64,000 nucleotides of DNA, from positions 2,542,001-2,606,000 of the forward strand of contig NZ_CP061008.1 of NCBI RefSeq assembly GCF_014490035.1, written 5' to 3'. Source of the stretch: Achromobacter xylosoxidans. Lineage in GTDB: Bacteria > Pseudomonadota > Gammaproteobacteria > Burkholderiales > Burkholderiaceae_B. Below, piece after piece: positions 1 to 64,000 of the stretch. Under the pieces are notes generated by a model. The model ran no database searches. It was not told the origin of the DNA and saw only the letters and a program-made list of their open reading frames with translations. A program made the translations under genes and the position numbers. Each line of letters begins with the position of its first letter. Position 1 is the stretch's first letter.

Positions 1-1569
1 AGCTGGGACCGCTACCGCGCGGAGGCCGACCTGGGCGGTCCGTTGAACGATAGCGGCAGCGTGCGCGGCCGCATCGTCGGCGCCATGGAGGACCGCGGCT
101 ATTTCTATGACGTCGCGGATCAGCAGTCGGCCCTGCTTTACGCCATAGGCGAGGTGGACCTGGGGCCGGACACGGTGCTGTCCGCCGGCCTGCAGACCCA
201 ACGCATCCGCTCTACCACCAACATGGCCGGCGTGCCGCGCTACAAGGACGGCGGCGATATCGGCCTGAAGCGTTCGACCTACCTGGACGTGGCCTGGGAC
301 CGCTTCAACTGGGATACGACGCGCGTGTTCGCGGACCTGGAGCATCGCTTCGGCCAAGGCTGGAGCGCCAAGATCAGCGCCAATTACCTGACTGCGGACA
401 GCAACCTGAAGTACGCAGGCGCCTATGGCGCGATAGACCGCCAGACCGGGCTGGGTTCCTCCTTGATGGGCGCGGCCTACAAGTTCGACAACACGCAGGC
501 CAGCGTGGACGCCTATGTCGGCGGCCCGGTGCAACTGTTCGGCCGGCGCCATGAACTATTGCTGGGCGGCAATGCCCAGCGCACTACGTCCGAGCAATAC
601 AGCGCGGACCTGACGCCCTATCCGAACGTGCCGGTCAACGTCTTCGACTGGGATCCGCACAGCGTGCCCGAGCCTGGCGTGGGGCCATACACCTCGCCCG
701 GCGAAACGCGGCTCAAGCAGCAGGGCGTTTACGGCATGGGCCGCTTTTCGCTGGCCGATCCGGTGACGTTGGTGCTGGGCGGACGCATGAGCTGGTGGAA
801 CCAGAGCGCGCCTCGCGCGCGCCAGCGCATTGATCCGGAGTTCACGCCGTATGGCGGATTGATCGTGGACCTCGACCGTCAGTGGTCGCTATATGGCAGC
901 TATGCGCAGGTCTTCCAGCCGCAGGGCGAGCTGACGCGCGACGGCAAGCCGCTGGATCCCATTACCGGCACCAACTACGAGGCCGGCGTCAAAGGCGAGC
1001 TGGCGGACGGCGCCTTGAACGTGTCGCTGGCCGTGTTTCAGATCCAGCAGAAGAACCGCGCGCAGGAGGACCCCGCCTGGCCGTGCGTGGGCCGCAACTG
1101 CTACTACATCTCGGGCGGGGAAGTGCGCAGCCGCGGCGTCGAGGCCGAAGCCTCCGGCAGCATTACGCCCTATTGGACAGTGGCCGCGGGCTACACCTTC
1201 AACACCAGCAAGTACCTGACGGATTCGGAATCCGGCGGACAGCCGTTCGCGCGCTTCACGCCCAAGCACATCTTCCGCGTATGGACCAACTATGCCTTGC
1301 CCGGCCTGGAGCGGCGGCTGAGCGTGGGCGGCGGGCTGCAAGTGCAGTCGGGCTACTCCACGGTGTCCGGTCCCGTCACGCTGCGCCAGGGCGGCTATGC
1401 GCTGGTGGACCTGCGCATGGCGTACCGGGTGGACAAGCACGTGACCGCGGCGCTCAACGTCAACAACCTGTTCGACCGCGGCTATTACCAGAGCCTGTCG
1501 GGTACGGCCTGGAACAACCGCTACGGCGAGCCCCGCAACGTCATGCTGACCCTGCGCGCCGAATACTGA
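1..1569 (+). CDS. TonB-dependent siderophore receptor, C-terminal part (5' end outside window)
   Basis: The reading frame is open from the first base, so the plug and early barrel lie upstream of the window; the TTG at 43 is internal and is not a start. About 522 residues remain. They are rich in alternating polar/aromatic beta-strands and end in a Tyr after a typical receptor tail (YGEPRNVMLTLRAEY), as in outer-membrane FpvA/FhuE-type ferric-siderophore receptors. The segment with YGSYAQVFQPQG and the NYEAGVKGEL stretch are family hallmarks. A cupin gene and an RhtX/FptX-type inner-membrane permease follow, so the three probably form an iron-siderophore uptake operon. The siderophore cannot be told from the sequence. 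Any Fur box would be upstream and is not visible. Confidence 0.93.
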   Translation, partial: SWDRYRAEADLGGPLNDSGSVRGRIVGAMEDRGYFYDVADQQSALLYAIGEVDLGPDTVLSAGLQTQRIRSTTNMAGVPRYKDGGDIGLKRSTYLDVAWDRFNWDTTRVFADLEHRFGQGWSAKISANYLTADSNLKYAGAYGAIDRQTGLGSSLMGAAYKFDNTQASVDAYVGGPVQLFGRRHELLLGGNAQRTTSEQYSADLTPYPNVPVNVFDWDPHSVPEPGVGPYTSPGETRLKQQGVYGMGRFSLADPVTLVLGGRMSWWNQSAPRARQRIDPEFTPYGGLIVDLDRQWSLYGSYAQVFQPQGELTRDGKPLDPITGTNYEAGVKGELADGALNVSLAVFQIQQKNRAQEDPAWPCVGRNCYYISGGEVRSRGVEAEASGSITPYWTVAAGYTFNTSKYLTDSESGGQPFARFTPKHIFRVWTNYALPGLERRLSVGGGLQVQSGYSTVSGPVTLRQGGYALVDLRMAYRVDKHVTAALNVNNLFDRGYYQSLSGTAWNNRYGEPRNVMLTLRAEY

Positions 1570-1625
1570 TGACCCGCGGCGGGCGCCGTCCGCGCGCGCC
1601 CGCCGGCAACCAGAAGGAGAGATCG

Positions 1626-2060
1626 ATGAGTGCACCCGATACCGGACCGGTGTTCGACTGGCTGGACCACTTCGTGGCGCTGGGGCGCGAGGGCGCCATG
1701 CGCGATGTGGGCCGTTTGCGCCGGCTCGCGCCGCAGGACGAATGGCTGGTCGGCATCAAGGCCGTGGCCAGCGACGCCGACGTGCATGGCGATGTGTGGG
1801 AGCGCCACCCGGCGGGCGATGAAATGCTCTGCGTGTTGGAAGGGCGCGTGGTGGTCACACTGATGGCGGAAGACGGCGCCCAGACCGACATGCTGCTGGA
1901 TACCCGGCGCAGCGCCATCGTGCCGCGCGGCGTGTGGCACCGCCTGCACGTCGCCTGTCCCGGCAAGATCCTGTTCGTGACGCCGGGGCAGGGCAGCGAA
2001 CACCGCCGCGCGGATGCCGCCGCAATCCCGCAGCCCCTCGTCGAAGGAAATCTGAAGTGA
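1626..2060 (+). CDS. Cupin-domain protein between siderophore receptor and permease
   Basis: A protein of 144 residues. The start ATG is preceded by AGAAGGAGAG, a strong ribosome-binding site. A single cupin barrel is visible: GDVWERHPAGDEMLCVLEGR (roughly residues 57-76) gives the first cupin motif with one His and Glu, and IVPRGVWHRLHV gives the second motif with His. This suggests a metal-binding small-molecule or sensory cupin in the cytoplasm. Its stop overlaps the start of the next gene (GTGA), so it is translationally coupled to the permease. A role in siderophore handling is inferred from position only. Confidence 0.8.
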   Translation: MSAPDTGPVFDWLDHFVALGREGAMRDVGRLRRLAPQDEWLVGIKAVASDADVHGDVWERHPAGDEMLCVLEGRVVVTLMAEDGAQTDMLLDTRRSAIVPRGVWHRLHVACPGKILFVTPGQGSEHRRADAAAIPQPLVEGNLK

Positions 2061-3259
2061 ACCGTATTGCAGACGCACGCATGTTCGTGATGATAGGCGC
2101 CTTGTATTTTTCCCAAGGCATACCGCTGGGCGTGGCCATGGAGGCTTTGCCCACGCTGCTGCGCCGCGACGGCGCGGACCTGCACGCGCTGGCCTGGCTG
2201 CCGCTGGTCGGCCTGCCGTGGGTGCTGAAGTTTCTGTGGGCGCCCGTGGTCGACAACCGCTGGACCCGCGCCCTGGGCCGGCGGCGCAGCTGGATCCTGC
2301 CGATGCAGGCCGTGGTCCTGGCCTGCCTGCTGGCGCTGTCTTGGCTGGGCATCGATGCCGCGGCGGCGGCCTGGGTGGTCGCCCTGATGGCGCTGGCGTC
2401 GTTGGCCAGCGCGACGCAGGACATCGCCACTGACGGCCTGACGGCCGAGCGCTTCCAGGGGCAGGATCTGGCGCGCGCCAATGCCGTGCAGGTGGGCGGC
2501 ACCATGGTGGGCTTCTTCTTCGGCGGACCGGGTTGCCTGATGCTGGCGGGCCATATCGGACAGACCGGCGCGCTGCTGACCTTGGCGGCCGTGGTGGCGT
2601 TCAGCCTGCTGCTGGCGGCCGCCTGGCGTGAAACCGAACTGGCCATGTCCGCGGCCAGGCGGCGCGCCACGCTGGGCGCCTTCGTGCGCCGCCCCGGCGC
2701 CTGGGCTCTGGCCGCAGCCGCCTTCCTGTCGGCCATGACCGCGGTGGCGGGCTATGGCCTGTCCAAACTATTCCTGGTGGATGCGGGCTGGGCGGTCGAG
2801 GCCGTGGGGCGCGTCGGCATGGCGGGCGGCGTGGTGACGGTGCTGCTGGGCTGCGGCGGCGGCGCCTGGCTGATCGGCCGGCTGGGCGCGCGCGCGGTGC
2901 TGGCGCTGGGCCTGGCCGCCTCGGGCGCGGCTGCGCTGGCCTGGATGGCGCAGGCCCAGGGCTGGATGCCGGCGCAGACGGGCACGGCCCTGGGCGCGCA
3001 GGCGCTGGGGGCGTTCGGCGCGGGCGCCGCGTCCGTGGCCCTGATGACGCTGGCCATGCGCTTTGCCAGCCGCGGCGAGCAGGCCGGCACCGACATGACC
3101 GCGGTGCAAAGCGCGCGCGACCTGGGCGAGATCCTGACCTCGTCCCTCATGACCGGGCTGGCGGCCCAGGTCGGCTACGTCGGGGGCTTTGCCAGCGGCC
3201 TGCTGGTGGCGGCCGCGACGCTGGCGTTCACGGCCAGGGCGCTGGCGCGCACGGGCTGA
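2057..3259 (+). CDS. RhtX/FptX-family MFS siderophore permease
   Basis: A 400-residue polytopic inner-membrane protein. I chose the GTG at 2057, which overlaps the cupin stop by 4 bases and has GAAGGA 8 bases upstream; the frame stays open upstream but that part lies inside the cupin gene. The N-terminus (MFVMIGALYFSQGIPLG, then LVGLPWVLKFLWAPVVD) matches the RhtX/FptX group, which takes ferric siderophores across the inner membrane without an ABC transporter. About 12 hydrophobic segments are seen. It sits directly after a TonB receptor, which fits a single-permease siderophore route. The exact substrate is unknown. Confidence 0.85.
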   Translation: MNRIADARMFVMIGALYFSQGIPLGVAMEALPTLLRRDGADLHALAWLPLVGLPWVLKFLWAPVVDNRWTRALGRRRSWILPMQAVVLACLLALSWLGIDAAAAAWVVALMALASLASATQDIATDGLTAERFQGQDLARANAVQVGGTMVGFFFGGPGCLMLAGHIGQTGALLTLAAVVAFSLLLAAAWRETELAMSAARRRATLGAFVRRPGAWALAAAAFLSAMTAVAGYGLSKLFLVDAGWAVEAVGRVGMAGGVVTVLLGCGGGAWLIGRLGARAVLALGLAASGAAALAWMAQAQGWMPAQTGTALGAQALGAFGAGAASVALMTLAMRFASRGEQAGTDMTAVQSARDLGEILTSSLMTGLAAQVGYVGGFASGLLVAAATLAFTARALARTG

Positions 3260-3324
3260 TATGGCGATTCTGGCGGTTGCGGCTACACTTGTGCGCCGTT
3301 TTGCTTTCAGCACCAGAATTCCCC

Positions 3325-4578
3325 ATGATTTCCACCGCATGCGGCGTCGACTTCGGCACGTCCAATTCCACCGTCGGCTGGAGCCGCCCCGATCAGCGCG
3401 CGCTCCTCGCCCTGGAAGACGGCAAGACCACCTTGCCCTCTGCCATTTTCTTCCATGACGAAGACGCCGAAGTCAGCTATGGCCGCGCCGCCATCTCCGA
3501 CTATCTCGCGGGCTACGACGGGCGCCTGATGCGCTCGATGAAGAGCCTGCTGGGCAGCTCGCTGATCGACGGTTCGACGGAAGTGCAGGGCCGTTCGATT
3601 CCGTTCCGCGTCCTGCTCACGCGCTTCATCGCCGAACTCAAGCGCCGCGCCGAAACGGCGGCGGGGCGCGGCTTCACGCGCGCGGTGCTCGGCCGGCCGG
3701 TGTTTTTCGTGGACGACAATCCGGCCGCCGACCAGACCGCCCAGGACACTCTGGGCGAGATCGCGCGCAGCGTCGGCTTCACCGATATCGAATTCCAGTT
3801 CGAACCGCTGGCCGCCGCATTCGACTACGAATCGCAGATCGACCGCGAAGAGCTGGTGCTGGTCATCGACATCGGCGGCGGTACTTCCGACTTTTCGCTG
3901 ATCCGCCTGGGGCCCGGCCGCGCCAACAAGGCCGACCGCCGCGAGGACATCCTGGCCTACGGCGGCGTGCACATCGGCGGGGTGGACTTCGACAAGCAGC
4001 TCAGCCTGGCGCACGTGATGCCCATGCTGGGGCTGGGTAGCCAGTTGCGCAGCGGCAAGGACGTGCCGTCCACGCAATACGGCAACCTGGCCTGCTGGCA
4101 CACCATCAACCAGGCCTATACCCGCAAGGCCGCCGAACACTTCGCCTACATCCGCGCCGAAGCCGGCGACCGCGAGAAGATCGATCTGCTGCTGAACCTG
4201 GTCAAACAGCGCGCCGGCCACTGGGTGGCGGTGCAGGTCGAAGAGGCCAAGATAGCGCTGTCGGAGACGCCCGCCGCGCGCATCGACCTGTCGCGCATCG
4301 CGCCGGAGCTGGGCGTGGACGTGACGCGCCCCTCGTTCGATGCCTGCGTGGGCCGCCTGATCGAAAAGGTCGAGACCACGGTGCGCGCGCTGTTGCGCGA
4401 CGCCGGCGTATCGACCGCGGATGTGGACACGGTGTTCTTCACCGGCGGTTCCAGCCGCGTGCCGCGTCTGCGCGAATCCGTCTCGGCCCTGGTGCCGGGC
4501 GCGCGCAGCGTCGAAGGCGATCTGTTCGGCAGCATCGGCGCCGGCCTGGCGCTGGACGCCCGCCGCAAGTTCGGCTGA
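3325..4578 (+). CDS. Hsp70-family protein, YegD-like (ATPase domain only)
   Basis: A 417-residue actin/Hsp70-fold ATPase. The phosphate-1 loop GVDFGTSNSTVG is at residues 7-18, phosphate-2 VIDIGGGTSDF at about 180-190, and the adenosine motif FTGGSSRVPRLR at about 372-383. It is much shorter than DnaK (about 640 residues) and lacks the substrate-binding and lid domains, as is usual for YegD-type proteins. The ATG at 3325 places the first ATPase strand at the N-terminus; the ribosome site is weak. It is convergent with the next LysR gene, with only 5 bases between them. The cellular role of YegD proteins is poorly known. Confidence 0.88.
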   Translation: MISTACGVDFGTSNSTVGWSRPDQRALLALEDGKTTLPSAIFFHDEDAEVSYGRAAISDYLAGYDGRLMRSMKSLLGSSLIDGSTEVQGRSIPFRVLLTRFIAELKRRAETAAGRGFTRAVLGRPVFFVDDNPAADQTAQDTLGEIARSVGFTDIEFQFEPLAAAFDYESQIDREELVLVIDIGGGTSDFSLIRLGPGRANKADRREDILAYGGVHIGGVDFDKQLSLAHVMPMLGLGSQLRSGKDVPSTQYGNLACWHTINQAYTRKAAEHFAYIRAEAGDREKIDLLLNLVKQRAGHWVAVQVEEAKIALSETPAARIDLSRIAPELGVDVTRPSFDACVGRLIEKVETTVRALLRDAGVSTADVDTVFFTGGSSRVPRLRESVSALVPGARSVEGDLFGSIGAGLALDARRKFG

Positions 4579-4583
4579 GCCGC

Positions 4584-5507
4584 TCAGGCGGCCAGCATCG
4601 AGGGTACGCGCGCCGCCAGCGCGTCGATGGCGGCGCGCGTCTTGGACGGCAGATAGCGCGCTTGCGGCCAGACGGCGTGCACCTCTTGCGCGGCCAGGCG
4701 ATCGCCGTGCATCAGCACGTCCAGTTCGCCGGTGCGCACATAGTGCGTCAGCATCCAGCAGGGCAGCCAGGCGAGTCCTGCGCCAGCGATGGCGGCATCC
4801 GCAATGGCTTGCAGGTCGTCCACGCGCAGGCTGGGGCGCGGGCGCAGCTCCAGCTCCTGGCCGTCCGGCCCATTCAGCGCCCAGGCCTTGTCCACGCCGT
4901 TGCGCGTGTAGACGATGGCGGCATGCTGCCGCAGCTCGTCCACGGTGGTTGGACGGCCATGCGCCTGGATGTAGGCGGGCGCGGCCCCTATGCCCATGGT
5001 CTGCATGCCCAGCCTGCGCGCGGCCAGGCTGGCGCTATCGGGCAGTTCGCCCACGCGGATGCCCAGATCGTAGCCTTCCTCGATCAGATCGACGACCCTG
5101 TCGTTGAATGAAATCTCGACCTGCAGCTGCGGATGCGCAAGCGCCAGTTCGCGCAGCACGGGTGCGACGCAATGCCGGCCGAACACCAGCGGCGCGCTGA
5201 CCCGCAGACGCCCCTGGGGCTCGCGGCGGCCGCTGTCCAGCTCGGCCTCGGCGGTTTGCAGTTCGGCCAGCGCGCGCACGCAACGGTCGTAGTAGGCCTG
5301 GCCATCATCGGTCAGGCTTTGCTGGCGGGTGGTGCGGTGGAACAGCCTGGCGCCCAGCCGCGCCTCCAGCCGCGCGATGGACTTGCCCACCGCGGAGCGC
5401 GTGAGGTTCAGGCGTTCCGCCGCCAGCGCGAAGCTGCCGGCTTCCACGGCCTGCACGAAGACTTCGATGCCGCTCAGGCGGTCATACGTGATCGCGGTCG
5501 CCATCAT
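4584..5507 (-). CDS. LysR-family transcriptional regulator
   Basis: A 307-residue protein with an N-terminal winged HTH (residues about 10-67, with AERLNLTRSAVGKSIARLEA as the helix-turn-helix) and a C-terminal substrate-binding-like domain. The composition resembles the CrgA/YhjC-type subgroup. It is transcribed away from the quinone-oxidoreductase-like gene at 5705, and the 197-base region between them carries a GGGAA-N5-TTCCC inverted repeat. It is therefore the likely regulator of that divergent gene; the effector is unknown. Confidence 0.9.
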   Translation of the reverse strand: MMATAITYDRLSGIEVFVQAVEAGSFALAAERLNLTRSAVGKSIARLEARLGARLFHRTTRQQSLTDDGQAYYDRCVRALAELQTAEAELDSGRREPQGRLRVSAPLVFGRHCVAPVLRELALAHPQLQVEISFNDRVVDLIEEGYDLGIRVGELPDSASLAARRLGMQTMGIGAAPAYIQAHGRPTTVDELRQHAAIVYTRNGVDKAWALNGPDGQELELRPRPSLRVDDLQAIADAAIAGAGLAWLPCWMLTHYVRTGELDVLMHGDRLAAQEVHAVWPQARYLPSKTRAAIDALAARVPSMLAA

Positions 5508-5569
5508 GGACTCCCTGTTTGTTATTGGTTCCTATGGCGATCCGATGAAATGAAAAATATTCGCCACTA

Positions 5570-5584
5570 GGGAAATTGATTCCC
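5570..5584. promoter_or_regulatory. Inverted repeat GGGAA-N5-TTCCC, candidate LysR operator
   Basis: A perfect 5-base inverted repeat (GGGAAATTGATTCCC) lies in the AT-richer gap between the divergent LysR (4584-5507) and quinone-oxidoreductase-like (5705) genes, the usual place for a LysR binding site. The assignment is by position; no footprint is known to me. Confidence 0.45.
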
Positions 5585-5704
5585 ATATATCTTATCGGTA
5601 CTTGGCCGCCACGGGTAGCCGTCTCAAGGCAAGAAAGCCTCGAGAGGCTGCAAGCCGAAGGCGCAGCGGGGCGGCCATTCTTGAATCGATACAGGAGAAA
5701 CAAC

Positions 5705-6724
5705 ATGCAGGCATACACCGTCACCAGCGGCAAGGACATCGCTTCGCTGGAGCGCGTTACGCGCCAGCCGCGCAGCCTGGGTCCCTTGGAGCTGCGCGTG
5801 CGCATCAAGGCCGTGTCGCTGAACTATCGCGACCTGATGGTGGCGCGCGGCAATTATCTGAAGGCTGCGGCCGAGCCGGTCATTCCCGCCTCGGATGCTG
5901 CCGGCGAGGTGATCGAGGTAGGGACGGGCGTGACCCGCTTCAAGGTCGGCGACCGCGTCATGGGCGCGTTCATGCCGGATTGGATCGACGGCGAGCCCAC
6001 TCCCGCCACGGTGGCGCTGGCGCCCGGCGCCGCCACCGACGGCCTGCTGTCCACCGAGAGCATTTTTGCCGAGCATGCCCTGGTCGCCACCCCGGCCTCC
6101 TTGAGCGACGAGCAGGCCTCGACCCTGCCTTGCGCCGCCGTCACGGCATGGAACGCGCTGTTCGTCGCCGGACGCGCCAAGGCGGGCCAGACGGCGCTGT
6201 TCCTGGGCACTGGGGGCGTTTCCATCTGGGGCCTGCAACTGGCCAAGGCGGCCGGCATGCGCGCCATCATCACCTCGTCCAGCGCCGACAAGCTGGCCCG
6301 CGCGCGCGAACTGGGCGCGGACCTGACGATCAACTACCGCGAAACGCCGCAATGGCAGGACGAAGTGCTGCGCCTGACCGGCGGCGAGGGCGCGCACGTG
6401 GTGGTGGAAGTGGGCGGCGAAGGCACGCTCGAACGTTCCGTGGCGGCTGCGCGCATGGGCGGCACCATTGCGGTCATCGGCGGCGTCAGCGGCTTCGCAG
6501 CCGTGCCGGTTGCGCCCCTGGCCCTGATCGCGGGCGTCAAGCGGCTGGAAGGCATCTTCGTCGGCAGCCGCAAGATGCTCGAGGACGTGGCGCGTTTCGT
6601 CGACGTGTCGCGCATCGCGCCCGTCATCGACCGCGTCTACCCCTTTGCCGAGGCACGCGAGGCGTTCGAGCACCTGGCGTCGGGCCGGCACTTCGGGAAG
6701 CTCGTCATCCGGGTCGCGGAGTAG
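5705..6724 (+). CDS. NAD(P)-dependent zinc-independent alcohol dehydrogenase / quinone oxidoreductase-like (MDR family)
   Basis: A 339-residue medium-chain dehydrogenase/reductase. The N-terminal GroES-like fold has SLNYRDLMVARGNY and VIPASDAAGEVIEVG. The Rossmann domain has the cofactor loop LFLGTGGVSIWGLQLAK near residues 163-180. The residues that bind catalytic zinc in classical alcohol dehydrogenases (Cys early, the GHE motif) are absent, and ASDAAGEV stands in place of the usual His region, so a quinone-oxidoreductase/enoyl-reductase-like activity is more likely. The ATG at 5705 follows AGGAGAAACA. Regulation is probably by the divergent LysR. The substrate is not inferable. Confidence 0.85.
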   Translation: MQAYTVTSGKDIASLERVTRQPRSLGPLELRVRIKAVSLNYRDLMVARGNYLKAAAEPVIPASDAAGEVIEVGTGVTRFKVGDRVMGAFMPDWIDGEPTPATVALAPGAATDGLLSTESIFAEHALVATPASLSDEQASTLPCAAVTAWNALFVAGRAKAGQTALFLGTGGVSIWGLQLAKAAGMRAIITSSSADKLARARELGADLTINYRETPQWQDEVLRLTGGEGAHVVVEVGGEGTLERSVAAARMGGTIAVIGGVSGFAAVPVAPLALIAGVKRLEGIFVGSRKMLEDVARFVDVSRIAPVIDRVYPFAEAREAFEHLASGRHFGKLVIRVAE

Positions 6725-6817
6725 GCGTCATCGGGGGAGGCGGGCGGCGATGGTAAGCTCGGGCTGCCCGCGCGGACTGGCCATCATCCGCGCGTCCCTT
6801 GAGGTATCCGACCCGCC

Positions 6818-7405
6818 ATGACCCGCAAGCCCGACTCCCATCTCGAAGAAAAACTCGTCGCCAGCGAGGCGCCATACAACGGCGCCTTCCTGAAGATCCG
6901 CCGCGACACGGTCAGCCTGCCCAACGGCAACACGGCCACGCGCGAGTACGTGGTGCATCCGGGCGCGGTGGTGGTGATCCCCCTGCTGGACGATGGCCGG
7001 GTCCTGCTGGAGCGGCAGTTCCGCTATCCCATCGGACGCGTGATGACCGAGTTCCCGGCCGGAAAGCTGGATCCGGGCGAGGATCCGCTGGCCTGCGGCA
7101 AGCGCGAGCTGCTGGAGGAAACCGGCTATGCCGCGGATCAGTGGGCGCATGCGGGGGCGCTGCACCTGGCCATCGCCTATTCCACCGAGATCATCCACAT
7201 CTACTTCGCCCGCGGCCTGCGCGCCGGGCCGCGCCAACTGGACCAGGACGAATTCCTGGATGTGATCAGCGCGGACCCCGCCGAACTGATCGCCGCCTGC
7301 GCCAAGGGCGAGGTCACCGACGCCAAGACGCTGACCTGCGTGCTGTGGATGCAGAACGTGCTGTCCGGCGCCTGGCAGCTGGACTGGCAGGACAACGCGG
7401 GCTGA
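6818..7405 (+). CDS. Nudix hydrolase, ADP-ribose pyrophosphatase type
   Basis: A 195-residue cytoplasmic hydrolase. A full Nudix box starts at Gly82: G-x5-E at 82-88, REL at 96-98, EE at 100-101 and G at 103. The flanking sequence VVHPGAVVVIPLLDDG and QFRYPIGRVMTEFPAGK is typical of NudF/ADP-ribose pyrophosphatases that cleave ADP-ribose to AMP and ribose-5-phosphate. A ferredoxin gene follows after 24 bases, so co-transcription is likely. Substrate specificity within the family is not proven. Confidence 0.88.
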   Translation: MTRKPDSHLEEKLVASEAPYNGAFLKIRRDTVSLPNGNTATREYVVHPGAVVVIPLLDDGRVLLERQFRYPIGRVMTEFPAGKLDPGEDPLACGKRELLEETGYAADQWAHAGALHLAIAYSTEIIHIYFARGLRAGPRQLDQDEFLDVISADPAELIAACAKGEVTDAKTLTCVLWMQNVLSGAWQLDWQDNAG

Positions 7406-7429
7406 GGCCCGCGCGGGATCTGTCCAGCC

Positions 7430-7765
7430 ATGTCCGCTTTTCCCGTTCTGGTGCTGCCAGCCGGCCTGCGCTTCGACGCGCCGGCCGATACCTCCGTGTT
7501 GCTGGCGGCGCAGGCGGCCGGCATCAAGCTGCCCAGCTCGTGCCGCAACGGCACTTGCCGCGCCTGCATGTGCCTGTTGCTGGAAGGCGAAATCTCGTAC
7601 CGCATCGAGTGGCCGGGGCTGTCGCGCGACGAAAAGGAAGAGGGCTGGATCCTGCCCTGCGTGGCGCGGGCGGAATCGGCCCTGGAAATCCAGGCGCCGC
7701 TGGCCGCGCCGATCGAGGCCGCGCCTCAGGCACAGCCGCGCCCGCTCACCGGGGCGCGGCGCTAG
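7430..7765 (+). CDS. 2Fe-2S plant-type ferredoxin
   Basis: A 111-residue protein with the plant-type cluster ligands Cys38, Cys43, Cys46 (C-x4-C-x2-C) and Cys77 (ILPC). It acts as a small cytoplasmic electron carrier. The C-terminal 25 residues are Ala/Pro-rich and look like a disordered tail. The gene follows the Nudix gene closely. Its last 20 bases overlap the end of the convergent hydrophobic-protein gene at 7746. No dedicated oxygenase or reductase adjoins it, so its partner is unknown. Confidence 0.88.
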   Translation: MSAFPVLVLPAGLRFDAPADTSVLLAAQAAGIKLPSSCRNGTCRACMCLLLEGEISYRIEWPGLSRDEKEEGWILPCVARAESALEIQAPLAAPIEAAPQAQPRPLTGARR

Positions 7766-8231
7766 CGCCTGCAATCAGCGCCGCGGCGGCCGTGGCGAGG
7801 CCCATTCCCAGCGCCATGCCGGCAGCCATGCCGCCGAACGGCGCGGCGCCCGCGGCCAGCGCCGCCGCCATGCCCCATTGAGCCCCCGCCAGCATGCCCA
7901 GTCCCATCGCCAGCGCGCAGGCCAGCCGCGCGGCCATGCGGGGCGCGCCCGGCAGCGGCAATAGCGCGGCAATCAGCATGGCTGCGCTGCTGGCGGGCAT
8001 CAGGGCCGCATGGCGCCACGCTTGTTCCAGCAGCCCGCCGGACGCTCCGCACAGGCTGGCCAGCAGCGTCGCCGGCGTGCGCAGCGTGTCCGCCCACAAC
8101 CCCGCGGCCATGGCCGCGGTGCAGGCCAGCCACAGGAAGGCCGCGTCGGAGGCCATGCTGACGGCGCGGCCGGGCTTGCGCCTAGCCGCAGGCGTGGCAG
8201 GCGTGCGCCCGGGCGTCGTCGTAGCGGTCAT
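7746..8231 (-). CDS. Hypothetical Ala/Gly/Met-rich membrane protein
   Basis: I do not recognise a family. The frame encodes up to 161 residues with four or five hydrophobic stretches (for example AAFLWLACTAAMAAGLWA) and very high Ala, Gly and Met. From the ATG at 8231 it overlaps the end of the DUF899 gene by 50 bases; the internal ATG at 8156 (MASDAAFLWLAC) would avoid the overlap and start at the first membrane segment, giving 136 residues. It lies in the same direction as, and just downstream of, the DUF899 gene. It could be a small integral membrane protein, or in part a compositional artefact. Confidence 0.5.
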   Translation of the reverse strand: MTATTTPGRTPATPAARRKPGRAVSMASDAAFLWLACTAAMAAGLWADTLRTPATLLASLCGASGGLLEQAWRHAALMPASSAAMLIAALLPLPGAPRMAARLACALAMGLGMLAGAQWGMAAALAAGAAPFGGMAAGMALGMGLATAAAALIAGASAAPR

Positions 8232-8883
8232 GGTGGCGTACCCAGTCGCCCAGGTTGAAGTGCGGGCCGTTCTCGTTGCGGCCCAGGGGCGCCAATTCCA
8301 GGTAGTTGTAGGCTCCGGCCAGCCTTTCCACGCCGCGCGAGAAGCTTGAGTAGGTGTGGAAGATCTCGCCGTCCGGGTCGCGGAAGAAAGCGCTGGCGCC
8401 GGAGTTTTCCTCCATGCTGCCGTCGGCCTTGGGCACGGAAGCCTGCAGGTCGAAATTGAAGTCGCTGCCTTCGGACGAGTACCAGGGAAACTGCCAGCCC
8501 ATGCGTCGCTTGAATGCCTCCAGCTTGGCGTAGGGGGCTCGTGACACGGCGACCACCGTCACGTCATGCTGGCGCAGGTGCATGATCGCGCTGTCCATGT
8601 GGTCGGCCAGGAACGAGCAGCCCACGCAGCCTTCCTCCCAGTCCGGGCCGAACATGAAGTGGTAGACGATAAGCTGGCTCCTGCCCTGGAACAGTCCGGC
8701 CAGATCCACGGAGCCGGCGGCGCCCTGGAAGCGGTAGGGCTTGTCCACCTTGACCCAGGGCAGGGCCATGCGCTCGCGGGCCAGGGCGTCCTGGGCCCGC
8801 GTCAGTTCTTTTTCGCGCCGCAACAGCGCCTCGCGCGCGATGTCCCATTGCGCTCGGGATACGACGGGGTGATCGGTCTGCAT
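8182..8883 (-). CDS. DUF899 thioredoxin-fold protein
   Basis: A 233-residue protein of the DUF899 family, a thioredoxin-like fold of unknown function. It shows LIVYHFMFGPDWEEGCVGCS with a Cys86-x2-Cys89 pair in the position of a thioredoxin active site, DNA-independent conserved blocks such as VAVSRAPYAKLEAFKRRMGW, and FRDPDGEIFHTYSSFSRG. The C-terminus (HACHACG) adds a His/Cys cluster. It precedes, on the same strand, the small membrane protein, and follows the ArsR/SRPBCC pair. DUF899 genes often lie near such ArsR/AHSA1 pairs; the biochemical role is unknown. Confidence 0.85.
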   Translation of the reverse strand: MQTDHPVVSRAQWDIAREALLRREKELTRAQDALARERMALPWVKVDKPYRFQGAAGSVDLAGLFQGRSQLIVYHFMFGPDWEEGCVGCSFLADHMDSAIMHLRQHDVTVVAVSRAPYAKLEAFKRRMGWQFPWYSSEGSDFNFDLQASVPKADGSMEENSGASAFFRDPDGEIFHTYSSFSRGVERLAGAYNYLELAPLGRNENGPHFNLGDWVRHHDRYDDARAHACHACG

Positions 8884-8937
8884 CGTGTGTCTCCTTGGAT
8901 CGGGCCGGCAGGCCCGGATAGGGCGAACGGCAGGGAT

Positions 8938-9402
8938 TCAGGCCGGCTTCGCCAGATGGGCCGCCAGCCGCTCCAGCGCGCCCAGCCAGCCATGCTGGTG
9001 GCTGTCGCGGGTGGCCTGGTCGACGAACGGGGTTTGCAGGAAGGCGAGCTCCGTGCCGCCGTCCGCGGGGCTGAACTCAAGCGTGATCAGCGAGATTTCC
9101 GCGGGCGTGTCGCGCCAGGCCCAGGTGAACACCAGCCGGCGCTGCGGCTCGACTTCGCGGTAGTGGCCGCTGGCGTGGTGCTCCAGCCCGTCCTCGGTGG
9201 CGAAGCCCACCTGGTAGGCCCCGCCCACGCGCACGTCGGTTTCCGCCCGCAGCACCTTGCGGGTTTCGGCGGGACCGAACCAGCGCATCAGCGCTTGCGG
9301 GTCCGTCCAGGCGCGCCAGACGCGTTCGATGGGGGCGTCGAAGCGGCGTTTGAGGCGGAGTTCGATGGGAGCTGCTTCGTGTCGGGTGCTTCGTTTTTCC
9401 AT
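8938..9402 (-). CDS. SRPBCC (AHSA1/START-like) ligand-binding protein
   Basis: A 154-residue AHSA1-type SRPBCC protein: RRFDAPIERVWRAWTDP and LMRWFGPAE mark the beginning of the fold, and GWLGALERLAAHL is the C-terminal helix. It forms a hydrophobic ligand cavity; the ligand is unknown. Its first 115 bases lie inside the 3' end of the ArsR gene in another frame, an unusually long same-strand overlap that implies translational coupling. ArsR plus AHSA1 pairs are common and often co-regulated. Confidence 0.85.
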   Translation of the reverse strand: MEKRSTRHEAAPIELRLKRRFDAPIERVWRAWTDPQALMRWFGPAETRKVLRAETDVRVGGAYQVGFATEDGLEHHASGHYREVEPQRRLVFTWAWRDTPAEISLITLEFSPADGGTELAFLQTPFVDQATRDSHQHGWLGALERLAAHLAKPA

Positions 9403-9740
9403 GGGTGGACCTCTTCCTCGTGGTACAGGTACCGCGCCAGCGAATCCAACTGACCGTTCCAGAACTTCTCGTAGCGGGCCAGCCAGTCGGATGCCGCCCG
9501 CATGGGTTCGGGCGATAGCGTGCAGTTCACGACCCGGCCGTCCTTGGCGCGGGCGATCAGGCCGGCGTCTTCCAGCACGCGCAGATGCTTCATGAAAGCG
9601 GGCAGGGACATGGCGTGCGGCCGGGCCAGCTCGCTGACCGAGGCCGCGCCTTGTTCCAGGTCGGCCAGCACCCGGCGCCGCGTGCCGTCAGCCAGCGCTG
9701 AAAAGATGCTGTCCAGCGTATCGTCTTTAAACTTAACCAT
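9288..9740 (-). CDS. ArsR-family winged-helix repressor
   Basis: A 150-residue protein. The first 100 residues are an ArsR wHTH (IFSALADGTRRRVLADLEQ, then a recognition helix in the AFMKHLRVLEDAGLI region). No metal-binding Cys cluster is seen, so it belongs to the non-metal ArsR type that partners with AHSA1 proteins. The last 38 residues, Ser/Asn/Ala-rich, come from the region overlapping the SRPBCC gene and look non-conserved. An inverted repeat CTTAACC-N4-GGTTAAG covers the start codon, and a consensus promoter lies so close that the mRNA is probably leaderless. Confidence 0.87.
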   Translation of the reverse strand: MVKFKDDTLDSIFSALADGTRRRVLADLEQGAASVSELARPHAMSLPAFMKHLRVLEDAGLIARAKDGRVVNCTLSPEPMRAASDWLARYEKFWNGQLDSLARYLYHEEEVHPWKNEAPDTKQLPSNSASNAASTPPSNASGAPGRTRKR

Positions 9741-9749
9741 AGGGTTAAG
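9732..9749. promoter_or_regulatory. Inverted repeat covering arsR start codon, candidate ArsR operator
   Basis: CTTAACC-ATAG-GGTTAAG has 7-base perfect arms. It touches the -10 element on one side and extends over the start codon (9738-9740) of the ArsR gene on the other, so a bound repressor would block initiation. Autoregulation is inferred. Confidence 0.65.
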
Positions 9750-9777
9750 TATTAAGCCGAAGCCGCCGGACTGTCAA
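9749..9777 (-). promoter_or_regulatory. Sigma-70 promoter of the arsR-SRPBCC operon
   Basis: On the minus strand, TTGACA (9772-9777) and TAATAC (9749-9754) are separated by exactly 17 bases. Only 8 bases separate the -10 from the ATG, so transcription should begin at or within 2 bases of the start codon, and no Shine-Dalgarno sequence can fit: a probable leaderless mRNA. Confidence 0.65.
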
Positions 9778-9801
9778 GCAACAAAGTTGGCGCGAAAGGA
9801 A

Positions 9802-11112
9802 TCAGGCGTGCTGGTGCATGGCCGACTGGTGCTTGGTGTCGCGCATGGTGGCGTACACCAGCAGCGACAGGAAGATGATGCCGGCGAGGTAGTAGTAGAA
9901 CCACTCCTCATGCCCCTGCTGTTTGAAGAACAGGGCGATGGCCGGCGCCGTGCCGCCGAAGATCGACACCGTTACGGCGTAGGGCACGGCCACGCCGGTG
10001 GCGCGGATGTTGGTGGGGAAGAGCTCCGCCTTCACTACCGCGTTGATGGAGGTATAGCCGGCCGTGAACACCCAGGCGCCGCAGATCAACAGGAAGGCCA
10101 TGAAGGGCGAACGCGTATGCGACAGCGTCATCAGGATGGGCACCGTGAGCGCCGCGCCTGCCACGCCGAAGAACACCAGCAACGGCTTGCGCCCGATCTT
10201 GTCGGACAGCGCGCCATAGACCGGCTGCAGGATCAGCGCGAAGATCAGCGACCCGGCGATGATGTAGGTCGTGACGATGTCGGAGAAGCCCGAGGTCTGC
10301 CGCACGAAGGTCTGCATGTAGGTGGTGAAGGTATAGAACGCCGCCGTGCCGCCCGCGGTCAGGCCCACCACGATCGCGACTTCGCGCGGATACTTCAGCA
10401 GGCCGCGCAGCGAACTGGTCTGCGGCTTGGGCGCCTTCTGGGCTTCCTTGTAGGAGTCCGTCTCGGGCATGTCGCGCCGCATCAGGGCAGTGATGATGGC
10501 CAGCATGGCGCCGATCACGAAGGGGATGCGCCAGCCCCATGCCACCAGCTGCTCGTGGGTCAGGAACACGTTCTGCAACAGCAGCAGCACCAGGATGGCG
10601 CAGAGCTGGCCGCCGATCAGCGTGACGTACTGGAAGCTGGAATAGAAGCCGCGATGCTCGGGGTCCGCGATCTCGGTCAGGTAGGTGGCGCTGGCGCCAT
10701 ACTCGCCGCCCAGGCTCAGGCCTTCGACCACGCGCGCCAGGGCCAGCAGCGCGGGCGCGGCCAGGCCGATGGTGGCGTAGGTGGGCGTGACCGCGATGAT
10801 CAGCGAGCCCACGCACATCATCCCCACCGACACCATCAGCGACAGGCGCCGTCCATGGCGGTCGGCCAGATGGCCGAACAGCCAGCCGCCCAGCGGGCGC
10901 ACGATGAAGCCGGCCGCGAACAGCGTGGCCGCGTTCAGTTGCTGGACCACCGGGTCGTGCGACGGGAAGAAGGCGGGGGCGAAGTACAGCGCGAAAGCGG
11001 TATAGGCGTAGAAGTCATACCACTCCACCAGATTGCCCATGGAGCCGATGAAAATCGCCTTGATGCGGCGCTTGGCGTCGGGGATGTCGAGATGCGCTTG
11101 TGTCATATCCAT
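9802..11112 (-). CDS. MFS metabolite:H+ symporter, alpha-ketoglutarate permease-like
   Basis: A 436-residue, 12-TM major facilitator of the MHS family. The start GSMGNLVEWYDFYAY, the loop LADRHGRRLSLM and the VVEGLSLGGEYGASATYL block match KgtP/ShiA-like dicarboxylate or organic-acid:proton symporters. It is transcribed alone; 156 bases separate it from the next upstream minus-strand gene, and I see no clear operator there. The substrate is probably an alpha-ketoacid or related organic acid, but the family is broad. Confidence 0.87.
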   Translation of the reverse strand: MDMTQAHLDIPDAKRRIKAIFIGSMGNLVEWYDFYAYTAFALYFAPAFFPSHDPVVQQLNAATLFAAGFIVRPLGGWLFGHLADRHGRRLSLMVSVGMMCVGSLIIAVTPTYATIGLAAPALLALARVVEGLSLGGEYGASATYLTEIADPEHRGFYSSFQYVTLIGGQLCAILVLLLLQNVFLTHEQLVAWGWRIPFVIGAMLAIITALMRRDMPETDSYKEAQKAPKPQTSSLRGLLKYPREVAIVVGLTAGGTAAFYTFTTYMQTFVRQTSGFSDIVTTYIIAGSLIFALILQPVYGALSDKIGRKPLLVFFGVAGAALTVPILMTLSHTRSPFMAFLLICGAWVFTAGYTSINAVVKAELFPTNIRATGVAVPYAVTVSIFGGTAPAIALFFKQQGHEEWFYYYLAGIIFLSLLVYATMRDTKHQSAMHQHA

Positions 11113-11268
11113 CCTTCGGGTGCGTTTGTCGGGGGACGCCGGACACGCGATCGCGGGCGGGCCGCGAATGGAACATGCATTGCGTTATGTTGCGCCTGTG
11201 CGCGCGGAAATGCACGCGTATCAATAGCGCTTCTTGTTCAGCTTTTTGTCAGGCCGGGCCGCGCCGGC

Positions 11269-12453
11269 TCACTTGCCGCGCGGCTTGATGACTTCGCAGG
11301 GCGCGGCGCCGTCGGCCGCCTTGGCCTCGTCGCCCAGCAGCGCCTGCGCGCCGCAGGCCGAACCGAACATGCCCTTGCTGTTGTGGCCGATGCCGGCCAC
11401 TTCGAAGGCGCGCCGGTGCAGCGCCACGGGTTTGGCGCCGCGGGCGGCCAGCACGTGTTCGTATTGCGCGTAGCCCGTGCCGCGGGCCAGCCGGGTCGCG
11501 CCCTGGGCTTCCGCGCCGCAGGTCTTGTCCAGCAGGCGGTCTTCGGGATTGTTGTCGGCGCCGCCCAGCAGATAGGTGACGTCGCGCGCCGCGTAGCGCA
11601 CGAAGAGCTTGGATTCGTCGGTCTCGCGCGAGTACGCGGGCAGCTTGTCCGGGCCGTACTTGTACTGGTTGTAGGTGGGGCAGATGCCGCGCTCGTAGGG
11701 CGCGTAGCCCTTGCCGTCGGCGCGCGGGCGCTCGTTGCTCAGGTACAGGTAGGACGAGGGATTGGCGACCACGTAGCGCAGCGCCAGCCCGTCGCGCCGC
11801 AGCGTGCCGTCGATATTGTTCAGCACCGCGTAGCGCTGCACCAATTGCCCGCCGGCCGAGTGGCCAGCCAGCACGATGCCGGCCAGCGAGGCCAGGCGCT
11901 TGCGGTCATCCAGGCTGCGCAGCAGGTCGTCGAGCACCTGGAACGAGCTGACGGGCGCGGGGCGTCCCGCGGCCTGCACGCTGTCTTCTCCTTCTTCCCA
12001 GCTGGCCTTGCGCCAGGCCGCCATGCCGCCGAAACCCGAATCGATCGAACCCGAGAAGCGCGGCGCCAGGATCAGGGTGTCGCGCGCCCGCTCCGGGTTG
12101 TGCGCCAGCAGCGCGGCGACCGATTCGTAATAGCGGTCGGCATCGCGCTTGACGCCGTGGATCACGACCACGACCTGCTTGATGTTGCGCAGGTCGTCCT
12201 TGGCCAGGTCGCGGTTGGCGTAGACCGGCATCTTGTAGCGGTGGCCGGGCTTGCCCAGTTCCACGGACTGCCAGCGCAAGGGCGCCGCGCGCTTGGGCGC
12301 GGGTGCGGTCTCGCTGTAGTCGTAAGGGTCGGGCAGGGGCGTCTGGGCGCGCGCGGCCAGCGGCGCGAGCGCCGCCAGGGCGAATAACGCAGCCAGGCCG
12401 CACATGCGGTCCGGCCGCGCTTGAAGCAAGGGGAGGATGAGGGCGCGGCGCAT
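11269..12453 (-). CDS. Secreted alpha/beta-hydrolase
   Basis: A 394-residue protein with a Sec signal region (hydrophobic residues 17-35, ending LAARAQ). The hydrolase core has VVVVIHG (94-100) for the oxyanion hole and the nucleophile elbow GHSAGG (197-202, Ser199). A candidate catalytic His is near GIGHNSKG. Several Cys in the C-terminal half (for example CGAEAQ, CGAQALL) may form periplasmic disulfides. The gene begins 15 bases after the fnr-type gene ends, on the same strand. The substrate is unknown; esterase or lipase-like action is the safest statement. Confidence 0.8.
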   Translation of the reverse strand: MRRALILPLLQARPDRMCGLAALFALAALAPLAARAQTPLPDPYDYSETAPAPKRAAPLRWQSVELGKPGHRYKMPVYANRDLAKDDLRNIKQVVVVIHGVKRDADRYYESVAALLAHNPERARDTLILAPRFSGSIDSGFGGMAAWRKASWEEGEDSVQAAGRPAPVSSFQVLDDLLRSLDDRKRLASLAGIVLAGHSAGGQLVQRYAVLNNIDGTLRRDGLALRYVVANPSSYLYLSNERPRADGKGYAPYERGICPTYNQYKYGPDKLPAYSRETDESKLFVRYAARDVTYLLGGADNNPEDRLLDKTCGAEAQGATRLARGTGYAQYEHVLAARGAKPVALHRRAFEVAGIGHNSKGMFGSACGAQALLGDEAKAADGAAPCEVIKPRGK

Positions 12454-12467
12454 GGCGCGGCGGAGAT

Positions 12468-13196
12468 TCAGCAGCTCTCTTGGCCCAGCAACTGCTTGAG
12501 CGCGGGCAGGTCCAGGATGCGGACCTCGCGCTGGTTGATCTTGATGAGGCCGTCGCGAGCAAAGCGCGAGAACAGCCGGCTGACCGTTTCCAGGGTCAGG
12601 CCGAGATAGTTGCCGATTTCCTCGCGGCTCATGCGCAGCACGAATTCGGTGGAGGAATAGCCCAGCGATGCGTAGCGCTGCGACAGGTTCAGCAGGAACG
12701 CGGCCAGGCGCTGCTCGGAGCGCATGGAGCCCAGCGATGCCAGCATCTGGTGCGAGCGGTTGATCTCGCGGCTCATCAGGCGGCGGAATTGCTGCTGCAA
12801 CGAGGGCAGGTGGGCCGCGACCCGGTCGATATCGGCCAGGCGGATGACGCAGACCTCGGAATCTTCCAGCGCCACGGCGGTCGAGACGTGCTTGCCGTCC
12901 AGCATGCCGTCCATGCCGACGATTTCGCCGGGCAGATGAAAGCCGGTGACCTGGATCTGGCCGGTCGCGTCTTCCAACTGCGTCTTGAGGCTGCCGAAGC
13001 GCACGCTGTAGACCGCGTCGAGCGGGTGGTTCAGCGAATAGAGCGGCTTGCCTTTTTCAAGGCGCACGCGTTCCCTGACCAGTTCGTCCAGCTTTTCCAC
13101 TTCGGCGGCTGCCATGCCCACGGGCACGCACACATGCCCCAGCATGCATGTGGAGCAATGGGCGGCATCAGGGGCAACGGGGACCCGTTTTTGCAT
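12468..13196 (-). CDS. fnr: FNR-type oxygen-sensing transcriptional regulator
   Basis: A 242-residue CRP/FNR-family activator. I chose the ATG at 13196 (MQKRVPV), preceded by AGAGGT, although the frame is open further upstream. The N-terminal cluster Cys14-x2-Cys17-x5-Cys23 plus Cys116 (EVCVIR) reproduces the four [4Fe-4S] ligands of E. coli FNR. The C-terminal HTH has LTLETVSRLFSRF, with the Glu, Ser and Arg that read TTGAT half-sites. It should switch anaerobic or microaerobic genes. I found no TTGAT-N4-ATCAA site in its own upstream gap. Confidence 0.92.
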   Translation of the reverse strand: MQKRVPVAPDAAHCSTCMLGHVCVPVGMAAAEVEKLDELVRERVRLEKGKPLYSLNHPLDAVYSVRFGSLKTQLEDATGQIQVTGFHLPGEIVGMDGMLDGKHVSTAVALEDSEVCVIRLADIDRVAAHLPSLQQQFRRLMSREINRSHQMLASLGSMRSEQRLAAFLLNLSQRYASLGYSSTEFVLRMSREEIGNYLGLTLETVSRLFSRFARDGLIKINQREVRILDLPALKQLLGQESC

Positions 13197-13293
13197 ACGA
13201 TGACCTCTATAGTGCCCATTGCGCGGACGGTTGCCGGAATGGGTATAAAGCTTAAGACAAGCTGTATTGTAGTCCGTTGTTACTACGGGCGTC

Positions 13294-13728
13294 TTACGGG
13301 TCGTCCGAGAGAGGGCGGGCAAGGCGGTACGCGACCCAGTCGTCGGAGGCAATATCGACCGCCGCGCCGCGCAGGGCGGGGTCTATCGGGTAGTACTGGC
13401 AGCGCAGTTCCGACGCTTGCGCGGGCGGTTCCAGGCGCGCCACGACCTCGCGCCGCACGAAGCAGCAGGGCTTGCCGGGCTCGTACTCTTCGATTTCGTC
13501 CATCAGCGCCACCAGGGCCGGTTCCACCTGGAAAACATCGCCGCGCACGCGCCGGCCGTCGTCCGCCGGGATCAGGCCGGGCCAGTCGCCGAAATCCACC
13601 AGCCGGCCCGGCACGCTGGCCGGACCGACATGGCGGGCCGCGGGCAGGCCGCGCCGGGCGGCGGCTTGAGCCAGATCATTGATTTCGCCCGCGCGTAGGG
13701 TGCCGTAGACAAAAACGTATATGCTCAT
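13294..13728 (-). CDS. Gamma-glutamylcyclotransferase-family protein
   Basis: A 144-residue protein of the GGCT/AIG2-like fold. The N-terminal VFVYGTLRAGE is the substrate-binding YGTL motif, and ALMDEIEEYEPG contains the expected catalytic acidic residue. Members release 5-oxoproline from gamma-glutamyl peptides or amines. It stands between the fnr-type gene and the clpB promoter region; the clpB gene is divergent. The exact substrate is unknown. Confidence 0.85.
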   Translation of the reverse strand: MSIYVFVYGTLRAGEINDLAQAAARRGLPAARHVGPASVPGRLVDFGDWPGLIPADDGRRVRGDVFQVEPALVALMDEIEEYEPGKPCCFVRREVVARLEPPAQASELRCQYYPIDPALRGAAVDIASDDWVAYRLARPLSDDP

Positions 13729-13777
13729 AAGTCAGGTTGTTGCTGCACGTCGAAAAAACCATGGCGCGGGCAGGGTG

Positions 13778-13805
13778 TTGAAATTCTCGCATCCGGCCGC
13801 ATATT
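13778..13805 (+). promoter_or_regulatory. Sigma-32-type heat-shock promoter of clpB
   Basis: TTGAAA (13778-13783) is followed after 13 bases by CCGCATATT (13797-13805), close to the heat-shock consensus CTTGAAA...CCCCATNTA. It lies 60 bases before the clpB start. The match is good but not perfect. Confidence 0.6.
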
Positions 13806-13865
13806 CAGGATATCGAGCCAGCCGGCACGTATCGGTCAGGCTCCCCAACAAGCCAAACGACCATT

Positions 13866-16472
<2,607 letters not shown>

Positions 16473-16514
16473 ACGGACCCGGCGCGGCGAGATCCAAGCC
16501 GCGCATGAAAACAA

Positions 16515-16555
16515 CCCCCGGAAGCTGGACTGACATCCAGTTTCCGGGGGTTTTT
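16515..16555 (+). terminator. Intrinsic terminator of clpB
   Basis: A 15-position stem (CCCCCGGAA pairing with TTCCGGGGG, then one mismatch, then CTGGA with TCCAG) encloses a 6-base loop and is followed by five T. The stem is also an acceptable 3' signal for the convergent gene at 16566, though the T-tract favours clpB. Confidence 0.92.
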
Positions 16556-16565
16556 ACGTGGGCCT

Positions 16566-16994
16566 TCAGGTCGCGTCGGCGTAGTCCTTGCGCTGCGCCG
16601 CCATCTGACGGCCCAGCGTTTGCAGCGCCCGCAGCACCACGGCCATGCCGCGGCGGGTGTCCTCATCGCGCATCAGGCCGATGAGGCCTGTCAGGCTCGG
16701 AGGACGCGCCTCCTGCAATGTGCGCGCGTGGGCATCGCGCAGCGTGTTGGCGGCGGTCCAGGCCGCGCTGCTGGCCTGTTCCGACAGCAGCGCCAGCTTT
16801 TCCACCATGGACTGGTCCAGCAGGTCCACCAGGTCGGACGCCAGCGACAGCAGGTCGGCGATGTTGTCCAGCCGTCCCGCTTCGGCCAGCAGGCCCAGCC
16901 TGTCGGCCAGGGCGCGCGCGCCCGGGCCGCCGCCCAGGAACGGAGCGGCCGCGTCGGCGGCCTGCGTGGCGCTTGCTTCGTGCGGCGCGTTCAT
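16566..16994 (-). CDS. DUF1641 protein
   Basis: A 142-residue protein; the C-terminal block SLTGLIGLMRDEDTRRGMAV is typical of DUF1641. The middle is helical. It starts with ATGA overlapping the stop of the upstream oxidoreductase, so it is translationally coupled to it. DUF1641 proteins are commonly encoded beside sulfide:quinone-oxidoreductase-like or formate-dehydrogenase-related flavoproteins, and a membrane-recruiting or accessory role is often suggested; the function is unproven. Confidence 0.82.
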   Translation of the reverse strand: MNAPHEASATQAADAAAPFLGGGPGARALADRLGLLAEAGRLDNIADLLSLASDLVDLLDQSMVEKLALLSEQASSAAWTAANTLRDAHARTLQEARPPSLTGLIGLMRDEDTRRGMAVVLRALQTLGRQMAAQRKDYADAT

Positions 16995-18181
16995 AGCATT
17001 CCCCTTGCGACGGCCCAGTACAGGCCGCGGTTGAACCCGTGGCGCAGCAGGCCGCCGAGCTTGGTGGGCGGCGTGGGCAGCACGTCATGGGTGTAGTCGT
17101 ACCAGAGCGGCATGCCGGCGTTCAGCCCCATCTGGGCCACCGCCTGCACCCGGCCGTCATAGGCGCTGCACGGACGGCCCAGCCGTATCTCGCCGGCGAT
17201 GTTGTTGGCGATGACGGGCGCCTGGTTATGGCAGGAGCCGCCCGCCTTGCTGACCGGCAGGTCGACGGTGTCGCCGATGACGTAGACGTTCTGCAGCCCG
17301 TAGACCTGCAGCGTCTCGTGGTCGGTCGGCAGCCAGCCTTCGTTGTTCTCGGCTTGCGACACGCCGGACTCCAGCACCACGTCCACCGCGCGGATCGGCG
17401 GCGTGGCCATGAGGATGTCGAAGGGTTGCTCGCCGCCTTCCTCCGAGTAGGCGATGCGCCGGTCGGGATCGACCCGCGACAAGGTGAAGCCGCGTTGAAA
17501 CTGGATGCCCTTCTGCTCGAAGATGGCGGGCAGCACTTCGCAGGTCGGCCGTTGCAGGAACAGGCAGTTGCGCAGCAGCTGCGAGGTAGTCGGGTAGGTG
17601 TAGATGATCTCCACCTTGTCGCGCACGCCGCGCCGCCGCAGGTAGTCGTCCAGCATCAGCGTGGTTTCGATCGGCGCGATGCCGCACTGGTGCGGGACGT
17701 TGGGCGTCTTGGGGAAGGTGACGCTGATGAACACCCGCCCGCGCTCGATGCGCGACAGGCGGTCGGCCAGCTGCCTGGCGGGCGCGTACTGGTAGAAGTG
17801 GTCTCCGGCTTCCTTCAGGCCTTCGATGCGCTCGGGCGAGGGCACGCAGCCGGTGGCGATGACCAGGTAGTCATAGCCGTAACGCTTGCCGCTCTGCGTG
17901 GCGACTTCCTGGCGGTCGAAGTGGAACCGCGTGACCTTGTCGACGCGGAACTCGATTTCGGGGCGCAGCAGGGAACGTTCCGGCCGTTTCAATTCCTCTT
18001 GGAAGAAGAGGTTGAAGGCCACGTACATGAATGCCGGTTTGTAGTAGTGATCCGGCGTGTCCGAGAGCAGCGTGATGGAGACTTCACCGCGGCTGATTTC
18101 GGGGTAGAGCTTTCCGGCGAGCTGATTGGCGAGCATGGTGCCGCCTACGCCGCCGCCTACGACAACAATACGCTTGTTCAT
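16991..18181 (-). CDS. Sulfide:quinone oxidoreductase-like FAD flavoprotein
   Basis: A 396-residue NAD(P)/FAD-type oxidoreductase. The start at 18181 follows AGAGGTGG. The FAD loop VVVGGGVGG is at residues 6-14, the second dinucleotide region is YDYLVIATG, and FAD-contact VIGDTVD is near 301. Cys112, Cys166 (HQCGIAP) and Cys317 (GGSCHN) sit in the places expected for the three active-site Cys of sulfide:quinone oxidoreductases, although the first lies in an unusual context (ATGCVPSPE). It would act at the cytoplasmic membrane face, passing electrons to quinone. Coupled to DUF1641. Confidence 0.82.
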   Translation of the reverse strand: MNKRIVVVGGGVGGTMLANQLAGKLYPEISRGEVSITLLSDTPDHYYKPAFMYVAFNLFFQEELKRPERSLLRPEIEFRVDKVTRFHFDRQEVATQSGKRYGYDYLVIATGCVPSPERIEGLKEAGDHFYQYAPARQLADRLSRIERGRVFISVTFPKTPNVPHQCGIAPIETTLMLDDYLRRRGVRDKVEIIYTYPTTSQLLRNCLFLQRPTCEVLPAIFEQKGIQFQRGFTLSRVDPDRRIAYSEEGGEQPFDILMATPPIRAVDVVLESGVSQAENNEGWLPTDHETLQVYGLQNVYVIGDTVDLPVSKAGGSCHNQAPVIANNIAGEIRLGRPCSAYDGRVQAVAQMGLNAGMPLWYDYTHDVLPTPPTKLGGLLRHGFNRGLYWAVARGML

Positions 18182-18306
18182 AAACCACCTCTTGTGGAGA
18201 GATCCTGAGGGCAAGTGCAGTGCGTCTGTGTGTGTAACAACTGTTGTCGGCGGCGTCAACCTTTCAATCAATATCCCATTGCCGCGTGGGCTTGGGGTCG
18301 GGCTGG

Positions 18307-18669
18307 TTACTGGCTCGAATCGGCCGCGTAGACGCGGCCCGCGTCCACGCGCAGCGGCTGCGGATCCAGCGCCGCGCCCTGGCAAGGGCCTTCGATGCAG
18401 AGCCCGTCCTCGAAGCGGAACAGGGCCGAGTGATGCGCGCACATCAGCACCTGAGCGTCATAGGTGAGGACGGCGCCATGTGCCGCGTCCAACGTGACCG
18501 AGAAGTGCGGACAGCGGTTCAAGTAAGCCCATACCGCCTGGCCGCGGCGCAGCAGGATCACCGGCCGCGCGCCGATTGCCGCCGTCAGGGATCCCCCATC
18601 CGGTATGTCCTCGATCCGGCACAGCGCCGCTCCGGCGGCTGCTTCAGGCGCGGGGCAGCACGAAGTCAT
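18307..18669 (-). CDS. Rieske-type 2Fe-2S ferredoxin
   Basis: A 120-residue Rieske protein. Ligands are Cys53-x-His55 (CPH) and Cys77-x2-His80 (CAHH). I chose the ATG at 18669 (MTSCCPAP), which overlaps the end of the intradiol dioxygenase gene by 26 bases; an ATG at 18702 is also possible. As the last gene of the hydroquinone cluster, it could supply electrons to an oxygenase or re-reduce the iron of a dioxygenase, but no partner hydroxylase is present in the window. Confidence 0.85.
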   Translation of the reverse strand: MTSCCPAPEAAAGAALCRIEDIPDGGSLTAAIGARPVILLRRGQAVWAYLNRCPHFSVTLDAAHGAVLTYDAQVLMCAHHSALFRFEDGLCIEGPCQGAALDPQPLRVDAGRVYAADSSQ

Positions 18670-19516
18670 AGCGTCCCTCGTGGAAGTCCGACTCGAAGCC
18701 ATAGTGCTTGCCCATCGCCGAATCGGCGGCCTGCCGGCTGTATTGCAGCACCAGCGACGGCTTCACGCCGAACACCGCGTCCGACGCGAGATAGGGATCG
18801 CCGGCATTGAACAGGTGGGTGACCAGCCGCTGGTGCCCCGGCGCGTCGATCATGAAATGCAGGTGCGCGGGCCGGAAGATGTGCCGGCCGGTCGCCGCCA
18901 TCATGCGGCCGACCGGACCGTCGCCCGGGATCGGATAGGACACTGGCAGGATGCTGCGGATCGCGAAACTGCCGTCCTCGCCGCTGCGGTAGCGGCCGCG
19001 CAGATTGCCGTGCGGCTGGTTCAGGTCCTGGCCCGAGTACATGCCGTTGGCGGCCGTCTGCCACACGTCGAGAACCGCGCCGGCCAGCGGCCGGCCCTCG
19101 GTGTCGCGCACGGTCCCGTGCACCAGCGCGGGTTCGCCCGGCGTTTGCGCCATGTCCTCGCCCGCCGCGCGCTCGGGCATGCCGGCCATGTAGAAGGGGC
19201 CGAACACCGTGCTCTCGGTGGCCTGGCCCGGCTTGCGGTGGTTGATCGCGTCCACCAGCATCGACACGCCCAGCGTGTCGGACAGCAGGATGAACTCCTG
19301 CCGCACCGCGCCGTCACAGATCTGGCCGGTGTCGGTCAGGAACCGGATCGCCGCCATCCATTCGGCCTCGGTGGGCTCGACGTCGGCAACGAAGGCGTGC
19401 AGATGCCGCACCAGGGACTGCATCAGCTGGCGCAGCCTGGGATCCGGGGTTTGGGCAAAGGCGGCGGCGACCGTGTCGGTCAAGGCGGTTTCGGCGTTCG
19501 GCATGGCAGGGTTCAT
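18644..19516 (-). CDS. Intradiol ring-cleavage dioxygenase, hydroxyquinol 1,2-dioxygenase-like
   Basis: A 290-residue non-haem Fe(III) dioxygenase. The four expected iron ligands are Tyr160, Tyr194, His218 and His220, with spacing like that of hydroxyquinol 1,2-dioxygenases. The helical N-terminal dimerisation domain and the segment ATESTVFGPFYM, frequent in that subgroup, support hydroxyquinol (1,2,4-benzenetriol) over catechol as substrate, giving maleylacetate. It lies in a same-strand operon with a hydroquinone dioxygenase and an aldehyde dehydrogenase, both of which would also lead to maleylacetate. Confidence 0.85.
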   Translation of the reverse strand: MNPAMPNAETALTDTVAAAFAQTPDPRLRQLMQSLVRHLHAFVADVEPTEAEWMAAIRFLTDTGQICDGAVRQEFILLSDTLGVSMLVDAINHRKPGQATESTVFGPFYMAGMPERAAGEDMAQTPGEPALVHGTVRDTEGRPLAGAVLDVWQTAANGMYSGQDLNQPHGNLRGRYRSGEDGSFAIRSILPVSYPIPGDGPVGRMMAATGRHIFRPAHLHFMIDAPGHQRLVTHLFNAGDPYLASDAVFGVKPSLVLQYSRQAADSAMGKHYGFESDFHEGRYDFVLPRA

Positions 19517-19525
19517 GGCGGCTCC

Positions 19526-20986
19526 TCAGCGCTTGTAGTGCGGCGGCACGGCGGCGTCCACGTTGACCCACACGGACCTGGCCTCAGTGTAGTCATGCAT
19601 GGCTTCGAAGCCCATTTCGCGTCCATAGCCGGACTGGCCCACGCCGCCGAACGGACTGCCGGGATTGACCCGCTTGTAGCAATTGATCCAGCACATGCCG
19701 GCATGGATGGCGCCCGCCAGCTTGTGGGCGCGCGCCAGGTCGCGCGTCCACAAGCCGCTGCCCAGGCCGTAGTCGGTGGCGTTGGCGATGGAGAGCGCCT
19801 CCTCGTCGCTGCCAAAGCGCAGCACCGTGACGAAAGGGCCGAAGACTTCTTCCTGCGCGACGCGGTCCTGCGGCCGGGCCTCGACGATGGTGGGCGCGAC
19901 GTAGTAGCCGCGGGCCAGCTCGCCGCCGGGCGCCTTGCCGCCAGCCAGCAGGCGCGCGCCCTGTTCGGCGGCGATGCCCACGTAGGACAGGACCTTGTCG
20001 CGATGCTGCGCCGAGGTCAACGGCCCCATTTCGGTGTCGGGCGAACGCGGGTCGCCCAGCCGGATGGAGTTCGCCAGCGTCGTGAAGCGCTCCAGAAAGG
20101 CATCGGCGATCTTCTCATGCAGCATCAGGCGCGAGCCCGCGATGCAGGCCTGGCCCTGGTTGTGGAAGATGGCCCAGGCCGCGCCATTGACGGCGGCGTC
20201 GAGGTTGGCGTCATCGAATACGATGTTGGCGCCCTTGCCGCCGAGTTCCAGCTGTACGCGCTTGAGGTTGCCCTGGGACGCTTGCACGATGCGGCGGCCG
20301 GTGGCAGTCGACCCCGTGAAGGCGATCTTGCCCACGCCGGGATGCTCGGCCAGGCGTTGGCCAGCGGTGTGGCCGTAGCCGGGGACCATATTGACCACGC
20401 CTTCCGGAAAGCCCGCCTGAGCCATCAGTTCGGCGATGCGCAGGGTCGACAGCGGGGTGAGTTCGGACGGCTTGAGCACCACCGTATTGCCAGCGGCCAG
20501 CGCCGGGCCCAGCTTCCAGCTGGTGAACATCAGCGGGAAGTTCCACGGCACGATCTGCCCGACCACGCCGATGGGGGCGCGCTGCACGTAGTTGAGAAAG
20601 CCCGCTTCCACCGGGATGACGCTGCCCTGCAGCTTGTCGGCCATGCCGCCGAAGTAACGGAAGCAGCCGGCGGTGCGCGGCACGTCCAGGCCGCGCGTGT
20701 CGCGTATCGGATGGCCGGTGTCCAGCGTTTCCAGCTGCGCCAGTTCTTCCGCGTTGGCTTCGATCAGGTCGGCCAGCTTGAGCAGCAGGCGTCCGCGTTC
20801 GGCCGCCGCCATGCGCGACCAGGCGGGAAAGGCGCGTTGCGCGGCCGCTACGGCGCGGTCCACGTCTTCGGCTTCGGCGGCGGCGATGGCGGTGATGAGG
20901 GTCGCGTCGTGCGGGTTGAGCACGTCGATGGTGCCGCCTGCGGCCGCGTCCACGAAGCGGCCGTCGATAAAGAGTTTGTTCTGCAT
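19526..20986 (-). CDS. Aldehyde dehydrogenase, probable 4-hydroxymuconic semialdehyde dehydrogenase
   Basis: A 486-residue NAD(P)-dependent aldehyde dehydrogenase. The catalytic Cys281 lies in NQGQACIAGSR, the general base Glu248 in ELGGKGANIVF, and the cofactor loop is GSTATG (225-230). It sits directly after the hydroquinone dioxygenase subunits, like PnpE/HapE of 4-nitrophenol and 4-hydroxyacetophenone degraders, which oxidise 4-hydroxymuconic semialdehyde to maleylacetate. The specific substrate comes from gene order; the enzyme class is clear. Confidence 0.85.
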   Translation of the reverse strand: MQNKLFIDGRFVDAAAGGTIDVLNPHDATLITAIAAAEAEDVDRAVAAAQRAFPAWSRMAAAERGRLLLKLADLIEANAEELAQLETLDTGHPIRDTRGLDVPRTAGCFRYFGGMADKLQGSVIPVEAGFLNYVQRAPIGVVGQIVPWNFPLMFTSWKLGPALAAGNTVVLKPSELTPLSTLRIAELMAQAGFPEGVVNMVPGYGHTAGQRLAEHPGVGKIAFTGSTATGRRIVQASQGNLKRVQLELGGKGANIVFDDANLDAAVNGAAWAIFHNQGQACIAGSRLMLHEKIADAFLERFTTLANSIRLGDPRSPDTEMGPLTSAQHRDKVLSYVGIAAEQGARLLAGGKAPGGELARGYYVAPTIVEARPQDRVAQEEVFGPFVTVLRFGSDEEALSIANATDYGLGSGLWTRDLARAHKLAGAIHAGMCWINCYKRVNPGSPFGGVGQSGYGREMGFEAMHDYTEARSVWVNVDAAVPPHYKR

Positions 20987-21019
20987 GGCTCTGGATACGT
21001 GTTGAGTGGGAAGGGAGGG

Positions 21020-22039
21020 TCAGAACTCGACGGGGTAGGGCGCGAGTTCGCCGCTTTCGTAGCGCTGGGGCAGGTCGGGGGTGGCGTTCTCCCAGACCAG
21101 CAGCATCGAGCGCTTGGTCGAATAGCCCTGATGGCGGATATCGGCGGGCATGGCGCAGATGTCGCCGGCGCGCATGGTGATGCGGGCGCGCGGCGCGCCG
21201 GTGTCCTTGTCGCCGATGTCCCAGACGATCTCGTCGGACAATTGCAGAAACCATTCGACGCGGTCGTTGCCATGGAACACCGGCAGGATGAATTCCTCGG
21301 TGGTGGGGCAGAACAGGCTGGCGCCGCAGACGGAAGTGACGGAGGGATTCCAGGTGACGTCGGAGCGCGACAGGTACTTGAACAGGCTGAACGCATGCAG
21401 CGCGCCTTCGTAGCCGGGTTCGGCCTGGATCTGCGGCTCATCCTGGGTTACGTCGGCGAAGGCCCGGTTGACGGGCAGGTCGTCGCGCAGCGGCGAGTCT
21501 TCCGGCAGGCCTGGCATGCGGCGGGTAGCGATGCGCGACCGCTCGATGGCGGCGATGTTGTCGCCGTGCTTGCGGCCGAAGGCGGAGCCGGTTTCCTCGG
21601 GCGCGGCGAAGGGGTCGAAGCCTTCGTTGGTCCAGTCGTGCAGCATGGCCTTGAAGGTGGCCATGATGAGCGGCGTTTCGAAAGTCTCCGTGTAGTCCAC
21701 GCCCGCGGCCTTCATGACGCCGTTGAACGAGCCGGCGTAGACGTCCACCTTGCCGTAGTGGTTGCGCGTGCCGAACACGTGGTCGAAGTTGACCCAGCCG
21801 TAGAAGAAGCCCCAGGCCACGTCGCGCATCAATGCGCGCAGGAACGCATCGGCCGCGATCGCGTGGGTGCGTGTCTGGCCCTTGGAAGGCCAGTGCACCT
21901 TGACGAAGTACTCGTCGCGGGTGAAGGTGAACGCGCCGAGATCGAAACGCTTGTAGCCGGTGGCGGCGTCGGCGGAGCTGGCCGCGACTTTGCCGGCGGC
22001 AAAGGAAGCGGCGGGAGCGGGGGTGTCCAGCATGGCCAT
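21020..22039 (-). CDS. Hydroquinone 1,2-dioxygenase large (beta) subunit, HapD/PnpD-like
   Basis: A 339-residue cupin-type subunit (about 38 kDa), the size of PnpD/HapD. The iron ligands recalled for PnpCD (His256, Asn258, Glu262, His303) occur at exactly those positions here: FHGNDRVEW gives His256, Asn258 and Glu262, and DIRHQG gives His303. With the 164-residue small subunit encoded just upstream, it should form the type II hydroquinone dioxygenase that opens hydroquinone to 4-hydroxymuconic semialdehyde. RBS and spacing are those of an operon. Confidence 0.88.
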   Translation of the reverse strand: MAMLDTPAPAASFAAGKVAASSADAATGYKRFDLGAFTFTRDEYFVKVHWPSKGQTRTHAIAADAFLRALMRDVAWGFFYGWVNFDHVFGTRNHYGKVDVYAGSFNGVMKAAGVDYTETFETPLIMATFKAMLHDWTNEGFDPFAAPEETGSAFGRKHGDNIAAIERSRIATRRMPGLPEDSPLRDDLPVNRAFADVTQDEPQIQAEPGYEGALHAFSLFKYLSRSDVTWNPSVTSVCGASLFCPTTEEFILPVFHGNDRVEWFLQLSDEIVWDIGDKDTGAPRARITMRAGDICAMPADIRHQGYSTKRSMLLVWENATPDLPQRYESGELAPYPVEF

Positions 22040-22075
22040 ATCGGTACTCCTGAAAGGGGATGAGGGGGTAGCGGC

Positions 22076-22570
22076 TTACTGCAGGCAGATGCCCGCCCAC
22101 TTCTCGACGGACAATTCGCCGGCGCGGGTCTGGACCAGCAGCACGCCCGGATACGGCGCGGTAAAGCGGTAGGCGCAGCCGGCGGGCAAGAGGCATTGGT
22201 GTCCGCGGCCCAGCAGCACGCGGCCCATGGCCTTGCCGGCGGGCGCCGCGCCCGCCAGCACCGTGCCGTCCGCGGCTGCGGGGGGCTGGTCCAGCGCCAG
22301 GAACTCAACCTCGACCTGGCCGTCCATCAGGATCGCGAACTCGTCGTGGCTGCAGGCGTACCAGGGCGACACGCCTTCGGCGCGCAGCGTTTCGATGACG
22401 TATTCCAGGTTTTTGCCGACGACGACCTTTTCGTAGGGCGCCGAGTTCGCGGCCACCTCGAAGATGTTGGAAAAGACGTAGTGGCGCGGCGAGCCTTGCG
22501 TGATCTCGATGGAGCCCTTGCGGTAGTCCTTCAGCGAGCCGAAGACGGTGGTCGGTGTTGCGGTGTTCAT
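22076..22570 (-). CDS. Hydroquinone 1,2-dioxygenase small (alpha) subunit, HapC/PnpC-like
   Basis: A 164-residue protein (about 18 kDa), matching the small subunit of HapCD/PnpCD. The start at 22570 follows AGGAGG. Blocks such as GSIEITQGSPRHYVFSN and WYACSHDEFAILMDGQVEV form a degenerate cupin. It lies 36 bases upstream of the large-subunit gene, the usual order. The small subunit has no iron site of its own and is required for the assembled enzyme. Confidence 0.85.
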   Translation of the reverse strand: MNTATPTTVFGSLKDYRKGSIEITQGSPRHYVFSNIFEVAANSAPYEKVVVGKNLEYVIETLRAEGVSPWYACSHDEFAILMDGQVEVEFLALDQPPAAADGTVLAGAAPAGKAMGRVLLGRGHQCLLPAGCAYRFTAPYPGVLLVQTRAGELSVEKWAGICLQ

Positions 22571-22641
22571 GGAGCCTCCTGTGTCGGGTACTGCTGGCCG
22601 CGCGGCGGGGTGGCGCGGACGTGGGGAGCGGGGTGGGCGTG

Positions 22642-23610
22642 TCAGTCCACCTTGAGATTGATCTTGCGGATGACGCCGGTCCATTTGGCGGCGTCGTCGC
22701 GCAAACGCTGCGCCGTGGCGTCGGGCGATTCTGGCTGCGGATCGAGGTCGTTGCCCTGCAGCTTCTGCTTCACTTCCGGAAGCGCCAGGGCGCGCGCCAC
22801 CTCGGTATTCATGCGTTGCACGATGGCGGCCGGCGTGCCTTTGGGCGCGAACAGCATTTCGCGGAAGGTGGCGTCGTAGCCGGCCACGCCGGCCTGCTGC
22901 ATGGTCGGCACGTCGGGCGCCTGGACCGAGCGTGCGCTGCCCGACACTGCCAGCCCGTGGAGCTTGCCGGCCGCGACGTAGGGCGCTACCACCGGCGAGG
23001 CCAGATAGCCGCAGGGCACCTGGCCGGCCAGCACGTCCTGCGTGGCGGGCGACGGCCCCTTGTAAGGGACGTGCAGGATGTCCAGGCCGGCGCCCGACAA
23101 ATAGAGCTCCATTGCCAGATGGCCAGGCACGCCCTGGCCGCCGGAGGCATAGCTGAGGGCGCCGGGCGTCTTCTTGGCCTGCGTGTCCAGCTGCGCCAGT
23201 GTGCGCAGGCCCGAAGCGGCCGAGCACACCAGCATCTGGTTGAAGTTCGCCAGCGCGACCACCGGCGTGAGGTCGTCGGCCTTGAAATTCAGCTTGCGGT
23301 AGATGGCGGGATTGATGGTGACGACGGTGTCGGGCGCTTCGAGGAAGGTGTAGCCGTCGGCGGGAGCACGGGCCACCGCTTCGGCGCCGATGTTGCCGCC
23401 CGCGCCGGGGCGGTTCTCGATGATGACGGGCTGCTTGAGCGACTGCCCCACGGCGTCGGCCACGATGCGCGCGGCGGTGTCGCCCGGCGATCCCGCGGGG
23501 AAGGCGACCACGATGCGGATGGCGCGCGCGGGCCACTCCTCCTGCGCCTGGACGTGCGACGCCGTGCTGGCGGCCATACAGGCTGTCAGCGCAAGTAATT
23601 GCGGTTTCAT
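22642..23610 (-). CDS. Bug/TctC-family periplasmic solute-binding protein (hydroquinone cluster)
   Basis: A 322-residue receptor with a cleavable signal (hydrophobic residues 4-16, cleavage near HVQA/QE). It shows the Bug hallmarks IRIVVAFPAGSPGDTAARI and VIIENRPGAGGNIGAEAVAR. Most Bug proteins of this group are orphans that bind organic acids or aromatics and use TctAB pumps encoded elsewhere; no TctAB gene is present here. Between a sulfatase and the dioxygenase subunits, its ligand is likely the phenolic or sulfated substrate of the cluster. Confidence 0.9.
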   Translation of the reverse strand: MKPQLLALTACMAASTASHVQAQEEWPARAIRIVVAFPAGSPGDTAARIVADAVGQSLKQPVIIENRPGAGGNIGAEAVARAPADGYTFLEAPDTVVTINPAIYRKLNFKADDLTPVVALANFNQMLVCSAASGLRTLAQLDTQAKKTPGALSYASGGQGVPGHLAMELYLSGAGLDILHVPYKGPSPATQDVLAGQVPCGYLASPVVAPYVAAGKLHGLAVSGSARSVQAPDVPTMQQAGVAGYDATFREMLFAPKGTPAAIVQRMNTEVARALALPEVKQKLQGNDLDPQPESPDATAQRLRDDAAKWTGVIRKINLKVD

Positions 23611-23659
23611 GCTGTCTCCTGAGTTTATTTTTCAGGCGCCCTGGTCCGGGCGCGCTGCG

Positions 23660-25237
23660 CTACCACCTGCCGATATGGATGCCGACCGAGTCCTCCTTGC
23701 GTGTCCATCCCGTCATGGCGGCGTGGCTGACGGTGGGGTGGATCCTGCGGTTGCGCAGCCAGTCGAACAGCATGGCCTGGTAGCGTTCCCGCACGGACGC
23801 GTGCGCGGGATCCGAGCCCAGGTCGTCGTACTCGTCCGGGTCGGCGCGCAAATCGAACAGCTGCGGACGCAGGCCTTCGAAATGGACGTACTTCCAATCG
23901 TGGTCGCGCACCATGATGGTGTGGCAGCCGTCGGCGGGACGGCCCAGCGGTTCGCGAACGAAGTCGCGGAACGCGTAGTTGTTCTCCGAGAACACGGCGC
24001 GGCGCCAGTCGGCGGGCTGCTCGCCGCGCAGCAGCGGCAGCAGGGAGCGGCCTTCGAGAATGTGGTCGGGGATCTCGGCGCCCAGGGCGTCCAGGATGGT
24101 GGGCACCAGGTCTATGGCTTCCACCAGCCGCGATTCCACCGCGCCGCGGCGCGCGCCGTCGCCGGGCAGGCGCACGATCAGCGGCACCTTGGCCACGCAA
24201 TCGTGGAACAGCTCTTTCTCGCCCAGGTAGTGATCTCCCAGGTAGTCGCCATGGTCGCTGCAGAAGATGACCATGGTGTCCTGGTCGCGGCCGCTGCGCC
24301 GCAGGTAGTCGAACAGCACGCCCAACTGGTCGTCGACCTGCTTGATGAGACCCATGTAGGTGGGTATCACGGTCTCTCGCACCTGGTCGCAGGAGAAGTT
24401 CCTGCTGACCTCGGCCTGGCGAAAGCCCTGCAATACGGGATGCGCGTTGTCCAGTTCGCGAGCGGATCTCTTCGCGGCGGGCACGTCGTCGACCGAGTAC
24501 ATCGCGTGATAGGGCGCCGGCGCGACATAGGGCCAATGCGGCTTGATGTAGGACAGATGCAGTACCCAGGGCTGCTCGCCGCTTTGTTCCATGAATTCGA
24601 TCGCGCGCCGTGTCATGTAGGGCGTTTCGGAATCGGCTTCCGCGACGCGCGCCGGCAGGCCGGCATAGCGCATGTTCCAGCCGGAGAGGATCTCGCCGTT
24701 GGCGCCCAGCGCCGAATTGGCGTGGTCGTGCCAGGGATTGCCGCCGTCGTAGCCTTGCTTGCGCAGGTATTGCGTGTAGTGGTGCGATTCGTCGCTGAAG
24801 CCCGGCGGCCAGATGCCGTCGTCGCGGTCGTAGGGTTCGAATCCGCCTTGCGCGGCCAGCAGGCCGCTCGCGCTTGCCGGGTCTATGCCCAGGCGCCGCA
24901 TGCCGGACCTGTCGGCCTCCACGTGGGTCTTGCCCGCCACCGCCACGCGCACGCCCAAGGGGCGCAGGTAGTCGCCCAGCGTCATTTCGCTGACAGGCAT
25001 GGGGACGAAGTTCCACACCGCGCCGTGGCTGGTGACATAGCGGCCGGTGTAATAGGACATGCGCGACGGCCCGCATACCGGGCCCTGCACGAAGGCATTG
25101 TCGAAACGCAGGCCTTCGGCGGCCAGGCGGTCGATATTGGGGGTGTGCAGGCGCGGGTGTCCATAGCAGGACAGGTAGTCCCAGCGCAGTTGGTCGCACA
25201 TGATCCAGAGCACATTGCGTACAGCCTGTCCGCTCAT
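23660..25237 (-). CDS. Sulfatase / phosphonate monoester hydrolase-family enzyme
   Basis: A 525-residue alkaline-phosphatase-superfamily sulfatase. I chose the ATG at 25237 (MSGQAVRN), preceded by GAGGCG; the frame is open a few codons further. Cys55 in GPVCGPSRMS is the Cys-x-Pro-x-Arg signal, where Cys is converted to formylglycine by an activating enzyme. Other metal and phosphate/sulfate residues are seen: the N-terminal MCDQLRWD Asp, KTHVEAD, and FCSDHGDYLGDH. No export signal is visible, so it is cytoplasmic. It could remove sulfate from an aryl sulfate (feeding hydroquinone to the cluster) or act on phosphonate monoesters; the substrate is not proven. No formylglycine-generating enzyme lies in the window. 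Confidence 0.85.
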   Translation of the reverse strand: MSGQAVRNVLWIMCDQLRWDYLSCYGHPRLHTPNIDRLAAEGLRFDNAFVQGPVCGPSRMSYYTGRYVTSHGAVWNFVPMPVSEMTLGDYLRPLGVRVAVAGKTHVEADRSGMRRLGIDPASASGLLAAQGGFEPYDRDDGIWPPGFSDESHHYTQYLRKQGYDGGNPWHDHANSALGANGEILSGWNMRYAGLPARVAEADSETPYMTRRAIEFMEQSGEQPWVLHLSYIKPHWPYVAPAPYHAMYSVDDVPAAKRSARELDNAHPVLQGFRQAEVSRNFSCDQVRETVIPTYMGLIKQVDDQLGVLFDYLRRSGRDQDTMVIFCSDHGDYLGDHYLGEKELFHDCVAKVPLIVRLPGDGARRGAVESRLVEAIDLVPTILDALGAEIPDHILEGRSLLPLLRGEQPADWRRAVFSENNYAFRDFVREPLGRPADGCHTIMVRDHDWKYVHFEGLRPQLFDLRADPDEYDDLGSDPAHASVRERYQAMLFDWLRNRRIHPTVSHAAMTGWTRKEDSVGIHIGRW

Positions 25238-25333
25238 TCCCGCCTCTCTTCCCGTTCCGCCAGCCACCACGGCTTGCGTTAGACGCCACGATATTTCGCC
25301 GGGACTGGGCGGCTCAAGCAGGTTTTGCTAGAG

Positions 25334-25348
25334 TTTCACTCAGTGAAA
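25334..25348. promoter_or_regulatory. Perfect palindrome TTTCACT-C-AGTGAAA, candidate IclR operator
   Basis: A 15-base palindrome lies 29 bases before the IclR start and in the 140-base gap shared with the divergent sulfatase operon. IclR proteins bind such short palindromes between divergent catabolic promoters. No footprint was available; the assignment is by position and symmetry. Confidence 0.6.
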
Positions 25349-25377
25349 TTTATGGCGATGCGGAAAGAGAGGGCGCA

Positions 25378-26196
25378 ATGAGCCGTTGGACGCCGAAGGT
25401 GAAGACCATAGACGCGCTGGAGCGCGGCCTGATCGTGCTGGACGAGGTGCGCGCCACGCAGGGCGCCAGCCTGCAGGAACTCCACCTGCGCACCGGCTAC
25501 GCCAAGGCCACGCTGCTGCGCATTCTGGCGACGCTGCAATTGCGCGGCCTGATCTGGCGCCGGATCGCGGACGACTATTTCTGCCCCGCCAGCTCGCTCA
25601 ACGAGCCCAGCCGGCGCGCGCGCGTGCTGGATCTGCTGGGCCAGTGCGCGGCGCCGGAACTGGACCGCCTGCAGGCGCAGGTGCTGTGGCCGTCGGACCT
25701 GACGGTGCGCCGCGGCAATGCCATGATCGTGCGCGAAACCAATCGCAGCCAGTCGTACTTCACCATCCGCCGCGACAACATCGGCTTCCAGATCAACATG
25801 CTGCGCTCCGCGGTGGGGCGCGCCTATCTGGCGTTCTGCGCCGAGAAAGAGCGCGATTCGATCCTGGCCGCGCTGCGCCGCAGCCGCCGCGAGGGCGACG
25901 CGCTGGCCCACGATTGCGCCGCCGTGGAGAAAATGCTGGAACAGACGCGCCGCCAGGGCTATGGCCTGCGCGAACAGCGCTTTGGCGGCGACTACGACAA
26001 GACGCGCAAGGACCAGAACGACAGGCTCGAGGCCATCGCCCTGCCCATCATGGCCGGACCGGGGCGGCTCTACGGCTGCGTCAACATCGTGTGGATCCAG
26101 GGCGTGCGCTCGACCGAGCAGATGGTGGAGCAGTGCCTGGAGCCGCTGTGCCGCACGGCGCGCGCCATCTCCGCCGGCATGAACCGGCGCGCCTGA
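25378..26196 (+). CDS. IclR-family transcriptional regulator
   Basis: A 272-residue protein with an N-terminal winged HTH (LQELHLRTGYAKATLLRILA near residues 31-50) and an IclR effector-binding C-terminal domain (ending in EPLCRTARAIS). It is divergent from the sulfatase-Bug-hydroquinone dioxygenase operon and shares a palindrome-bearing 140-base gap with it, so it is the likely regulator. The effector may be hydroquinone or a sulfated phenol; that is inferred. Confidence 0.9.
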   Translation: MSRWTPKVKTIDALERGLIVLDEVRATQGASLQELHLRTGYAKATLLRILATLQLRGLIWRRIADDYFCPASSLNEPSRRARVLDLLGQCAAPELDRLQAQVLWPSDLTVRRGNAMIVRETNRSQSYFTIRRDNIGFQINMLRSAVGRAYLAFCAEKERDSILAALRRSRREGDALAHDCAAVEKMLEQTRRQGYGLREQRFGGDYDKTRKDQNDRLEAIALPIMAGPGRLYGCVNIVWIQGVRSTEQMVEQCLEPLCRTARAISAGMNRRA

Positions 26197-26363
26197 AGCG
26201 CCGGGTAGGCGCTGCCGCGCCTTGCCTTCAGGGCGGCCGCGCGGATCGCGCCCCGTCACGCCTCTCCAAGCAACCGTAAACCATCGTAGGCACACGTGCC
26301 AATCCGGCGCCCATCCTGCGTGGCGCGGCCCTTGCGCGTCTGTCTGGTTCTCACCGCTTGATT

Positions 26364-26397
26364 CATAGATTGTTTTTTCTATGTACTAAAAAATAGA
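26364..26397. promoter_or_regulatory. AT-rich leader with repeated CATAGA/TCTATG elements
   Basis: In the 283-base gap 26197-26479, the last 120 bases are strongly AT-rich compared with neighbours. CATAGA-N8-TCTATG (26364-26383) and a further ATAGA (26393-26397) give alternating inverted copies of one element. The gap serves as the promoter region of the operon starting at 26480; the repeats may be a regulator site, perhaps for the GntR protein at 30216. The rest of the gap shows nothing I can name. Confidence 0.4.
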
Positions 26398-26479
26398 CAA
26401 ATACTAGGGTTTATACGAATAATATCGGCAATATTTTCATTCTATAAAGCTTCATTGTTTTTTTATTGTATTTATAGAG

Positions 26480-27355
26480 ATGAAAATTGCTCTGATGGGC
26501 TGCGGTGAGGTTGGTTCCTGCTATGCGCAGGCTTGGAGCGCCGCCGGGCATGCGGTGGTCGGGATCTGCGAGCTGCGGCAGGACCAGGAAATGGCGGGCC
26601 GCGCCCGGCGTCATGGCGCCGGATTGCATGCCGAGCCGGGGGCATGGCTGGGCGAGGCGGACATCGTGGTGTCGGCGGTGTATGGCCATGCGGCGCTGGA
26701 GATGGCGCGGCAGAGCTTCCCGCACATGCGCCAGGACGCGGTCTACGCCGACTTCACGACAGCCAGCGCGCCGGACATGCAGGCCGCTTCGGCCGCCGCC
26801 GCCGCACAGAACATCGACTTCACCGACGTCGCGATCATGGGCGCGATTGCCCTGCTGGCGGAACGCACGCCCTTGCTCTGCGCCGGGACCGGCACGGACA
26901 CCGTGCTGCGGCTGGCCGAGAGCGGCGGGGCGCCGGCGCGCGCCATACAAGGAGCGGCGGGCGATGCCGTGCGCCTGAAGCTGCTGCGCAGCATCATGAC
27001 CAAGGGCATGGAAAGCCTGGCCGTGGAATGCCTGGTGGCAGCCGAGTCCATGGGATTGAGAGCCTCGCTGTACGAGGTGCTGGCGGATATCGACCAGACG
27101 CCGCTTACGGCCTTCATGGATTCGTTCGTCCGATCCCACGTGCTGCATGCGCAGCGCCGCCAGGCGGAAGTCCAGGAGGCCCGCGAGCAACTGCTGGAGG
27201 CGGGACTGGAGCCGCTGGTTCTCGACGGCGTCGAACGGCTTTTTGGCCGCACCAGCAGAGGTATCCAGGATGCGCGGGCGGATGGCGATTTCACGCTGCC
27301 GGACACCGTCGAGGCCCGCCTGGCCTGGCTCACGACGCTGGCGCGCGAACGCTGA
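26480..27355 (+). CDS. NAD(P)-dependent oxidoreductase (6-phosphogluconate/3-hydroxyisobutyrate dehydrogenase type with DUF1932 tail)
   Basis: A 291-residue protein. The Rossmann loop MGCGEVG is at residues 6-12, followed by ADIVVSAVYG and a long helical C-terminal part with DUF1932-like features (LRSIMTKGMESLAVECL). The Lys in that helix fits the catalytic Lys of beta-hydroxyacid dehydrogenases. It heads an operon with a Bug receptor, an RraA-like aldolase and a D-2-hydroxyacid dehydrogenase. An oxidation of a hydroxy acid is likely, but the substrate is unknown. The start has a weak RBS (AGAG). Confidence 0.8.
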   Translation: MKIALMGCGEVGSCYAQAWSAAGHAVVGICELRQDQEMAGRARRHGAGLHAEPGAWLGEADIVVSAVYGHAALEMARQSFPHMRQDAVYADFTTASAPDMQAASAAAAAQNIDFTDVAIMGAIALLAERTPLLCAGTGTDTVLRLAESGGAPARAIQGAAGDAVRLKLLRSIMTKGMESLAVECLVAAESMGLRASLYEVLADIDQTPLTAFMDSFVRSHVLHAQRRQAEVQEAREQLLEAGLEPLVLDGVERLFGRTSRGIQDARADGDFTLPDTVEARLAWLTTLARER

Positions 27356-27421
27356 ACGTCGTACCGCAACGCGATGCCGCGGACGGCATATCCAACAAAA
27401 ACCAACTGTGTGAGGAAGACA

Positions 27422-28387
27422 ATGAAGGTCCTGAAGAAACTCCTGGCCGCCACGCTTGTGCTGGGCTGCGCCGCCGCGAACGCGGCCGATATGGGCACGG
27501 CGCCCATCACGCTCATTTCCCCGTTCCCGCCCGGAGGCGGCACGGATACGCTGACGCGCATGATCGGCAGCGCGATCGGCCAGGACCAGGGCTGGAACAT
27601 GGTGGTGGAGAACAAGCCGGGCGCCGGCGGCAACCTGGCGCTGGACGCCACCGCCCGCGCGCGTCCGGATGGACATACGCTGGTGATGGCCCAGACCGAC
27701 AACATCGTGCTGAATCCCTGGCTCTACAACAAGCTCAGCTACGACACGTTCAAGGATTTCAAGCCGGTCGGCCCGGTGGCCACGTCGCCGAGCGTTTTCG
27801 TGGTGCTGCCCGAATCGCCGTTCAAGACGGTCGGCGATGTGGTCAAGGCGGCACAGGCCCGCCCCGGCGTGGTGTCGCTGGGGATTCCCGGCATCGGCGG
27901 CACTGGCGACCTGACGGGCTATCTCTGGCGCAAGGCGGCGAACATCGAATTGATGCACGTGCCGTACCGCGGCTGGGGCCAGGCGTTCCCGGACCTGGCC
28001 AGCGGCCGCATCGACATGTATGTGGGCTCGGTGGCTTCGCTGCTGCCGCAGATCCGCGGCGGCAAGGTCCGCGCGCTGGCCGTGGTTGCCAAGGAGCGCG
28101 CGCCGGCCTTGCCCGACGTGCCCACGTTCGCGGAAAGCGGATTCAAGACGATAGACCAATCGATCTGGTGGGGCCTGATGGCTCCCGCGAAGACGCCGGA
28201 CGACGTGGTTGCCGCGCTGAACAAGGCTCTGCAGCAAGTCCAGTCCCAGCCCGAGCTGGTGAAGAAACTGGAGGACGCCGGCTATAGCGTGCTCAAGGGC
28301 ACGCCCGAGGATCTGGCCCGCCAGCATCGGGCGGACCACGAGATCTTCGGCAAGGTGGTGCAGGACGCCGGCATTCCCAAGCAGTAA
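27422..28387 (+). CDS. Bug/TctC-family periplasmic solute-binding protein (second)
   Basis: A 321-residue receptor with a clear signal peptide (MKVLKKLLAATLVLGCAAANA, cleavage near residue 22). Bug motifs ISPFPPGGGTDTLTRMIG and ENKPGAGGNLALDATARARPDG are present. It shares its operon with the hydroxyacid dehydrogenases and an RraA-like aldolase, so it should bring in the precursor of that pathway. It is an orphan; no TctA or TctB subunit is encoded in the window. Confidence 0.9.
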   Translation: MKVLKKLLAATLVLGCAAANAADMGTAPITLISPFPPGGGTDTLTRMIGSAIGQDQGWNMVVENKPGAGGNLALDATARARPDGHTLVMAQTDNIVLNPWLYNKLSYDTFKDFKPVGPVATSPSVFVVLPESPFKTVGDVVKAAQARPGVVSLGIPGIGGTGDLTGYLWRKAANIELMHVPYRGWGQAFPDLASGRIDMYVGSVASLLPQIRGGKVRALAVVAKERAPALPDVPTFAESGFKTIDQSIWWGLMAPAKTPDDVVAALNKALQQVQSQPELVKKLEDAGYSVLKGTPEDLARQHRADHEIFGKVVQDAGIPKQ

Positions 28388-28421
28388 TGGCAACGCATTG
28401 CAATTCCCGACAGGAGCAAAA

Positions 28422-29099
28422 ATGATCGGTTTCGAGATCCATGCCCGCAAGCGCGCGGTGAGCAAGCAAACCGTGGACAAGTTCAAAGGCGTGCCGGTTG
28501 CCAATATCAGCGACTGCATGTCGCGGATGACGGCCGGCGGCGCGCCCTTGCAACCCATGCACGACGGCAGCCCGCTGGCCGGTCCGGCCCTGACCGTGCG
28601 CACCCGTCCTGGCGACAACCTGCTGGTGCACAAGGCGCTTGATCTGGCGCAGCCCGGCGACGTGATCGTGGTGGATGCGGGCGGCGACCTGACCAACGCC
28701 ATCATCGGCGAAATCATGACCAGCTACGCGCAGACACGGGGCATCGCAGGCATCGTGATCAACGGCGCCATCCGCGATAGCGGCACGATCCGCCGCGGCG
28801 CGTTTCCCGTCTACGCGGCCGGCGTGACCCACCGCGGGCCCTACAAGGACGGGCCTGGCGAGATCAACTGCGTCATTGCCTTGAATGGCATGACGATTGC
28901 GCCGGGAGATCTGATCCTGGGCGACGAGGACGGCCTGCTGTCGATTCCGTTCGAGCAGACGGAAGCGGTTTACCAGGCCGCTCAGTCCAAGCACGAACTG
29001 GAAACGAAGATGCTGGCGGATATCGCGGCGGGTTCGCTGGACACGTCCTGGGTCGATGCCCGGCTCAAGCAACTGGGCTGCGCGGAGGCGCGGCCGTGA
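28422..29099 (+). CDS. RraA-like aldolase-family protein (4-hydroxy-4-methyl-2-oxoglutarate aldolase type)
   Basis: A 225-residue protein of the RraA-like/HMG-aldolase fold. Conserved blocks: ANISDCMSRM near residue 28, GPALTVRTRPGDN near 50-60, and IVINGAIRDSGTIRRG with the metal-binding Asp. Members cleave 4-hydroxy-4-methyl-2-oxoglutarate or 4-carboxy-4-hydroxy-2-oxoadipate to pyruvate and oxo acids; the same fold also occurs in the RNase E inhibitor RraA. Catabolic operon context favours the aldolase role. Its stop overlaps the next start (GTGA). Confidence 0.85.
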   Translation: MIGFEIHARKRAVSKQTVDKFKGVPVANISDCMSRMTAGGAPLQPMHDGSPLAGPALTVRTRPGDNLLVHKALDLAQPGDVIVVDAGGDLTNAIIGEIMTSYAQTRGIAGIVINGAIRDSGTIRRGAFPVYAAGVTHRGPYKDGPGEINCVIALNGMTIAPGDLILGDEDGLLSIPFEQTEAVYQAAQSKHELETKMLADIAAGSLDTSWVDARLKQLGCAEARP

Positions 29100-30142
29100 G
29101 CCTGACGGCGCGGCTGGCGGACAAGATGCGCGTCGTCCGGCTGGACCTCTGGATCGATCCTGCGTTCGACGCCTGCCTCGGGCGCGAGCCGGCCCTGAGC
29201 ATCGAAGTGTTGCCTGCGAAGGGTGACGCGATCACGGCGGCGGGGCTGGCCGGCGCGGATGCGTATCATGTCAGCGCGGCCAAGGACGAAGTCCCCGCGC
29301 GCTGGCAGGTAACGGAAAGCCTGCTGGCGCAGTGTCCGGAATTGCTTTGCGTGTCCTCGGGCGGCGCGGGCTACGACACCGTGGACGTCGCCGCCTGCAC
29401 GCGGGCCGGGGTTGCGGTGGTGAACCAGGCAGGCGCCAATGCCGCGTCGGTGGCGGAAATGACGTTCGCCTTGCTGCTGTCGCTGGTCAAGCGCCTGCGC
29501 GAATCCCAGGCCGCGCTGCAAGCGGGATCCGCCGCTACGCGCGAGGCCCTGATGGGGCGCGAGATCGACGGACGCGTGCTGGGCATCGTGGGCATCGGTG
29601 AAATCGGCCGCAGAGTCGCGCGCATTGCCGCTGGCTTCGGCATGCGGGCGATTGCCTGCGACCCGCTGCTGCCTCCCGAGGAAATCCGGGCGCGCGGCGC
29701 CGAACCCGTGAGCCTCGCGCAGTTGCTCGAACAGGCCGACGTGGTGAGCCTGCATTGTCCGCTGAATGACGACACGCGGGGCATGATCGGGACCGAAGCG
29801 TACGCCAGGATGCGTGCCGGTGCGCTGTTCATCTCGACCGCGCGCGGCGGCATCCACGACGAGCAGGCGCTGCTTGCCGCCTTGCAGGACGGACGGCTGG
29901 CGGGAGCGGGACTGGATGTCTGGAGCCAGGAACCTCCTTCGCCCGGGCATGGTCTGCTGCTGCGTTCCGATGTGGTGGCAACCTATCACACCGGAGGCGT
30001 CACGCACGAGGGCCGGCGCAAGGTCGCGCAAGGGTCCGCCAGCCAGATCATCGACATGCTGGCCGGTCGCCGTCCCGCCCGGCTGCTGAATCCAGAGGTC
30101 TGGCCCAGGTTCCTGGAGCGCCTCGCGCAACGCCAGCGTTGA
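29096..30142 (+). CDS. D-isomer-specific 2-hydroxyacid dehydrogenase
   Basis: A 348-residue NAD-dependent enzyme. The Rossmann loop is IVGIGEIGRRVAR. The active-site Arg lies in STARGGIHDE, the Glu in WSQEPPS and a His in TYHTGGVTHEG, so the usual triad is present. The GTG start overlaps the upstream stop by 4 bases, so it is coupled to the RraA-like gene. Substrates could be phosphoglycerate-like or other 2-hydroxy acids. Confidence 0.87.
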   Translation: MSLTARLADKMRVVRLDLWIDPAFDACLGREPALSIEVLPAKGDAITAAGLAGADAYHVSAAKDEVPARWQVTESLLAQCPELLCVSSGGAGYDTVDVAACTRAGVAVVNQAGANAASVAEMTFALLLSLVKRLRESQAALQAGSAATREALMGREIDGRVLGIVGIGEIGRRVARIAAGFGMRAIACDPLLPPEEIRARGAEPVSLAQLLEQADVVSLHCPLNDDTRGMIGTEAYARMRAGALFISTARGGIHDEQALLAALQDGRLAGAGLDVWSQEPPSPGHGLLLRSDVVATYHTGGVTHEGRRKVAQGSASQIIDMLAGRRPARLLNPEVWPRFLERLAQRQR

Positions 30143-30215
30143 CGCGGCCAGGCGCGAATGCCGGGACAGCCTTCCGGTATAGTTCGGGAACCCGGATCAG
30201 GAGTCATGCGCCATC

Positions 30216-30866
30216 ATGTCGAGCGCCCGCGATTACGTCTATGCAGAGCTGCGCCGCCGCTTGATGGCAGGCTCTTTCATGCCCGGTGAACGGCTGCGCG
30301 AAGAGCACATCGCGGCCGAGCTTTCCGTCAGCCGGACGCCGGTGCGCAGCGCGATCGAGCGCCTGGTGACGGACGGCCTGGTCAAGCACGAAGGCCGGCG
30401 CGGAGCGGTGGTATTGGGCTGGCAAGACCGGGACATCGATGAAGCCTTCGAGCTGCGCATGCTGCTTGAACCGTATTCCGCCAAGGCGGCCGCCGAACGG
30501 GCCAGCCCGGAGCAGATACTCGAACTCGAGCGCATCAATCAGTGCATGCTCGATGCCATCAACGCCGATGCGCCCGACAGCGTGGCGCAGGTGCAGCACT
30601 ACAACAACCAGTTCCACCACGCGCTGCTCGACGCGGCGCAGTCCGCGCGGGTGCGTTCCATGGTGGAAAACCTGCTGGACATGCCCATCATCATCGGCTC
30701 GTTCTACTTCTACACCAAGGACGACATGCTGCGCAGCGTGGAGCATCATCGCCAGATCATCGCGGCGCTGCGCGCGCGCGATGCGGAATGCGCGCAGATC
30801 GCCATGCGCTTCCACCTGGCTGCCACGCATCTGCTGTTCCGCAGCCACCGCAAGCCGGGCCAGTAG
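30216..30866 (+). CDS. GntR-family (FCD) transcriptional regulator
   Basis: A 216-residue regulator. The N-terminal GntR wHTH (EEHIAAELSVSRTPVRSAIE near residues 29-48) is followed by an all-helical FCD effector domain; AFELRMLLEPYSAKAAAER and the later His residues (HYNNQFHHAL, EHHRQII) would chelate metal with an organic-acid ligand. It follows the aldolase/dehydrogenase operon after 73 bases and is the most likely regulator of it. Confidence 0.88.
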   Translation: MSSARDYVYAELRRRLMAGSFMPGERLREEHIAAELSVSRTPVRSAIERLVTDGLVKHEGRRGAVVLGWQDRDIDEAFELRMLLEPYSAKAAAERASPEQILELERINQCMLDAINADAPDSVAQVQHYNNQFHHALLDAAQSARVRSMVENLLDMPIIIGSFYFYTKDDMLRSVEHHRQIIAALRARDAECAQIAMRFHLAATHLLFRSHRKPGQ

Positions 30867-30874
30867 CCCAGGGC

Positions 30875-31621
30875 TTACCCCTGAACGCGCTTTCCCGGTT
30901 GTTTTTTCTCGGATCGGGCCTCGGCCCGCGCCTGCGCGATGATGGCCTGGGCGGTCCAGCGCGCCACGTCCGTGAGCTCGGGCAGCTCCAGTTTCCAGAT
31001 GTCCTTCAACACCAGGAACACCTCCGTTCCATAGACCAGCGACAGGGCCTGGGCCACGCGGTCCAGCTGGGCCGGCGTCAGCTCGGGCGCCAGCGGCGCG
31101 ATGGCGCGCCTGAGGATGTCGACGCGATGGCCGCGCACCAGCCGGGGCTCGGTTGCGGCGCGTCCGGCGCTGGCTTCGGCGTGCTGCTGCAGCGACACCA
31201 TGATGGCGGCGCGCAGCGGCGCTTCGTGCGCTGCCAGCCGGGGGTAGGCGAAGCGCAGCAGTTCGTCGACGCGTTCGGCGGCGTCGGGCGCGGCGGAGTC
31301 CCAGGCCAGGATGGGCCCGAGGCTCTCGTCTACCACGGCGGCGATCAGCGCGCTCTGGCTGGGGAAGTAGCGGTAGGCGGTGGCGCGCGATACCTGCGCG
31401 TGTTCGGCCAGTTCGGCCACCGACGGCGTGATGCCCTGGGCCATCAGCCGTTGCGCCGCATCCAGCAGGATCTTGCGCATGCGCGCGCGCGGCCCATGCG
31501 GCGGTTCGCCGCTGGCGGCGGCCTGCGGGCTGGCGGGCGCGATCAGGCGCGCCGTGCCGGCCGTGGAGGGGGCGGGAGTTTGACGTGAGACAGGTGTCTC
31601 AGTATGATTCTTTCGTCTCAT
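30875..31621 (-). CDS. TetR-family transcriptional regulator
   Basis: A 248-residue protein with a low-complexity N-terminal tail of about 45 residues and then the HTH (LAEHAQVSRATAYRYFPSQSA near residues 70-90). It lies next to, and divergent from, a Tm-1-like/PEP-hydrolase-like operon. The start at 31621 has no clear Shine-Dalgarno and lies 6 bases after a TAGAAT -10-like element on its strand, so a leaderless mRNA is possible; a start at Met48 (31480) would also keep the HTH. The palindrome 31586-31601 is the probable operator. Confidence 0.85.
   Translation of the reverse strand: MRRKNHTETPVSRQTPAPSTAGTARLIAPASPQAAASGEPPHGPRARMRKILLDAAQRLMAQGITPSVAELAEHAQVSRATAYRYFPSQSALIAAVVDESLGPILAWDSAAPDAAERVDELLRFAYPRLAAHEAPLRAAIMVSLQQHAEASAGRAATEPRLVRGHRVDILRRAIAPLAPELTPAQLDRVAQALSLVYGTEVFLVLKDIWKLELPELTDVARWTAQAIIAQARAEARSEKKQPGKRVQG
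31580..31608 (+). promoter_or_regulatory. Sigma-70 promoter with a TetR-type operator filling its spacer
   Basis: TTGACG (31580-31585) and TATGAT (31603-31608) are separated by 17 bases. Sixteen of those bases are an inverted repeat TGAGACA-GG-TGTCTCA (31586-31601) with perfect 7-base arms. The promoter points to the operon at 31694; a TetR dimer bound between -35 and -10 would block RNA polymerase. A further CGTCTCA half-site is at 31614-31620. Confidence 0.72.
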
Positions 31622-31693
31622 TTCTAGATTCTACAGGCCTCGCGGCCTCACATATCGAGGCGCGCACCGAGTGTAGCCGCCCGCGGAGGAGTC

Positions 31694-32905
31694 ATGACGC
31701 ATTCGAACCGGCGGGTCTACGTGGCCGCCACCTACGACACCAAGGGCCAAGAGGCTGAATACGTGATGGACCTGCTGCGCCGGGACGGACTGGATCCGGT
31801 GTCGGTGGACGTGTCCACTTCCGGCGCCGCCAGCGCGGCGCAGGTGCAGGCCAGCGTAGTGGCCGCCAGCCATCCGGACGGCGCCGGCGCGGTCTTCACC
31901 GGCGACCGGGGCACGGCCATCGCGGCCATGGCGCTGGCGTTCGAACGCTATGCGGCCGGCAACGCCGGGATCGGCGCGCTGCTGGGACTGGGCGGCTCCG
32001 GCGGCACCGCCTTGATCACGCCCGCGATGCGCGCGCTGCCGATCGGCACGCCCAAGCTGATGGTGTCGACGATGGCCTCGGGCAATGTCGCGCCCTATGT
32101 CGGGCCCTCGGACATCGCCATGATGTATTCCGTGACCGACGTCGCGGGCCTGAACCGCATTTCGCGCCGGGTGCTGGCCAATGCCGCCGGCGCAATCGGC
32201 GGCGCCTTCAAGCAGGCGGCGAACGCCGCGGCCGATGACGGCCGGCCCGCCGTGGGCATCACCATGTTCGGCGTCACTACCGCCTGCGTGCAGCAGGTGA
32301 CGCCGCTGCTGGAGTCCCGCTACGACTGTCTGGTGTTCCATGCCACCGGCACGGGCGGGCAATCGATGGAGAAGCTGCTGGACAGCCATCTGCTGGGCGG
32401 CGTGCTGGACCTGACCACCACCGAAGTCTGCGACTTCCTGTTCGGCGGCGTGCTGGCCTGCACCGAGGACCGTTTCGGCGCCGTGGCCCGCACCGGCCTG
32501 CCCTACGTGGGCTCCTGCGGCGCGCTGGACATGGTGAACTTCGGCGCCATGGACACTGTTCCGGAACGCTACCGCGGCCGCAAGTTCTATCCGCACAATC
32601 CGCAGGTGACGCTGATGCGCACCACCGTGGAAGAAAACACCCGCCAGGGCGAGTGGATCGCCGCCAGGCTGAATCAATGCCAGGGTCCGGTGCGCTTCCT
32701 GATTCCGGAGGGCGGCGTCTCCGCGCTGGACGCGCCGGGGCAGGCGTTCTGGGATCCGCAGGCCGACGCGGCGCTGTTCGCGGCGCTGGAGAAAAACCTG
32801 GTGCAGACCGCCGAGCGCCGCCTGGTGCGCGTGCCTTGCCACATCAACGACCCGCTCTTCGCCCAGACCGCGGTCGACCAATTTCTTGAAATCGCTACAC
32901 ACTGA
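31694..32905 (+). CDS. Tm-1-like ATP-binding (UPF0261) protein
   Basis: A 403-residue protein of the Tm-1-like/UPF0261 family. N-terminal features are [34 protein letters not shown] and, later, [17 protein letters not shown]. It corresponds to the N-terminal domain of the tomato virus-resistance protein Tm-1. AGGAG lies 4 bases before the start. It is the first gene of an operon under the TetR-type operator; the next gene corresponds to the C-terminal part of Tm-1. The bacterial function is unknown. Confidence 0.83.
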
Positions 32906-32916
32906 GGACCGCCGCC

Positions 32917-33747
32917 ATGCCGCGCTTTGACCGCAACGAACTCCTGGACAAGTATCGCGCCATGGTGCGCGCGCGCACGCCTATCGTCGGCGGTGGCGCG
33001 GGCACCGGCCTGTCGGCCAAGTGCGAGGAAGCGGGCGGCATCGATCTGATCGTGATCTACAACTCGGGCCGTTATCGCATGGCGGGCCGTGGATCGCTGG
33101 CGGGGCTGCTGGCGTATGGCAACGCCAACGAGATCGTGGTGGACATGGGACGCGAAGTCCTGCCGGTGGTGAAGAAGACGCCGGTGCTGGCCGGCGTCAA
33201 CGGCACCGACCCGTTCTGCGATTTCGACGTGTTCCTGGACGACCTCAAGCGCCAGGGCTTTGCCGGCGTGCAGAACTTCCCCACCGTGGGCCTCATCGAC
33301 GGCACCTTCCGCGCCAACCTGGAAGAGACCGGCATGGGCTACGCGCTGGAAGTGGACATGATCCGCCTGGCGCACAAGAAGGGCATGCTGACCACGCCCT
33401 ACGTGTTCAACGAGGACGACGCCGTGGCCATGACTAAGGCCGGCGCCGACATCATCGTGGCCCATATGGGCCTGACGACCGGCGGTTCGATCGGCGCCGA
33501 GACCGCGCAGACGCTGGACGGCTGCGTGGCGGCTATCGACCGCATCGCCGCGGCCGCGCTGGCGGTGCGGCCGGATATCATCGTGCTGTGCCATGGAGGC
33601 CCCATCGCCACGCCCGAGGACGCGGCCTACGTGCTGCGCGCGTGCAAGCATTGCCATGGCTTCTATGGCGCAAGCTCGATGGAGCGGCTGCCCACCGAAC
33701 AGGCGCTGACCGCGGCGACCCGCGAGTTCAAGAGCCTGACGTTCTGA
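32917..33747 (+). CDS. Phosphoenolpyruvate-hydrolase-family TIM-barrel protein
   Basis: A 276-residue TIM-barrel protein of the PEP-hydrolase/Tm-1 C-terminal family. Seen: [17 protein letters not shown], a Gly-rich [12 protein letters not shown] segment, [16 protein letters not shown] and the C-terminal [13 protein letters not shown]. It is encoded 11 bases after the Tm-1-like gene, so the pair would make a complex like the single plant protein. Whether it hydrolyses phosphoenolpyruvate or another phospho-enol is unknown. Confidence 0.83.
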
Positions 33748-33803
33748 TTCCGTCGTTTCCGACGTTTTCCCAATCCCTGGGCCGCGCGCCCGCAGGAGTC
33801 CGC

Positions 33804-34247
33804 ATGCCGCATACCGTACACGTCAGCGCCATCATCCACGCGCCGCTACAGCAGGTCTGGGCCAGTTTCCGAGATTTCAACGGCCTGGCCGCCTGGCATC
33901 CCGGCATCGCCGAAAGCCGCCTGGAAGAGGGCGGCCGCCACGACGCCGTAGGCAGCGTGCGGCATCTGTCGCTCAAGCCTTCCGGCTTCGTGCGCGAGCA
34001 GTTGCTGATGCTGGACGATCCGGGCACGGCGCTGCGCTATTCCATCATCGAAACCGATCTGCCCATGCGCGACTATGTCGCCGGCGTGGCGCTGCATGCC
34101 ATCACCGAAGGCGGCCACACGCTGGTGGAGTGGTGGGCGGATTTCCGCGTCGAGGGCGCGGAGTTGAGCGACGTGGCCAACGCCGTGGGCCGCAATGTGT
34201 TCGCGGCGGGGCTGGCGGCGCTGGATGAGAAGCTGCGCGGGGCCTGA
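33804..34247 (+). CDS. SRPBCC-family protein, MxaD/PhlB-like
   Basis: A 147-residue START-like fold protein (VSAIIHAPLQQVWASFRDFN and LAAWHPGIAESRLE, with a long C-terminal helix LSDVANAVGRNVFAAGLAAL). It probably binds a hydrophobic or aromatic ligand. It lies 56 bases after the PEP-hydrolase-like gene, on the same strand, and probably belongs to that operon. The ligand is unknown. Confidence 0.85.
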   Translation: MPHTVHVSAIIHAPLQQVWASFRDFNGLAAWHPGIAESRLEEGGRHDAVGSVRHLSLKPSGFVREQLLMLDDPGTALRYSIIETDLPMRDYVAGVALHAITEGGHTLVEWWADFRVEGAELSDVANAVGRNVFAAGLAALDEKLRGA

Positions 34248-34263
34248 CCGCGCCGGGTATCCT

Positions 34264-35229
34264 TCAGGCTTTCAAACCCTTGGCCGGCATGCGCTTGCAG
34301 CCGGCCGGCAGCGGCGCGGTGCGCAGGTAGTCGTGGATCGCGCGGATCAGCGCCTGCGCGGCGGGGCTCAAGGGGTATTCCTTGTGCCGGATGATGCAGA
34401 CCGTGCGTATGACCGTGGGACGGGCCAGCAGCGCGTAGGCCAGGCCCGGCTCCATCACCCGCTGCGCGGCCAGCGCCGGCAATAGCGCCACGCCCAGGCC
34501 GGCCTGGACCAGCGCCGCCTGCGAGGTGGTGCTGGACGCTTCGTAGAACGGCGCGCCGGCTTCTATCGGCAAGTCGGCGCGGGCGCGCAGCAGCGCCATG
34601 ATGCCGGTCTCGTCCACCACCCCCACCAGTTTGCGGCCGGCCAGGTCCGACCAGCGCATCGTGCCGTCGCGCGCGGGGCGCAGGCTGGCGTCGTCTTCCC
34701 GGTACAACACGCCGAAACGGTCTTCCAGCAGGGCGTCGAACTGCAGGCCGGGCGCGTCGGCCCAGCGGCTGGTCAGGCCAAAGTCCACTTCGCGCGCGGC
34801 GACCTTGCGCTGGATGCGGCCGGAGTTGTCGTCGCTGAGATACAGGCGCACGGCCGGGTAGCGGGCGGAAAAGGCCGCGGCGGCGGGCGCGATGATCTGC
34901 GTGATGGCAGACGGTGCCGCCGCCACTCCCACGCGCCCGCGTTCCAGTGCGCCATAGCGTTGCACGTCGTCTATCACGCCATCGAAATCCGCCAGCAGCC
35001 GCATGACGCGCGGCAGGAATTCCTCGCCGGCCGCCGTCAGCAGCACGCGCCGGCTGGTGCGCGCGAAGAGCTGCGTGGCGAGCGCGTCCTCCAGCTGCCG
35101 CACCAGGCTGGTCACCGACGACTGCGTCTGGAACAGGCGCTTGGCGGCGTGCGTGAAGCTGGATTCCTGGGCCACGGCGACGAAGGCGGTCAGGTGCTTC
35201 AGGGTGACGTGCTTGGGCAGACGATTCAT
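34264..35229 (-). CDS. LysR-family transcriptional regulator
   Basis: A 321-residue LysR protein: N-terminal wHTH (AKRLFQTQSSVTSLVRQLED near residues 29-48) and two-lobed effector domain. It is divergent from a D-aminoacylase-like gene at 35356, and the 126-base gap contains a GATCAAT/ATTGATC inverted repeat. It is therefore the probable activator of the amidohydrolase/Bug operon. The effector could be an acylated amino acid. Confidence 0.9.
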   Translation of the reverse strand: MNRLPKHVTLKHLTAFVAVAQESSFTHAAKRLFQTQSSVTSLVRQLEDALATQLFARTSRRVLLTAAGEEFLPRVMRLLADFDGVIDDVQRYGALERGRVGVAAAPSAITQIIAPAAAAFSARYPAVRLYLSDDNSGRIQRKVAAREVDFGLTSRWADAPGLQFDALLEDRFGVLYREDDASLRPARDGTMRWSDLAGRKLVGVVDETGIMALLRARADLPIEAGAPFYEASSTTSQAALVQAGLGVALLPALAAQRVMEPGLAYALLARPTVIRTVCIIRHKEYPLSPAAQALIRAIHDYLRTAPLPAGCKRMPAKGLKA

Positions 35230-35247
35230 TTCAAATCACGATAGATG

Positions 35248-35278
35248 GATCAATAAAAACAATTTTCCCAGATTGATC
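35248..35278. promoter_or_regulatory. GATCAAT-N17-ATTGATC inverted repeat in LysR/amidohydrolase gap
   Basis: Perfect 7-base arms separated by 17 bases lie 19 bases from the LysR start and 78 bases from the amidohydrolase start. The long spacing suits two adjacent LysR half-sites. The sequence between the arms is AT-rich, like a promoter. No footprint is known. Confidence 0.5.
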
Positions 35279-35355
35279 GGGCGGACGATACTAGACCCTT
35301 TCGGCGTCCGCTGGCCTGGCGTATCCGCCGACAAGACCCTCAAGGCAGGAGCACC

Positions 35356-36825
35356 ATGCGGCAGGAACCTCTGGATCTGATCATTGAAGGCGGGTGGGTC
35401 ATTGACGGCCTGGGCGGCCCTAGGCGGCGCGCCGACGTGGGCGTGGCGGGCGAGCGCATCGCCGCCATCGGCGACCTGTCGGGCAAGGCGGCCGCGCGCC
35501 GGGTGGATGCGCGCGGCAAGATCGTGGCTCCCGGCTTCATCGACGTGCACGGCCATGACGACCTGATGTTCGTGGAGCGGCCTGGCCTGGAATGGAAGAC
35601 CACGCAAGGCATCACGTCGGTGGTGGTGGGCAATTGCGGCGTGAGCGGCGCGCCGGCGCCCTTGCCGGGCAATACCGCCGCGGCGCTGGCCCTGCTGGGG
35701 GAAACGCCCTTGTTCGCCGACATGCAGGCCTATTTCGGCGAGCTGCGCGCGCAGCAGCCCATGATCAACGTGGCGGCCCTGGTGGGGCACGCCAACCTGC
35801 GCTTGGCCGCCATGCGCGACCCGGCGGCGCAGCCTACGGCCGAGGAACAGGAAAGCATGCAGCGCATGCTGGACGAAGCCCTGGCCGCGGGCGCGGTGGG
35901 CTTCAGCACCGGCCTGGCCTACCAGCCTGGCGGCGCGGCGCGTCCCGCCGAACTGGAGGGGCTCGCGCGGGTGGCGGCGGCGCGTGGCGCCATGCACACC
36001 AGCCATATCCGCAACGAGGGCGACGAGGTCGAGGCAGCCGTCGACGAGGTGCTCTCGGTGGGGCGCAACACGGGTTGCGCCACCGTGCTGTCGCACCACA
36101 AATGCATGATGCCGCAGAACTGGGGCAAGAGCCGCGCCACGCTGGCGAACATCGACCGCGCGCGCGGCGAGGGCGTGGAGGTGGCGCTGGACATTTACCC
36201 GTACCCCGGCAGCTCCACCATCCTGATTCCGGAGCGCGCCGAAACCATCGAGGACATACGTATCACCTGGTCCACGCCGCATCCCGAATGCGGCGGCCAG
36301 TTCCTCAGCGACATTGCGGCGCGCTGGGGCTGCGACAAGACCACCGCGGCGCAGCGCCTGTGTCCGGCGGGCGCGATCTACTTCGCCATGGACGAGGCCG
36401 AGGTACAGCGCATCTTCCAGCACGAGTGCTGCATGGTGGGTTCGGACGGCCTGCCCAACGACGCCCATCCGCATCCCCGGCTGTGGGGCAGCTTCACGCG
36501 CGTGCTGGGCCGTTACGTGCGCGAGGCCGAGCTCATGACGCTGGAGACCGCCGTGGCCAAGATGACTTCCCTGCCGGCCCGCGTGTTCGGCCTGGCCGGG
36601 CGCGGCCAGTTGAGCGAGGGCGCCTGGGCCGACATCGTCGTGTTCGACGCCGACACGGTCGAGGACCGCGCCACCTGGGAGGCGCCGACGCTGGCCTCCG
36701 CGGGCGTGGAGCACGTGCTGGTCAACGGCCAGCAGGTCTTTCCGGCTGAAGCCGGCATGGCGCGGCCTGGCAAGATCCTGCGCCGTGAAGCAATGGCGCA
36801 AGCCGCCGCCGGCGCGGCCGCATAA
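35356..36825 (+). CDS. N-acyl-D-amino-acid deacylase (D-aminoacylase)-family amidohydrolase
   Basis: A 489-residue TIM-barrel amidohydrolase. The early metal motif is DVHGHDD (HxH, near residues 63-69). A Cys-containing NCGVSGA segment follows; Cys and Asp near the barrel (VGSDGLPND) match the metal-binding Asp of D-aminoacylases. The C-terminal VFGLAGRGQLSEGAWADIVVFD is the common beta-sandwich closing block. It removes acyl groups from N-acyl-D-amino acids or related amides or dipeptides; substrate unproven. A Bug receptor gene follows. Confidence 0.87.
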   Translation: MRQEPLDLIIEGGWVIDGLGGPRRRADVGVAGERIAAIGDLSGKAAARRVDARGKIVAPGFIDVHGHDDLMFVERPGLEWKTTQGITSVVVGNCGVSGAPAPLPGNTAAALALLGETPLFADMQAYFGELRAQQPMINVAALVGHANLRLAAMRDPAAQPTAEEQESMQRMLDEALAAGAVGFSTGLAYQPGGAARPAELEGLARVAAARGAMHTSHIRNEGDEVEAAVDEVLSVGRNTGCATVLSHHKCMMPQNWGKSRATLANIDRARGEGVEVALDIYPYPGSSTILIPERAETIEDIRITWSTPHPECGGQFLSDIAARWGCDKTTAAQRLCPAGAIYFAMDEAEVQRIFQHECCMVGSDGLPNDAHPHPRLWGSFTRVLGRYVREAELMTLETAVAKMTSLPARVFGLAGRGQLSEGAWADIVVFDADTVEDRATWEAPTLASAGVEHVLVNGQQVFPAEAGMARPGKILRREAMAQAAAGAAA

Positions 36826-36857
36826 GAATTCCAACCATCCCTACAGGAGACATACCC

Positions 36858-37817
36858 ATGATGCGCAAGACTTGCGTAGCCCTGGCGCTGGCCGCCATGC
36901 TGCCCGCTGCCCACGCGGCTTTTCCCGACCATCCCATCACGCTGATCGTGCCGTTCCCGGCGGGCGGCCCGACCGACATCGTGGGCCGGCTCGCGGCCGC
37001 CAAGGCGGGCGAGATCCTGGGCCAGCAGATCGTCGTGGAGAACCGCACGGGCGCGTCCGGCACCATAGGCATGACCGCCACGGCGCGCGCCAAGCCGGAC
37101 GGCTACACCGTGGGCCTGGCCACCGTCAGCACGCACGGCACCGCGCCGCACCTGTTCCCGAAGCTGACCTACGATCCGGTCAAGGATTTCACGCCCGTCA
37201 GCAACCTGGTCACCAGCCCCAACATCCTCAGCGTGAATCCGCAGTTCCCGGCCAAGACGCTGGGCGAGTTCGTCGAGCACGTGCGCGCCAATCCCAACAA
37301 GGACGGCTATGCCAACGCCGGCGCCGGCGGCGTGAACGACCTGGGCATGATCTGGTTCCTGCAGATCATCGGCGGCAAGATGAACAGCATTTCCTATCGC
37401 GGTTCGGCGCCCGCGCTGACCGATACGGTGGGCGGGGTGGTGCCGGTGATCTTCGATAACTTCCCGTCGTCGCTGCCCTACCTGAAGAGCAATCACCTGC
37501 GCGCCCTGGCCATCACCGGCGCCCAGCGCAACCCGCGTCTGCCGGACGTGCCGACGTTCGCGGAGCAGGGCTACAAGGACTACGATGTGACGGCCTGGTA
37601 CGGCGTGGTGGGACCTGCCGGCATGCCTGACGACGTGCGAGACAAGCTGGCCGACGCCTTCGCCCGCGCCGTGCGCGATCCGGCGACAGCGGCCAAGATG
37701 GAAGAGACGGGCGCATTTCCGCTGGGCAATACCCCGGCCGAGTTCGGCCAGCAGATCCGCGCCGAACGCGACCGCTGGAAGACCGTGATCGAGAAGGCCG
37801 ACATCAAGCTGCAGTAA
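36858..37817 (+). CDS. Bug/TctC-family periplasmic solute-binding protein (third)
   Basis: A 319-residue receptor with a signal peptide (cleavage near AHA/AF, residue 21). Bug motifs are LIVPFPAGGPTDIVGRLA and VVENRTGASGTIGMTATARAKPDG. It is 32 bases after the amidohydrolase gene, with AGGAGA before its start, so its ligand is likely the acyl-amino-acid-like substrate of that enzyme. It is convergent with the flavodoxin-type reductase gene, with only 15 bases between stops. Confidence 0.92.
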   Translation: MMRKTCVALALAAMLPAAHAAFPDHPITLIVPFPAGGPTDIVGRLAAAKAGEILGQQIVVENRTGASGTIGMTATARAKPDGYTVGLATVSTHGTAPHLFPKLTYDPVKDFTPVSNLVTSPNILSVNPQFPAKTLGEFVEHVRANPNKDGYANAGAGGVNDLGMIWFLQIIGGKMNSISYRGSAPALTDTVGGVVPVIFDNFPSSLPYLKSNHLRALAITGAQRNPRLPDVPTFAEQGYKDYDVTAWYGVVGPAGMPDDVRDKLADAFARAVRDPATAAKMEETGAFPLGNTPAEFGQQIRAERDRWKTVIEKADIKLQ

Positions 37818-37832
37818 ACGCAGCGGACGCGT

Positions 37833-39203
37833 TCAATACACGTCGCGGCGGTAGCGGCCGTCGCGCTGCATGGCCTGCAGGCGCGTGGCGCCCAGTATGT
37901 CCTGCAGGGCGGCGTCCACGCCGCCGGCCATGCCTTGCAGGCTGCCGCAGACGTAGATGGCGGCGCCCGCGTCGGCCCAGGCGCGCACGGCTTCAGCTTG
38001 TTCGCGCAGATGGTGCTGCACGTAGCGGCGCTCGGCCTGGTCACGCGAGAACACCCCGTCCACGCGTTCCAGCGTGCCGTCATTGCGCCAGGCGTCGATC
38101 TCTTCCCGGCAGAACCAGTCGTGCGCCGCGTTGCGTTCGCCGAACACCAGCCAGTTGCGGCGCTGGCCCGCGGCGCGGCGCGCCTTGATCAGCGCGCGCA
38201 GGCCGGCCAGGCCGGTGCCATTGCCCACCAGCAGCAGCGGGCGGTCGTCGGCAGGCGCGTGGAAATTGCGGTTGACGCGCACGCGCAGGTCGATCGCGTC
38301 GCCGGGCTGCGCGATATGGGTGAGCCAGCCGCTGCCCAGGCCCAGCGCGCCATCGGCGCCGCGCATCTGGCGCACCAGCAATTGGATCGAACCGTCTTCC
38401 GGCAGCGATGCGATCGAGTATTCGCGGTGCGCGAGCAAGGGGCCGCCGGCTTCGCGCCGCGGGCCGATCTCGGCGATGTCGCCGGCCTGCCAGCCGCGCA
38501 CGCCATCGGCTGGCGGCGTCAGCGTCAGCAGATAGCAGGGGCCGCCCTGGCTGTGCGGATTGAGCTGTTCGCGCGCGGCCAGGCGCCACGATTCGTAGAC
38601 GGGCGCCTGCCAATCGGGCAGGTCGCTGCGTCCTGCCAGCAGGCCCAGGTGATGCTGCCAATGGCGCAGGGCGGCGGGGTCGCCGTTGTCGACTTCAACC
38701 AGGTCGAACAACGGCGTTGCGCCCTGGGCGTGCAGCCAGTCGTCCAGGCGATGGCCGAAGCCGCAGAACTGGGCATATTCGCTGTCGCCCAGCGCCAGCA
38801 CCGCGTAGTGCGCGCCGGCAAGCGCCGGGACCGCCAGCTGCATCTGTTCGGCGAAGACCGCGGCGGCGTCGGGCGGATCGCCTTCGCCATAGGTGCTGAC
38901 CACGAACAGCATGCGGCGATACGCCGCCAGACGCTTGGCGTCCAGCTGTTCCAGCGCCGCCACGCGCACGGCGAGGCCGCCCGCGCGCAGGGATTCGGCG
39001 GTCTGCGCCGCCAGCGATTCGGCGTAGCCGGTCTGCGTGGCGTAGGCGACCAGCAAGGTGTCTTCGGGGACGGGCGCTTGCAGGGCTTGCAGTGCCAGCG
39101 CCTGTTGCGCCTCATGGCGCTTGGCGCGGCGGCGGGCCCAGAGGCACAGGAGCAACCAGGCTCCCACCACGCATGCTGCCGCGATCAACCGGGTTGCTGG
39201 CAT
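37833..39203 (-). CDS. Membrane-anchored flavodoxin-NADPH reductase (sulfite-reductase-flavoprotein-like)
   Basis: A 456-residue diflavin reductase. One N-terminal TM segment (residues 5-24) is followed by an FMN flavodoxin domain (YATQTGYAESLAAQTAE, near 54-70; STYGEGDPPDA), an FAD domain with REYSIAS and GWLTHIAQPGD, and an NADPH-binding part with VGNGTGLAGLRALI and the C-terminal VCGSLQGMAGGVD. It would move electrons from NADPH through FAD and FMN. It ends the putative iron-regulated operon 37833-42239 and is the likely electron donor of the periplasmic flavoprotein chain. Confidence 0.88.
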   Translation of the reverse strand: MPATRLIAAACVVGAWLLLCLWARRRAKRHEAQQALALQALQAPVPEDTLLVAYATQTGYAESLAAQTAESLRAGGLAVRVAALEQLDAKRLAAYRRMLFVVSTYGEGDPPDAAAVFAEQMQLAVPALAGAHYAVLALGDSEYAQFCGFGHRLDDWLHAQGATPLFDLVEVDNGDPAALRHWQHHLGLLAGRSDLPDWQAPVYESWRLAAREQLNPHSQGGPCYLLTLTPPADGVRGWQAGDIAEIGPRREAGGPLLAHREYSIASLPEDGSIQLLVRQMRGADGALGLGSGWLTHIAQPGDAIDLRVRVNRNFHAPADDRPLLLVGNGTGLAGLRALIKARRAAGQRRNWLVFGERNAAHDWFCREEIDAWRNDGTLERVDGVFSRDQAERRYVQHHLREQAEAVRAWADAGAAIYVCGSLQGMAGGVDAALQDILGATRLQAMQRDGRYRRDVY

Positions 39204-39207
39204 GTCG

Positions 39208-40233
39208 TCAGGCTATGGCGGCCAGCGCCTGGAATGCGGGCGTGGCAACGACGCGCCAGGCGTCGCGCTCGCGCAGGATGAACAAGGCCGCCAGATCGTG
39301 GCGGCGCGCATAGGCCAGGCCCTCGTCTGCGCCCAGCACGGTCAGGGCGGTGGCGAGCGCGTCGGCCTGCATGCATCCGGGATGCAGCACGGTGACCGAG
39401 GCCAGATTGTTGCGCACCGGCATACCCGTGCGCGGATCGATGGTGTGGGCGTAGCGCTCGTCGCCGCTGCCCGCGTGGCGGCGGTAATCGCCCGAGGTGG
39501 CGATGCTGCGGTCGGACAGCGGCAGCGCCAGCGCATGGTCGTCGCTGGCGTCCGGCACTTCGATCGCCACGCGCCAGGGCTGGCCGTCGGGCCGTTTGCC
39601 GCGCGCGCGCAATTCGCCGCCGACTTCGACCAGGTATTGGGTGATGCCCAGCGCATCGAGCGCCATCGCGGCGCGGTCCACGCCGTAACCCTTGGCGATG
39701 GAGGAAAGATCCAGATAGGCGCCGCCCGGCTGCAGCGCGGCGCGGCGGTCGGTGTCCAGCTGCACGCGGCGCCAGCCGCAGCGGGCGCGCGCGGCCTCGA
39801 TGGCGGCAGGCGCGGGCGGCTCGAAGGCGCGCTGGTGCGGACCGAACCCCCAGGCGTTCACCAGCGGTCCCACCGTGGGGTCATAAGCGCCGCCAGTGTC
39901 CCCGGCCAGCGCCAGCGCGTGGCTCAGCACATGGAAGAATCCCGCCGGCAATTCCTGCCAGCCAGCGGCGGCCTGGTTGTAGCGCGTGATGTCGGAATCC
40001 GCTTCCCAGGTGCTCATCTGGGCGACCACTTCGTCCAGTGCCGCCTGGATGGCACGGCGCGCCGCGGCTTCCGTGCGCCCGGCCGGCAGCGCCATGCGCG
40101 CCGACCAGGTGGTGCCCATGGTGGCGCCGGCCAGCGCCGCGGGCGCTGCCGGCATTGCGGGCATGGCGCCATAGGCGACGCGCACGGCAGTAGCCGGCGC
40201 GCCGCTCTGGGCGTAGGAAGGAGAGTTGGCCAT
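39208..40233 (-). CDS. apbE: FAD:protein FMN transferase ApbE
   Basis: A 341-residue ApbE that attaches FMN covalently to a Ser or Thr of partner proteins. Motifs: GATMGTTWSARM near the N-terminus, DLSSIAKGYGVD, GGELRARG, AHTIDPRTG and ADALATALTVLG. I chose the ATG at 40233 because it has [11 protein letters not shown] bases upstream (GAAGGAGAG) and begins 14 bases after the previous stop. No clear Sec or lipoprotein signal is seen, which is odd because its presumed target (DUF2271) is exported. A substrate motif for it, DGVSGAT, is in the neighbouring DUF2271 protein. Confidence 0.92.
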   Translation of the reverse strand: MANSPSYAQSGAPATAVRVAYGAMPAMPAAPAALAGATMGTTWSARMALPAGRTEAAARRAIQAALDEVVAQMSTWEADSDITRYNQAAAGWQELPAGFFHVLSHALALAGDTGGAYDPTVGPLVNAWGFGPHQRAFEPPAPAAIEAARARCGWRRVQLDTDRRAALQPGGAYLDLSSIAKGYGVDRAAMALDALGITQYLVEVGGELRARGKRPDGQPWRVAIEVPDASDDHALALPLSDRSIATSGDYRRHAGSGDERYAHTIDPRTGMPVRNNLASVTVLHPGCMQADALATALTVLGADEGLAYARRHDLAALFILRERDAWRVVATPAFQALAAIA

Positions 40234-40247
40234 GCGCCTGCGGCGGG

Positions 40248-41048
40248 TTAGGGCTGCAGCACTTCGACCGTGCCTGCGTAGGACAGGCGGCGCTTCTTGG
40301 CTTGCGGCACGCTGACCTTGGCATCTTCCATGCCAGCCTCGATCCAGTACAGGCCGGGCTGCGGCCACTTCACGGAGAACTTGCCGTCCTTGTCCGTCTT
40401 CAGCTGGATTTCGCCGACCTTGTCGCGATAACGGCTGCCGCCGGGCACCACGTTGACTTCCAGGTCGGCGGCGGGCTTGCCGTCCAGCAGCATCTGGAAG
40501 GTGGCGGGCTCGTCGGTGAACAGGTCGTTCGGGTGGGTCACGGGGGCCAGTTCCAGGCCGCGGCCGACCGGCTTGACGGCCGAGGGCTTGCCGGCGGTCA
40601 CGAAGGTTTCGACGCGACCCAGGCTTTGCGAGACTTCCAGCTCATCGGCCTTGGCCGGCACGGCCTGCGCCAGGCCTTCGGGCTTGCCGAAGTAGCGCTT
40701 GTTCTTGCCGTCTTCCTTCCAGCGCGCGAACACGCCGTCGTTGACCACGGCCACGCGGTACGTGCCGGCCTGCTTCAGTTGCAGGTCGAAGGTGCTGCGC
40801 AGCTTGCCCTTATTGACGTTTTCGGCTTCGGCGGCGCTGCCGTCCGGAGCCGTCACGGCCAGGCCGTCCAGGCGCAGCGGGGCGTGGTTGAAATAGAACT
40901 TGTCGTTGCCGACGGCGGCGTCGACGGTGACCCAGCTGTCGACGCCGGACAGCACCGTCGAGGACGGCACCATCCAGACGTCATGCGCCTGGGAGGCGAA
41001 GGGCAGGCACAGCGCCAGGGCGGCGGCCAGTTTGGCGGCGGATTTCAT
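40248..41048 (-). CDS. DUF4198 periplasmic protein
   Basis: A 266-residue exported protein with a signal (LAAALALCLPFASQA near residues 6-20, then HDVWM, the typical beginning of DUF4198 after cleavage). Most of the chain is beta-rich with FSVKWPQPGLYWIEAG near the end. DUF4198 proteins are periplasmic and often neighbour metal-uptake genes. It is the third gene of the PepSY-DUF2271-DUF4198-ApbE-reductase operon. A metal-binding or scaffold role is possible; the function is not established. Confidence 0.85.
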   Translation of the reverse strand: MKSAAKLAAALALCLPFASQAHDVWMVPSSTVLSGVDSWVTVDAAVGNDKFYFNHAPLRLDGLAVTAPDGSAAEAENVNKGKLRSTFDLQLKQAGTYRVAVVNDGVFARWKEDGKNKRYFGKPEGLAQAVPAKADELEVSQSLGRVETFVTAGKPSAVKPVGRGLELAPVTHPNDLFTDEPATFQMLLDGKPAADLEVNVVPGGSRYRDKVGEIQLKTDKDGKFSVKWPQPGLYWIEAGMEDAKVSVPQAKKRRLSYAGTVEVLQP

Positions 41049-41068
41049 CGTTGCGCTCCTAGGAGATC

Positions 41069-41584
41069 TCAAGGTTTCAGGTCGAGCGCGATGGCGCCCA
41101 GTTCGTGTTCGCCGCGCGCGGTCAATTGCCCGGCCTTTTGCGGCGGCCATTGGAAGGGAATGCGCAGCAGCTCGCGGCCGCCGACTTCTCGCGCGGCTTC
41201 GACCACCACGGCGTACTGGCCAGGCTTCAGGCCCGACAGCGGCTTGCTGGCCGCGTCAAAGCTCAGCGCGTGCTTGCCCACGGGCTTGGTCGCGCCGCTG
41301 ACGCCGTCCACCGGGAACTGCTGATTGCGGCCGCTGCGGCGCCACCATTGGCGCATGTCCTTGAGCCATTCCGTGCCTTCGTTGTTCTTCTTGGCCACGT
41401 CGTACCAGACGGCCAGGTCGGTCGCGACGCTCTGATCCGGGTTTTCGATCCAGATCGCGACGTAGGGACGGTGGTATTCCGCCACGTCCAGGCGCGGGAT
41501 CTCGATGGACAGGCCGATGTCGGCCGCTTGGGCCGTTCGGGCGATCAGGCCGGCCAGCAGGGCCGACAACAACAGCTTGCGCAT
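41069..41584 (-). CDS. DUF2271 periplasmic protein with ApbE flavinylation motif
   Basis: A 171-residue exported protein (signal residues 1-20, ending RTAQA). It carries DGVSGAT at residues 93-99, exactly the D-x-x-S/T-G-A-T/S pattern that ApbE modifies, with Thr99 the expected FMN site (41288-41290). It also has DLAVWYDVAKKNNEG and a Trp-rich WLKDMRQWWRR just before the motif. With ApbE, a PepSY membrane protein and a diflavin reductase in one operon, it is probably the periplasmic flavoprotein electron carrier. Flavinylation is predicted, not shown. Confidence 0.88.
   Translation of the reverse strand: MRKLLLSALLAGLIARTAQAADIGLSIEIPRLDVAEYHRPYVAIWIENPDQSVATDLAVWYDVAKKNNEGTEWLKDMRQWWRRSGRNQQFPVDGVSGATKPVGKHALSFDAASKPLSGLKPGQYAVVVEAAREVGGRELLRIPFQWPPQKAGQLTARGEHELGAIALDLKP
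41288..41308 (-). other. FMN attachment motif DGVSGAT in the DUF2271 gene
   Basis: Codons for Asp-Gly-Val-Ser-Gly-Ala-Thr on the minus strand; the last codon encodes the Thr expected to receive FMN by a phosphoester bond through ApbE, as in NqrB/NqrC and RnfG. Confidence 0.8.
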
Positions 41585-41612
41585 GGAAATCTCCAGGGGC
41601 GGATCGTTGGAA

Positions 41613-42239
41613 TCAATGTATGAAAAGCAGGGCCAGCACCACCGGGATCACCACGCCCAGGCCGACCATGGGCCAGGTCGCGCTGCGGTTGCCGGCGTGC
41701 ATCTTGAGCAGCACCAGGCCGGTCAGCGAAAAGACCAGACAGGCGACGGCGAAGATGTCCAGGAACCAGCTCCAGGCCAGGCCGGTGTTGCGGCCCTTGT
41801 GCAGGTCGTTCAGGTACGAGATCCAGCCGCGGTCGGTGCGTTCGTATTCCACGTCGCCGCTGGCCAGGTCGATGGACAGCCAGGCGTCGCCGCCGGCGCG
41901 CGGCAGCGACAGGTAGACCTCGTCGGCCGACCATTCGGCGGGTTTGCCGGCGGCAGAGGCGTCCAGCGTCTGGTCCAGCCATTGCGCCACGGGCGCGGGC
42001 AATGGGGCCTTTTTTTGCGCGGGAGGAGGGGACAATTGCTGCAGCACGGCGTCCGGCATGCGGGCCTCGCGGCTGGTCACGACCGCCCGGGCCTCGATGT
42101 GCGAGGCGTTGTTCAGGGTCAGGCCCGTCACCGCGAACAACAGCATGCCCAGCAGGCACAGCGCCGAGCTGATCCAATGCCATTGGTGCAGTGTCTTGAG
42201 CCAATAGGCACGGCGGCGGGGAGTGGGTTGACTGTCCAT
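41613..42239 (-). CDS. PepSY-associated transmembrane protein
   Basis: A 208-residue PepSY-TM-type membrane protein. One TM near residues 20-42 (WISSALCLLGMLLFAVTGL), a periplasmic PepSY-like part (WLSIDLASGDVEYERTDRGW) and then DLHKGRNTG before two C-terminal TM segments. His residues in LHQWHW and DLHKG could be haem or iron ligands. It heads the operon, 35 bases after a Fur-box-like sequence. PepSY-TM proteins occur in iron-siderophore reductase loci, so it may carry electrons across the membrane. Confidence 0.88.
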   Translation of the reverse strand: MDSQPTPRRRAYWLKTLHQWHWISSALCLLGMLLFAVTGLTLNNASHIEARAVVTSREARMPDAVLQQLSPPPAQKKAPLPAPVAQWLDQTLDASAAGKPAEWSADEVYLSLPRAGGDAWLSIDLASGDVEYERTDRGWISYLNDLHKGRNTGLAWSWFLDIFAVACLVFSLTGLVLLKMHAGNRSATWPMVGLGVVIPVVLALLFIH

Positions 42240-42273
42240 GGGGTATAGGGTGAAAGCCCGCGGATTCTAACAT

Positions 42274-42292
42274 TTAATGAGAATGACTCTTA
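42274..42292 (-). promoter_or_regulatory. Fur-box-like sequence upstream of the PepSY/flavinylation operon
   Basis: The 19 bases TTAATGAGAATGACTCTTA match the Fur consensus GATAATGATAATCATTATC at about 12 positions when aligned, and include the typical ATGAGAATGA core. They lie 35 bases before the start of the PepSY gene. No other plausible operator occurs between 42240 and 42427. Iron repression is inferred from the match. Confidence 0.7.
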
Positions 42293-42427
42293 TAAATGTT
42301 GCGTCTGCCCGCCCGAGGAAATTTCAATCGATTTCGGGCCGCGCGTCGCGGCGGGGCGGGGGCGTCGTGGCGCCTGTCTGCCAGCAGCGATAAGATAGGC
42401 CACCCGTTACAAACACCGGAGGTCGTC

Positions 42428-42982
42428 ATGCTTGAACAGCAAGTCGTGGATCAGATCGGTCGTCATTGGGGTTGGGTGGCATTGCGCGGCGTCGTCGCCA
42501 TCCTGTTCGGGCTCATGGCCTTGCTCATGCCCGCCATCACCTTGTCCGCGCTGGTGCTGGTGTGGGGCGCTTTCGCGCTGGTGGACGGCGTGCTGGCCCT
42601 GGTTGCCGGCGTGCGCATCCGCGACAACGGCAAACCCCTGTGGGCGCTCATCATCGTGGGCCTGCTGGGGATCGCGGCCGGCATCGTCACCTTCCTCTAT
42701 CCCGGCCTGACCGCGCTGGTCCTGCTCTATATCATTGCGATCTGGGCGCTGGTGTCCGGCATATTCCAGGTCGTGGCGGCGATCCGTTTCCGCAAGGACA
42801 TCCGTAATGAGTGGCTGCTGGGCCTCTCGGGCCTGGTGTCCATCCTGTTCGGCGGCATGCTGATCATGCAGCCCGGCGCGGGCGCGCTGGCGCTGGTCTG
42901 GGTCATCGGCGCCTACGCCGTGTTTTTCGGCATACTGCTGCTGGTCTTTTCCTTCCGCCTCAAACAGCACAAGGCGTCCTGA
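42428..42982 (+). CDS. HdeD-family (DUF308) membrane protein
   Basis: A 184-residue protein with about six TM segments in DUF308 repeats (RGVVAILFGLMALLMPAI, GLSGLVSILFGGMLIMQPG). HdeD proteins were named for acid resistance in enterobacteria; their mechanism is unclear. It is 6 bases upstream of the FluC gene, likely one transcript. GGAGGTCGTC precedes the start. Confidence 0.88.
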   Translation: MLEQQVVDQIGRHWGWVALRGVVAILFGLMALLMPAITLSALVLVWGAFALVDGVLALVAGVRIRDNGKPLWALIIVGLLGIAAGIVTFLYPGLTALVLLYIIAIWALVSGIFQVVAAIRFRKDIRNEWLLGLSGLVSILFGGMLIMQPGAGALALVWVIGAYAVFFGILLLVFSFRLKQHKAS

Positions 42983-42988
42983 AATCCG

Positions 42989-43381
42989 ATGTCCGCATAC
43001 CAAACCCTGATTCCCCTGAATTTCCTGGCCGTGGGCCTGGGCGCCATGTTCGGCGCCTGGACCCGCTGGCTGGTCAGCATGTGGCTCAACGTGGAGTCCT
43101 GGCCCTGGGGCACCTTCGTGGTGAACCTGGCCGGCGGCTATCTGGTTGGGCTGGCGTTGGCGCTGGTGGCCGGGCATCCGGAATGGCCGGCCTGGGTGCG
43201 GCTGGGCGCAATCACGGGTTTCATGGGGGGCTTGACCACGTTTTCGACCTTTTCGGCCGAGACGGTGGCCATGCTGGAGCGCGGCGCCTACGCCAGCGCG
43301 CTGGGCTATGCGGGGTTCAGCCTGATCGGGTCGCTGCTGCTGACGGCGGCCGGCCTGGCCACCGCCAGCCTGTTACGCTAA
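42989..43381 (+). CDS. crcB: Fluoride-specific ion channel FluC/CrcB
   Basis: A 130-residue, four-TM Fluc protein exporting fluoride passively. Signature residues are present: GAMFGAWTRWLV with the conserved Arg, the NLAGGYLVGL Asn and Gly pair, and GGLTTFSTFS where two Phe line the pore. The protein works as a dual-topology dimer. It follows the HdeD-like gene directly; no fluoride riboswitch was recognised upstream. Confidence 0.93.
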   Translation: MSAYQTLIPLNFLAVGLGAMFGAWTRWLVSMWLNVESWPWGTFVVNLAGGYLVGLALALVAGHPEWPAWVRLGAITGFMGGLTTFSTFSAETVAMLERGAYASALGYAGFSLIGSLLLTAAGLATASLLR

Positions 43382-43397
43382 GGCCTGCGGGCGGCGT

Positions 43398-44720
43398 TCA
43401 GGCCGCTGCCGGATTCAGCACGCGAGCGGCCTGCAGGCCACTGCGCACCGCGCCTTCCAGCACGCCCGGATAGCCCGTGTCGGTCCAGTCGCCGGCCAGC
43501 GCCAGGGTGGGCCAGGGCGTGGTATTCAGCGGCCGTGTCAGGCCCGGCACTGCCGCGAAGGTCGCGCGTTTTTCGATGAACAGTTCGGCGGCCGCCACCT
43601 CCGGCATGGCCGGCAGGCGCGCGGGATGGCGCGCCGCCTGTTCGGCCACTTGGTCGATCAGCGCCTCGATGAGCTGCCGGCGGTTGCGTTCCGCGAGGCC
43701 GGTGGCCGCGCTGGTCACGACCGCCAGTTCGCCGGCCTTGGTGTCGCCGGCCAGTTGCGCGCGGTCGAACAGCCATTGGCCGTAGTGGTCGCGGGCGGAT
43801 TCCTCGCGCAGCATCATCATGGGTTCGGGCAGGCGCCAGGGATCCTGCAGCCGCAGGTTCAGCGTGGCGATGGGCATGTATTCGAACGCCTTGAGCGCAT
43901 CCAGCAGCCCGGTGGCGCAGGCTTCCCGCAACGGTGCGTCGAGCAGCCGCGCGGCAAAGGTGGGAGGCACCGCCAGCACGGCTGCATCGAACCGTTCCTG
44001 GTTGATGTCGATGCCTTCAGCCGACGGGCGGAGCTGGCGCACGGTGCTGCCGTAGCGCATGGTCACCTGGCGCGCGGCGGCGTCGGGCCAGAGCGCGGAC
44101 AGGTCGGTGCAGGGCAGCAGCATGTCGCTGTTTTCGCGGCTGCCGGTCAGGCTGTCGCGCAGCACGCGCGCAAACAGCGCGGCGCTGGCCGTGGCGGTCG
44201 GCGTGTTCAGCGCGGCCAGGCAGAGCGGTTCCCAGACCTGACGGATCAGCGCATCCGATTGCGCGTGGTAGTGCAGCAGATGCAGGACGGTCCATTCGCG
44301 CGGCGGCGTCCAGGCCATGGCTTTCAGGCCGCGCATCAGGCGCAGGGTCGCCAGGCGGTCCTTCCAGGCCAGGCCGCGCGCGCGCAGGATCGCCGCCGCC
44401 ATATGCAACGGCGCCGGCAGCCGCGGCGCGGCCAGGCGGAAGCGGCCGTCCAGGCTGGCCAACTGCAGCGGCCGGCGCATCAGCAAGGCGTCGGGGTTGC
44501 GGCCGACGCGGCGCATCAGCGCCAGCGTGTGCCTGTAGGCGCCCGACAGCAGGTGCTGGCCGTTGTCCAGCGGCGCGTCGAAATCGGTGTGGAAGACGCG
44601 CCGGGCGCGGCCGCCGGGCGTATGGCCGGCTTCGAAGACGGTGACTTTGGCGCCGGCTTCGCGCAGGGCGACGCTGGCTGCCAGGCCAGCCCAGCCGGCG
44701 CCGATGACCGCGGCCTTCAC
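43398..44720 (-). CDS. hpnE: Hydroxysqualene dehydroxylase HpnE
   Basis: A 440-residue FAD-dependent amine-oxidase-fold enzyme, starting at GTG (44720), which overlaps the hpnD stop by 4 bases. The dinucleotide loop GAGWAG is at residues 7-12, VFEAGHTPGGRARR next, and LALAGDWTDTGYPGVLEGAV near the C-terminus closes the FAD site. HpnE reduces hydroxysqualene to squalene in bacterial hopanoid synthesis. Gene order hpnC-hpnD-hpnE confirms the assignment. Confidence 0.93.
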   Translation of the reverse strand: MKAAVIGAGWAGLAASVALREAGAKVTVFEAGHTPGGRARRVFHTDFDAPLDNGQHLLSGAYRHTLALMRRVGRNPDALLMRRPLQLASLDGRFRLAAPRLPAPLHMAAAILRARGLAWKDRLATLRLMRGLKAMAWTPPREWTVLHLLHYHAQSDALIRQVWEPLCLAALNTPTATASAALFARVLRDSLTGSRENSDMLLPCTDLSALWPDAAARQVTMRYGSTVRQLRPSAEGIDINQERFDAAVLAVPPTFAARLLDAPLREACATGLLDALKAFEYMPIATLNLRLQDPWRLPEPMMMLREESARDHYGQWLFDRAQLAGDTKAGELAVVTSAATGLAERNRRQLIEALIDQVAEQAARHPARLPAMPEVAAAELFIEKRATFAAVPGLTRPLNTTPWPTLALAGDWTDTGYPGVLEGAVRSGLQAARVLNPAAA

Positions 44721-45580
44721 CGCGCCAACCGGCGGACCAGTCCGCGTCCGCCGCCCACCCAGGTCTTCCAGGCGAGCCACAGCTTGCGCAAAGGGGTGAG
44801 CGAGATGCGCTGGTGCAGCACCTGCCAGTTGTCGCGTTCGATCTCGTCGAGCAGCGCGTGGTAGATGGCCGCCATCATCAGGCCCGGGCGCTGCGCGCGG
44901 CGGTCGGCCTCGGGCAGGTTGCTCATGGCCTCGCGGTACAGCCCGCGGGCGCGCTCGGCCTGGAACTTCATCAGCGCGCTGAAGCGGTCGGAGTATTCGC
45001 CGTTCAGGATGTCCGAGGCCTTGACCTCGAATTGCTGCATGTCGTTGACGGGCAGGTAGATGCGGCCGCGGCGGGCGTCGTCGCCCACGTCGCGGATGAT
45101 GTTGGTCATCTGGAACGCCAGGCCCAGCTTCTCCGCGTAGACCAGGGTCTTGGGGTCGGAATAGCCGAAGACGCCGGCCGACAGTTCGCCCACCACGCCG
45201 GCGGCGTGCCAGCAGTACTTGCGCAGGCCCGGCCAGTCCAGGTAGCGGGTCTGGTCCAGGTCCATTTCCATGCCGTCGATGACGGCCAGCAGGCGTTCGC
45301 GCGTGATCGAACAGCTTTGCAGGTGTGGCTGCAGGGCGCGCGTCACCGGGTGGTCCGGATTGCCGTTGTACATCTGGTCGACCTGCGTGCGCCACCAGGC
45401 CAGCTTGACGCGGGCCAGCGACGGGTCGGTGCACTCGTCCACCACGTCGTCCACTTCGCGGCAGAACGCGTACAGGGCCGTGATGGCACGCCGCCGCTCG
45501 GGCGGCAGGAAGAGGAACGAGTAGTAGAAGCTGGAACCGCTCTTGGCGGCTTTCTCCTGGCAATATTCGTCAGGGGTCAT
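44717..45580 (-). CDS. hpnD: Presqualene diphosphate synthase HpnD
   Basis: A 287-residue trans-isoprenyl diphosphate synthase (squalene/phytoene type). The first Asp-rich motif is REVDDVVDE (residues 41-49), the second NIIRDVGDD. It condenses two farnesyl diphosphates to presqualene diphosphate, the first step of the HpnDCE route to squalene. Its 3' end overlaps the hpnE start (GTGA); it is separated from hpnC by only one base. Confidence 0.95.
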   Translation of the reverse strand: MTPDEYCQEKAAKSGSSFYYSFLFLPPERRRAITALYAFCREVDDVVDECTDPSLARVKLAWWRTQVDQMYNGNPDHPVTRALQPHLQSCSITRERLLAVIDGMEMDLDQTRYLDWPGLRKYCWHAAGVVGELSAGVFGYSDPKTLVYAEKLGLAFQMTNIIRDVGDDARRGRIYLPVNDMQQFEVKASDILNGEYSDRFSALMKFQAERARGLYREAMSNLPEADRRAQRPGLMMAAIYHALLDEIERDNWQVLHQRISLTPLRKLWLAWKTWVGGGRGLVRRLAR

Positions 45581-45581
45581 A

Positions 45582-46412
45582 TCAGGTAATTGCGCGCCAC
45601 AACATGATGGCCCAATCTTTGGCGCCCAATTCGGGGCGATTCATGAATACATCGTAGCCGCCCGCCTCGATACGCTCCAGCACGCGCAGCCCGCCTTGCA
45701 CCACCAGGCGCAGCTCCAGGCCCATGCGGCCCGGCAGGCGGCGCGCCAGCGGAGCGCCGAAGTGTAGCAGTGCGCGGGCGCGTTCGACTTCGAAGGCCAT
45801 CAGGTCGCGCCAGGCGGGCGTCAACCGGCAGGCGGCCAGGTCCTCGTCCGTCACGCCGTGGCGGCGCAGGTCTTCCTGCGGCAGGTAGACGCGCTGCTTG
45901 TGCCAGTCCACCCGCACATCCTGCCAGAAATTCACCAGCTGCAGGCCGGTGCAGATGGCGTCGGCCTCGGTCACGTTGTGCGGATTGGTGGCTTCGAACA
46001 GGTGCAGCATCAGCCTGCCCACGGGATTGGCGGAGCGGGTGCAGTAATCCGCCAGCGTGGCGTAGTCTTCGTAGCGCTTGACGCTGATGTCCTGTTCGAA
46101 GGCGGACAGCAGGTCGTAGAACGGCGTGATGGGCAACTGGTGGCGCGCGATGGTGGCCGCGAGTGGCACGAAGATGCCGGCCAGTTCGGGCGAGCCGGGC
46201 GCGGGCGTGGCGCCGGGTTCGGCGCCGATGCGGTGCAGCTCGGCGCGGAACGCGGCCAGCTGGCTCAGCCGTTGCGCGTCGGTGGCGCTGCCTTCGTCGG
46301 CGATATCGTCCGCTGCGCGGGCGAAACGGTAGATATCGGTCACGGCGCCGCGCAGCCTGCGCGGCAACAGCAGCGAGGCGACGGGAAAGTTCTCGTAGTG
46401 ATCGATGGGCAT
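45582..46412 (-). CDS. hpnC: Hydroxysqualene synthase HpnC
   Basis: A 276-residue member of the same isoprenoid-synthase fold: first Asp-rich motif AADDIADEG (33-41) and second WQDVRVDWHKQR. It converts presqualene diphosphate to hydroxysqualene, which HpnE then reduces. It heads the hpnCDE operon. The gene is divergent from alanine racemase; the 129-base gap carries the promoters. No squalene-hopene cyclase lies in this window. Confidence 0.94.
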   Translation of the reverse strand: MPIDHYENFPVASLLLPRRLRGAVTDIYRFARAADDIADEGSATDAQRLSQLAAFRAELHRIGAEPGATPAPGSPELAGIFVPLAATIARHQLPITPFYDLLSAFEQDISVKRYEDYATLADYCTRSANPVGRLMLHLFEATNPHNVTEADAICTGLQLVNFWQDVRVDWHKQRVYLPQEDLRRHGVTDEDLAACRLTPAWRDLMAFEVERARALLHFGAPLARRLPGRMGLELRLVVQGGLRVLERIEAGGYDVFMNRPELGAKDWAIMLWRAIT

Positions 46413-46541
46413 ATTTGGACTTGCGGATCTGGCCCGGGGGCCTGGACCGATCCATTTTAGAGTAGTCGCATCCAGGCGGCATGGCGCGACGCCGTGCGGG
46501 ACGCGGATCAGTTAGACTTAAGCGCCACAGGATCCCACACC

Positions 46542-47669
46542 ATGCCGCGTCCCATATCCGCCACCGTCTCCGTTTCCGCGCTTGCGCACAATCTTGCGGC
46601 CGTGCGCCGCCACCTGGACCAGACGGCGGCCGCCGCTTCCGGCCTGCCGCCTTCCATCTGGGCAGTGATCAAGGCCAATGCCTATGGGCACGGCATCGAG
46701 CAGGCCGTGGCCGGCTTTTCCAAGGCGCAAGGTTTGGCGATGCTGGACCTGGACGAAGCCGTGCGCTGCCGCGAGGCGGGCTGGGGCGGCCCCATCCTGC
46801 TGCTGGAAGGCTTTTTCGAACCCTCCGACCTGGACATCGTCGACCGCTACCACCTGAGCACCACGGTGCACAGCCGGGAGCAGCTGGACATGCTGGCCCG
46901 CGCGCGCTTCTCGCGCCGCGTCGACATCATGCTCAAGCTGAACAGCGGCATGAACCGCCTGGGCTTCAGCCCCGCAGCCTACGCCGCGGCGCATGAGCGC
47001 GCCATGCTGTTGCAGCAGCAGGGCGTGCTGGGCTCGGTGGGCAAGATGACCCATTTCGCCTGCGCCGACGGCCCCCAGGGCGTGAACGAGCAACTGGCGG
47101 TGTTCAATTCGGTGACGCATAAGATGCCGGGCGCCATCAGCGTCTGCAATTCGGCTGCCACGCTGCGCTTCGCCGAGATCGCGGTCGCTTCGGAAAACCA
47201 GGCGCACTGGGTGCGCCCGGGCATTTGCCTGTACGGCGCGTCGCCGTTCGCGGACGCCGAAGCCTCTTCCTTCGGTCTGAAACCGGCCATGTCGCTGCGG
47301 TCGGAAATCATTGCCGTGCAGGATCTGAAGGCCGGCGATTCGGTCGGCTATGGCGCCATCTTCCGCGCCGAACGCTCCATGCGCATCGGCATCGTGGCCT
47401 GCGGTTATGCCGACGGCTATCCGCGCCACGCGACCACCGGCACGCCGGTGGTGGTGGCCGGCATCCGCACCCAATTGGTGGGCCGTGTTTCCATGGACAT
47501 GCTGATCGTCGATCTGGGGCCTGTCCCCGCCGCCGGCGTCGGCTCGCCCGTGTCGCTCTGGGGCGAGGAAGGCCCGTCCGTGGACGAGGTGGCCCTGGCC
47601 GCCGGCACCATCGGCTACGAGCTGCTGTGCGCCCTGGCGCCACGCGTTCCGGTCACCCGGGACGTCTGA
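46542..47669 (+). CDS. alr: Alanine racemase
   Basis: A 375-residue PLP enzyme making D-Ala for peptidoglycan. I chose the ATG at 46542 (MPRPISA), because an upstream in-frame ATG (46494) would add a tail unlike the family. Lys44 in [10 protein letters not shown] binds PLP; the base Tyr lies in [21 protein letters not shown] and the GRVSMDML block are typical. It is the first gene of its strand here; a strong terminator lies 100 bases downstream. Confidence 0.95.
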
Positions 47670-47714
47670 AACGCGCCGGCTCCTGGCTGCCGGGCAGGCT
47701 GTCCGGCAGGCAAG

Positions 47715-47729
47715 AATTGCTACGCAATT
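47715..47729. promoter_or_regulatory. Palindrome AATTGC-TAC-GCAATT in alr-SDR gap
   Basis: A 15-base perfect palindrome between the alr stop and the SDR gene. It could be a repressor or activator site for the SDR promoter. The regulator is unknown. Confidence 0.45.
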
Positions 47730-47769
47730 TACAAGACAGGTGACGCCGGATGGTGTCTACTTGGAAGAC

Positions 47770-47793
47770 CGGGCGCCCAAGCGCCCGTTTTTT
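47770..47793 (+). terminator. Intrinsic terminator or attenuator before the SDR gene
   Basis: CGGGCGC-CCAA-GCGCCCG (7-base stem, 4-base loop, 47770-47787) is followed by six T. It could end the alr transcript, but it lies 101 bases after alr and only 30 bases before the SDR start, which leaves little room for a promoter behind it; it may therefore act as an attenuator in the SDR leader. Confidence 0.85.
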
Positions 47794-47823
47794 ACCAAGA
47801 AAACAGAAGCGAGGTTTCAACCC

Positions 47824-48543
47824 ATGAAGGACAAATGCGTGCTCGTCACGGGCGCCACCAAAGGCATAGGCTGGGCGCTTACTCAGCGGCTGTCCGACAT
47901 GGGATGTCATGTGGTGGGCATCGCGCGCAATACCACCGACGTGGATTTCCCGGGCTACCTCTATGCCTGTGACCTGGCGGACGCCGGCCGCACCGAAGAG
48001 GTGCTGCGCGAGATCCGCGAGAAATTCCCGGTCGATGCCGTGGTCAACAACGTGGGCATCGTCTCGCCCCAGCCGCTGGGCGAGATCGACCTGGCCACGC
48101 TGTACAACGTGCTCGACCTGAACGTGCGCGTGGCGGTGCAAGTCACCCAGGCCTTCATCGAATCCATGAAGGTGCGCCGCGCCGGGCGCATCGTCAACGT
48201 GGTCAGCCGCGCCATCCATGGCGGCCTGGAGCGCACCGCCTATTCGGCCGCCAAGAGCGCGCTGGTGGGCTGCACGCGCACCTGGGCGCTGGAACTGGCC
48301 GAATACGGCGTCACCGCCAATGCGGTGGCCCCCGGCCCGATCGAAACCGAAATGTTCCGCGCCACGCGGCCGGCCGGCAGCGACGCCGAAAAGCGCGCAC
48401 TGGCCTCGGTGCCCATGAAGCGTTTGGGCACGCCCGCCGAAGTGGCGGCCGCGATCGCCTTCCTGCTGTCGGACGACGCCGGCTTCATTACCGGGCAGGT
48501 GTTGGGGGTGGACGGCGGCGGCAGCCTGGGTGGCCGTTCCTGA
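47824..48543 (+). CDS. Short-chain dehydrogenase/reductase (FabG-like SDR)
   Basis: A 239-residue classical SDR. The cofactor loop TGATKGIG is at residues 9-16; NNVGIV and the catalytic SRAIHGGLERTAYSAAK (Ser and YxxxK) complete the active site. GAGG lies 9 bases before the ATG; an upstream in-frame ATG at 47740 would place the terminator in the coding region and is rejected. It stands alone between alr and a LysR gene on the opposite strand; the substrate is unknown. Confidence 0.87.
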   Translation: MKDKCVLVTGATKGIGWALTQRLSDMGCHVVGIARNTTDVDFPGYLYACDLADAGRTEEVLREIREKFPVDAVVNNVGIVSPQPLGEIDLATLYNVLDLNVRVAVQVTQAFIESMKVRRAGRIVNVVSRAIHGGLERTAYSAAKSALVGCTRTWALELAEYGVTANAVAPGPIETEMFRATRPAGSDAEKRALASVPMKRLGTPAEVAAAIAFLLSDDAGFITGQVLGVDGGGSLGGRS

Positions 48544-48560
48544 AGTTTCAAACCTTGTTT

Positions 48561-49418
48561 TCAGCCTTTCACTGCGCTGCGGAACGCCGCGCCCAGGGCC
48601 GTCAGCGCCTCGCGCGCGCGGCCATCCCTGATCCTGGTGTGCAATAGGACTGGTAGTTGCGGCAGGGCAGGCAGTCCCAGCCTGGGGCCCGCGTCGACCG
48701 CGCCGAAGGGCAGCATGCGCGGAGACAACGCCGCAACGCCGAGTCCCGCCATCACGGCGGACGCGACCGCCATCACGCCGCCGCCCACAAAGACTTCCGC
48801 CCACGGTATGCCGGATTCGTCGAGCAGTTGTTCGGCGATGGCGCGCACGCCGCAAGGTTGCGCCATGGTGGCCAGGGGTAGCGGTTCGCCCGCCCGGTGC
48901 TGCCAGTCGGGCGCCGCGAACCAACCGAATTTTTCCTTGGTCAGGACCTGGCCGTCGTCGCGTCCCGCATGCAGGCGCACGATCACCGTATCGAGTTCGC
49001 GCCGGTCGTAGCTCTGGAGCAGGTCGCCGGACGAGGCAATCCGGATCTCGATCAGCAACTGGGGATCCGCCGCGTTCATGCGTGCGATCAGCGCCGGCAG
49101 TTCCGGTCCCGCCACGTGTTCGCTGATGCCGACGGCAAGGCGCTGCCTGCCCTCGGCGGCCGCGGATAGCGCGCGGTCGTGCGCCGCCAGGAGTTCGCGC
49201 GCCTGTCCAAGAAAGGCGGCGCCCCGCGCCGAAAGCTCCACGTACCGCGGCGTGCGTTCGATCAGGCGGAAACCAAGCCGGTCCTCGAGCCGCTTGAGTT
49301 TCAGGCTGATGGCCGCTTGCGTCATCTGCAGGACTTCGGCGGCGCGCGTGAAGCTGCCCAGCTCGGCAATGCGGACAAAAGCCCTTACGGCAGCGACGTC
49401 CAGTGGGCGTTCAATCAT
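48561..49418 (-). CDS. LysR-family transcriptional regulator
   Basis: A 285-residue LysR protein: wHTH (AEVLQMTQAAISLKLKRLED near residues 27-46) and effector domain. It is divergent from a tautomerase gene at 49500. The inverted repeat ATTTCA-N12-TGAAAT (49417-49440) covers its own start codon. It may regulate the tautomerase, or the convergent SDR. Confidence 0.9.
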   Translation of the reverse strand: MIERPLDVAAVRAFVRIAELGSFTRAAEVLQMTQAAISLKLKRLEDRLGFRLIERTPRYVELSARGAAFLGQARELLAAHDRALSAAAEGRQRLAVGISEHVAGPELPALIARMNAADPQLLIEIRIASSGDLLQSYDRRELDTVIVRLHAGRDDGQVLTKEKFGWFAAPDWQHRAGEPLPLATMAQPCGVRAIAEQLLDESGIPWAEVFVGGGVMAVASAVMAGLGVAALSPRMLPFGAVDAGPRLGLPALPQLPVLLHTRIRDGRAREALTALGAAFRSAVKG

Positions 49419-49440
49419 TTCAGATGCTTATCATTGAAAT
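49417..49440. promoter_or_regulatory. ATTTCA-N12-TGAAAT inverted repeat at LysR start
   Basis: Perfect 6-base arms overlap the LysR start codon. Two direct copies of GCTTATCA (49426-49433 and 49452-49459) lie in and beside it, 26 bases apart. Likely an autoregulatory and tautomerase-control region. Confidence 0.5.
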
Positions 49441-49499
49441 ATAGAGCCATAGCTTATCAGAATGGCTAACATGGCATGGCACAACCACGGAGAACCACC

Positions 49500-49880
49500 A
49501 TGCCGCTAGTCCATGTCTCATTGCGCGCTGGCAAGCCGCAAGCCTATCGCCAGGCCATCTTCGACAATATCTATCTGGCGATGCGCGAAACGTTCAATGT
49601 TCCCGAAGACGACCAATTCATGACCATGACCGAGCATGAGGCGTCGAACTTCCGCTACAGCCCGACCTACATGGATGTGGCGCGCAGCGACGACCTCGTG
49701 TACATCCAGATCACGGCGAACAACACGCGCAGCCTGGAACAGAAGAAGGCACTGTTCCAGCGGATCGCGCAGCGCTTGGGCGATGACCCTGGCCTGCGGC
49801 CCGAGGACGTGTTCGTGAACCTGGTGGAGGTGGCGAAAGAGAACTGGTCTTTCGGACACGGTCTCGCGCAATACGCTTGA
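49500..49880 (+). CDS. Tautomerase-superfamily protein
   Basis: A 126-residue protein of the tautomerase superfamily. The ATG at 49500 makes the second residue Pro (MPLVHVSL), so that processing exposes the catalytic N-terminal Pro; an upstream ATG at 49476 would bury it. Length and composition resemble the MSAD/Tautomerase_2 group rather than the 62-residue 4-oxalocrotonate tautomerases. Substrates in this group are enol or halo/unsaturated acids. Controlled probably by the divergent LysR. Confidence 0.85.
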   Translation: MPLVHVSLRAGKPQAYRQAIFDNIYLAMRETFNVPEDDQFMTMTEHEASNFRYSPTYMDVARSDDLVYIQITANNTRSLEQKKALFQRIAQRLGDDPGLRPEDVFVNLVEVAKENWSFGHGLAQYA

Positions 49881-49896
49881 GACCGGAAAGGGGGCG

Positions 49897-50850
49897 CTAC
49901 GCGCCCAGCGCGCCGGCTTCCACCCGCAGCGCGTCCAGAAAGCGCTGCAGCGCCGGCGCTGCTTCCACCTGCGCCCGCTGCACCACGCCTACCGGCGGCA
50001 GGTTCCAGTCGGGGCGGAATCTCAGGATGGCCAGCACGCCCAGCGCGGCGTAGTGCTGCGCCACCGCGCGCGGCATGGCCGAAAGCAGGTCGCTGCTGCG
50101 CAACAGCACCTCGTTGGCCAGCAGCGATACCGATTCGGCCATGGGCGCGCGCAGCGTCAGTCCCTGTTCGGCGAAGTAGGAGTCGATGCGCTGACGCAGC
50201 GGCGCCTGGGGCGGCGGCAGGATCCAGTCCTGCCGCGCCAGCGCGGCGGCGGTGATGCGGGTGGACTTGGCCAGCGGATGGCCGACGCGCGCCACCACGC
50301 AGATGGGTTCTTCGTACAGGACCTCGGTACGGAACACGGGTTGCGTGGCGTCCAGCATCAGGCGGCCCAGCACGCAATCGAGTTCGCCGCGCGCCAGGCC
50401 GGCCAGCAGCGCATCGTGCGCGCCTTCCTGCAGCATGACGGTGACGCCGGCATGGTCGGCGCGCAGGCGCTGCAAGGCGCGCGGCACCAGCACGGGCAGG
50501 GCCACCTGCTGCACGCCAACGCGGATGCGGCCGCTGGCGCCGGCCGCCAGCGCCGCGATCTCGTTGCGCGCGCCGGACAGGTCGGACCAGAGCACATCGG
50601 CCTTGCGCGCCAGCGCATGGCCAAATCCCGTGGGCACGATGCCGCGGCGCGTGCGCTGGAACAGCGGCACGCCGAACATGTCTTCCAGTTCCAGCAGCTG
50701 CTTGCTGGCCGCGGGCTGCGTCATGCCGAGCTCGGCCGCGGCCTTGTGCACGCTGCCCAGCGCGTATAGCGCGCGCAGCAGGTCCAGGTGGCGCATGCGC
50801 AGGCGCCCGCCGATGTGGTGCAGCTCTGGAATGCGGGGCGTGGCTGGCAT
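49897..50850 (-). CDS. LysR-family transcriptional regulator
   Basis: A 317-residue LysR protein. I chose the ATG at 50850 (MPATPRIPEL); the frame is open further upstream but that part would run through the promoter region of the divergent gene. HTH AAAELGMTQPAASKQLLELE near 37-56. It is divergent from the metallo-hydrolase/Bug/hydrolase operon and shares with it a 109-base gap with a TCTAAT-N5-ATTAGA repeat. Confidence 0.9.
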   Translation of the reverse strand: MPATPRIPELHHIGGRLRMRHLDLLRALYALGSVHKAAAELGMTQPAASKQLLELEDMFGVPLFQRTRRGIVPTGFGHALARKADVLWSDLSGARNEIAALAAGASGRIRVGVQQVALPVLVPRALQRLRADHAGVTVMLQEGAHDALLAGLARGELDCVLGRLMLDATQPVFRTEVLYEEPICVVARVGHPLAKSTRITAAALARQDWILPPPQAPLRQRIDSYFAEQGLTLRAPMAESVSLLANEVLLRSSDLLSAMPRAVAQHYAALGVLAILRFRPDWNLPPVGVVQRAQVEAAPALQRFLDALRVEAGALGA

Positions 50851-50881
50851 TTTGTGGAATTCCTGTTGGTTATCACAGCAT

Positions 50882-50898
50882 TCTAATAATTGATTAGA
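50882..50898. promoter_or_regulatory. TCTAAT-N5-ATTAGA inverted repeat, candidate LysR operator
   Basis: A 17-base inverted repeat with perfect 6-base arms in the gap between LysR (50850) and the metallo-hydrolase gene (50960). It has the T-N11-A form expected of LysR boxes. Confidence 0.55.
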
Positions 50899-50959
50899 TT
50901 GTATGCACCCCATCCCTATACTGGATCGCAGTTCAACGACCTGTGCAAAAGGGGAAAAC

Positions 50960-51853
50960 ATGAAGATCACGATGCTGGGAACCGGAGCCGCGCTGCCTGA
51001 TCCCGACCGGGGCCAGTCTGCCATCCTGCTGACCCTGGATGACGATACCCATTACCTGTTTGACTGCGGCGAGGGCGCCACGCGGCAGATGGTGCGCGCC
51101 AACGTGGATCCTGCGAAGGTGGGCTTCGTGTTCCTGACGCACCTGCACCATGACCACATCTGCGACTATCCCTATTTCGTCATTTCCAGCTGGATGCTGA
51201 ACAAGACCGGCGCGCCGCTGGTGCTGGGGCCGAAGGGCACGCGCCATTTCGTCGACCATCTGTTCGAGAACGGCGCCTACCACACCGACTACCAGGCGCG
51301 CAGCGCCTATCCGGTGCGCCAGGCCAATCTGGAAGCCATGCGCCCCGAGGTGCGGGAAGTCAGCCCTGGCCCGGTGTTCGACGATGGCAGGGTGCGCATT
51401 TCGGTCGACTGGGTGGAGCACATTCCGCGCGACGTCTGCGAATGCTTCGGCGTGCGGGTGGAGGCCGAAGGCAAGGTCATCGCGTTCAGCGGCGACACGG
51501 CGCCCTGTGAAGCCATGGTGCGGCTGGCGCAGGACGCAGACCTGCTGATTCATGAGTGCACCTTTCCCGAATCGTTCATCGCGCATCGCGCCAAGACAGG
51601 GGTGGGCACCTATGCGCACACCAGCCCCACGGACCTGGGCATCATCGCCAGCCGCGCCGGCGTCAAGAGCCTGGTGGCGACGCACTTCGGCCATTTCGAT
51701 TCGACCAGCCCGGTGATCAAGCGCGCCGCGGCCAAGCATCTGCCGGTGGAACTGATGGGACCGCACCTGATGGACGAGATCGTGGCCGACATCCGCAAGA
51801 ACTACTCGGGCCCGCTGCGGCTGGCGCACGACCTGATGCGCATCGACCTGTAG
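50960..51853 (+). CDS. Metallo-beta-lactamase-fold hydrolase (RNase Z-like subgroup)
   Basis: A 297-residue MBL-fold enzyme. The metal motif THLHHDHICD gives His61, His63, Asp65 and His66; further ligands are in FSGDTAP and ATHFGHFD. The sequence resembles the RNase Z-like group, but lacks a tRNA-specific arm. It heads an operon with a Bug receptor and an alpha/beta-hydrolase under a divergent LysR, so hydrolysis of a small ester or lactone-like compound is more plausible than RNA work. Confidence 0.85.
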   Translation: MKITMLGTGAALPDPDRGQSAILLTLDDDTHYLFDCGEGATRQMVRANVDPAKVGFVFLTHLHHDHICDYPYFVISSWMLNKTGAPLVLGPKGTRHFVDHLFENGAYHTDYQARSAYPVRQANLEAMRPEVREVSPGPVFDDGRVRISVDWVEHIPRDVCECFGVRVEAEGKVIAFSGDTAPCEAMVRLAQDADLLIHECTFPESFIAHRAKTGVGTYAHTSPTDLGIIASRAGVKSLVATHFGHFDSTSPVIKRAAAKHLPVELMGPHLMDEIVADIRKNYSGPLRLAHDLMRIDL

Positions 51854-51927
51854 CATCCGCGGGGAATACCTGCCGGCCCCCGGGCCGGCGCGTGCGCGGG
51901 CGTGGCCCGCCAGCCAGGGAGAACACC

Positions 51928-52905
51928 ATGACGTACCGGACTTGCGCCGTATCCGTTTTGCTTGCCTTGGGCCTGGCGGCATCGCCGCTGGCCGCCCGGG
52001 CGCAGTATCCCGATCACCCCATCCGTATCGTCCTGCCGTACGCGCCGGGCGCGGCGGGCGACGTGGCCATGCGCCAGATCCAGCCCCTGCTGGAAAAGCG
52101 TCTGGGCCAGCCTCTCATCGTCGATTACAAGACTGGCGCCGGCGGCAACATCGGCGCGCTGGAGGTGGCGCGCGCCAAGCCCGACGGCTACACGCTGGTG
52201 CTGGGCGCCACCAATAACTTCGTCATCAATCAGTTCCTGTACCGCAAGCTGGGCTTCGATCCGCTGGCCGACCTGGAGCCGGTGGGCAAGTTGGCGGACG
52301 TGCCGGCCTTCGTCTACGTCAGCGCGCAAGTGCCGGCGCAGGACTACGCGCAGTTTGCGCAGTATGCGCGCGCGCAGGCCGGCAAGCTGAACTACGGATC
52401 GCCGGGCATGGGCACCACGCCGCATCTTTCCGGCTACCGCCTGTCGCATGCGATGGGCGCGGGCATGACGCACATTGCCTACCGCGGTTCCTCGCCGGGA
52501 GTGCAGGCCTTGCTGGCCAACGAGATCCAGATGTACATCGGCGGCTACAGCATTGCCGCGGCCTACGTGCCGCAAGGCAAGGTGCGGGCCCTGGCGGTGG
52601 CGGCATCCGAGCGCTTCGCCGGCCTGCCCGACGTGCCTACCGCGGGCGAGGCTGGCATGCCGGACGTGGTGCAGGGCAACTGGTGGGGCTTTGCCGCGCC
52701 CAAGGGCACGCCGCCAGAGCGGGTGGCGCGCTTTGCCGGCGTCCTGCATGAGGTGCTGGCCTTGCCGGAGGTCCGCCAGGCCTTCCTGGCGGGGGGCTTC
52801 GTGCCGGGGCAGGACACGCCTGCGTCGTTCGCCTCCGAGTGGCGCAGAGAAGCGCCGCAATGGCAGGCGGTGGTGCGCGAATCCGGCGTGGTGCTGGAGA
52901 ACTGA
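51928..52905 (+). CDS. Bug/TctC-family periplasmic solute-binding protein (fourth)
   Basis: A 325-residue receptor; signal peptide cleaves near AARAQ (residue 25). Bug motifs: IRIVLPYAPGAAGDVAMRQI and TGAGGNIGALEVARAKPDG. It lies between the metallo-hydrolase and an alpha/beta-hydrolase gene; its ligand is likely the ester, lactone or acid the two hydrolases process. No TctAB partner is present. Confidence 0.92.
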   Translation: MTYRTCAVSVLLALGLAASPLAARAQYPDHPIRIVLPYAPGAAGDVAMRQIQPLLEKRLGQPLIVDYKTGAGGNIGALEVARAKPDGYTLVLGATNNFVINQFLYRKLGFDPLADLEPVGKLADVPAFVYVSAQVPAQDYAQFAQYARAQAGKLNYGSPGMGTTPHLSGYRLSHAMGAGMTHIAYRGSSPGVQALLANEIQMYIGGYSIAAAYVPQGKVRALAVAASERFAGLPDVPTAGEAGMPDVVQGNWWGFAAPKGTPPERVARFAGVLHEVLALPEVRQAFLAGGFVPGQDTPASFASEWRREAPQWQAVVRESGVVLEN

Positions 52906-52915
52906 GGAGCTGGAC

Positions 52916-53692
52916 ATGGAGTACACGCGCCGCGGTTCAGGCCGCCCGCTGTTCCTGCTGCATGGCTTTTGTTCATCGTCCGCGATCTGGTACGGCCTGG
53001 CGGGTGTGCTGGCCGATGAGCATGACGTGATCGCCGTGGATTGGCCGGGCTTCGGGCGCGGCGCGCAAGCGGCTCCCTTGCAGGGATTGCCGGCCTATGC
53101 GGACGCGGTCGTCGCGCTGGCGGACGAGCTGGGTATAGGCAGCTTCGACGTGTTGGGCCATTCTTTCAGCGGCTTCGTCGCGCAGCAGTTGCTGTGCGCG
53201 GTTCCGGGGCGCGTGGGCCGTGCCGTGCTGTATGGCGCGGGCTTGAGGGTCGATGCCGCCGCGCGCTTCGAGCCCATGGACCAGACCTTGGCGCGCCTGC
53301 GCGCGGACGGCCCGCGGGCCACCGCAAGGCGCGTGCTGGGCGCCTGGTTCCAGCAGGGGGAGCAGGCGCCGGCCTACGCGGCCTGCCTGCAAGACGGCAT
53401 GTCCATGAGCGCGGCCGGCGCGGCGTCGATGATTGCGGCGGTGGCGGGCGCGGACTACACGCAGGCGCTGGCGGCGGTGCGCGCGCCGGTGCTGGTCATA
53501 TCGGGCGAACACGAACGCAGCCATCCGCTGCCATCGGCGCTGGCCTTGCGCGCGGCCTTGACGCACGGCAGCCTGTGCGTGCTGCCGGACTGCGGGCATG
53601 CCGCGCACCTGGAGCGCCCGCGATTGTTCAACACCGCCGTGCGTGAGTTTCTGGCGGGCCGGGACGGCGCGTCCCGGCCTGCGGGTCAGTAG
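52916..53692 (+). CDS. Alpha/beta-hydrolase
   Basis: A 258-residue alpha/beta-hydrolase. HGFCSSS marks the oxyanion hole (LLHGF), the nucleophile Ser lies in GHSFSG, the acid residue is near [10 protein letters not shown] and the His in [10 protein letters not shown]. It follows the Bug gene by 10 bases, with GAGGAG upstream. Likely an esterase/lactonase in the LysR-controlled operon. It is convergent with the hpaI-type gene; the two overlap by 7 bases. Confidence 0.87.
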
Positions 53693-54486
53693 GGACCCTT
53701 GGCCGCCACGGGCGCGGCCGCGCTCTTGAATTGGCCCGCCAGCTGTTCGGCCGCGCGCGCCAGCAAGGTGGCGTCCACGCCCACCGCCACGAAGGTGGCG
53801 CCCAGCGACAGATAGTGCTTGGCGCGGTCCACGCCGCTGTGCAGGATGCCGGCCGCCTTGCCGCTGCGCACGATGCGCAGGATCGCGTCGTCGATCGCCT
53901 TGACCACTTCCGGATGCTCCGGCTGGCCCAGGTAGCCCATGCTGGCCGACAGGTCGGCCGGGCCGATGAAGGCGCCGTCGACGCCGTCCACCGCGAGAAT
54001 CTCTTCCAGCGCGTCCACGCCGCGCGGGGTTTCGATCTGCACCAGCACGCACATCTCGTCGTTGGCGCGGCGCAGGTAGTCAGGGATGCGGTTCCAGCGC
54101 GACGAGCGGGCCAGCGCGCTGCCCACGCCGCGCACGCCTTGCGGCGGATAGCGTACCGCGGCCACGGCGGCGGCAGCCTCTTCGGCGGATTGCACCATGG
54201 GTACCAGCAGCGTCTGCGCGCCGGTGTCCAGGATCTGCTTGATCTGCACCGCGTCGTTCCAGGCCGGCCGTACCACCGGGGCGACCGGATAGGCGGCCAT
54301 CGATTGCAGCTGCTGCAGCGTGGTCTGCAAGGTGTTGGGCGCGTGTTCGCCGTCGATCAGCAGCCAGTCGAAACCGGCGCCAGCGATGATCTCGGTGGAG
54401 TAGGCGCTGGCCAGGCCCGCCCACAGGCCGATCTGGGGTTTGCCGCTGCGCAGGGCCTGCTTGAAGGTGTTGGTCAGTATGTCCAT
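53686..54486 (-). CDS. hpaI: 4-hydroxy-2-oxoheptanedioate aldolase HpaI
   Basis: A 266-residue class II HpcH/HpaI aldolase. [13 protein letters not shown] is the metal-binding Asp/Glu region, VQIETPRGV a substrate/Mn region, and [12 protein letters not shown] the C-terminal block. It splits 4-hydroxy-2-oxoheptanedioate into pyruvate and succinic semialdehyde, the last step of the homoprotocatechuate pathway. It is the terminal gene of the left arm of the hpa operon. Confidence 0.93.
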
Positions 54487-54500
54487 GGATGGTGGCGTGG

Positions 54501-55304
54501 TCAGATGAAGTGGCAGTTGACGGAACCCAGCACGCCGTAATCGACGTTGAAGGTATCGCCAGGGCGGGCCAGCACCGGCCGGGTGAAGGAGCCCGACAGG
54601 ATGATCTCTCCCGCTTCCAGCGCCACGTCGTGGGCGGCCAGCTTGTTCGCCAGCCATACTACGCCATTGGCCGGATGGTTCAAGACGCCCGCGGCCACGC
54701 CGGTTTCTTCGATGACGGCGTTGCGCGACAGGATGGCGCCGATCCAGCGCAGGTCCAGCTCGCCGATCTTCACCGGGCGTCCGCCCATCACCACGCCGGC
54801 ATTGGCGGCGTTGTCGGCGATGGTGTCGAACACCTTGCGCGGGCGCTTGCTGTCGGGGTCGATGCTGTGCGAGCGCGCGTCGATGATCTCCAGCGCCGGG
54901 ATCACGTAGTCGACCGCGTCATAGACCTGGAACAGCGTGACGTTGGGGCCTTGCAGGCGTTTGCCCAGCACGAAGGCCAGTTCGACTTCCAGCCGCGGCA
55001 GGATGAAGCGGCCCGCGGGTATGTCCGCGCCGTCATTGAAGAACATGTCGTCCAGCAGCATGCCGAAGTCGGGCTCGTCGATCTGCGAGGCCTGCTGCAT
55101 GGCGCGCGAAGTCAGGCCGATCTTGTGGCCGCGCTTGATGCGGCCTTCGGCCAGCTTGATGTCCATCCAGGCGCGCTGGATGGCATAGGCGTCGGCAATG
55201 GTGATGTCGGGGTACTCGAGCGAAATCTGGCGGATCTGCTGGCGGGTGCGTTCGGCTTCGTGCAGGCGCGCGGCGATGGCGCGCACGGTATCTTTATCTA
55301 GCAT
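54501..55304 (-). CDS. hpaH: 2-oxo-hept-4-ene-1,7-dioate hydratase HpaH
   Basis: A 267-residue FAH-superfamily hydratase. [14 protein letters not shown] is the metal-binding Glu-x-Glu block, followed by [11 protein letters not shown]; the C-terminal [18 protein letters not shown] is typical of HpaH/MhpD. It hydrates 2-oxohept-4-ene-1,7-dioate before the aldolase. It lies between hpaI and the decarboxylase genes. Confidence 0.92.
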
Positions 55305-55337
55305 CGGAGTTCCAGGTGTAATTGGGTTGGAGTGGAG

Positions 55338-56087
55338 TCAATGGGGGAAGGGGACGAGCGTGTTGACCAGCCGTCCCACGCCTTCGATCTCGGTCACGAC
55401 TTCGTCGCCGGGCTGCACGTTGACGATGCCGTCGGGCGTGCCGGTCAGGATCAGGTCGCCGGGCGAGAGCGTCATGAAGCTGCTGAAGTACTCGATCAGC
55501 GCGGGTACGTCGAACACCATGTCGCGGGTATTGCCGCGCTGCGTCTCCACGCCGTTGACGGTGGTGCGCAGGTTCAGGTTCATGGGGTCGGGCACGTCGT
55601 CGCGGTCCACCAGCCAGGGGCCGAGCGGCGTGCAGGTGTCGCGGCTCTTGACGCGCAGATTGGGGCGATACCAGTTTTCCAGGTAGTCGCGCAGCGCATA
55701 GTCGTTGGCCACGGTGTAGCCGGCCACGCAGTCATAGGCCTGGGCGCGGCGGACCTTGCTGGCGGTCTTGCCTATCACCACCGCCAGTTCGCATTCGTAA
55801 TGCATGAAGGCGACGTCGGCGGGGCGGAAAGTCTGGGCGCGGTGGCCCACGAAGGTGTTGGCAGCCTTGAGAAAGCCCAGCGGCTCGTCCGGCGCCTTGA
55901 ACGCCAGTTCCTTGGCGTGGTCGGCGTAGTTGATGGCCAGCGTGAAGGTGGTGCGCGGCTCGAAGGGCGGCAGCCATTGCACCGCGTCTTCGGCATACAC
56001 GCGTCCGTCGGCCAGGCGGACCTGGCCGGGGCCGGCTTCGGTGGCGGCATGGATGACGCCGTCCAGGGAGATGCGGGCATGTTTCAT
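55338..56087 (-). CDS. hpaG2: FAH-family decarboxylase/isomerase, HpaG2-like
   Basis: A 249-residue FAH-fold protein. The metal motif is MHYECELAVVIGK; FAINYADHAKEL-like NYADHAKELAFK is at about 54-65; PGDLILTGTPDGI is the C-terminal signature. E. coli HpaG is a fusion of two such domains that decarboxylate 5-oxo-pent-3-ene-1,2,5-tricarboxylate and isomerise the product; here this gene provides one half and the neighbouring fusion gene the other. Confidence 0.88.
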   Translation of the reverse strand: MKHARISLDGVIHAATEAGPGQVRLADGRVYAEDAVQWLPPFEPRTTFTLAINYADHAKELAFKAPDEPLGFLKAANTFVGHRAQTFRPADVAFMHYECELAVVIGKTASKVRRAQAYDCVAGYTVANDYALRDYLENWYRPNLRVKSRDTCTPLGPWLVDRDDVPDPMNLNLRTTVNGVETQRGNTRDMVFDVPALIEYFSSFMTLSPGDLILTGTPDGIVNVQPGDEVVTEIEGVGRLVNTLVPFPH

Positions 56088-56102
56088 GGCGGGCTCCTGT
56101 GC

Positions 56103-57143
56103 TTATCGGGCGGCGGCCAGCGCATTGCCCAGCGTGCCGACCCGGGAAATGCTGATGTCGTAACGCTGCCCGGCGCGTGCGCGCGGCGCGCCGTGGGGCG
56201 TGCCGGCCAGCAGGATGTCGCCTGCTTCCAGCGTCATGAACTGGGTCACGTCGGCGATCAGCCGCGCCACGGGACGGATCAGGTCGGCGGTGCTGGCGCG
56301 CTGCGCCACCTGGCCGTCGATGCGTACTTCGATGTCCAGCGCGTCCGGGTCGCCGACCGCCGCCACGGGGGCGAGATCCTGGCCGATGGGACAGAAGCCG
56401 TCGCGGCATTTCTGCTTGAGCGCGGGGCGGAAGTAGCTGGCGTGCGGCACGGACAGGTCCGCCACCACGCGGTACCCCGCCACATAGTCCAGCGCCTCGG
56501 CTTCGCTCACGCGGGTCGCGCGGCGGGCGAACACCACGCCCAGGCAGGCGCCCACTTCGACCTCGTCCACGTCGGCGGGCAGGGCGATGACGTCGCCGTT
56601 GCGGGCGTAGGTATTGGCCGGCTTGATGTAGAGCACGGGCGCATTCGGCGCGGCTTTGTAAGGGGGCGCGTCCACGGCGTCGCCCAGCGCGGCCAGCGCC
56701 TGGCGCGTATTCAGCGCCGCGCCCACCACGGTCCGCGGCCACGGCGCCGCGGCCGCGGCCGCGCGCGCGGCCAGGTGCTCGCGGTAGTTGTTGAGCTTGT
56801 AGTTCAGCACCGGGTCGGCTTCCTCGATCTGCATCGAGATGCCGAGCGGGCGCGCCGCCATCTGCGGCGCGAGTGCGGCGGTCAGCGCCTGGAACACCCG
56901 TTCGCCCAGGGCGGCTTTCTGTTCGGCATTGCGGCCGTGGCCGATGCGCAGCACCACGTGGACGAAGGCATTGTCGGGATGGCCGTCGACGATCAGGCAA
57001 TCATCCACGCGCAGCGCGCGGGTGCGCGCGCCGGCCAGCGGGAACAGGCTGCCGTCGCCCACGGCGGCATCCTGCACGGTCCGCATCAGCGCCTGCGTGT
57101 CCAGGGCCAGATTGCCTGAGTATTCGATCCAGATATGGGGCAT
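56103..57143 (-). CDS. Fusion of 5-carboxymethyl-2-hydroxymuconate isomerase (HpaF) and HpaG1-type FAH decarboxylase
   Basis: A 346-residue two-domain protein. I chose the ATG at 57143 (MPHIWIEYSG), since it puts the catalytic Pro of the HpaF/CHMI tautomerase at residue 2. Residues 1-122 form the CHMI domain (FVHVVLRIGHGR, LNYKLNNYREH). An Ala-rich linker (about 124-134) leads to an FAH domain (residues about 135-346, VEVGACLGVVFARRA and PHASYFRP). In E. coli, HpaF and HpaG are separate. The two activities are successive in the pathway. The fusion order is unusual in my experience and its rarity should be checked. Confidence 0.88.
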   Translation of the reverse strand: MPHIWIEYSGNLALDTQALMRTVQDAAVGDGSLFPLAGARTRALRVDDCLIVDGHPDNAFVHVVLRIGHGRNAEQKAALGERVFQALTAALAPQMAARPLGISMQIEEADPVLNYKLNNYREHLAARAAAAAAPWPRTVVGAALNTRQALAALGDAVDAPPYKAAPNAPVLYIKPANTYARNGDVIALPADVDEVEVGACLGVVFARRATRVSEAEALDYVAGYRVVADLSVPHASYFRPALKQKCRDGFCPIGQDLAPVAAVGDPDALDIEVRIDGQVAQRASTADLIRPVARLIADVTQFMTLEAGDILLAGTPHGAPRARAGQRYDISISRVGTLGNALAAAR

Positions 57144-57173
57144 GGCCTTGCTCCGCATGATGTAATTATCATG

Positions 57174-57186
57174 TTAACTAGTTTAA
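57174..57186. promoter_or_regulatory. HpaR-type operator, left site (TTAACTAGTTTAA)
   Basis: A TTAAC-TA-GTT(T)AA inverted element on the promoter of the left hpa operon; it matches the right site TTAAC-CT-GTTAA in both half-sites. It lies in the spacer of a plausible promoter ending with GATAAT on the minus strand. Confidence 0.6.
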
Positions 57187-57256
57187 TGAAAAACCGCGGT
57201 GACAACAATCGGCCAGAGGGCTGTCGGGATCCGTTCCGCCTGGGGGTTTCCCGACG

Positions 57257-57285
57257 TTGACAGCCCGGTCAGGCAAGCATAACGT
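57257..57285 (+). promoter_or_regulatory. Sigma-70 promoter of hpaE-hpaD
   Basis: TTGACA (57257-57262) and TAACGT (57280-57285) are separated by 17 bases. The -10 adjoins the right HpaR-type operator. Confidence 0.6.
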
Positions 57286-57296
57286 TAACCTGTTAA
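57285..57296. promoter_or_regulatory. HpaR-type operator, right site (TTAACCTGTTAA)
   Basis: A perfect TTAAC-CT-GTTAA inverted repeat at the -10/+1 region of the hpaE promoter. Together with the left site it gives one operator per divergent promoter, as expected for the MarR-type repressor HpaR encoded at the end of the right arm. Confidence 0.65.
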
Positions 57297-57344
57297 TTAA
57301 ATTGGCGCCGCACCATCAGGCGCAGACGGGACGAGGAGCCGCGC

Positions 57345-58811
57345 GTGAGCATCAAGCACTGGATCAATGGCAAGCAGGTCGACAGCAGCGACCGCTTCAT
57401 CACCAGCAACCCCGCCACGGGCGAGGCCATCGCCGAGGTCGCCGCGGGCGGGCAGGCCGAAGTCGACGCGGCAGTTGCGGCCGCGGCCGAGGCCTTTCCC
57501 AAATGGGCCAACACGCCCGCCAAGGAACGCGCCCGCCTGATGCGCCGGCTGGGCGAACTGATAGACCAGAACGTGCCTCAGCTGGCCGAACTGGAAACCC
57601 GCGACACCGGGCTGCCGATCTCGCAGACCCGCAAGCAGCTGATCCCGCGCGCCTCGGAAAACTTCAATTTCTTCGCCGAGGTCTGCACGCGCATGAACGG
57701 CCACACCTACCCGGTGGACGACCAGATGCTGAACTACACGCTGTACCAGCCGGTGGGCGTGTGCGCGCTGGTGTCGCCCTGGAACGTGCCGTTCATGACC
57801 GCCACCTGGAAGACCGCGCCGTGCCTGGCGCTGGGCAACACCGCGGTGCTGAAGATGTCCGAGCTTTCGCCGCTGACGGCGGACCAGCTGGGCATGCTGG
57901 CGCTGGAAGCCGGCATTCCGGCCGGCGTGCTGAACGTGGTGCAGGGCTATGGCGCCACCGCCGGCGACGCGCTGGTGCGCCACCCCGGCGTGCGCGCGAT
58001 TTCCTTCACGGGCGGTACCGTGACGGGCAAGAAGATCCTGGCCAGCGCCGGCGGCGTCAAGAAATACTCGATGGAACTGGGCGGCAAGTCGCCGGTGCTG
58101 ATCTTCGACGACGCGGACGTGGAGCGTGCGCTGGACGCGGCGTTGTTCACCATTTTTTCGCTCAATGGCGAACGCTGCACCGCGGGTTCGCGCATCTTCA
58201 TCCAGCAATCCATCTACGACGATTTCGTGCGCAGGTTTGCCGAACGCACGCAGCGCCTGGCCGTGGGCGACCCCACCGATGACCATACCCATGTGGGCGC
58301 GATGATCACGCGCCAGCACTGGGAAAAGGTCACGGGCTATATCCGCCTGGCCGAGCAGGAAGGCGCGCGCATACTCGCGGGCGGCGCGGACCGGCCCGCA
58401 GGCTTGCCGGCCCATCTGGCGGGCGGCAATTTCGTCAGCCCCACGGTGCTGGCCGACGTCGACAACCGCATGCGCTGCGCGCAGGAAGAGATCTTCGGAC
58501 CGGTCGCCTGCCTGCTGCCGTTCAAGGACGAGGCCGAGGGCCTGGCGCTGGCCAACGACGTGAAGTATGGCCTGGCCTCCTACATCTGGACCCGCGACAT
58601 CGGCCGGGCGCACCGCCTGGCCCGCGGCATCGAAGCCGGCATGGTGTTCATCAACAGCCAGAACGTGCGCGACCTGCGCCAGCCCTTCGGCGGCACCAAG
58701 GAATCGGGCACGGGACGCGAAGGCGGCGAATACAGTTACGAGGTCTTTGCCGAGATCAAGAACGTGTGCGTGTCCATGGGCAGCCACCACATCCCCAGAT
58801 GGGGCGTTTGA
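57345..58811 (+). CDS. hpaE: 5-carboxymethyl-2-hydroxymuconate semialdehyde dehydrogenase HpaE
   Basis: A 488-residue NAD-dependent aldehyde dehydrogenase, starting at GTG (57345) after GAGGAG. Catalytic Cys278 lies in NGERCTAGSR, the base Glu245 in ELGGKSPVLIF, and the cofactor loop is GGTVTG. It oxidises the semialdehyde produced by HpaD. It heads the right arm of the divergent hpa locus and is followed after 37 bases by hpaD. Confidence 0.94.
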   Translation: MSIKHWINGKQVDSSDRFITSNPATGEAIAEVAAGGQAEVDAAVAAAAEAFPKWANTPAKERARLMRRLGELIDQNVPQLAELETRDTGLPISQTRKQLIPRASENFNFFAEVCTRMNGHTYPVDDQMLNYTLYQPVGVCALVSPWNVPFMTATWKTAPCLALGNTAVLKMSELSPLTADQLGMLALEAGIPAGVLNVVQGYGATAGDALVRHPGVRAISFTGGTVTGKKILASAGGVKKYSMELGGKSPVLIFDDADVERALDAALFTIFSLNGERCTAGSRIFIQQSIYDDFVRRFAERTQRLAVGDPTDDHTHVGAMITRQHWEKVTGYIRLAEQEGARILAGGADRPAGLPAHLAGGNFVSPTVLADVDNRMRCAQEEIFGPVACLLPFKDEAEGLALANDVKYGLASYIWTRDIGRAHRLARGIEAGMVFINSQNVRDLRQPFGGTKESGTGREGGEYSYEVFAEIKNVCVSMGSHHIPRWGV

Positions 58812-58848
58812 ATCCGGCCCTGACCACAAGAACGAGGAGACTAGCACC

Positions 58849-59700
58849 ATGGGCAAGCTCGCGCTGGCGGCCAAGGTAACGCATGTGCCGTCCATGTATC
58901 TTTCGGAACTGCCTGGCAAGCACCAGGGCTGCAGGGAGGCCGCGATCCAGGGACACCGCATCATCGGCCAGCGTTGCCGCGACCTGGACGTGGACAGCAT
59001 CGTGGTGCTGGACGTGCACTGGCTGGTCAATGGCGGCTATCACGTGAACTGCAACAGCGGCTTCAAGGGCCGCTACACCAGCAACGAGCTGCCGCATTTC
59101 ATCAAGGACATGGACTACGCCTACCGCGGCAATCCGCAACTGGGACGGCGCATTGCCGAATGCGCCAATGCCGCGGGCGTGGGCACGCGTGCGCATGAAA
59201 TCGACAGCCTGGAACTGGAGTACGGCACCTTGGTGCCGATGCGCTACATGAATGGCGACGGGCGCTTCAACGTGGTGTCGGTGGCCGCCTGGTGCGCCTG
59301 GCATTCGCTGGACGAGAGCCGCCGCTTCGGCGCGGCGCTGCGCCAGGCCATCGAGGCCAGCGACAGCCGCGTGGCGGTGCTGGCCAGCGGTTCGCTGTCG
59401 CACCGCTTCAACGACAACGGCAGCCCCGAGGCCGCCATGCACCAGATCAGCCGCGAGTTTTTCCGGCAGGTGGACTTGCGCGTGGTGGAGTTGTGGCGCC
59501 AAGGCGACTGGAAGACCTTCTGCGCCATGCTGCCCGAATACGCCGACCTGTGCGTGGGCGAGGGCGGCATGCACGATACCGCGATGCTGCTGGGCCTCTT
59601 GGGCTGGGACGGCTATGACCAGCCGGTGGAGATCGTGACCGACTACTTCGCCAGTTCCGGCACGGGACAGATCAACGCGATCTTCCCGGTGCCGGCCTGA
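58849..59700 (+). CDS. hpaD: 3,4-dihydroxyphenylacetate 2,3-dioxygenase HpaD
   Basis: A 283-residue type III (LigB-like) extradiol dioxygenase. The start at 58849 follows GAGGAG. VTHVPSM near the N-terminus supplies the first His; VVLDVHW supplies the second; GLGxx-like SGSLSHRF and EYADLCVGEGGMHDTAM form the C-terminal part. It opens homoprotocatechuate next to a hydroxyl. Its stop abuts the stop of the convergent hpaR gene (TGA/TCA), giving zero intergenic space. Confidence 0.94.
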   Translation: MGKLALAAKVTHVPSMYLSELPGKHQGCREAAIQGHRIIGQRCRDLDVDSIVVLDVHWLVNGGYHVNCNSGFKGRYTSNELPHFIKDMDYAYRGNPQLGRRIAECANAAGVGTRAHEIDSLELEYGTLVPMRYMNGDGRFNVVSVAAWCAWHSLDESRRFGAALRQAIEASDSRVAVLASGSLSHRFNDNGSPEAAMHQISREFFRQVDLRVVELWRQGDWKTFCAMLPEYADLCVGEGGMHDTAMLLGLLGWDGYDQPVEIVTDYFASSGTGQINAIFPVPA

Positions 59701-60165
59701 TCATTCGTCTTCGGAGGCGCGCGCGTCGGCGGGCTCGCGCTTGATCAGGTCGACCATGGTGTCGACGTCGCGATACAGGCGGTCGAGCAATTCCTTGCCG
59801 ATCCGGGCCTCGATTTCCTGGTACTTCGCGTCCACTTGCGGACGCATGCGGTCGATCAGCTTGTTGCTCTTGGGCGTCAGCGAAATTTCCTGGCGCCGCT
59901 GATCGGCGCTGGAGCGCGTGCGTTTGATCAGGCCCTGTTCCTGCATGCCCGCCAGCATGCGCGTGAGGCTGGGGCTGAGGATCTGGCAGGTGCGGGCGAT
60001 CTGGTTGGGTTCCATGGAGCCCACTTCGCTCAGCGTGCGCAGCACCCGCCATTGTTGTTCGGTGACGCCCGCCGCGTGCAGGATGGGGCGGAAGTGCGCC
60101 ATCAGCGTTTCACGCGCGTAGAGCAGCAGATGGGGGAGATTGCGGTGGTGGAAGCTCGGACTCAT
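59701..60165 (-). CDS. hpaR: MarR-family regulator HpaR
   Basis: A 154-residue MarR wHTH (LSEVGSMEPNQIARTCQILS then SPSLTRMLAGMQEQGLI, and the wing RTRSSADQRRQEISLT). I chose the ATG at 60165 (MSPSFHHRN). In enterobacteria HpaR represses the meta operon and responds to 4-hydroxyphenylacetate or homoprotocatechuate. The twin TTAAC/GTTAA elements between the divergent hpa operons are its probable operators. Confidence 0.9.
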   Translation of the reverse strand: MSPSFHHRNLPHLLLYARETLMAHFRPILHAAGVTEQQWRVLRTLSEVGSMEPNQIARTCQILSPSLTRMLAGMQEQGLIKRTRSSADQRRQEISLTPKSNKLIDRMRPQVDAKYQEIEARIGKELLDRLYRDVDTMVDLIKREPADARASEDE

Positions 60166-60263
60166 GGCGGCTATGTTAGCAAGAAGCCGAGCCGCGCCGC
60201 AGCGAAATCGGACGCGCACGCCCATCGGTCCGCGCCGGGCGCGGCGCCGATGGGAGGCGGCGG

Positions 60264-60896
60264 TCAGGCGGGATTCTGCTGGGCCAGTTCCTGCAGGTCG
60301 TCGGGCAGGGTCAGGTCGGGCGCGGCCTGCTGCAATTCGCGCAGCGCCTGCACGGCCTCTTCCTGTTGTTCCTCGCGCACCAGCGCCCGGATGTGGGTCA
60401 CGCGGGCTTCGATGTCCTGGTCGCTGAGGGCGGGCGTTTCCGGTGCGACGGGTTCGGCGGCCGGCTGTTCCGCAGGCGCGGCTTCCTGGACGGGGGCGGC
60501 TTCCTGGGCAGGAGCGGCTTGCGGCGCCGCTTCCTGCGGCGGCGCGGCCACGCGTTCGGTGACGGGCGCGGCCTGTTCGGCGGGCGCTTGCGCCGGCGTG
60601 GACAGCAGCGCGGGCGCGCGTTCCGAGCTTGTCCCTATTTCGTGGGGGGCGATGACAGGCGTGTTCTGCTCGGCAAAGTCCTGGGCTTCGCGCATCTCGG
60701 TCCAGGCGAACAGGCCGAAGACCATGGCCGCGCAAGCAGCAGCGCCCCAGGCGGGGTGCCAGCTATGGCCGGGATGCCAACGGCGGCGCACCGCCGCGTC
60801 CAATTCGGGATTGGCGCCGGGACCGTGCCTGCGATACAAGGCGCGCAGATCCCGTTCATCGTCTTCGTCGAAAGGGGGGCGGTAGGTAATGCTCAT
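60264..60896 (-). CDS. Hypothetical one-TM protein with Ala/Pro/Glu/Gln-rich periplasmic repeats
   Basis: A 210-residue protein I do not recognise. I chose the ATG at 60896 (MSITYRPPFDEDDERDL). A charged N-terminal cytoplasmic part of about 45 residues (RALYRRHG, RRRWHPGHSW) precedes one TM segment (about 50-65, GAAACAAMVFGLFAWTE). It is followed by a low-complexity stretch of about 100 residues with imperfect QEAAP repeats and a helical C-terminal domain (RALVREEQQEEAVQALRELQ). The arrangement recalls anti-sigma or scaffold proteins, but no cognate sigma factor is adjacent. A family assignment is not possible from sequence alone. Confidence 0.75.
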   Translation of the reverse strand: MSITYRPPFDEDDERDLRALYRRHGPGANPELDAAVRRRWHPGHSWHPAWGAAACAAMVFGLFAWTEMREAQDFAEQNTPVIAPHEIGTSSERAPALLSTPAQAPAEQAAPVTERVAAPPQEAAPQAAPAQEAAPVQEAAPAEQPAAEPVAPETPALSDQDIEARVTHIRALVREEQQEEAVQALRELQQAAPDLTLPDDLQELAQQNPA

Positions 60897-61311
60897 GCGC
60901 GTACTCCTCGCGCATGCGCCTGGTGGCAAGGCGCATCCGCGTCTGACCTCTGCGCACGCCGCGCCGGTGGTCCGGCGGTCTCGTCGTAGCTCGGGTCCTG
61001 TTCCGGTTTAGGCGGCTTCCTGGAAAGCCGCGGGTGATTGCGCCGCGATTCCCGCCGCCGCGCCCCTGGGGGCGTCTGGCTGCAGGTATGCCGCCCTGGG
61101 CCGGGCGGTTCGTCAATGCGCTGCACCTGATGATTATGCGCGATTTGGAGAAATCCGCCAGAGAATTTCTTGAGTTTGCATCATGTAACTTCAGCGCGTC
61201 CCTGTTTTTGAAAGCAGAATGACAGATAGCAGCACCAGCATGGGGCGCGCAAGGACAAAAGCGCGCGTTTGCGCGCGCATGCCCCCCTGGCTTGCCGGTA
61301 CACTTTCGCGC
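60897..61311. other. 415-base non-coding gap between the hypothetical protein and radA
   Basis: No convincing gene. A 77-residue Arg/Pro-rich open frame on the minus strand (60893-61126) overlaps the next start as ATGA but lacks family features. The region becomes AT-richer near 61120-61220 and holds a GC hairpin GCGCGC-GTTT-GCGCGC at 61261-61276, 36 bases before radA. It must contain promoters for both divergent genes, but I see no consensus element I trust. Confidence 0.6.
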
Positions 61312-62673
61312 ATGGCCAAATCCCGAACCGTATACGTGTGCTCCGATTGCGGCGGCACCACCCCGAAGTGGCAGGGCAAATGCCCGCATTGCAACGCCTG
61401 GAACACGCTGGAAGAAACCGTGGAGTCGTCGGCGCCGGCCGCCGCCTCCCACCGCTATGCGCCGCTGGCGGCCGCCAGCCCGGTGCGCAGCCTGTCTGAA
61501 ATCGAAGCCCGCGAAACCCCGCGCCAGCCTACCGGGCTGGAAGAGTTCGACCGCGTGCTGGGCGGCGGCCTGGTGGCCGGCGCCGTGGTGCTGATCGGCG
61601 GCGACCCCGGCATAGGCAAGTCCACCTTGCTGCTGCAGGCGCTGGCTTCGCTGTCCGAAGTCACCAACGTGCTGTACGTGACGGGCGAGGAATCCGCCGA
61701 ACAGGTCGCCCTGCGCGCGCGCCGCCTGGGCCTGCAGACGGGCAACGTCAATCTGCTGGCCGAGATCCGGCTGGAGTCGATCCAGGCGGCGGTGTCGGAG
61801 CAGAAGCCCACCGTGGCGGTGATCGACTCGATCCAGACCCTGTACAGCGGCGAACTGACCGCGGCGCCGGGGTCGGTGTCGCAGGTGCGCGAATGCGCGG
61901 CCCAGCTCACGCGCCTGGCCAAGCAGACGGGCATCGCCATCGTCATGATCGGCCATGTCACCAAGGACGGCGCGCTGGCCGGGCCGCGGGTGCTGGAGCA
62001 CATCGTGGACACCGTGCTGTATTTCGAGGGCGACACGCACTCCTCGTTCCGCCTGGTGCGCGCCTTCAAGAACCGTTTCGGCGCGGTCAATGAACTGGGC
62101 GTCTTCGCCATGACGGACCGCGGGCTGCGCGGCGTGGCCAATCCCTCCGCGCTGTTCCTGTCGCAGCATGAACAGCAGGTCGCGGGATCCTGCGTGATGG
62201 CCACGCAGGAAGGCACGCGTCCGCTATTGGTGGAGATCCAGGCGCTGGTGGATAGTTCGCACGCGCCCAACCCGCGCCGGCTCACAGTCGGCCTGGAAGG
62301 CAACCGCCTGGCGATGCTGTTGGCGGTGCTGCACCGGCATGCCGGCGTTTCCACCTTTGACCAGGACGTGTTCGTCAACGCGGTGGGCGGCGTGCGCATC
62401 ACGGAACCCGCGGCCGACCTGCCGGTGCTGCTGGCCATCATGTCCTCGCTGCGCGACAAGCCGCTGCCGCGCGGCCTGATCGCTTTCGGCGAAGTCGGCC
62501 TGGCGGGTGAGATCCGGCCCGCGCCGCGCGGACAGGAACGCTTGCGCGAAGCGGCCAAGCTGGGCTTTTCGATCGCGCTGATCCCCAAGGCCAACGCGCC
62601 GCGCCAGCCCATCGAAGGGCTGGAGATCTGGGCGGTGGACCGGCTGGACGCCGCGCTGGACAAGTTGCGCTGA
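61312..62673 (+). CDS. radA: DNA repair protein RadA
   Basis: A 453-residue RecA-like branch-migration protein. The ATG at 61312 gives the standard start. A zinc finger (Cys10, Cys13, Cys24, Cys27) comes first; Walker A GGDPGIGKST is at residues 96-105; the RadA-specific FKNRFG motif follows in the ATPase; and a Lon-like C-terminal domain ends the protein. It processes recombination intermediates. A GC-hairpin and a TauE/SafE transporter gene follow. Confidence 0.97.
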   Translation: MAKSRTVYVCSDCGGTTPKWQGKCPHCNAWNTLEETVESSAPAAASHRYAPLAAASPVRSLSEIEARETPRQPTGLEEFDRVLGGGLVAGAVVLIGGDPGIGKSTLLLQALASLSEVTNVLYVTGEESAEQVALRARRLGLQTGNVNLLAEIRLESIQAAVSEQKPTVAVIDSIQTLYSGELTAAPGSVSQVRECAAQLTRLAKQTGIAIVMIGHVTKDGALAGPRVLEHIVDTVLYFEGDTHSSFRLVRAFKNRFGAVNELGVFAMTDRGLRGVANPSALFLSQHEQQVAGSCVMATQEGTRPLLVEIQALVDSSHAPNPRRLTVGLEGNRLAMLLAVLHRHAGVSTFDQDVFVNAVGGVRITEPAADLPVLLAIMSSLRDKPLPRGLIAFGEVGLAGEIRPAPRGQERLREAAKLGFSIALIPKANAPRQPIEGLEIWAVDRLDAALDKLR

Positions 62674-62720
62674 CGCCCACAGCGGCGGTCGGCGGCGGTT
62701 TCATATCGGTATTCTGATTG

Positions 62721-62741
62721 CCCGGCCTGCAACCGGCCGGG
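62721..62741. other. GC hairpin between radA and the TSUP gene
   Basis: CCCGGCC-N7-GGCCGGG (7-base perfect arms, plus one extra G-C pair) lies 17 bases before the GTG start of the next gene, with no T-tract. It is more likely an RNA structural element or weak stop than a strong terminator. Confidence 0.5.
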
Positions 62742-62757
62742 CCTGCTGGAGCAAGAA

Positions 62758-63537
62758 GTGAGTCTGTTAGTTATCGCCGCGTGCCTGGCCGCGGGCGGCC
62801 TGATCGGTTTCATGGGCGGCGTGCTGGGCATCGGGGGCGGCCTGATCGCGATTCCCGCGCTGGTGCTGTTGATGGGCATGTCGCAGCAGTTGGCGCAGGG
62901 CACGGCGCTCATCATGGTCCTGCCCACCATCATGATGGCGGTGCGCAAGTACAACCAGCAGACCCGCATCGACAAGCGCGTGGCGCTGGCGGGCGCGGCC
63001 GGGGCCGTGGTGTTCACCTGGGTCGGCGCGCAACTGGCGCTAGGCATAGATTCCGGCATCCTGCGCCGCAGCTTCGCCGTTTTCCTTTTCTTCATTGCGC
63101 TGTTCTACGTGTGGCAGACCTGGCGCGCATCGCGTCCCGCTGCGGCGCGCAAGCCGGCGGCCAAGGGTGCGCCGCCCGTCTTCACGCCGCGCCGCGCCAG
63201 CGTGCTGGGCATCCTGTGCGGCACGCTGGGCGGCTTCTTCGGCGTGGGCGGCGCGGTGCTGGCCGTGCCCATCATCACGTCCGTGTTCAGGTTGCCGCAG
63301 ACCACCGCGCAAGCGCTGGCGCTGAGCATGGTGATTCCGGGCTCTTTCATCGCGTTGATCACCTACTCCTGGGCGGGACAGGCCGATTGGCTGGTTGGCG
63401 CGCCGCTGGCGATAGGCAGCCTGCTGTTCGTGCCGGTGGGCGTGAAGCTCGCGTACCGTCTGCCTGAACGCAAGCTGAGAGCCTGCTTCGCATTGATGCT
63501 GTTCGCCACCGTGGCCTTGCTGGCATTCGAGAGCTGA
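62758..63537 (+). CDS. TauE/SafE-family (TSUP) membrane transporter
   Basis: A 259-residue membrane protein with two TSUP repeats (AACLAAGGLIGFMGGVLGIGGG near residues 7-28 and LGILCGTLGGFFGVGGAVLA near the middle), each with the Gly-rich motif of the family. It starts at GTG (62758), 11 bases after a GAG-rich stretch. TSUP proteins export sulfite, sulfoacetate or other organosulfur anions; the substrate is open. Confidence 0.88.
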   Translation: MSLLVIAACLAAGGLIGFMGGVLGIGGGLIAIPALVLLMGMSQQLAQGTALIMVLPTIMMAVRKYNQQTRIDKRVALAGAAGAVVFTWVGAQLALGIDSGILRRSFAVFLFFIALFYVWQTWRASRPAAARKPAAKGAPPVFTPRRASVLGILCGTLGGFFGVGGAVLAVPIITSVFRLPQTTAQALALSMVIPGSFIALITYSWAGQADWLVGAPLAIGSLLFVPVGVKLAYRLPERKLRACFALMLFATVALLAFES

Positions 63538-63661
63538 ACCGCCCGCACAATATTTCGAAGCGTTAGCGACCGAAATTTTCTGGTTCCGCGCTGAACCTTC
63601 TGGATGGGCCCGGTTCAAACGGGAACGGGTAAAGCGGCGATGTTGCCGCCCCGTGTCGAAT

Positions 63662-63679
63662 AAAGGACCTCGGTCCTTT
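63662..63679. other. AAAGGACC-TC-GGTCCTTT inverted repeat before the small secreted-protein gene
   Basis: A perfect 8-base inverted repeat with a 2-base centre, followed by one more T and A. As RNA it would fold with a CCTCGG loop; as DNA it may be an operator. It lies 20 bases before the gene start. The rest of the gap 63538-63699 holds only a weak ATTTCG/CGAAAT element, possibly the end of the transporter transcript. Confidence 0.5.
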
Positions 63680-63699
63680 TACATTCAGGAGTTCATGAA

Positions 63700-63939
63700 A
63701 TGACGACTCACTCCCGTATTGCTGCGTTCCTATCCACCTCGGCCTTGTGCCTCGGTCTTGCTGCCGCGCCTTCGGCGTTTGCGGCGGGCGCCGATGCCAC
63801 GTCCAAGACGGGTGAAACCAAGACCCAGGCGCAGCATAAGCATCACAAATCCGAGAAGACCTCCGCCAAGCCGGCGGCGGCCAAATCGGGCGGGGCCGCG
63901 AAGACGGATCATTCCGGCGCTGCGGCACCAGCGAAGTAA
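63700..63939 (+). CDS. Small secreted Ala/Lys/His-rich protein
   Basis: A 79-residue protein with a Sec signal (hydrophobic core FLSTSALCLGLAAAPSAFA, cleavage AFA/AG). The mature part is only about 50 residues, very basic, with KTGETKTQAQHKHHKSEK and no Cys. CAGGAG lies about 10 bases before the ATG. The composition resembles acid-shock Asr-like small proteins, but I do not recognise a family, and it could be a short metal- or acid-response periplasmic protein. Confidence 0.75.
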   Translation: MTTHSRIAAFLSTSALCLGLAAAPSAFAAGADATSKTGETKTQAQHKHHKSEKTSAKPAAAKSGGAAKTDHSGAAAPAK

Positions 63940-64000
63940 GCACTGAGGGCCTTGCGGCCTGGTAGTTCCTTTGCGCAAACGACTTCCGATTCCCGCGGGG

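Follow-up and report, generated by a model that had tools for sequence, protein, structure and literature searches.

A PepSY/DUF2271/DUF4198 operon of Achromobacter xylosoxidans with a Fur-type promoter site and an ApbE that lacks a recognisable signal peptide

The operon and its genes

The window analyzed here is a 64,000-nucleotide stretch of the Achromobacter xylosoxidans genome. It contains a compact run of genes for a PepSY membrane protein, two exported proteins of the DUF2271 and DUF4198 families, an ApbE flavin transferase and a flavodoxin-FNR reductase (Table 1). A sequence-only reading of this locus had described five genes of these families as a same-strand operon, and the coordinates, the intergenic gaps and the Pfam matches all agree with it.

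Table 1. Features of the operon, in window coordinates.
Feature	Position	Strand	Basis or remark
Five genes in one tight operon	42239 -> 37833	minus	intergenic gaps 28, 20, 14 and 4 bases
Fur-type operator TGAGAATGACTCTTA, predicted	42278..42292	.	genome pattern search and same-genus conservation
PepSY_TM_like_2 membrane protein, 208 aa	41613..42239	-	Pfam PF16357, E 1.3e-88
Exported carrier of the DUF2271 family, 171 aa, with a Sec-type signal	41069..41584	-	Pfam PF10029, E 5.7e-51
DGVSGAT flavinylation motif, DUF2271 residues 93-99, with FMN predicted on T99	41288..41308	-	
Exported DUF4198 protein, 266 aa, with His22 predicted at the N-terminus of the mature form	40248..41048	-	Pfam E 5.2e-60
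ApbE FMN transferase, 341 aa, without recognisable signal peptide	39208..40233	-	Pfam PF02424, E 3.9e-89
ApbE N-terminal leader, 35 codons ahead of GATMGTTWS, without hydrophobic core	40129..40233	-	best 12-residue hydrophobicity 1.13
Flavodoxin-FNR reductase, 456 aa, single N-terminal hydrophobic anchor	37833..39203	-	Flavodoxin_1 1.2e-29 and NAD_binding_1 3.6e-11

The start of the ApbE gene was placed at the ATG at 40233 by comparison with relatives. The reductase begins with a hydrophobic stretch that is followed by arginines, which suggests an N-terminal anchor with the enzyme domain on the inner side of the membrane. Its nearest NCBIfam model is cysJ, which it matches at 241 bits, far under the model's threshold of 668, and because of this likeness to CysJ the electron donor is presumed to be NADPH rather than NADH. 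For DUF2271, the search of solved structures returned no credible sequence relative, only two designed proteins with weak matches.

A scan of named genomes gave at least 581 confirmed loci, the best 80 of which were analyzed. DUF2271 and DUF4198 were found in all 80, PepSY in 79, ApbE in 68 and the reductase in 61, with some of the misses falling at contig ends. In the Caulobacteraceae and Hyphomicrobium loci fetched, no reductase was found near ApbE, even by profile. The DGVSGAT motif lies where it had been placed, and its threonine T99 is retained in 80/80 related loci. Among the same best 80, the closest named DUF2271 relative is from Achromobacter marplatensis (98%), while the nearest ApbE in a tree of 69 ApbE cores is that of A. 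agilis. Within a sample of 37 genomes of the genus, 34 encode DUF2271 and 33 a high-scoring ApbE of the operon type. Three have neither, and the one with DUF2271 only is 78% complete and carries the locus on a 3.4-kb contig.

Relation to described systems

Clusters of this kind have already been described. Meheust et al. (2021; PMC8238504) counted 3220 PepSY-like clusters, 2833 of them with DUF2271 and 1500 with DUF4198, and the operon shares with these the PepSY-like families (PF03929/PF16357), ApbE, DUF2271 and DUF4198. In the window, the PepSY-like gene is clustered with DUF2271, DUF4198 and ApbE, an [S/T]GA[S/T] motif is present in DUF2271, and one component (DUF2271) has a signal leader by the hydrophobicity rule given below. 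In that study, iron reduction, including that of siderophore-bound iron, is proposed for the clusters and Fur repression in Shewanella and Caulobacter is cited. In addition, the DUF2271 protein of A. ursilacus was flavinylated by its own ApbE, for which the threonine of the motif was needed (PMC8238504).

In Caulobacter crescentus, CC_3059-3063 match the five families in numerical order, and two data columns for the response to iron and Fur range from 12.25 to 51.11 (PMC3751524). Insertions in CCNA_03155-03159 lower the fitness of C. crescentus in EDTA (PMC12004947). Caulobacter belongs to a different bacterial class, and no reductase was found by profile beside ApbE in the Caulobacteraceae loci fetched. 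As a result pointing aside, CC3060 and CC3061 are reported to fall in a zur mutant. The DUF2271 and DUF4198 genes of A. macleodii are reported to adjoin iron-responsive TonB receptors and to be themselves iron-responsive. Since the work of Meheust et al. and that on Caulobacter already cover the cluster, the earlier hypothesis of a compact ferric-siderophore reductase system is mostly in print, and the operon is a further member of a described system.

Iron regulation

The sequence-only reading had noted a Fur-box-like sequence ahead of the PepSY gene. The site is backed by its genomic context, while its distance to the PepSY ATG is 38 bases and not the 35 originally given. The plain E. coli Fur consensus, a 19-mer, was set aside as proof of an operator. 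Its best match upstream of PepSY reached 12/19, which was equalled by 53/500 dinucleotide shuffles, and matches of at least 13/19 occurred upstream of PepSY in just 20/78 relatives scored.

The consensus was replaced by the pattern TGAGAATNATTCTCA, which at no more than two mismatches finds 10 sites in the 6.76-Mb genome, one of them the operon promoter; the reversed pattern finds 0 sites in the same genome at the same threshold. Because the pattern was chosen after the operon site had been seen, the match of that site is not independent, and the evidence lies in the genes beside the nine other sites, which were read and eleven of whose proteins were checked against Pfam. TonB-dependent receptors stand at two of these sites, Nramp at one, a BFD ferredoxin at one, and TonB at one, in a locus that includes a PKHD-type hydroxylase. 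ECF sigma factors stand at four more, in one case followed by FecR, and they would be iron-related since they have FecR-like neighbors, which Pfam bore out at the single site checked. All 31 same-genus loci read also retain the operator block. A Fur-type operator thus lies at the promoter as judged by sequence, and the operon is probably iron-repressed through Fur.

The proposed electron chain and its acceptor

Iron regulation, the pairing of ApbE with DUF2271 and an electron path through the membrane, as envisaged earlier, are borne out by the sequence and by published work on the gene set; the order of the carriers is a conjecture. The operon probably encodes a Fur-repressed electron path for the periplasmic reduction of ferric iron, with FMN attached in the cytosol, a reading to which a probability of about 0.6 is assigned. 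Electrons from NADPH would enter the flavodoxin-FNR protein at the inner face of the membrane and pass to an inner-side heme of the PepSY protein, held by H21/H181, and from there to an outer-side heme held by H147/H208. DUF2271, with FMN on T99, would take up the electrons and use them to reduce Fe(III), either free or as a ferric chelate. DUF4198, with its N-terminal histidine as the metal site, would hold the iron or hand it on, and Fe(II) may then enter through an Ftr-type permease, because the genome contains FTR1 with P19-type and Fer4_5 genes and has no match to FeoB_C.

The PepSY histidines H21, H147, H181 and H208 are conserved in 76, 79, 73 and 79 of 79 relatives, respectively, and are proposed to fit a di-heme wire. 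A structure model (pLDDT 88.2) has three long helices and one PepSY domain, and the putative inner and outer pairs follow from the faces of the model helices rather than from distances. Ferrisiderophore reductases of the FoxB/PepSY_TM type also have a PepSY domain, with conserved pairs of histidines that could accommodate two hemes (PMC13038864, PMC8891985). However, FoxB has two domains and four helices, and its fold match to the model is weak; a sequence search of solved structures found no credible relative of the PepSY protein itself. Long frames that had looked like PepSY-reductase fusions in relatives came from a first-start rule, and the idea was dropped.

The metal on DUF4198 is suggested by analogy. 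Both the fold and the N-terminal histidine of its metal-binding relatives are present, and H55 and H172 are also conserved. In the solved relative IsDUF4198 (9gcb), the N-terminal histidine binds nickel (PMC12537917), and its context is NikR, in contrast to the Fur-type site here. The second ligand of that protein, His18, has no evident counterpart, an ungapped count landing on W39. Sequence searches of solved structures with DUF4198 did not have 9gcb among their matches.

The sequence-only reading had favored a ferric siderophore as the acceptor and had named a conserved neighborhood with another acceptor as evidence against it. The longest-frame rule gave 160 flanking proteins from 27 loci, 81 of which were scanned. 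Among the 25 of 73 families listed, TonB-receptor domains were the commonest (8, against 5 for amine oxidase and 3 for CrcB), and no redox acceptor recurred across the 27 loci. At 8/81 flanking proteins, the receptor domains are the commonest neighbors yet too few to sustain that choice. The binding and reduction of a siderophore in a FoxB-like manner seems unlikely, even though Meheust et al. propose siderophore-bound iron for this cluster type (PMC8238504) and a second DUF4198 gene of the genome is flanked by a TonB receptor gene on one side and on the other by a PepSY_TM gene, whose product matched no reductase family. The operon flanks read contain no TonB receptor, the one in the window being ~36 kb off at its left end, and the Caulobacter fitness data, as far as available, concern EDTA stress and name no siderophore. 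Still less probable is a chain for a metal other than iron, for example copper or nickel, that DUF4198 would carry. Solved DUF4198 relatives do bind Ni, Zn, Cu or Co, and CrpH of B. pertussis, a PepSY_TM protein, is tied to copper (PMC13038864), but the operator is of the Fur type common to iron genes, and it is iron and Fur to which the operon of Caulobacter responds.

An ApbE without an export signal

The apparent lack of an export signal on ApbE had been left as a puzzle by the sequence-only reading. The observation is right, and it is a conserved trait rather than a slip of annotation. Each protein was scored by the 12-residue stretch of highest hydrophobicity among its candidate leaders, with a threshold of 1.6, a score devised for this analysis and distinct from SignalP. 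Among the best 80 of at least 581 loci, the threshold was reached by 77/80 DUF2271, 80/80 DUF4198 and 12/67 ApbE proteins, with one further ApbE locus lacking a candidate start (67 + 1 = 68). Six of the 12 score at least 2.0 and have the appearance of genuine signal or lipoprotein leaders (L052, L067, L068, L071, L103 and L106). The other six, at 1.62 to 1.86 (L035, L040, L049, L056, L076 and L105), were judged signal-less by eye, and on this judgment depends the count of 62/68 related operons whose ApbE has no recognisable signal peptide. The ApbE of the window has neither a hydrophobic core nor a cysteine in a context suitable for an exported lipoprotein (L003).

In all 31 same-genus loci DUF2271 has both its motif and a signal-like leader, while the 29 readable ApbE leaders of the 31 all fall below 1.6, the highest at 1.57. 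A longer leader is impossible in seven of these ApbEs, where an in-frame stop lies no more than 45 codons from the GATMGTTWS motif. Another 29 ApbE leaders were read in a set of genomes that overlaps with this one. On the tree of 69 ApbE cores, three changes of the signal trait are needed. An RVxIP-like motif in the ApbE leader was matched by a loose expression in 32/68, too few for a function to be claimed for it.

Another ApbE might be thought to supply the missing activity. In this genome a second ApbE with a twin-arginine-like leader lies beside NosL, with the single FMN_bind match ~7 kb away from it. However, 13 genomes of the genus, each at least 99% complete, have DUF2271 and the operon-type ApbE alone, with no match to an FMN_bind protein, and the second ApbE was therefore discarded as a rescuer; the ApbE leader was read in 12 of the 13. 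Outside this genus sample, the genomes that carry 38 of the 80 loci were tested. The operon ApbE is signal-less in 28, and 22 of these 28 genomes, of unstated completeness, show one ApbE in all, its place being compared with the operon in four (L044, L056, L073 and L110).

Where the flavin is attached

Because the operon ApbE lacks an export signal, the simplest reading is that FMN is attached before export. A cytosolic ApbE would load FMN onto the DUF2271 preprotein, and Sec would then export the flavin-bearing chain, which would be the rule among operons of this class; this order of events is put forward tentatively, at a little short of even odds. Cytosolic loading is chemically possible, since DUF2271 was flavinylated when it and ApbE, both without signals, were co-expressed in E. 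coli (PMC8238504). A cytosolic ApbE without a signal peptide is known from Klebsiella, where it acts on a fumarate reductase that is soluble and itself cytosolic (PMC12052999). In contrast, the target here has a Sec-type signal, and the combination of a signal-less ApbE with such a target is the odd one.

Alternatively, ApbE might leave the cytosol through a pathway that needs no classical signal, and would then flavinylate DUF2271 in the periplasm, as in the standard model. Most characterized ApbEs are periplasmic lipoproteins (PMC12052999), six operon ApbEs do carry signal or lipoprotein leaders, and in each of three Stutzerimonas genomes that were read the only ApbE begins with a lipoprotein-like leader. 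This explanation is credible but rather doubtful, given that 29/29 readable same-genus ApbE leaders have no hydrophobic stretch and that the nearby stops exclude a longer leader in seven of them. Loading before export is retained as the working interpretation.

In their methods and a legend, Meheust et al. speak of extracytosolic components, whereas the ApbE here has no recognisable signal. No printed statement that the operon ApbE of the DUF2271 class lacks a signal was found in the literature searched, which excluded supplementary files and mostly did not cover subscription journals.

Implications

The operon is real, well placed and, as a system, ordinary. Its worthwhile new point is an ApbE in which the lack of an export signal is a conserved trait. 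The electron donor of FoxB has been called unknown (PMC13038864), and the operon offers a co-transcribed flavodoxin-FNR protein as a candidate donor for the PepSY chain. The route of FAD to ApbE has been called obscure (PMC12052999), a question on which a seemingly cytosolic ApbE bears. Genomes with a sole ApbE and no FMN_bind match provide a clean test bed. If FMN is indeed attached before export, the covalent flavin would be put on where FAD is plentiful, and there would be no need for periplasmic FAD.

Variation among related operons

In the operons of the Pseudomonas/Stutzerimonas type (relatives L091, L094, L097, L100, L104, L107 and L108), the reductase gene directly follows that of DUF4198, and ApbE is absent from the operon. 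In the three genomes of this type that were read, the sole ApbE is encoded outside the operon and carries a lipoprotein-like leader. Separately, a further stretch similar to DUF4198 (60 bits) lies behind the reductase in Niveispirillum (L053:13069 region).

When the ApbE proteins from the best 80 of 581 loci were aligned, many of the leaders lacking a recognisable signal peptide were found to share a short RVxIP-like motif, which a loose expression recovered in 32 of the 68 ApbEs.

Further sites and loci in the A. xylosoxidans genome

Near the Fur-type site, a second block, GGAAATTTCAATCGATTTC, is conserved across the genus alignment and is a possible operator for the divergent DUF308 gene. 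A perfect TGAGAATTATTCTCA site is also present upstream of the TonB-dependent receptor gene at the left window edge.

Additional features of the genome
Feature	Position	Strand	Remarks
Second conserved block, GGAAATTTCAATCGATTTC	window 42317-42335	+	between Fur-type site and divergent DUF308 gene
TonB-dependent receptor gene	window 1-1569		cut by window start, extends leftward (locus L114)
TonB receptor, second DUF4198 and PepSY_TM genes	L193:4949-10143		consecutive; same genome, outside window

The L193 row contains neither DUF2271 nor ApbE. Its DUF4198, too, is predicted to begin with a His in the mature form. The row is likely a sister iron locus.
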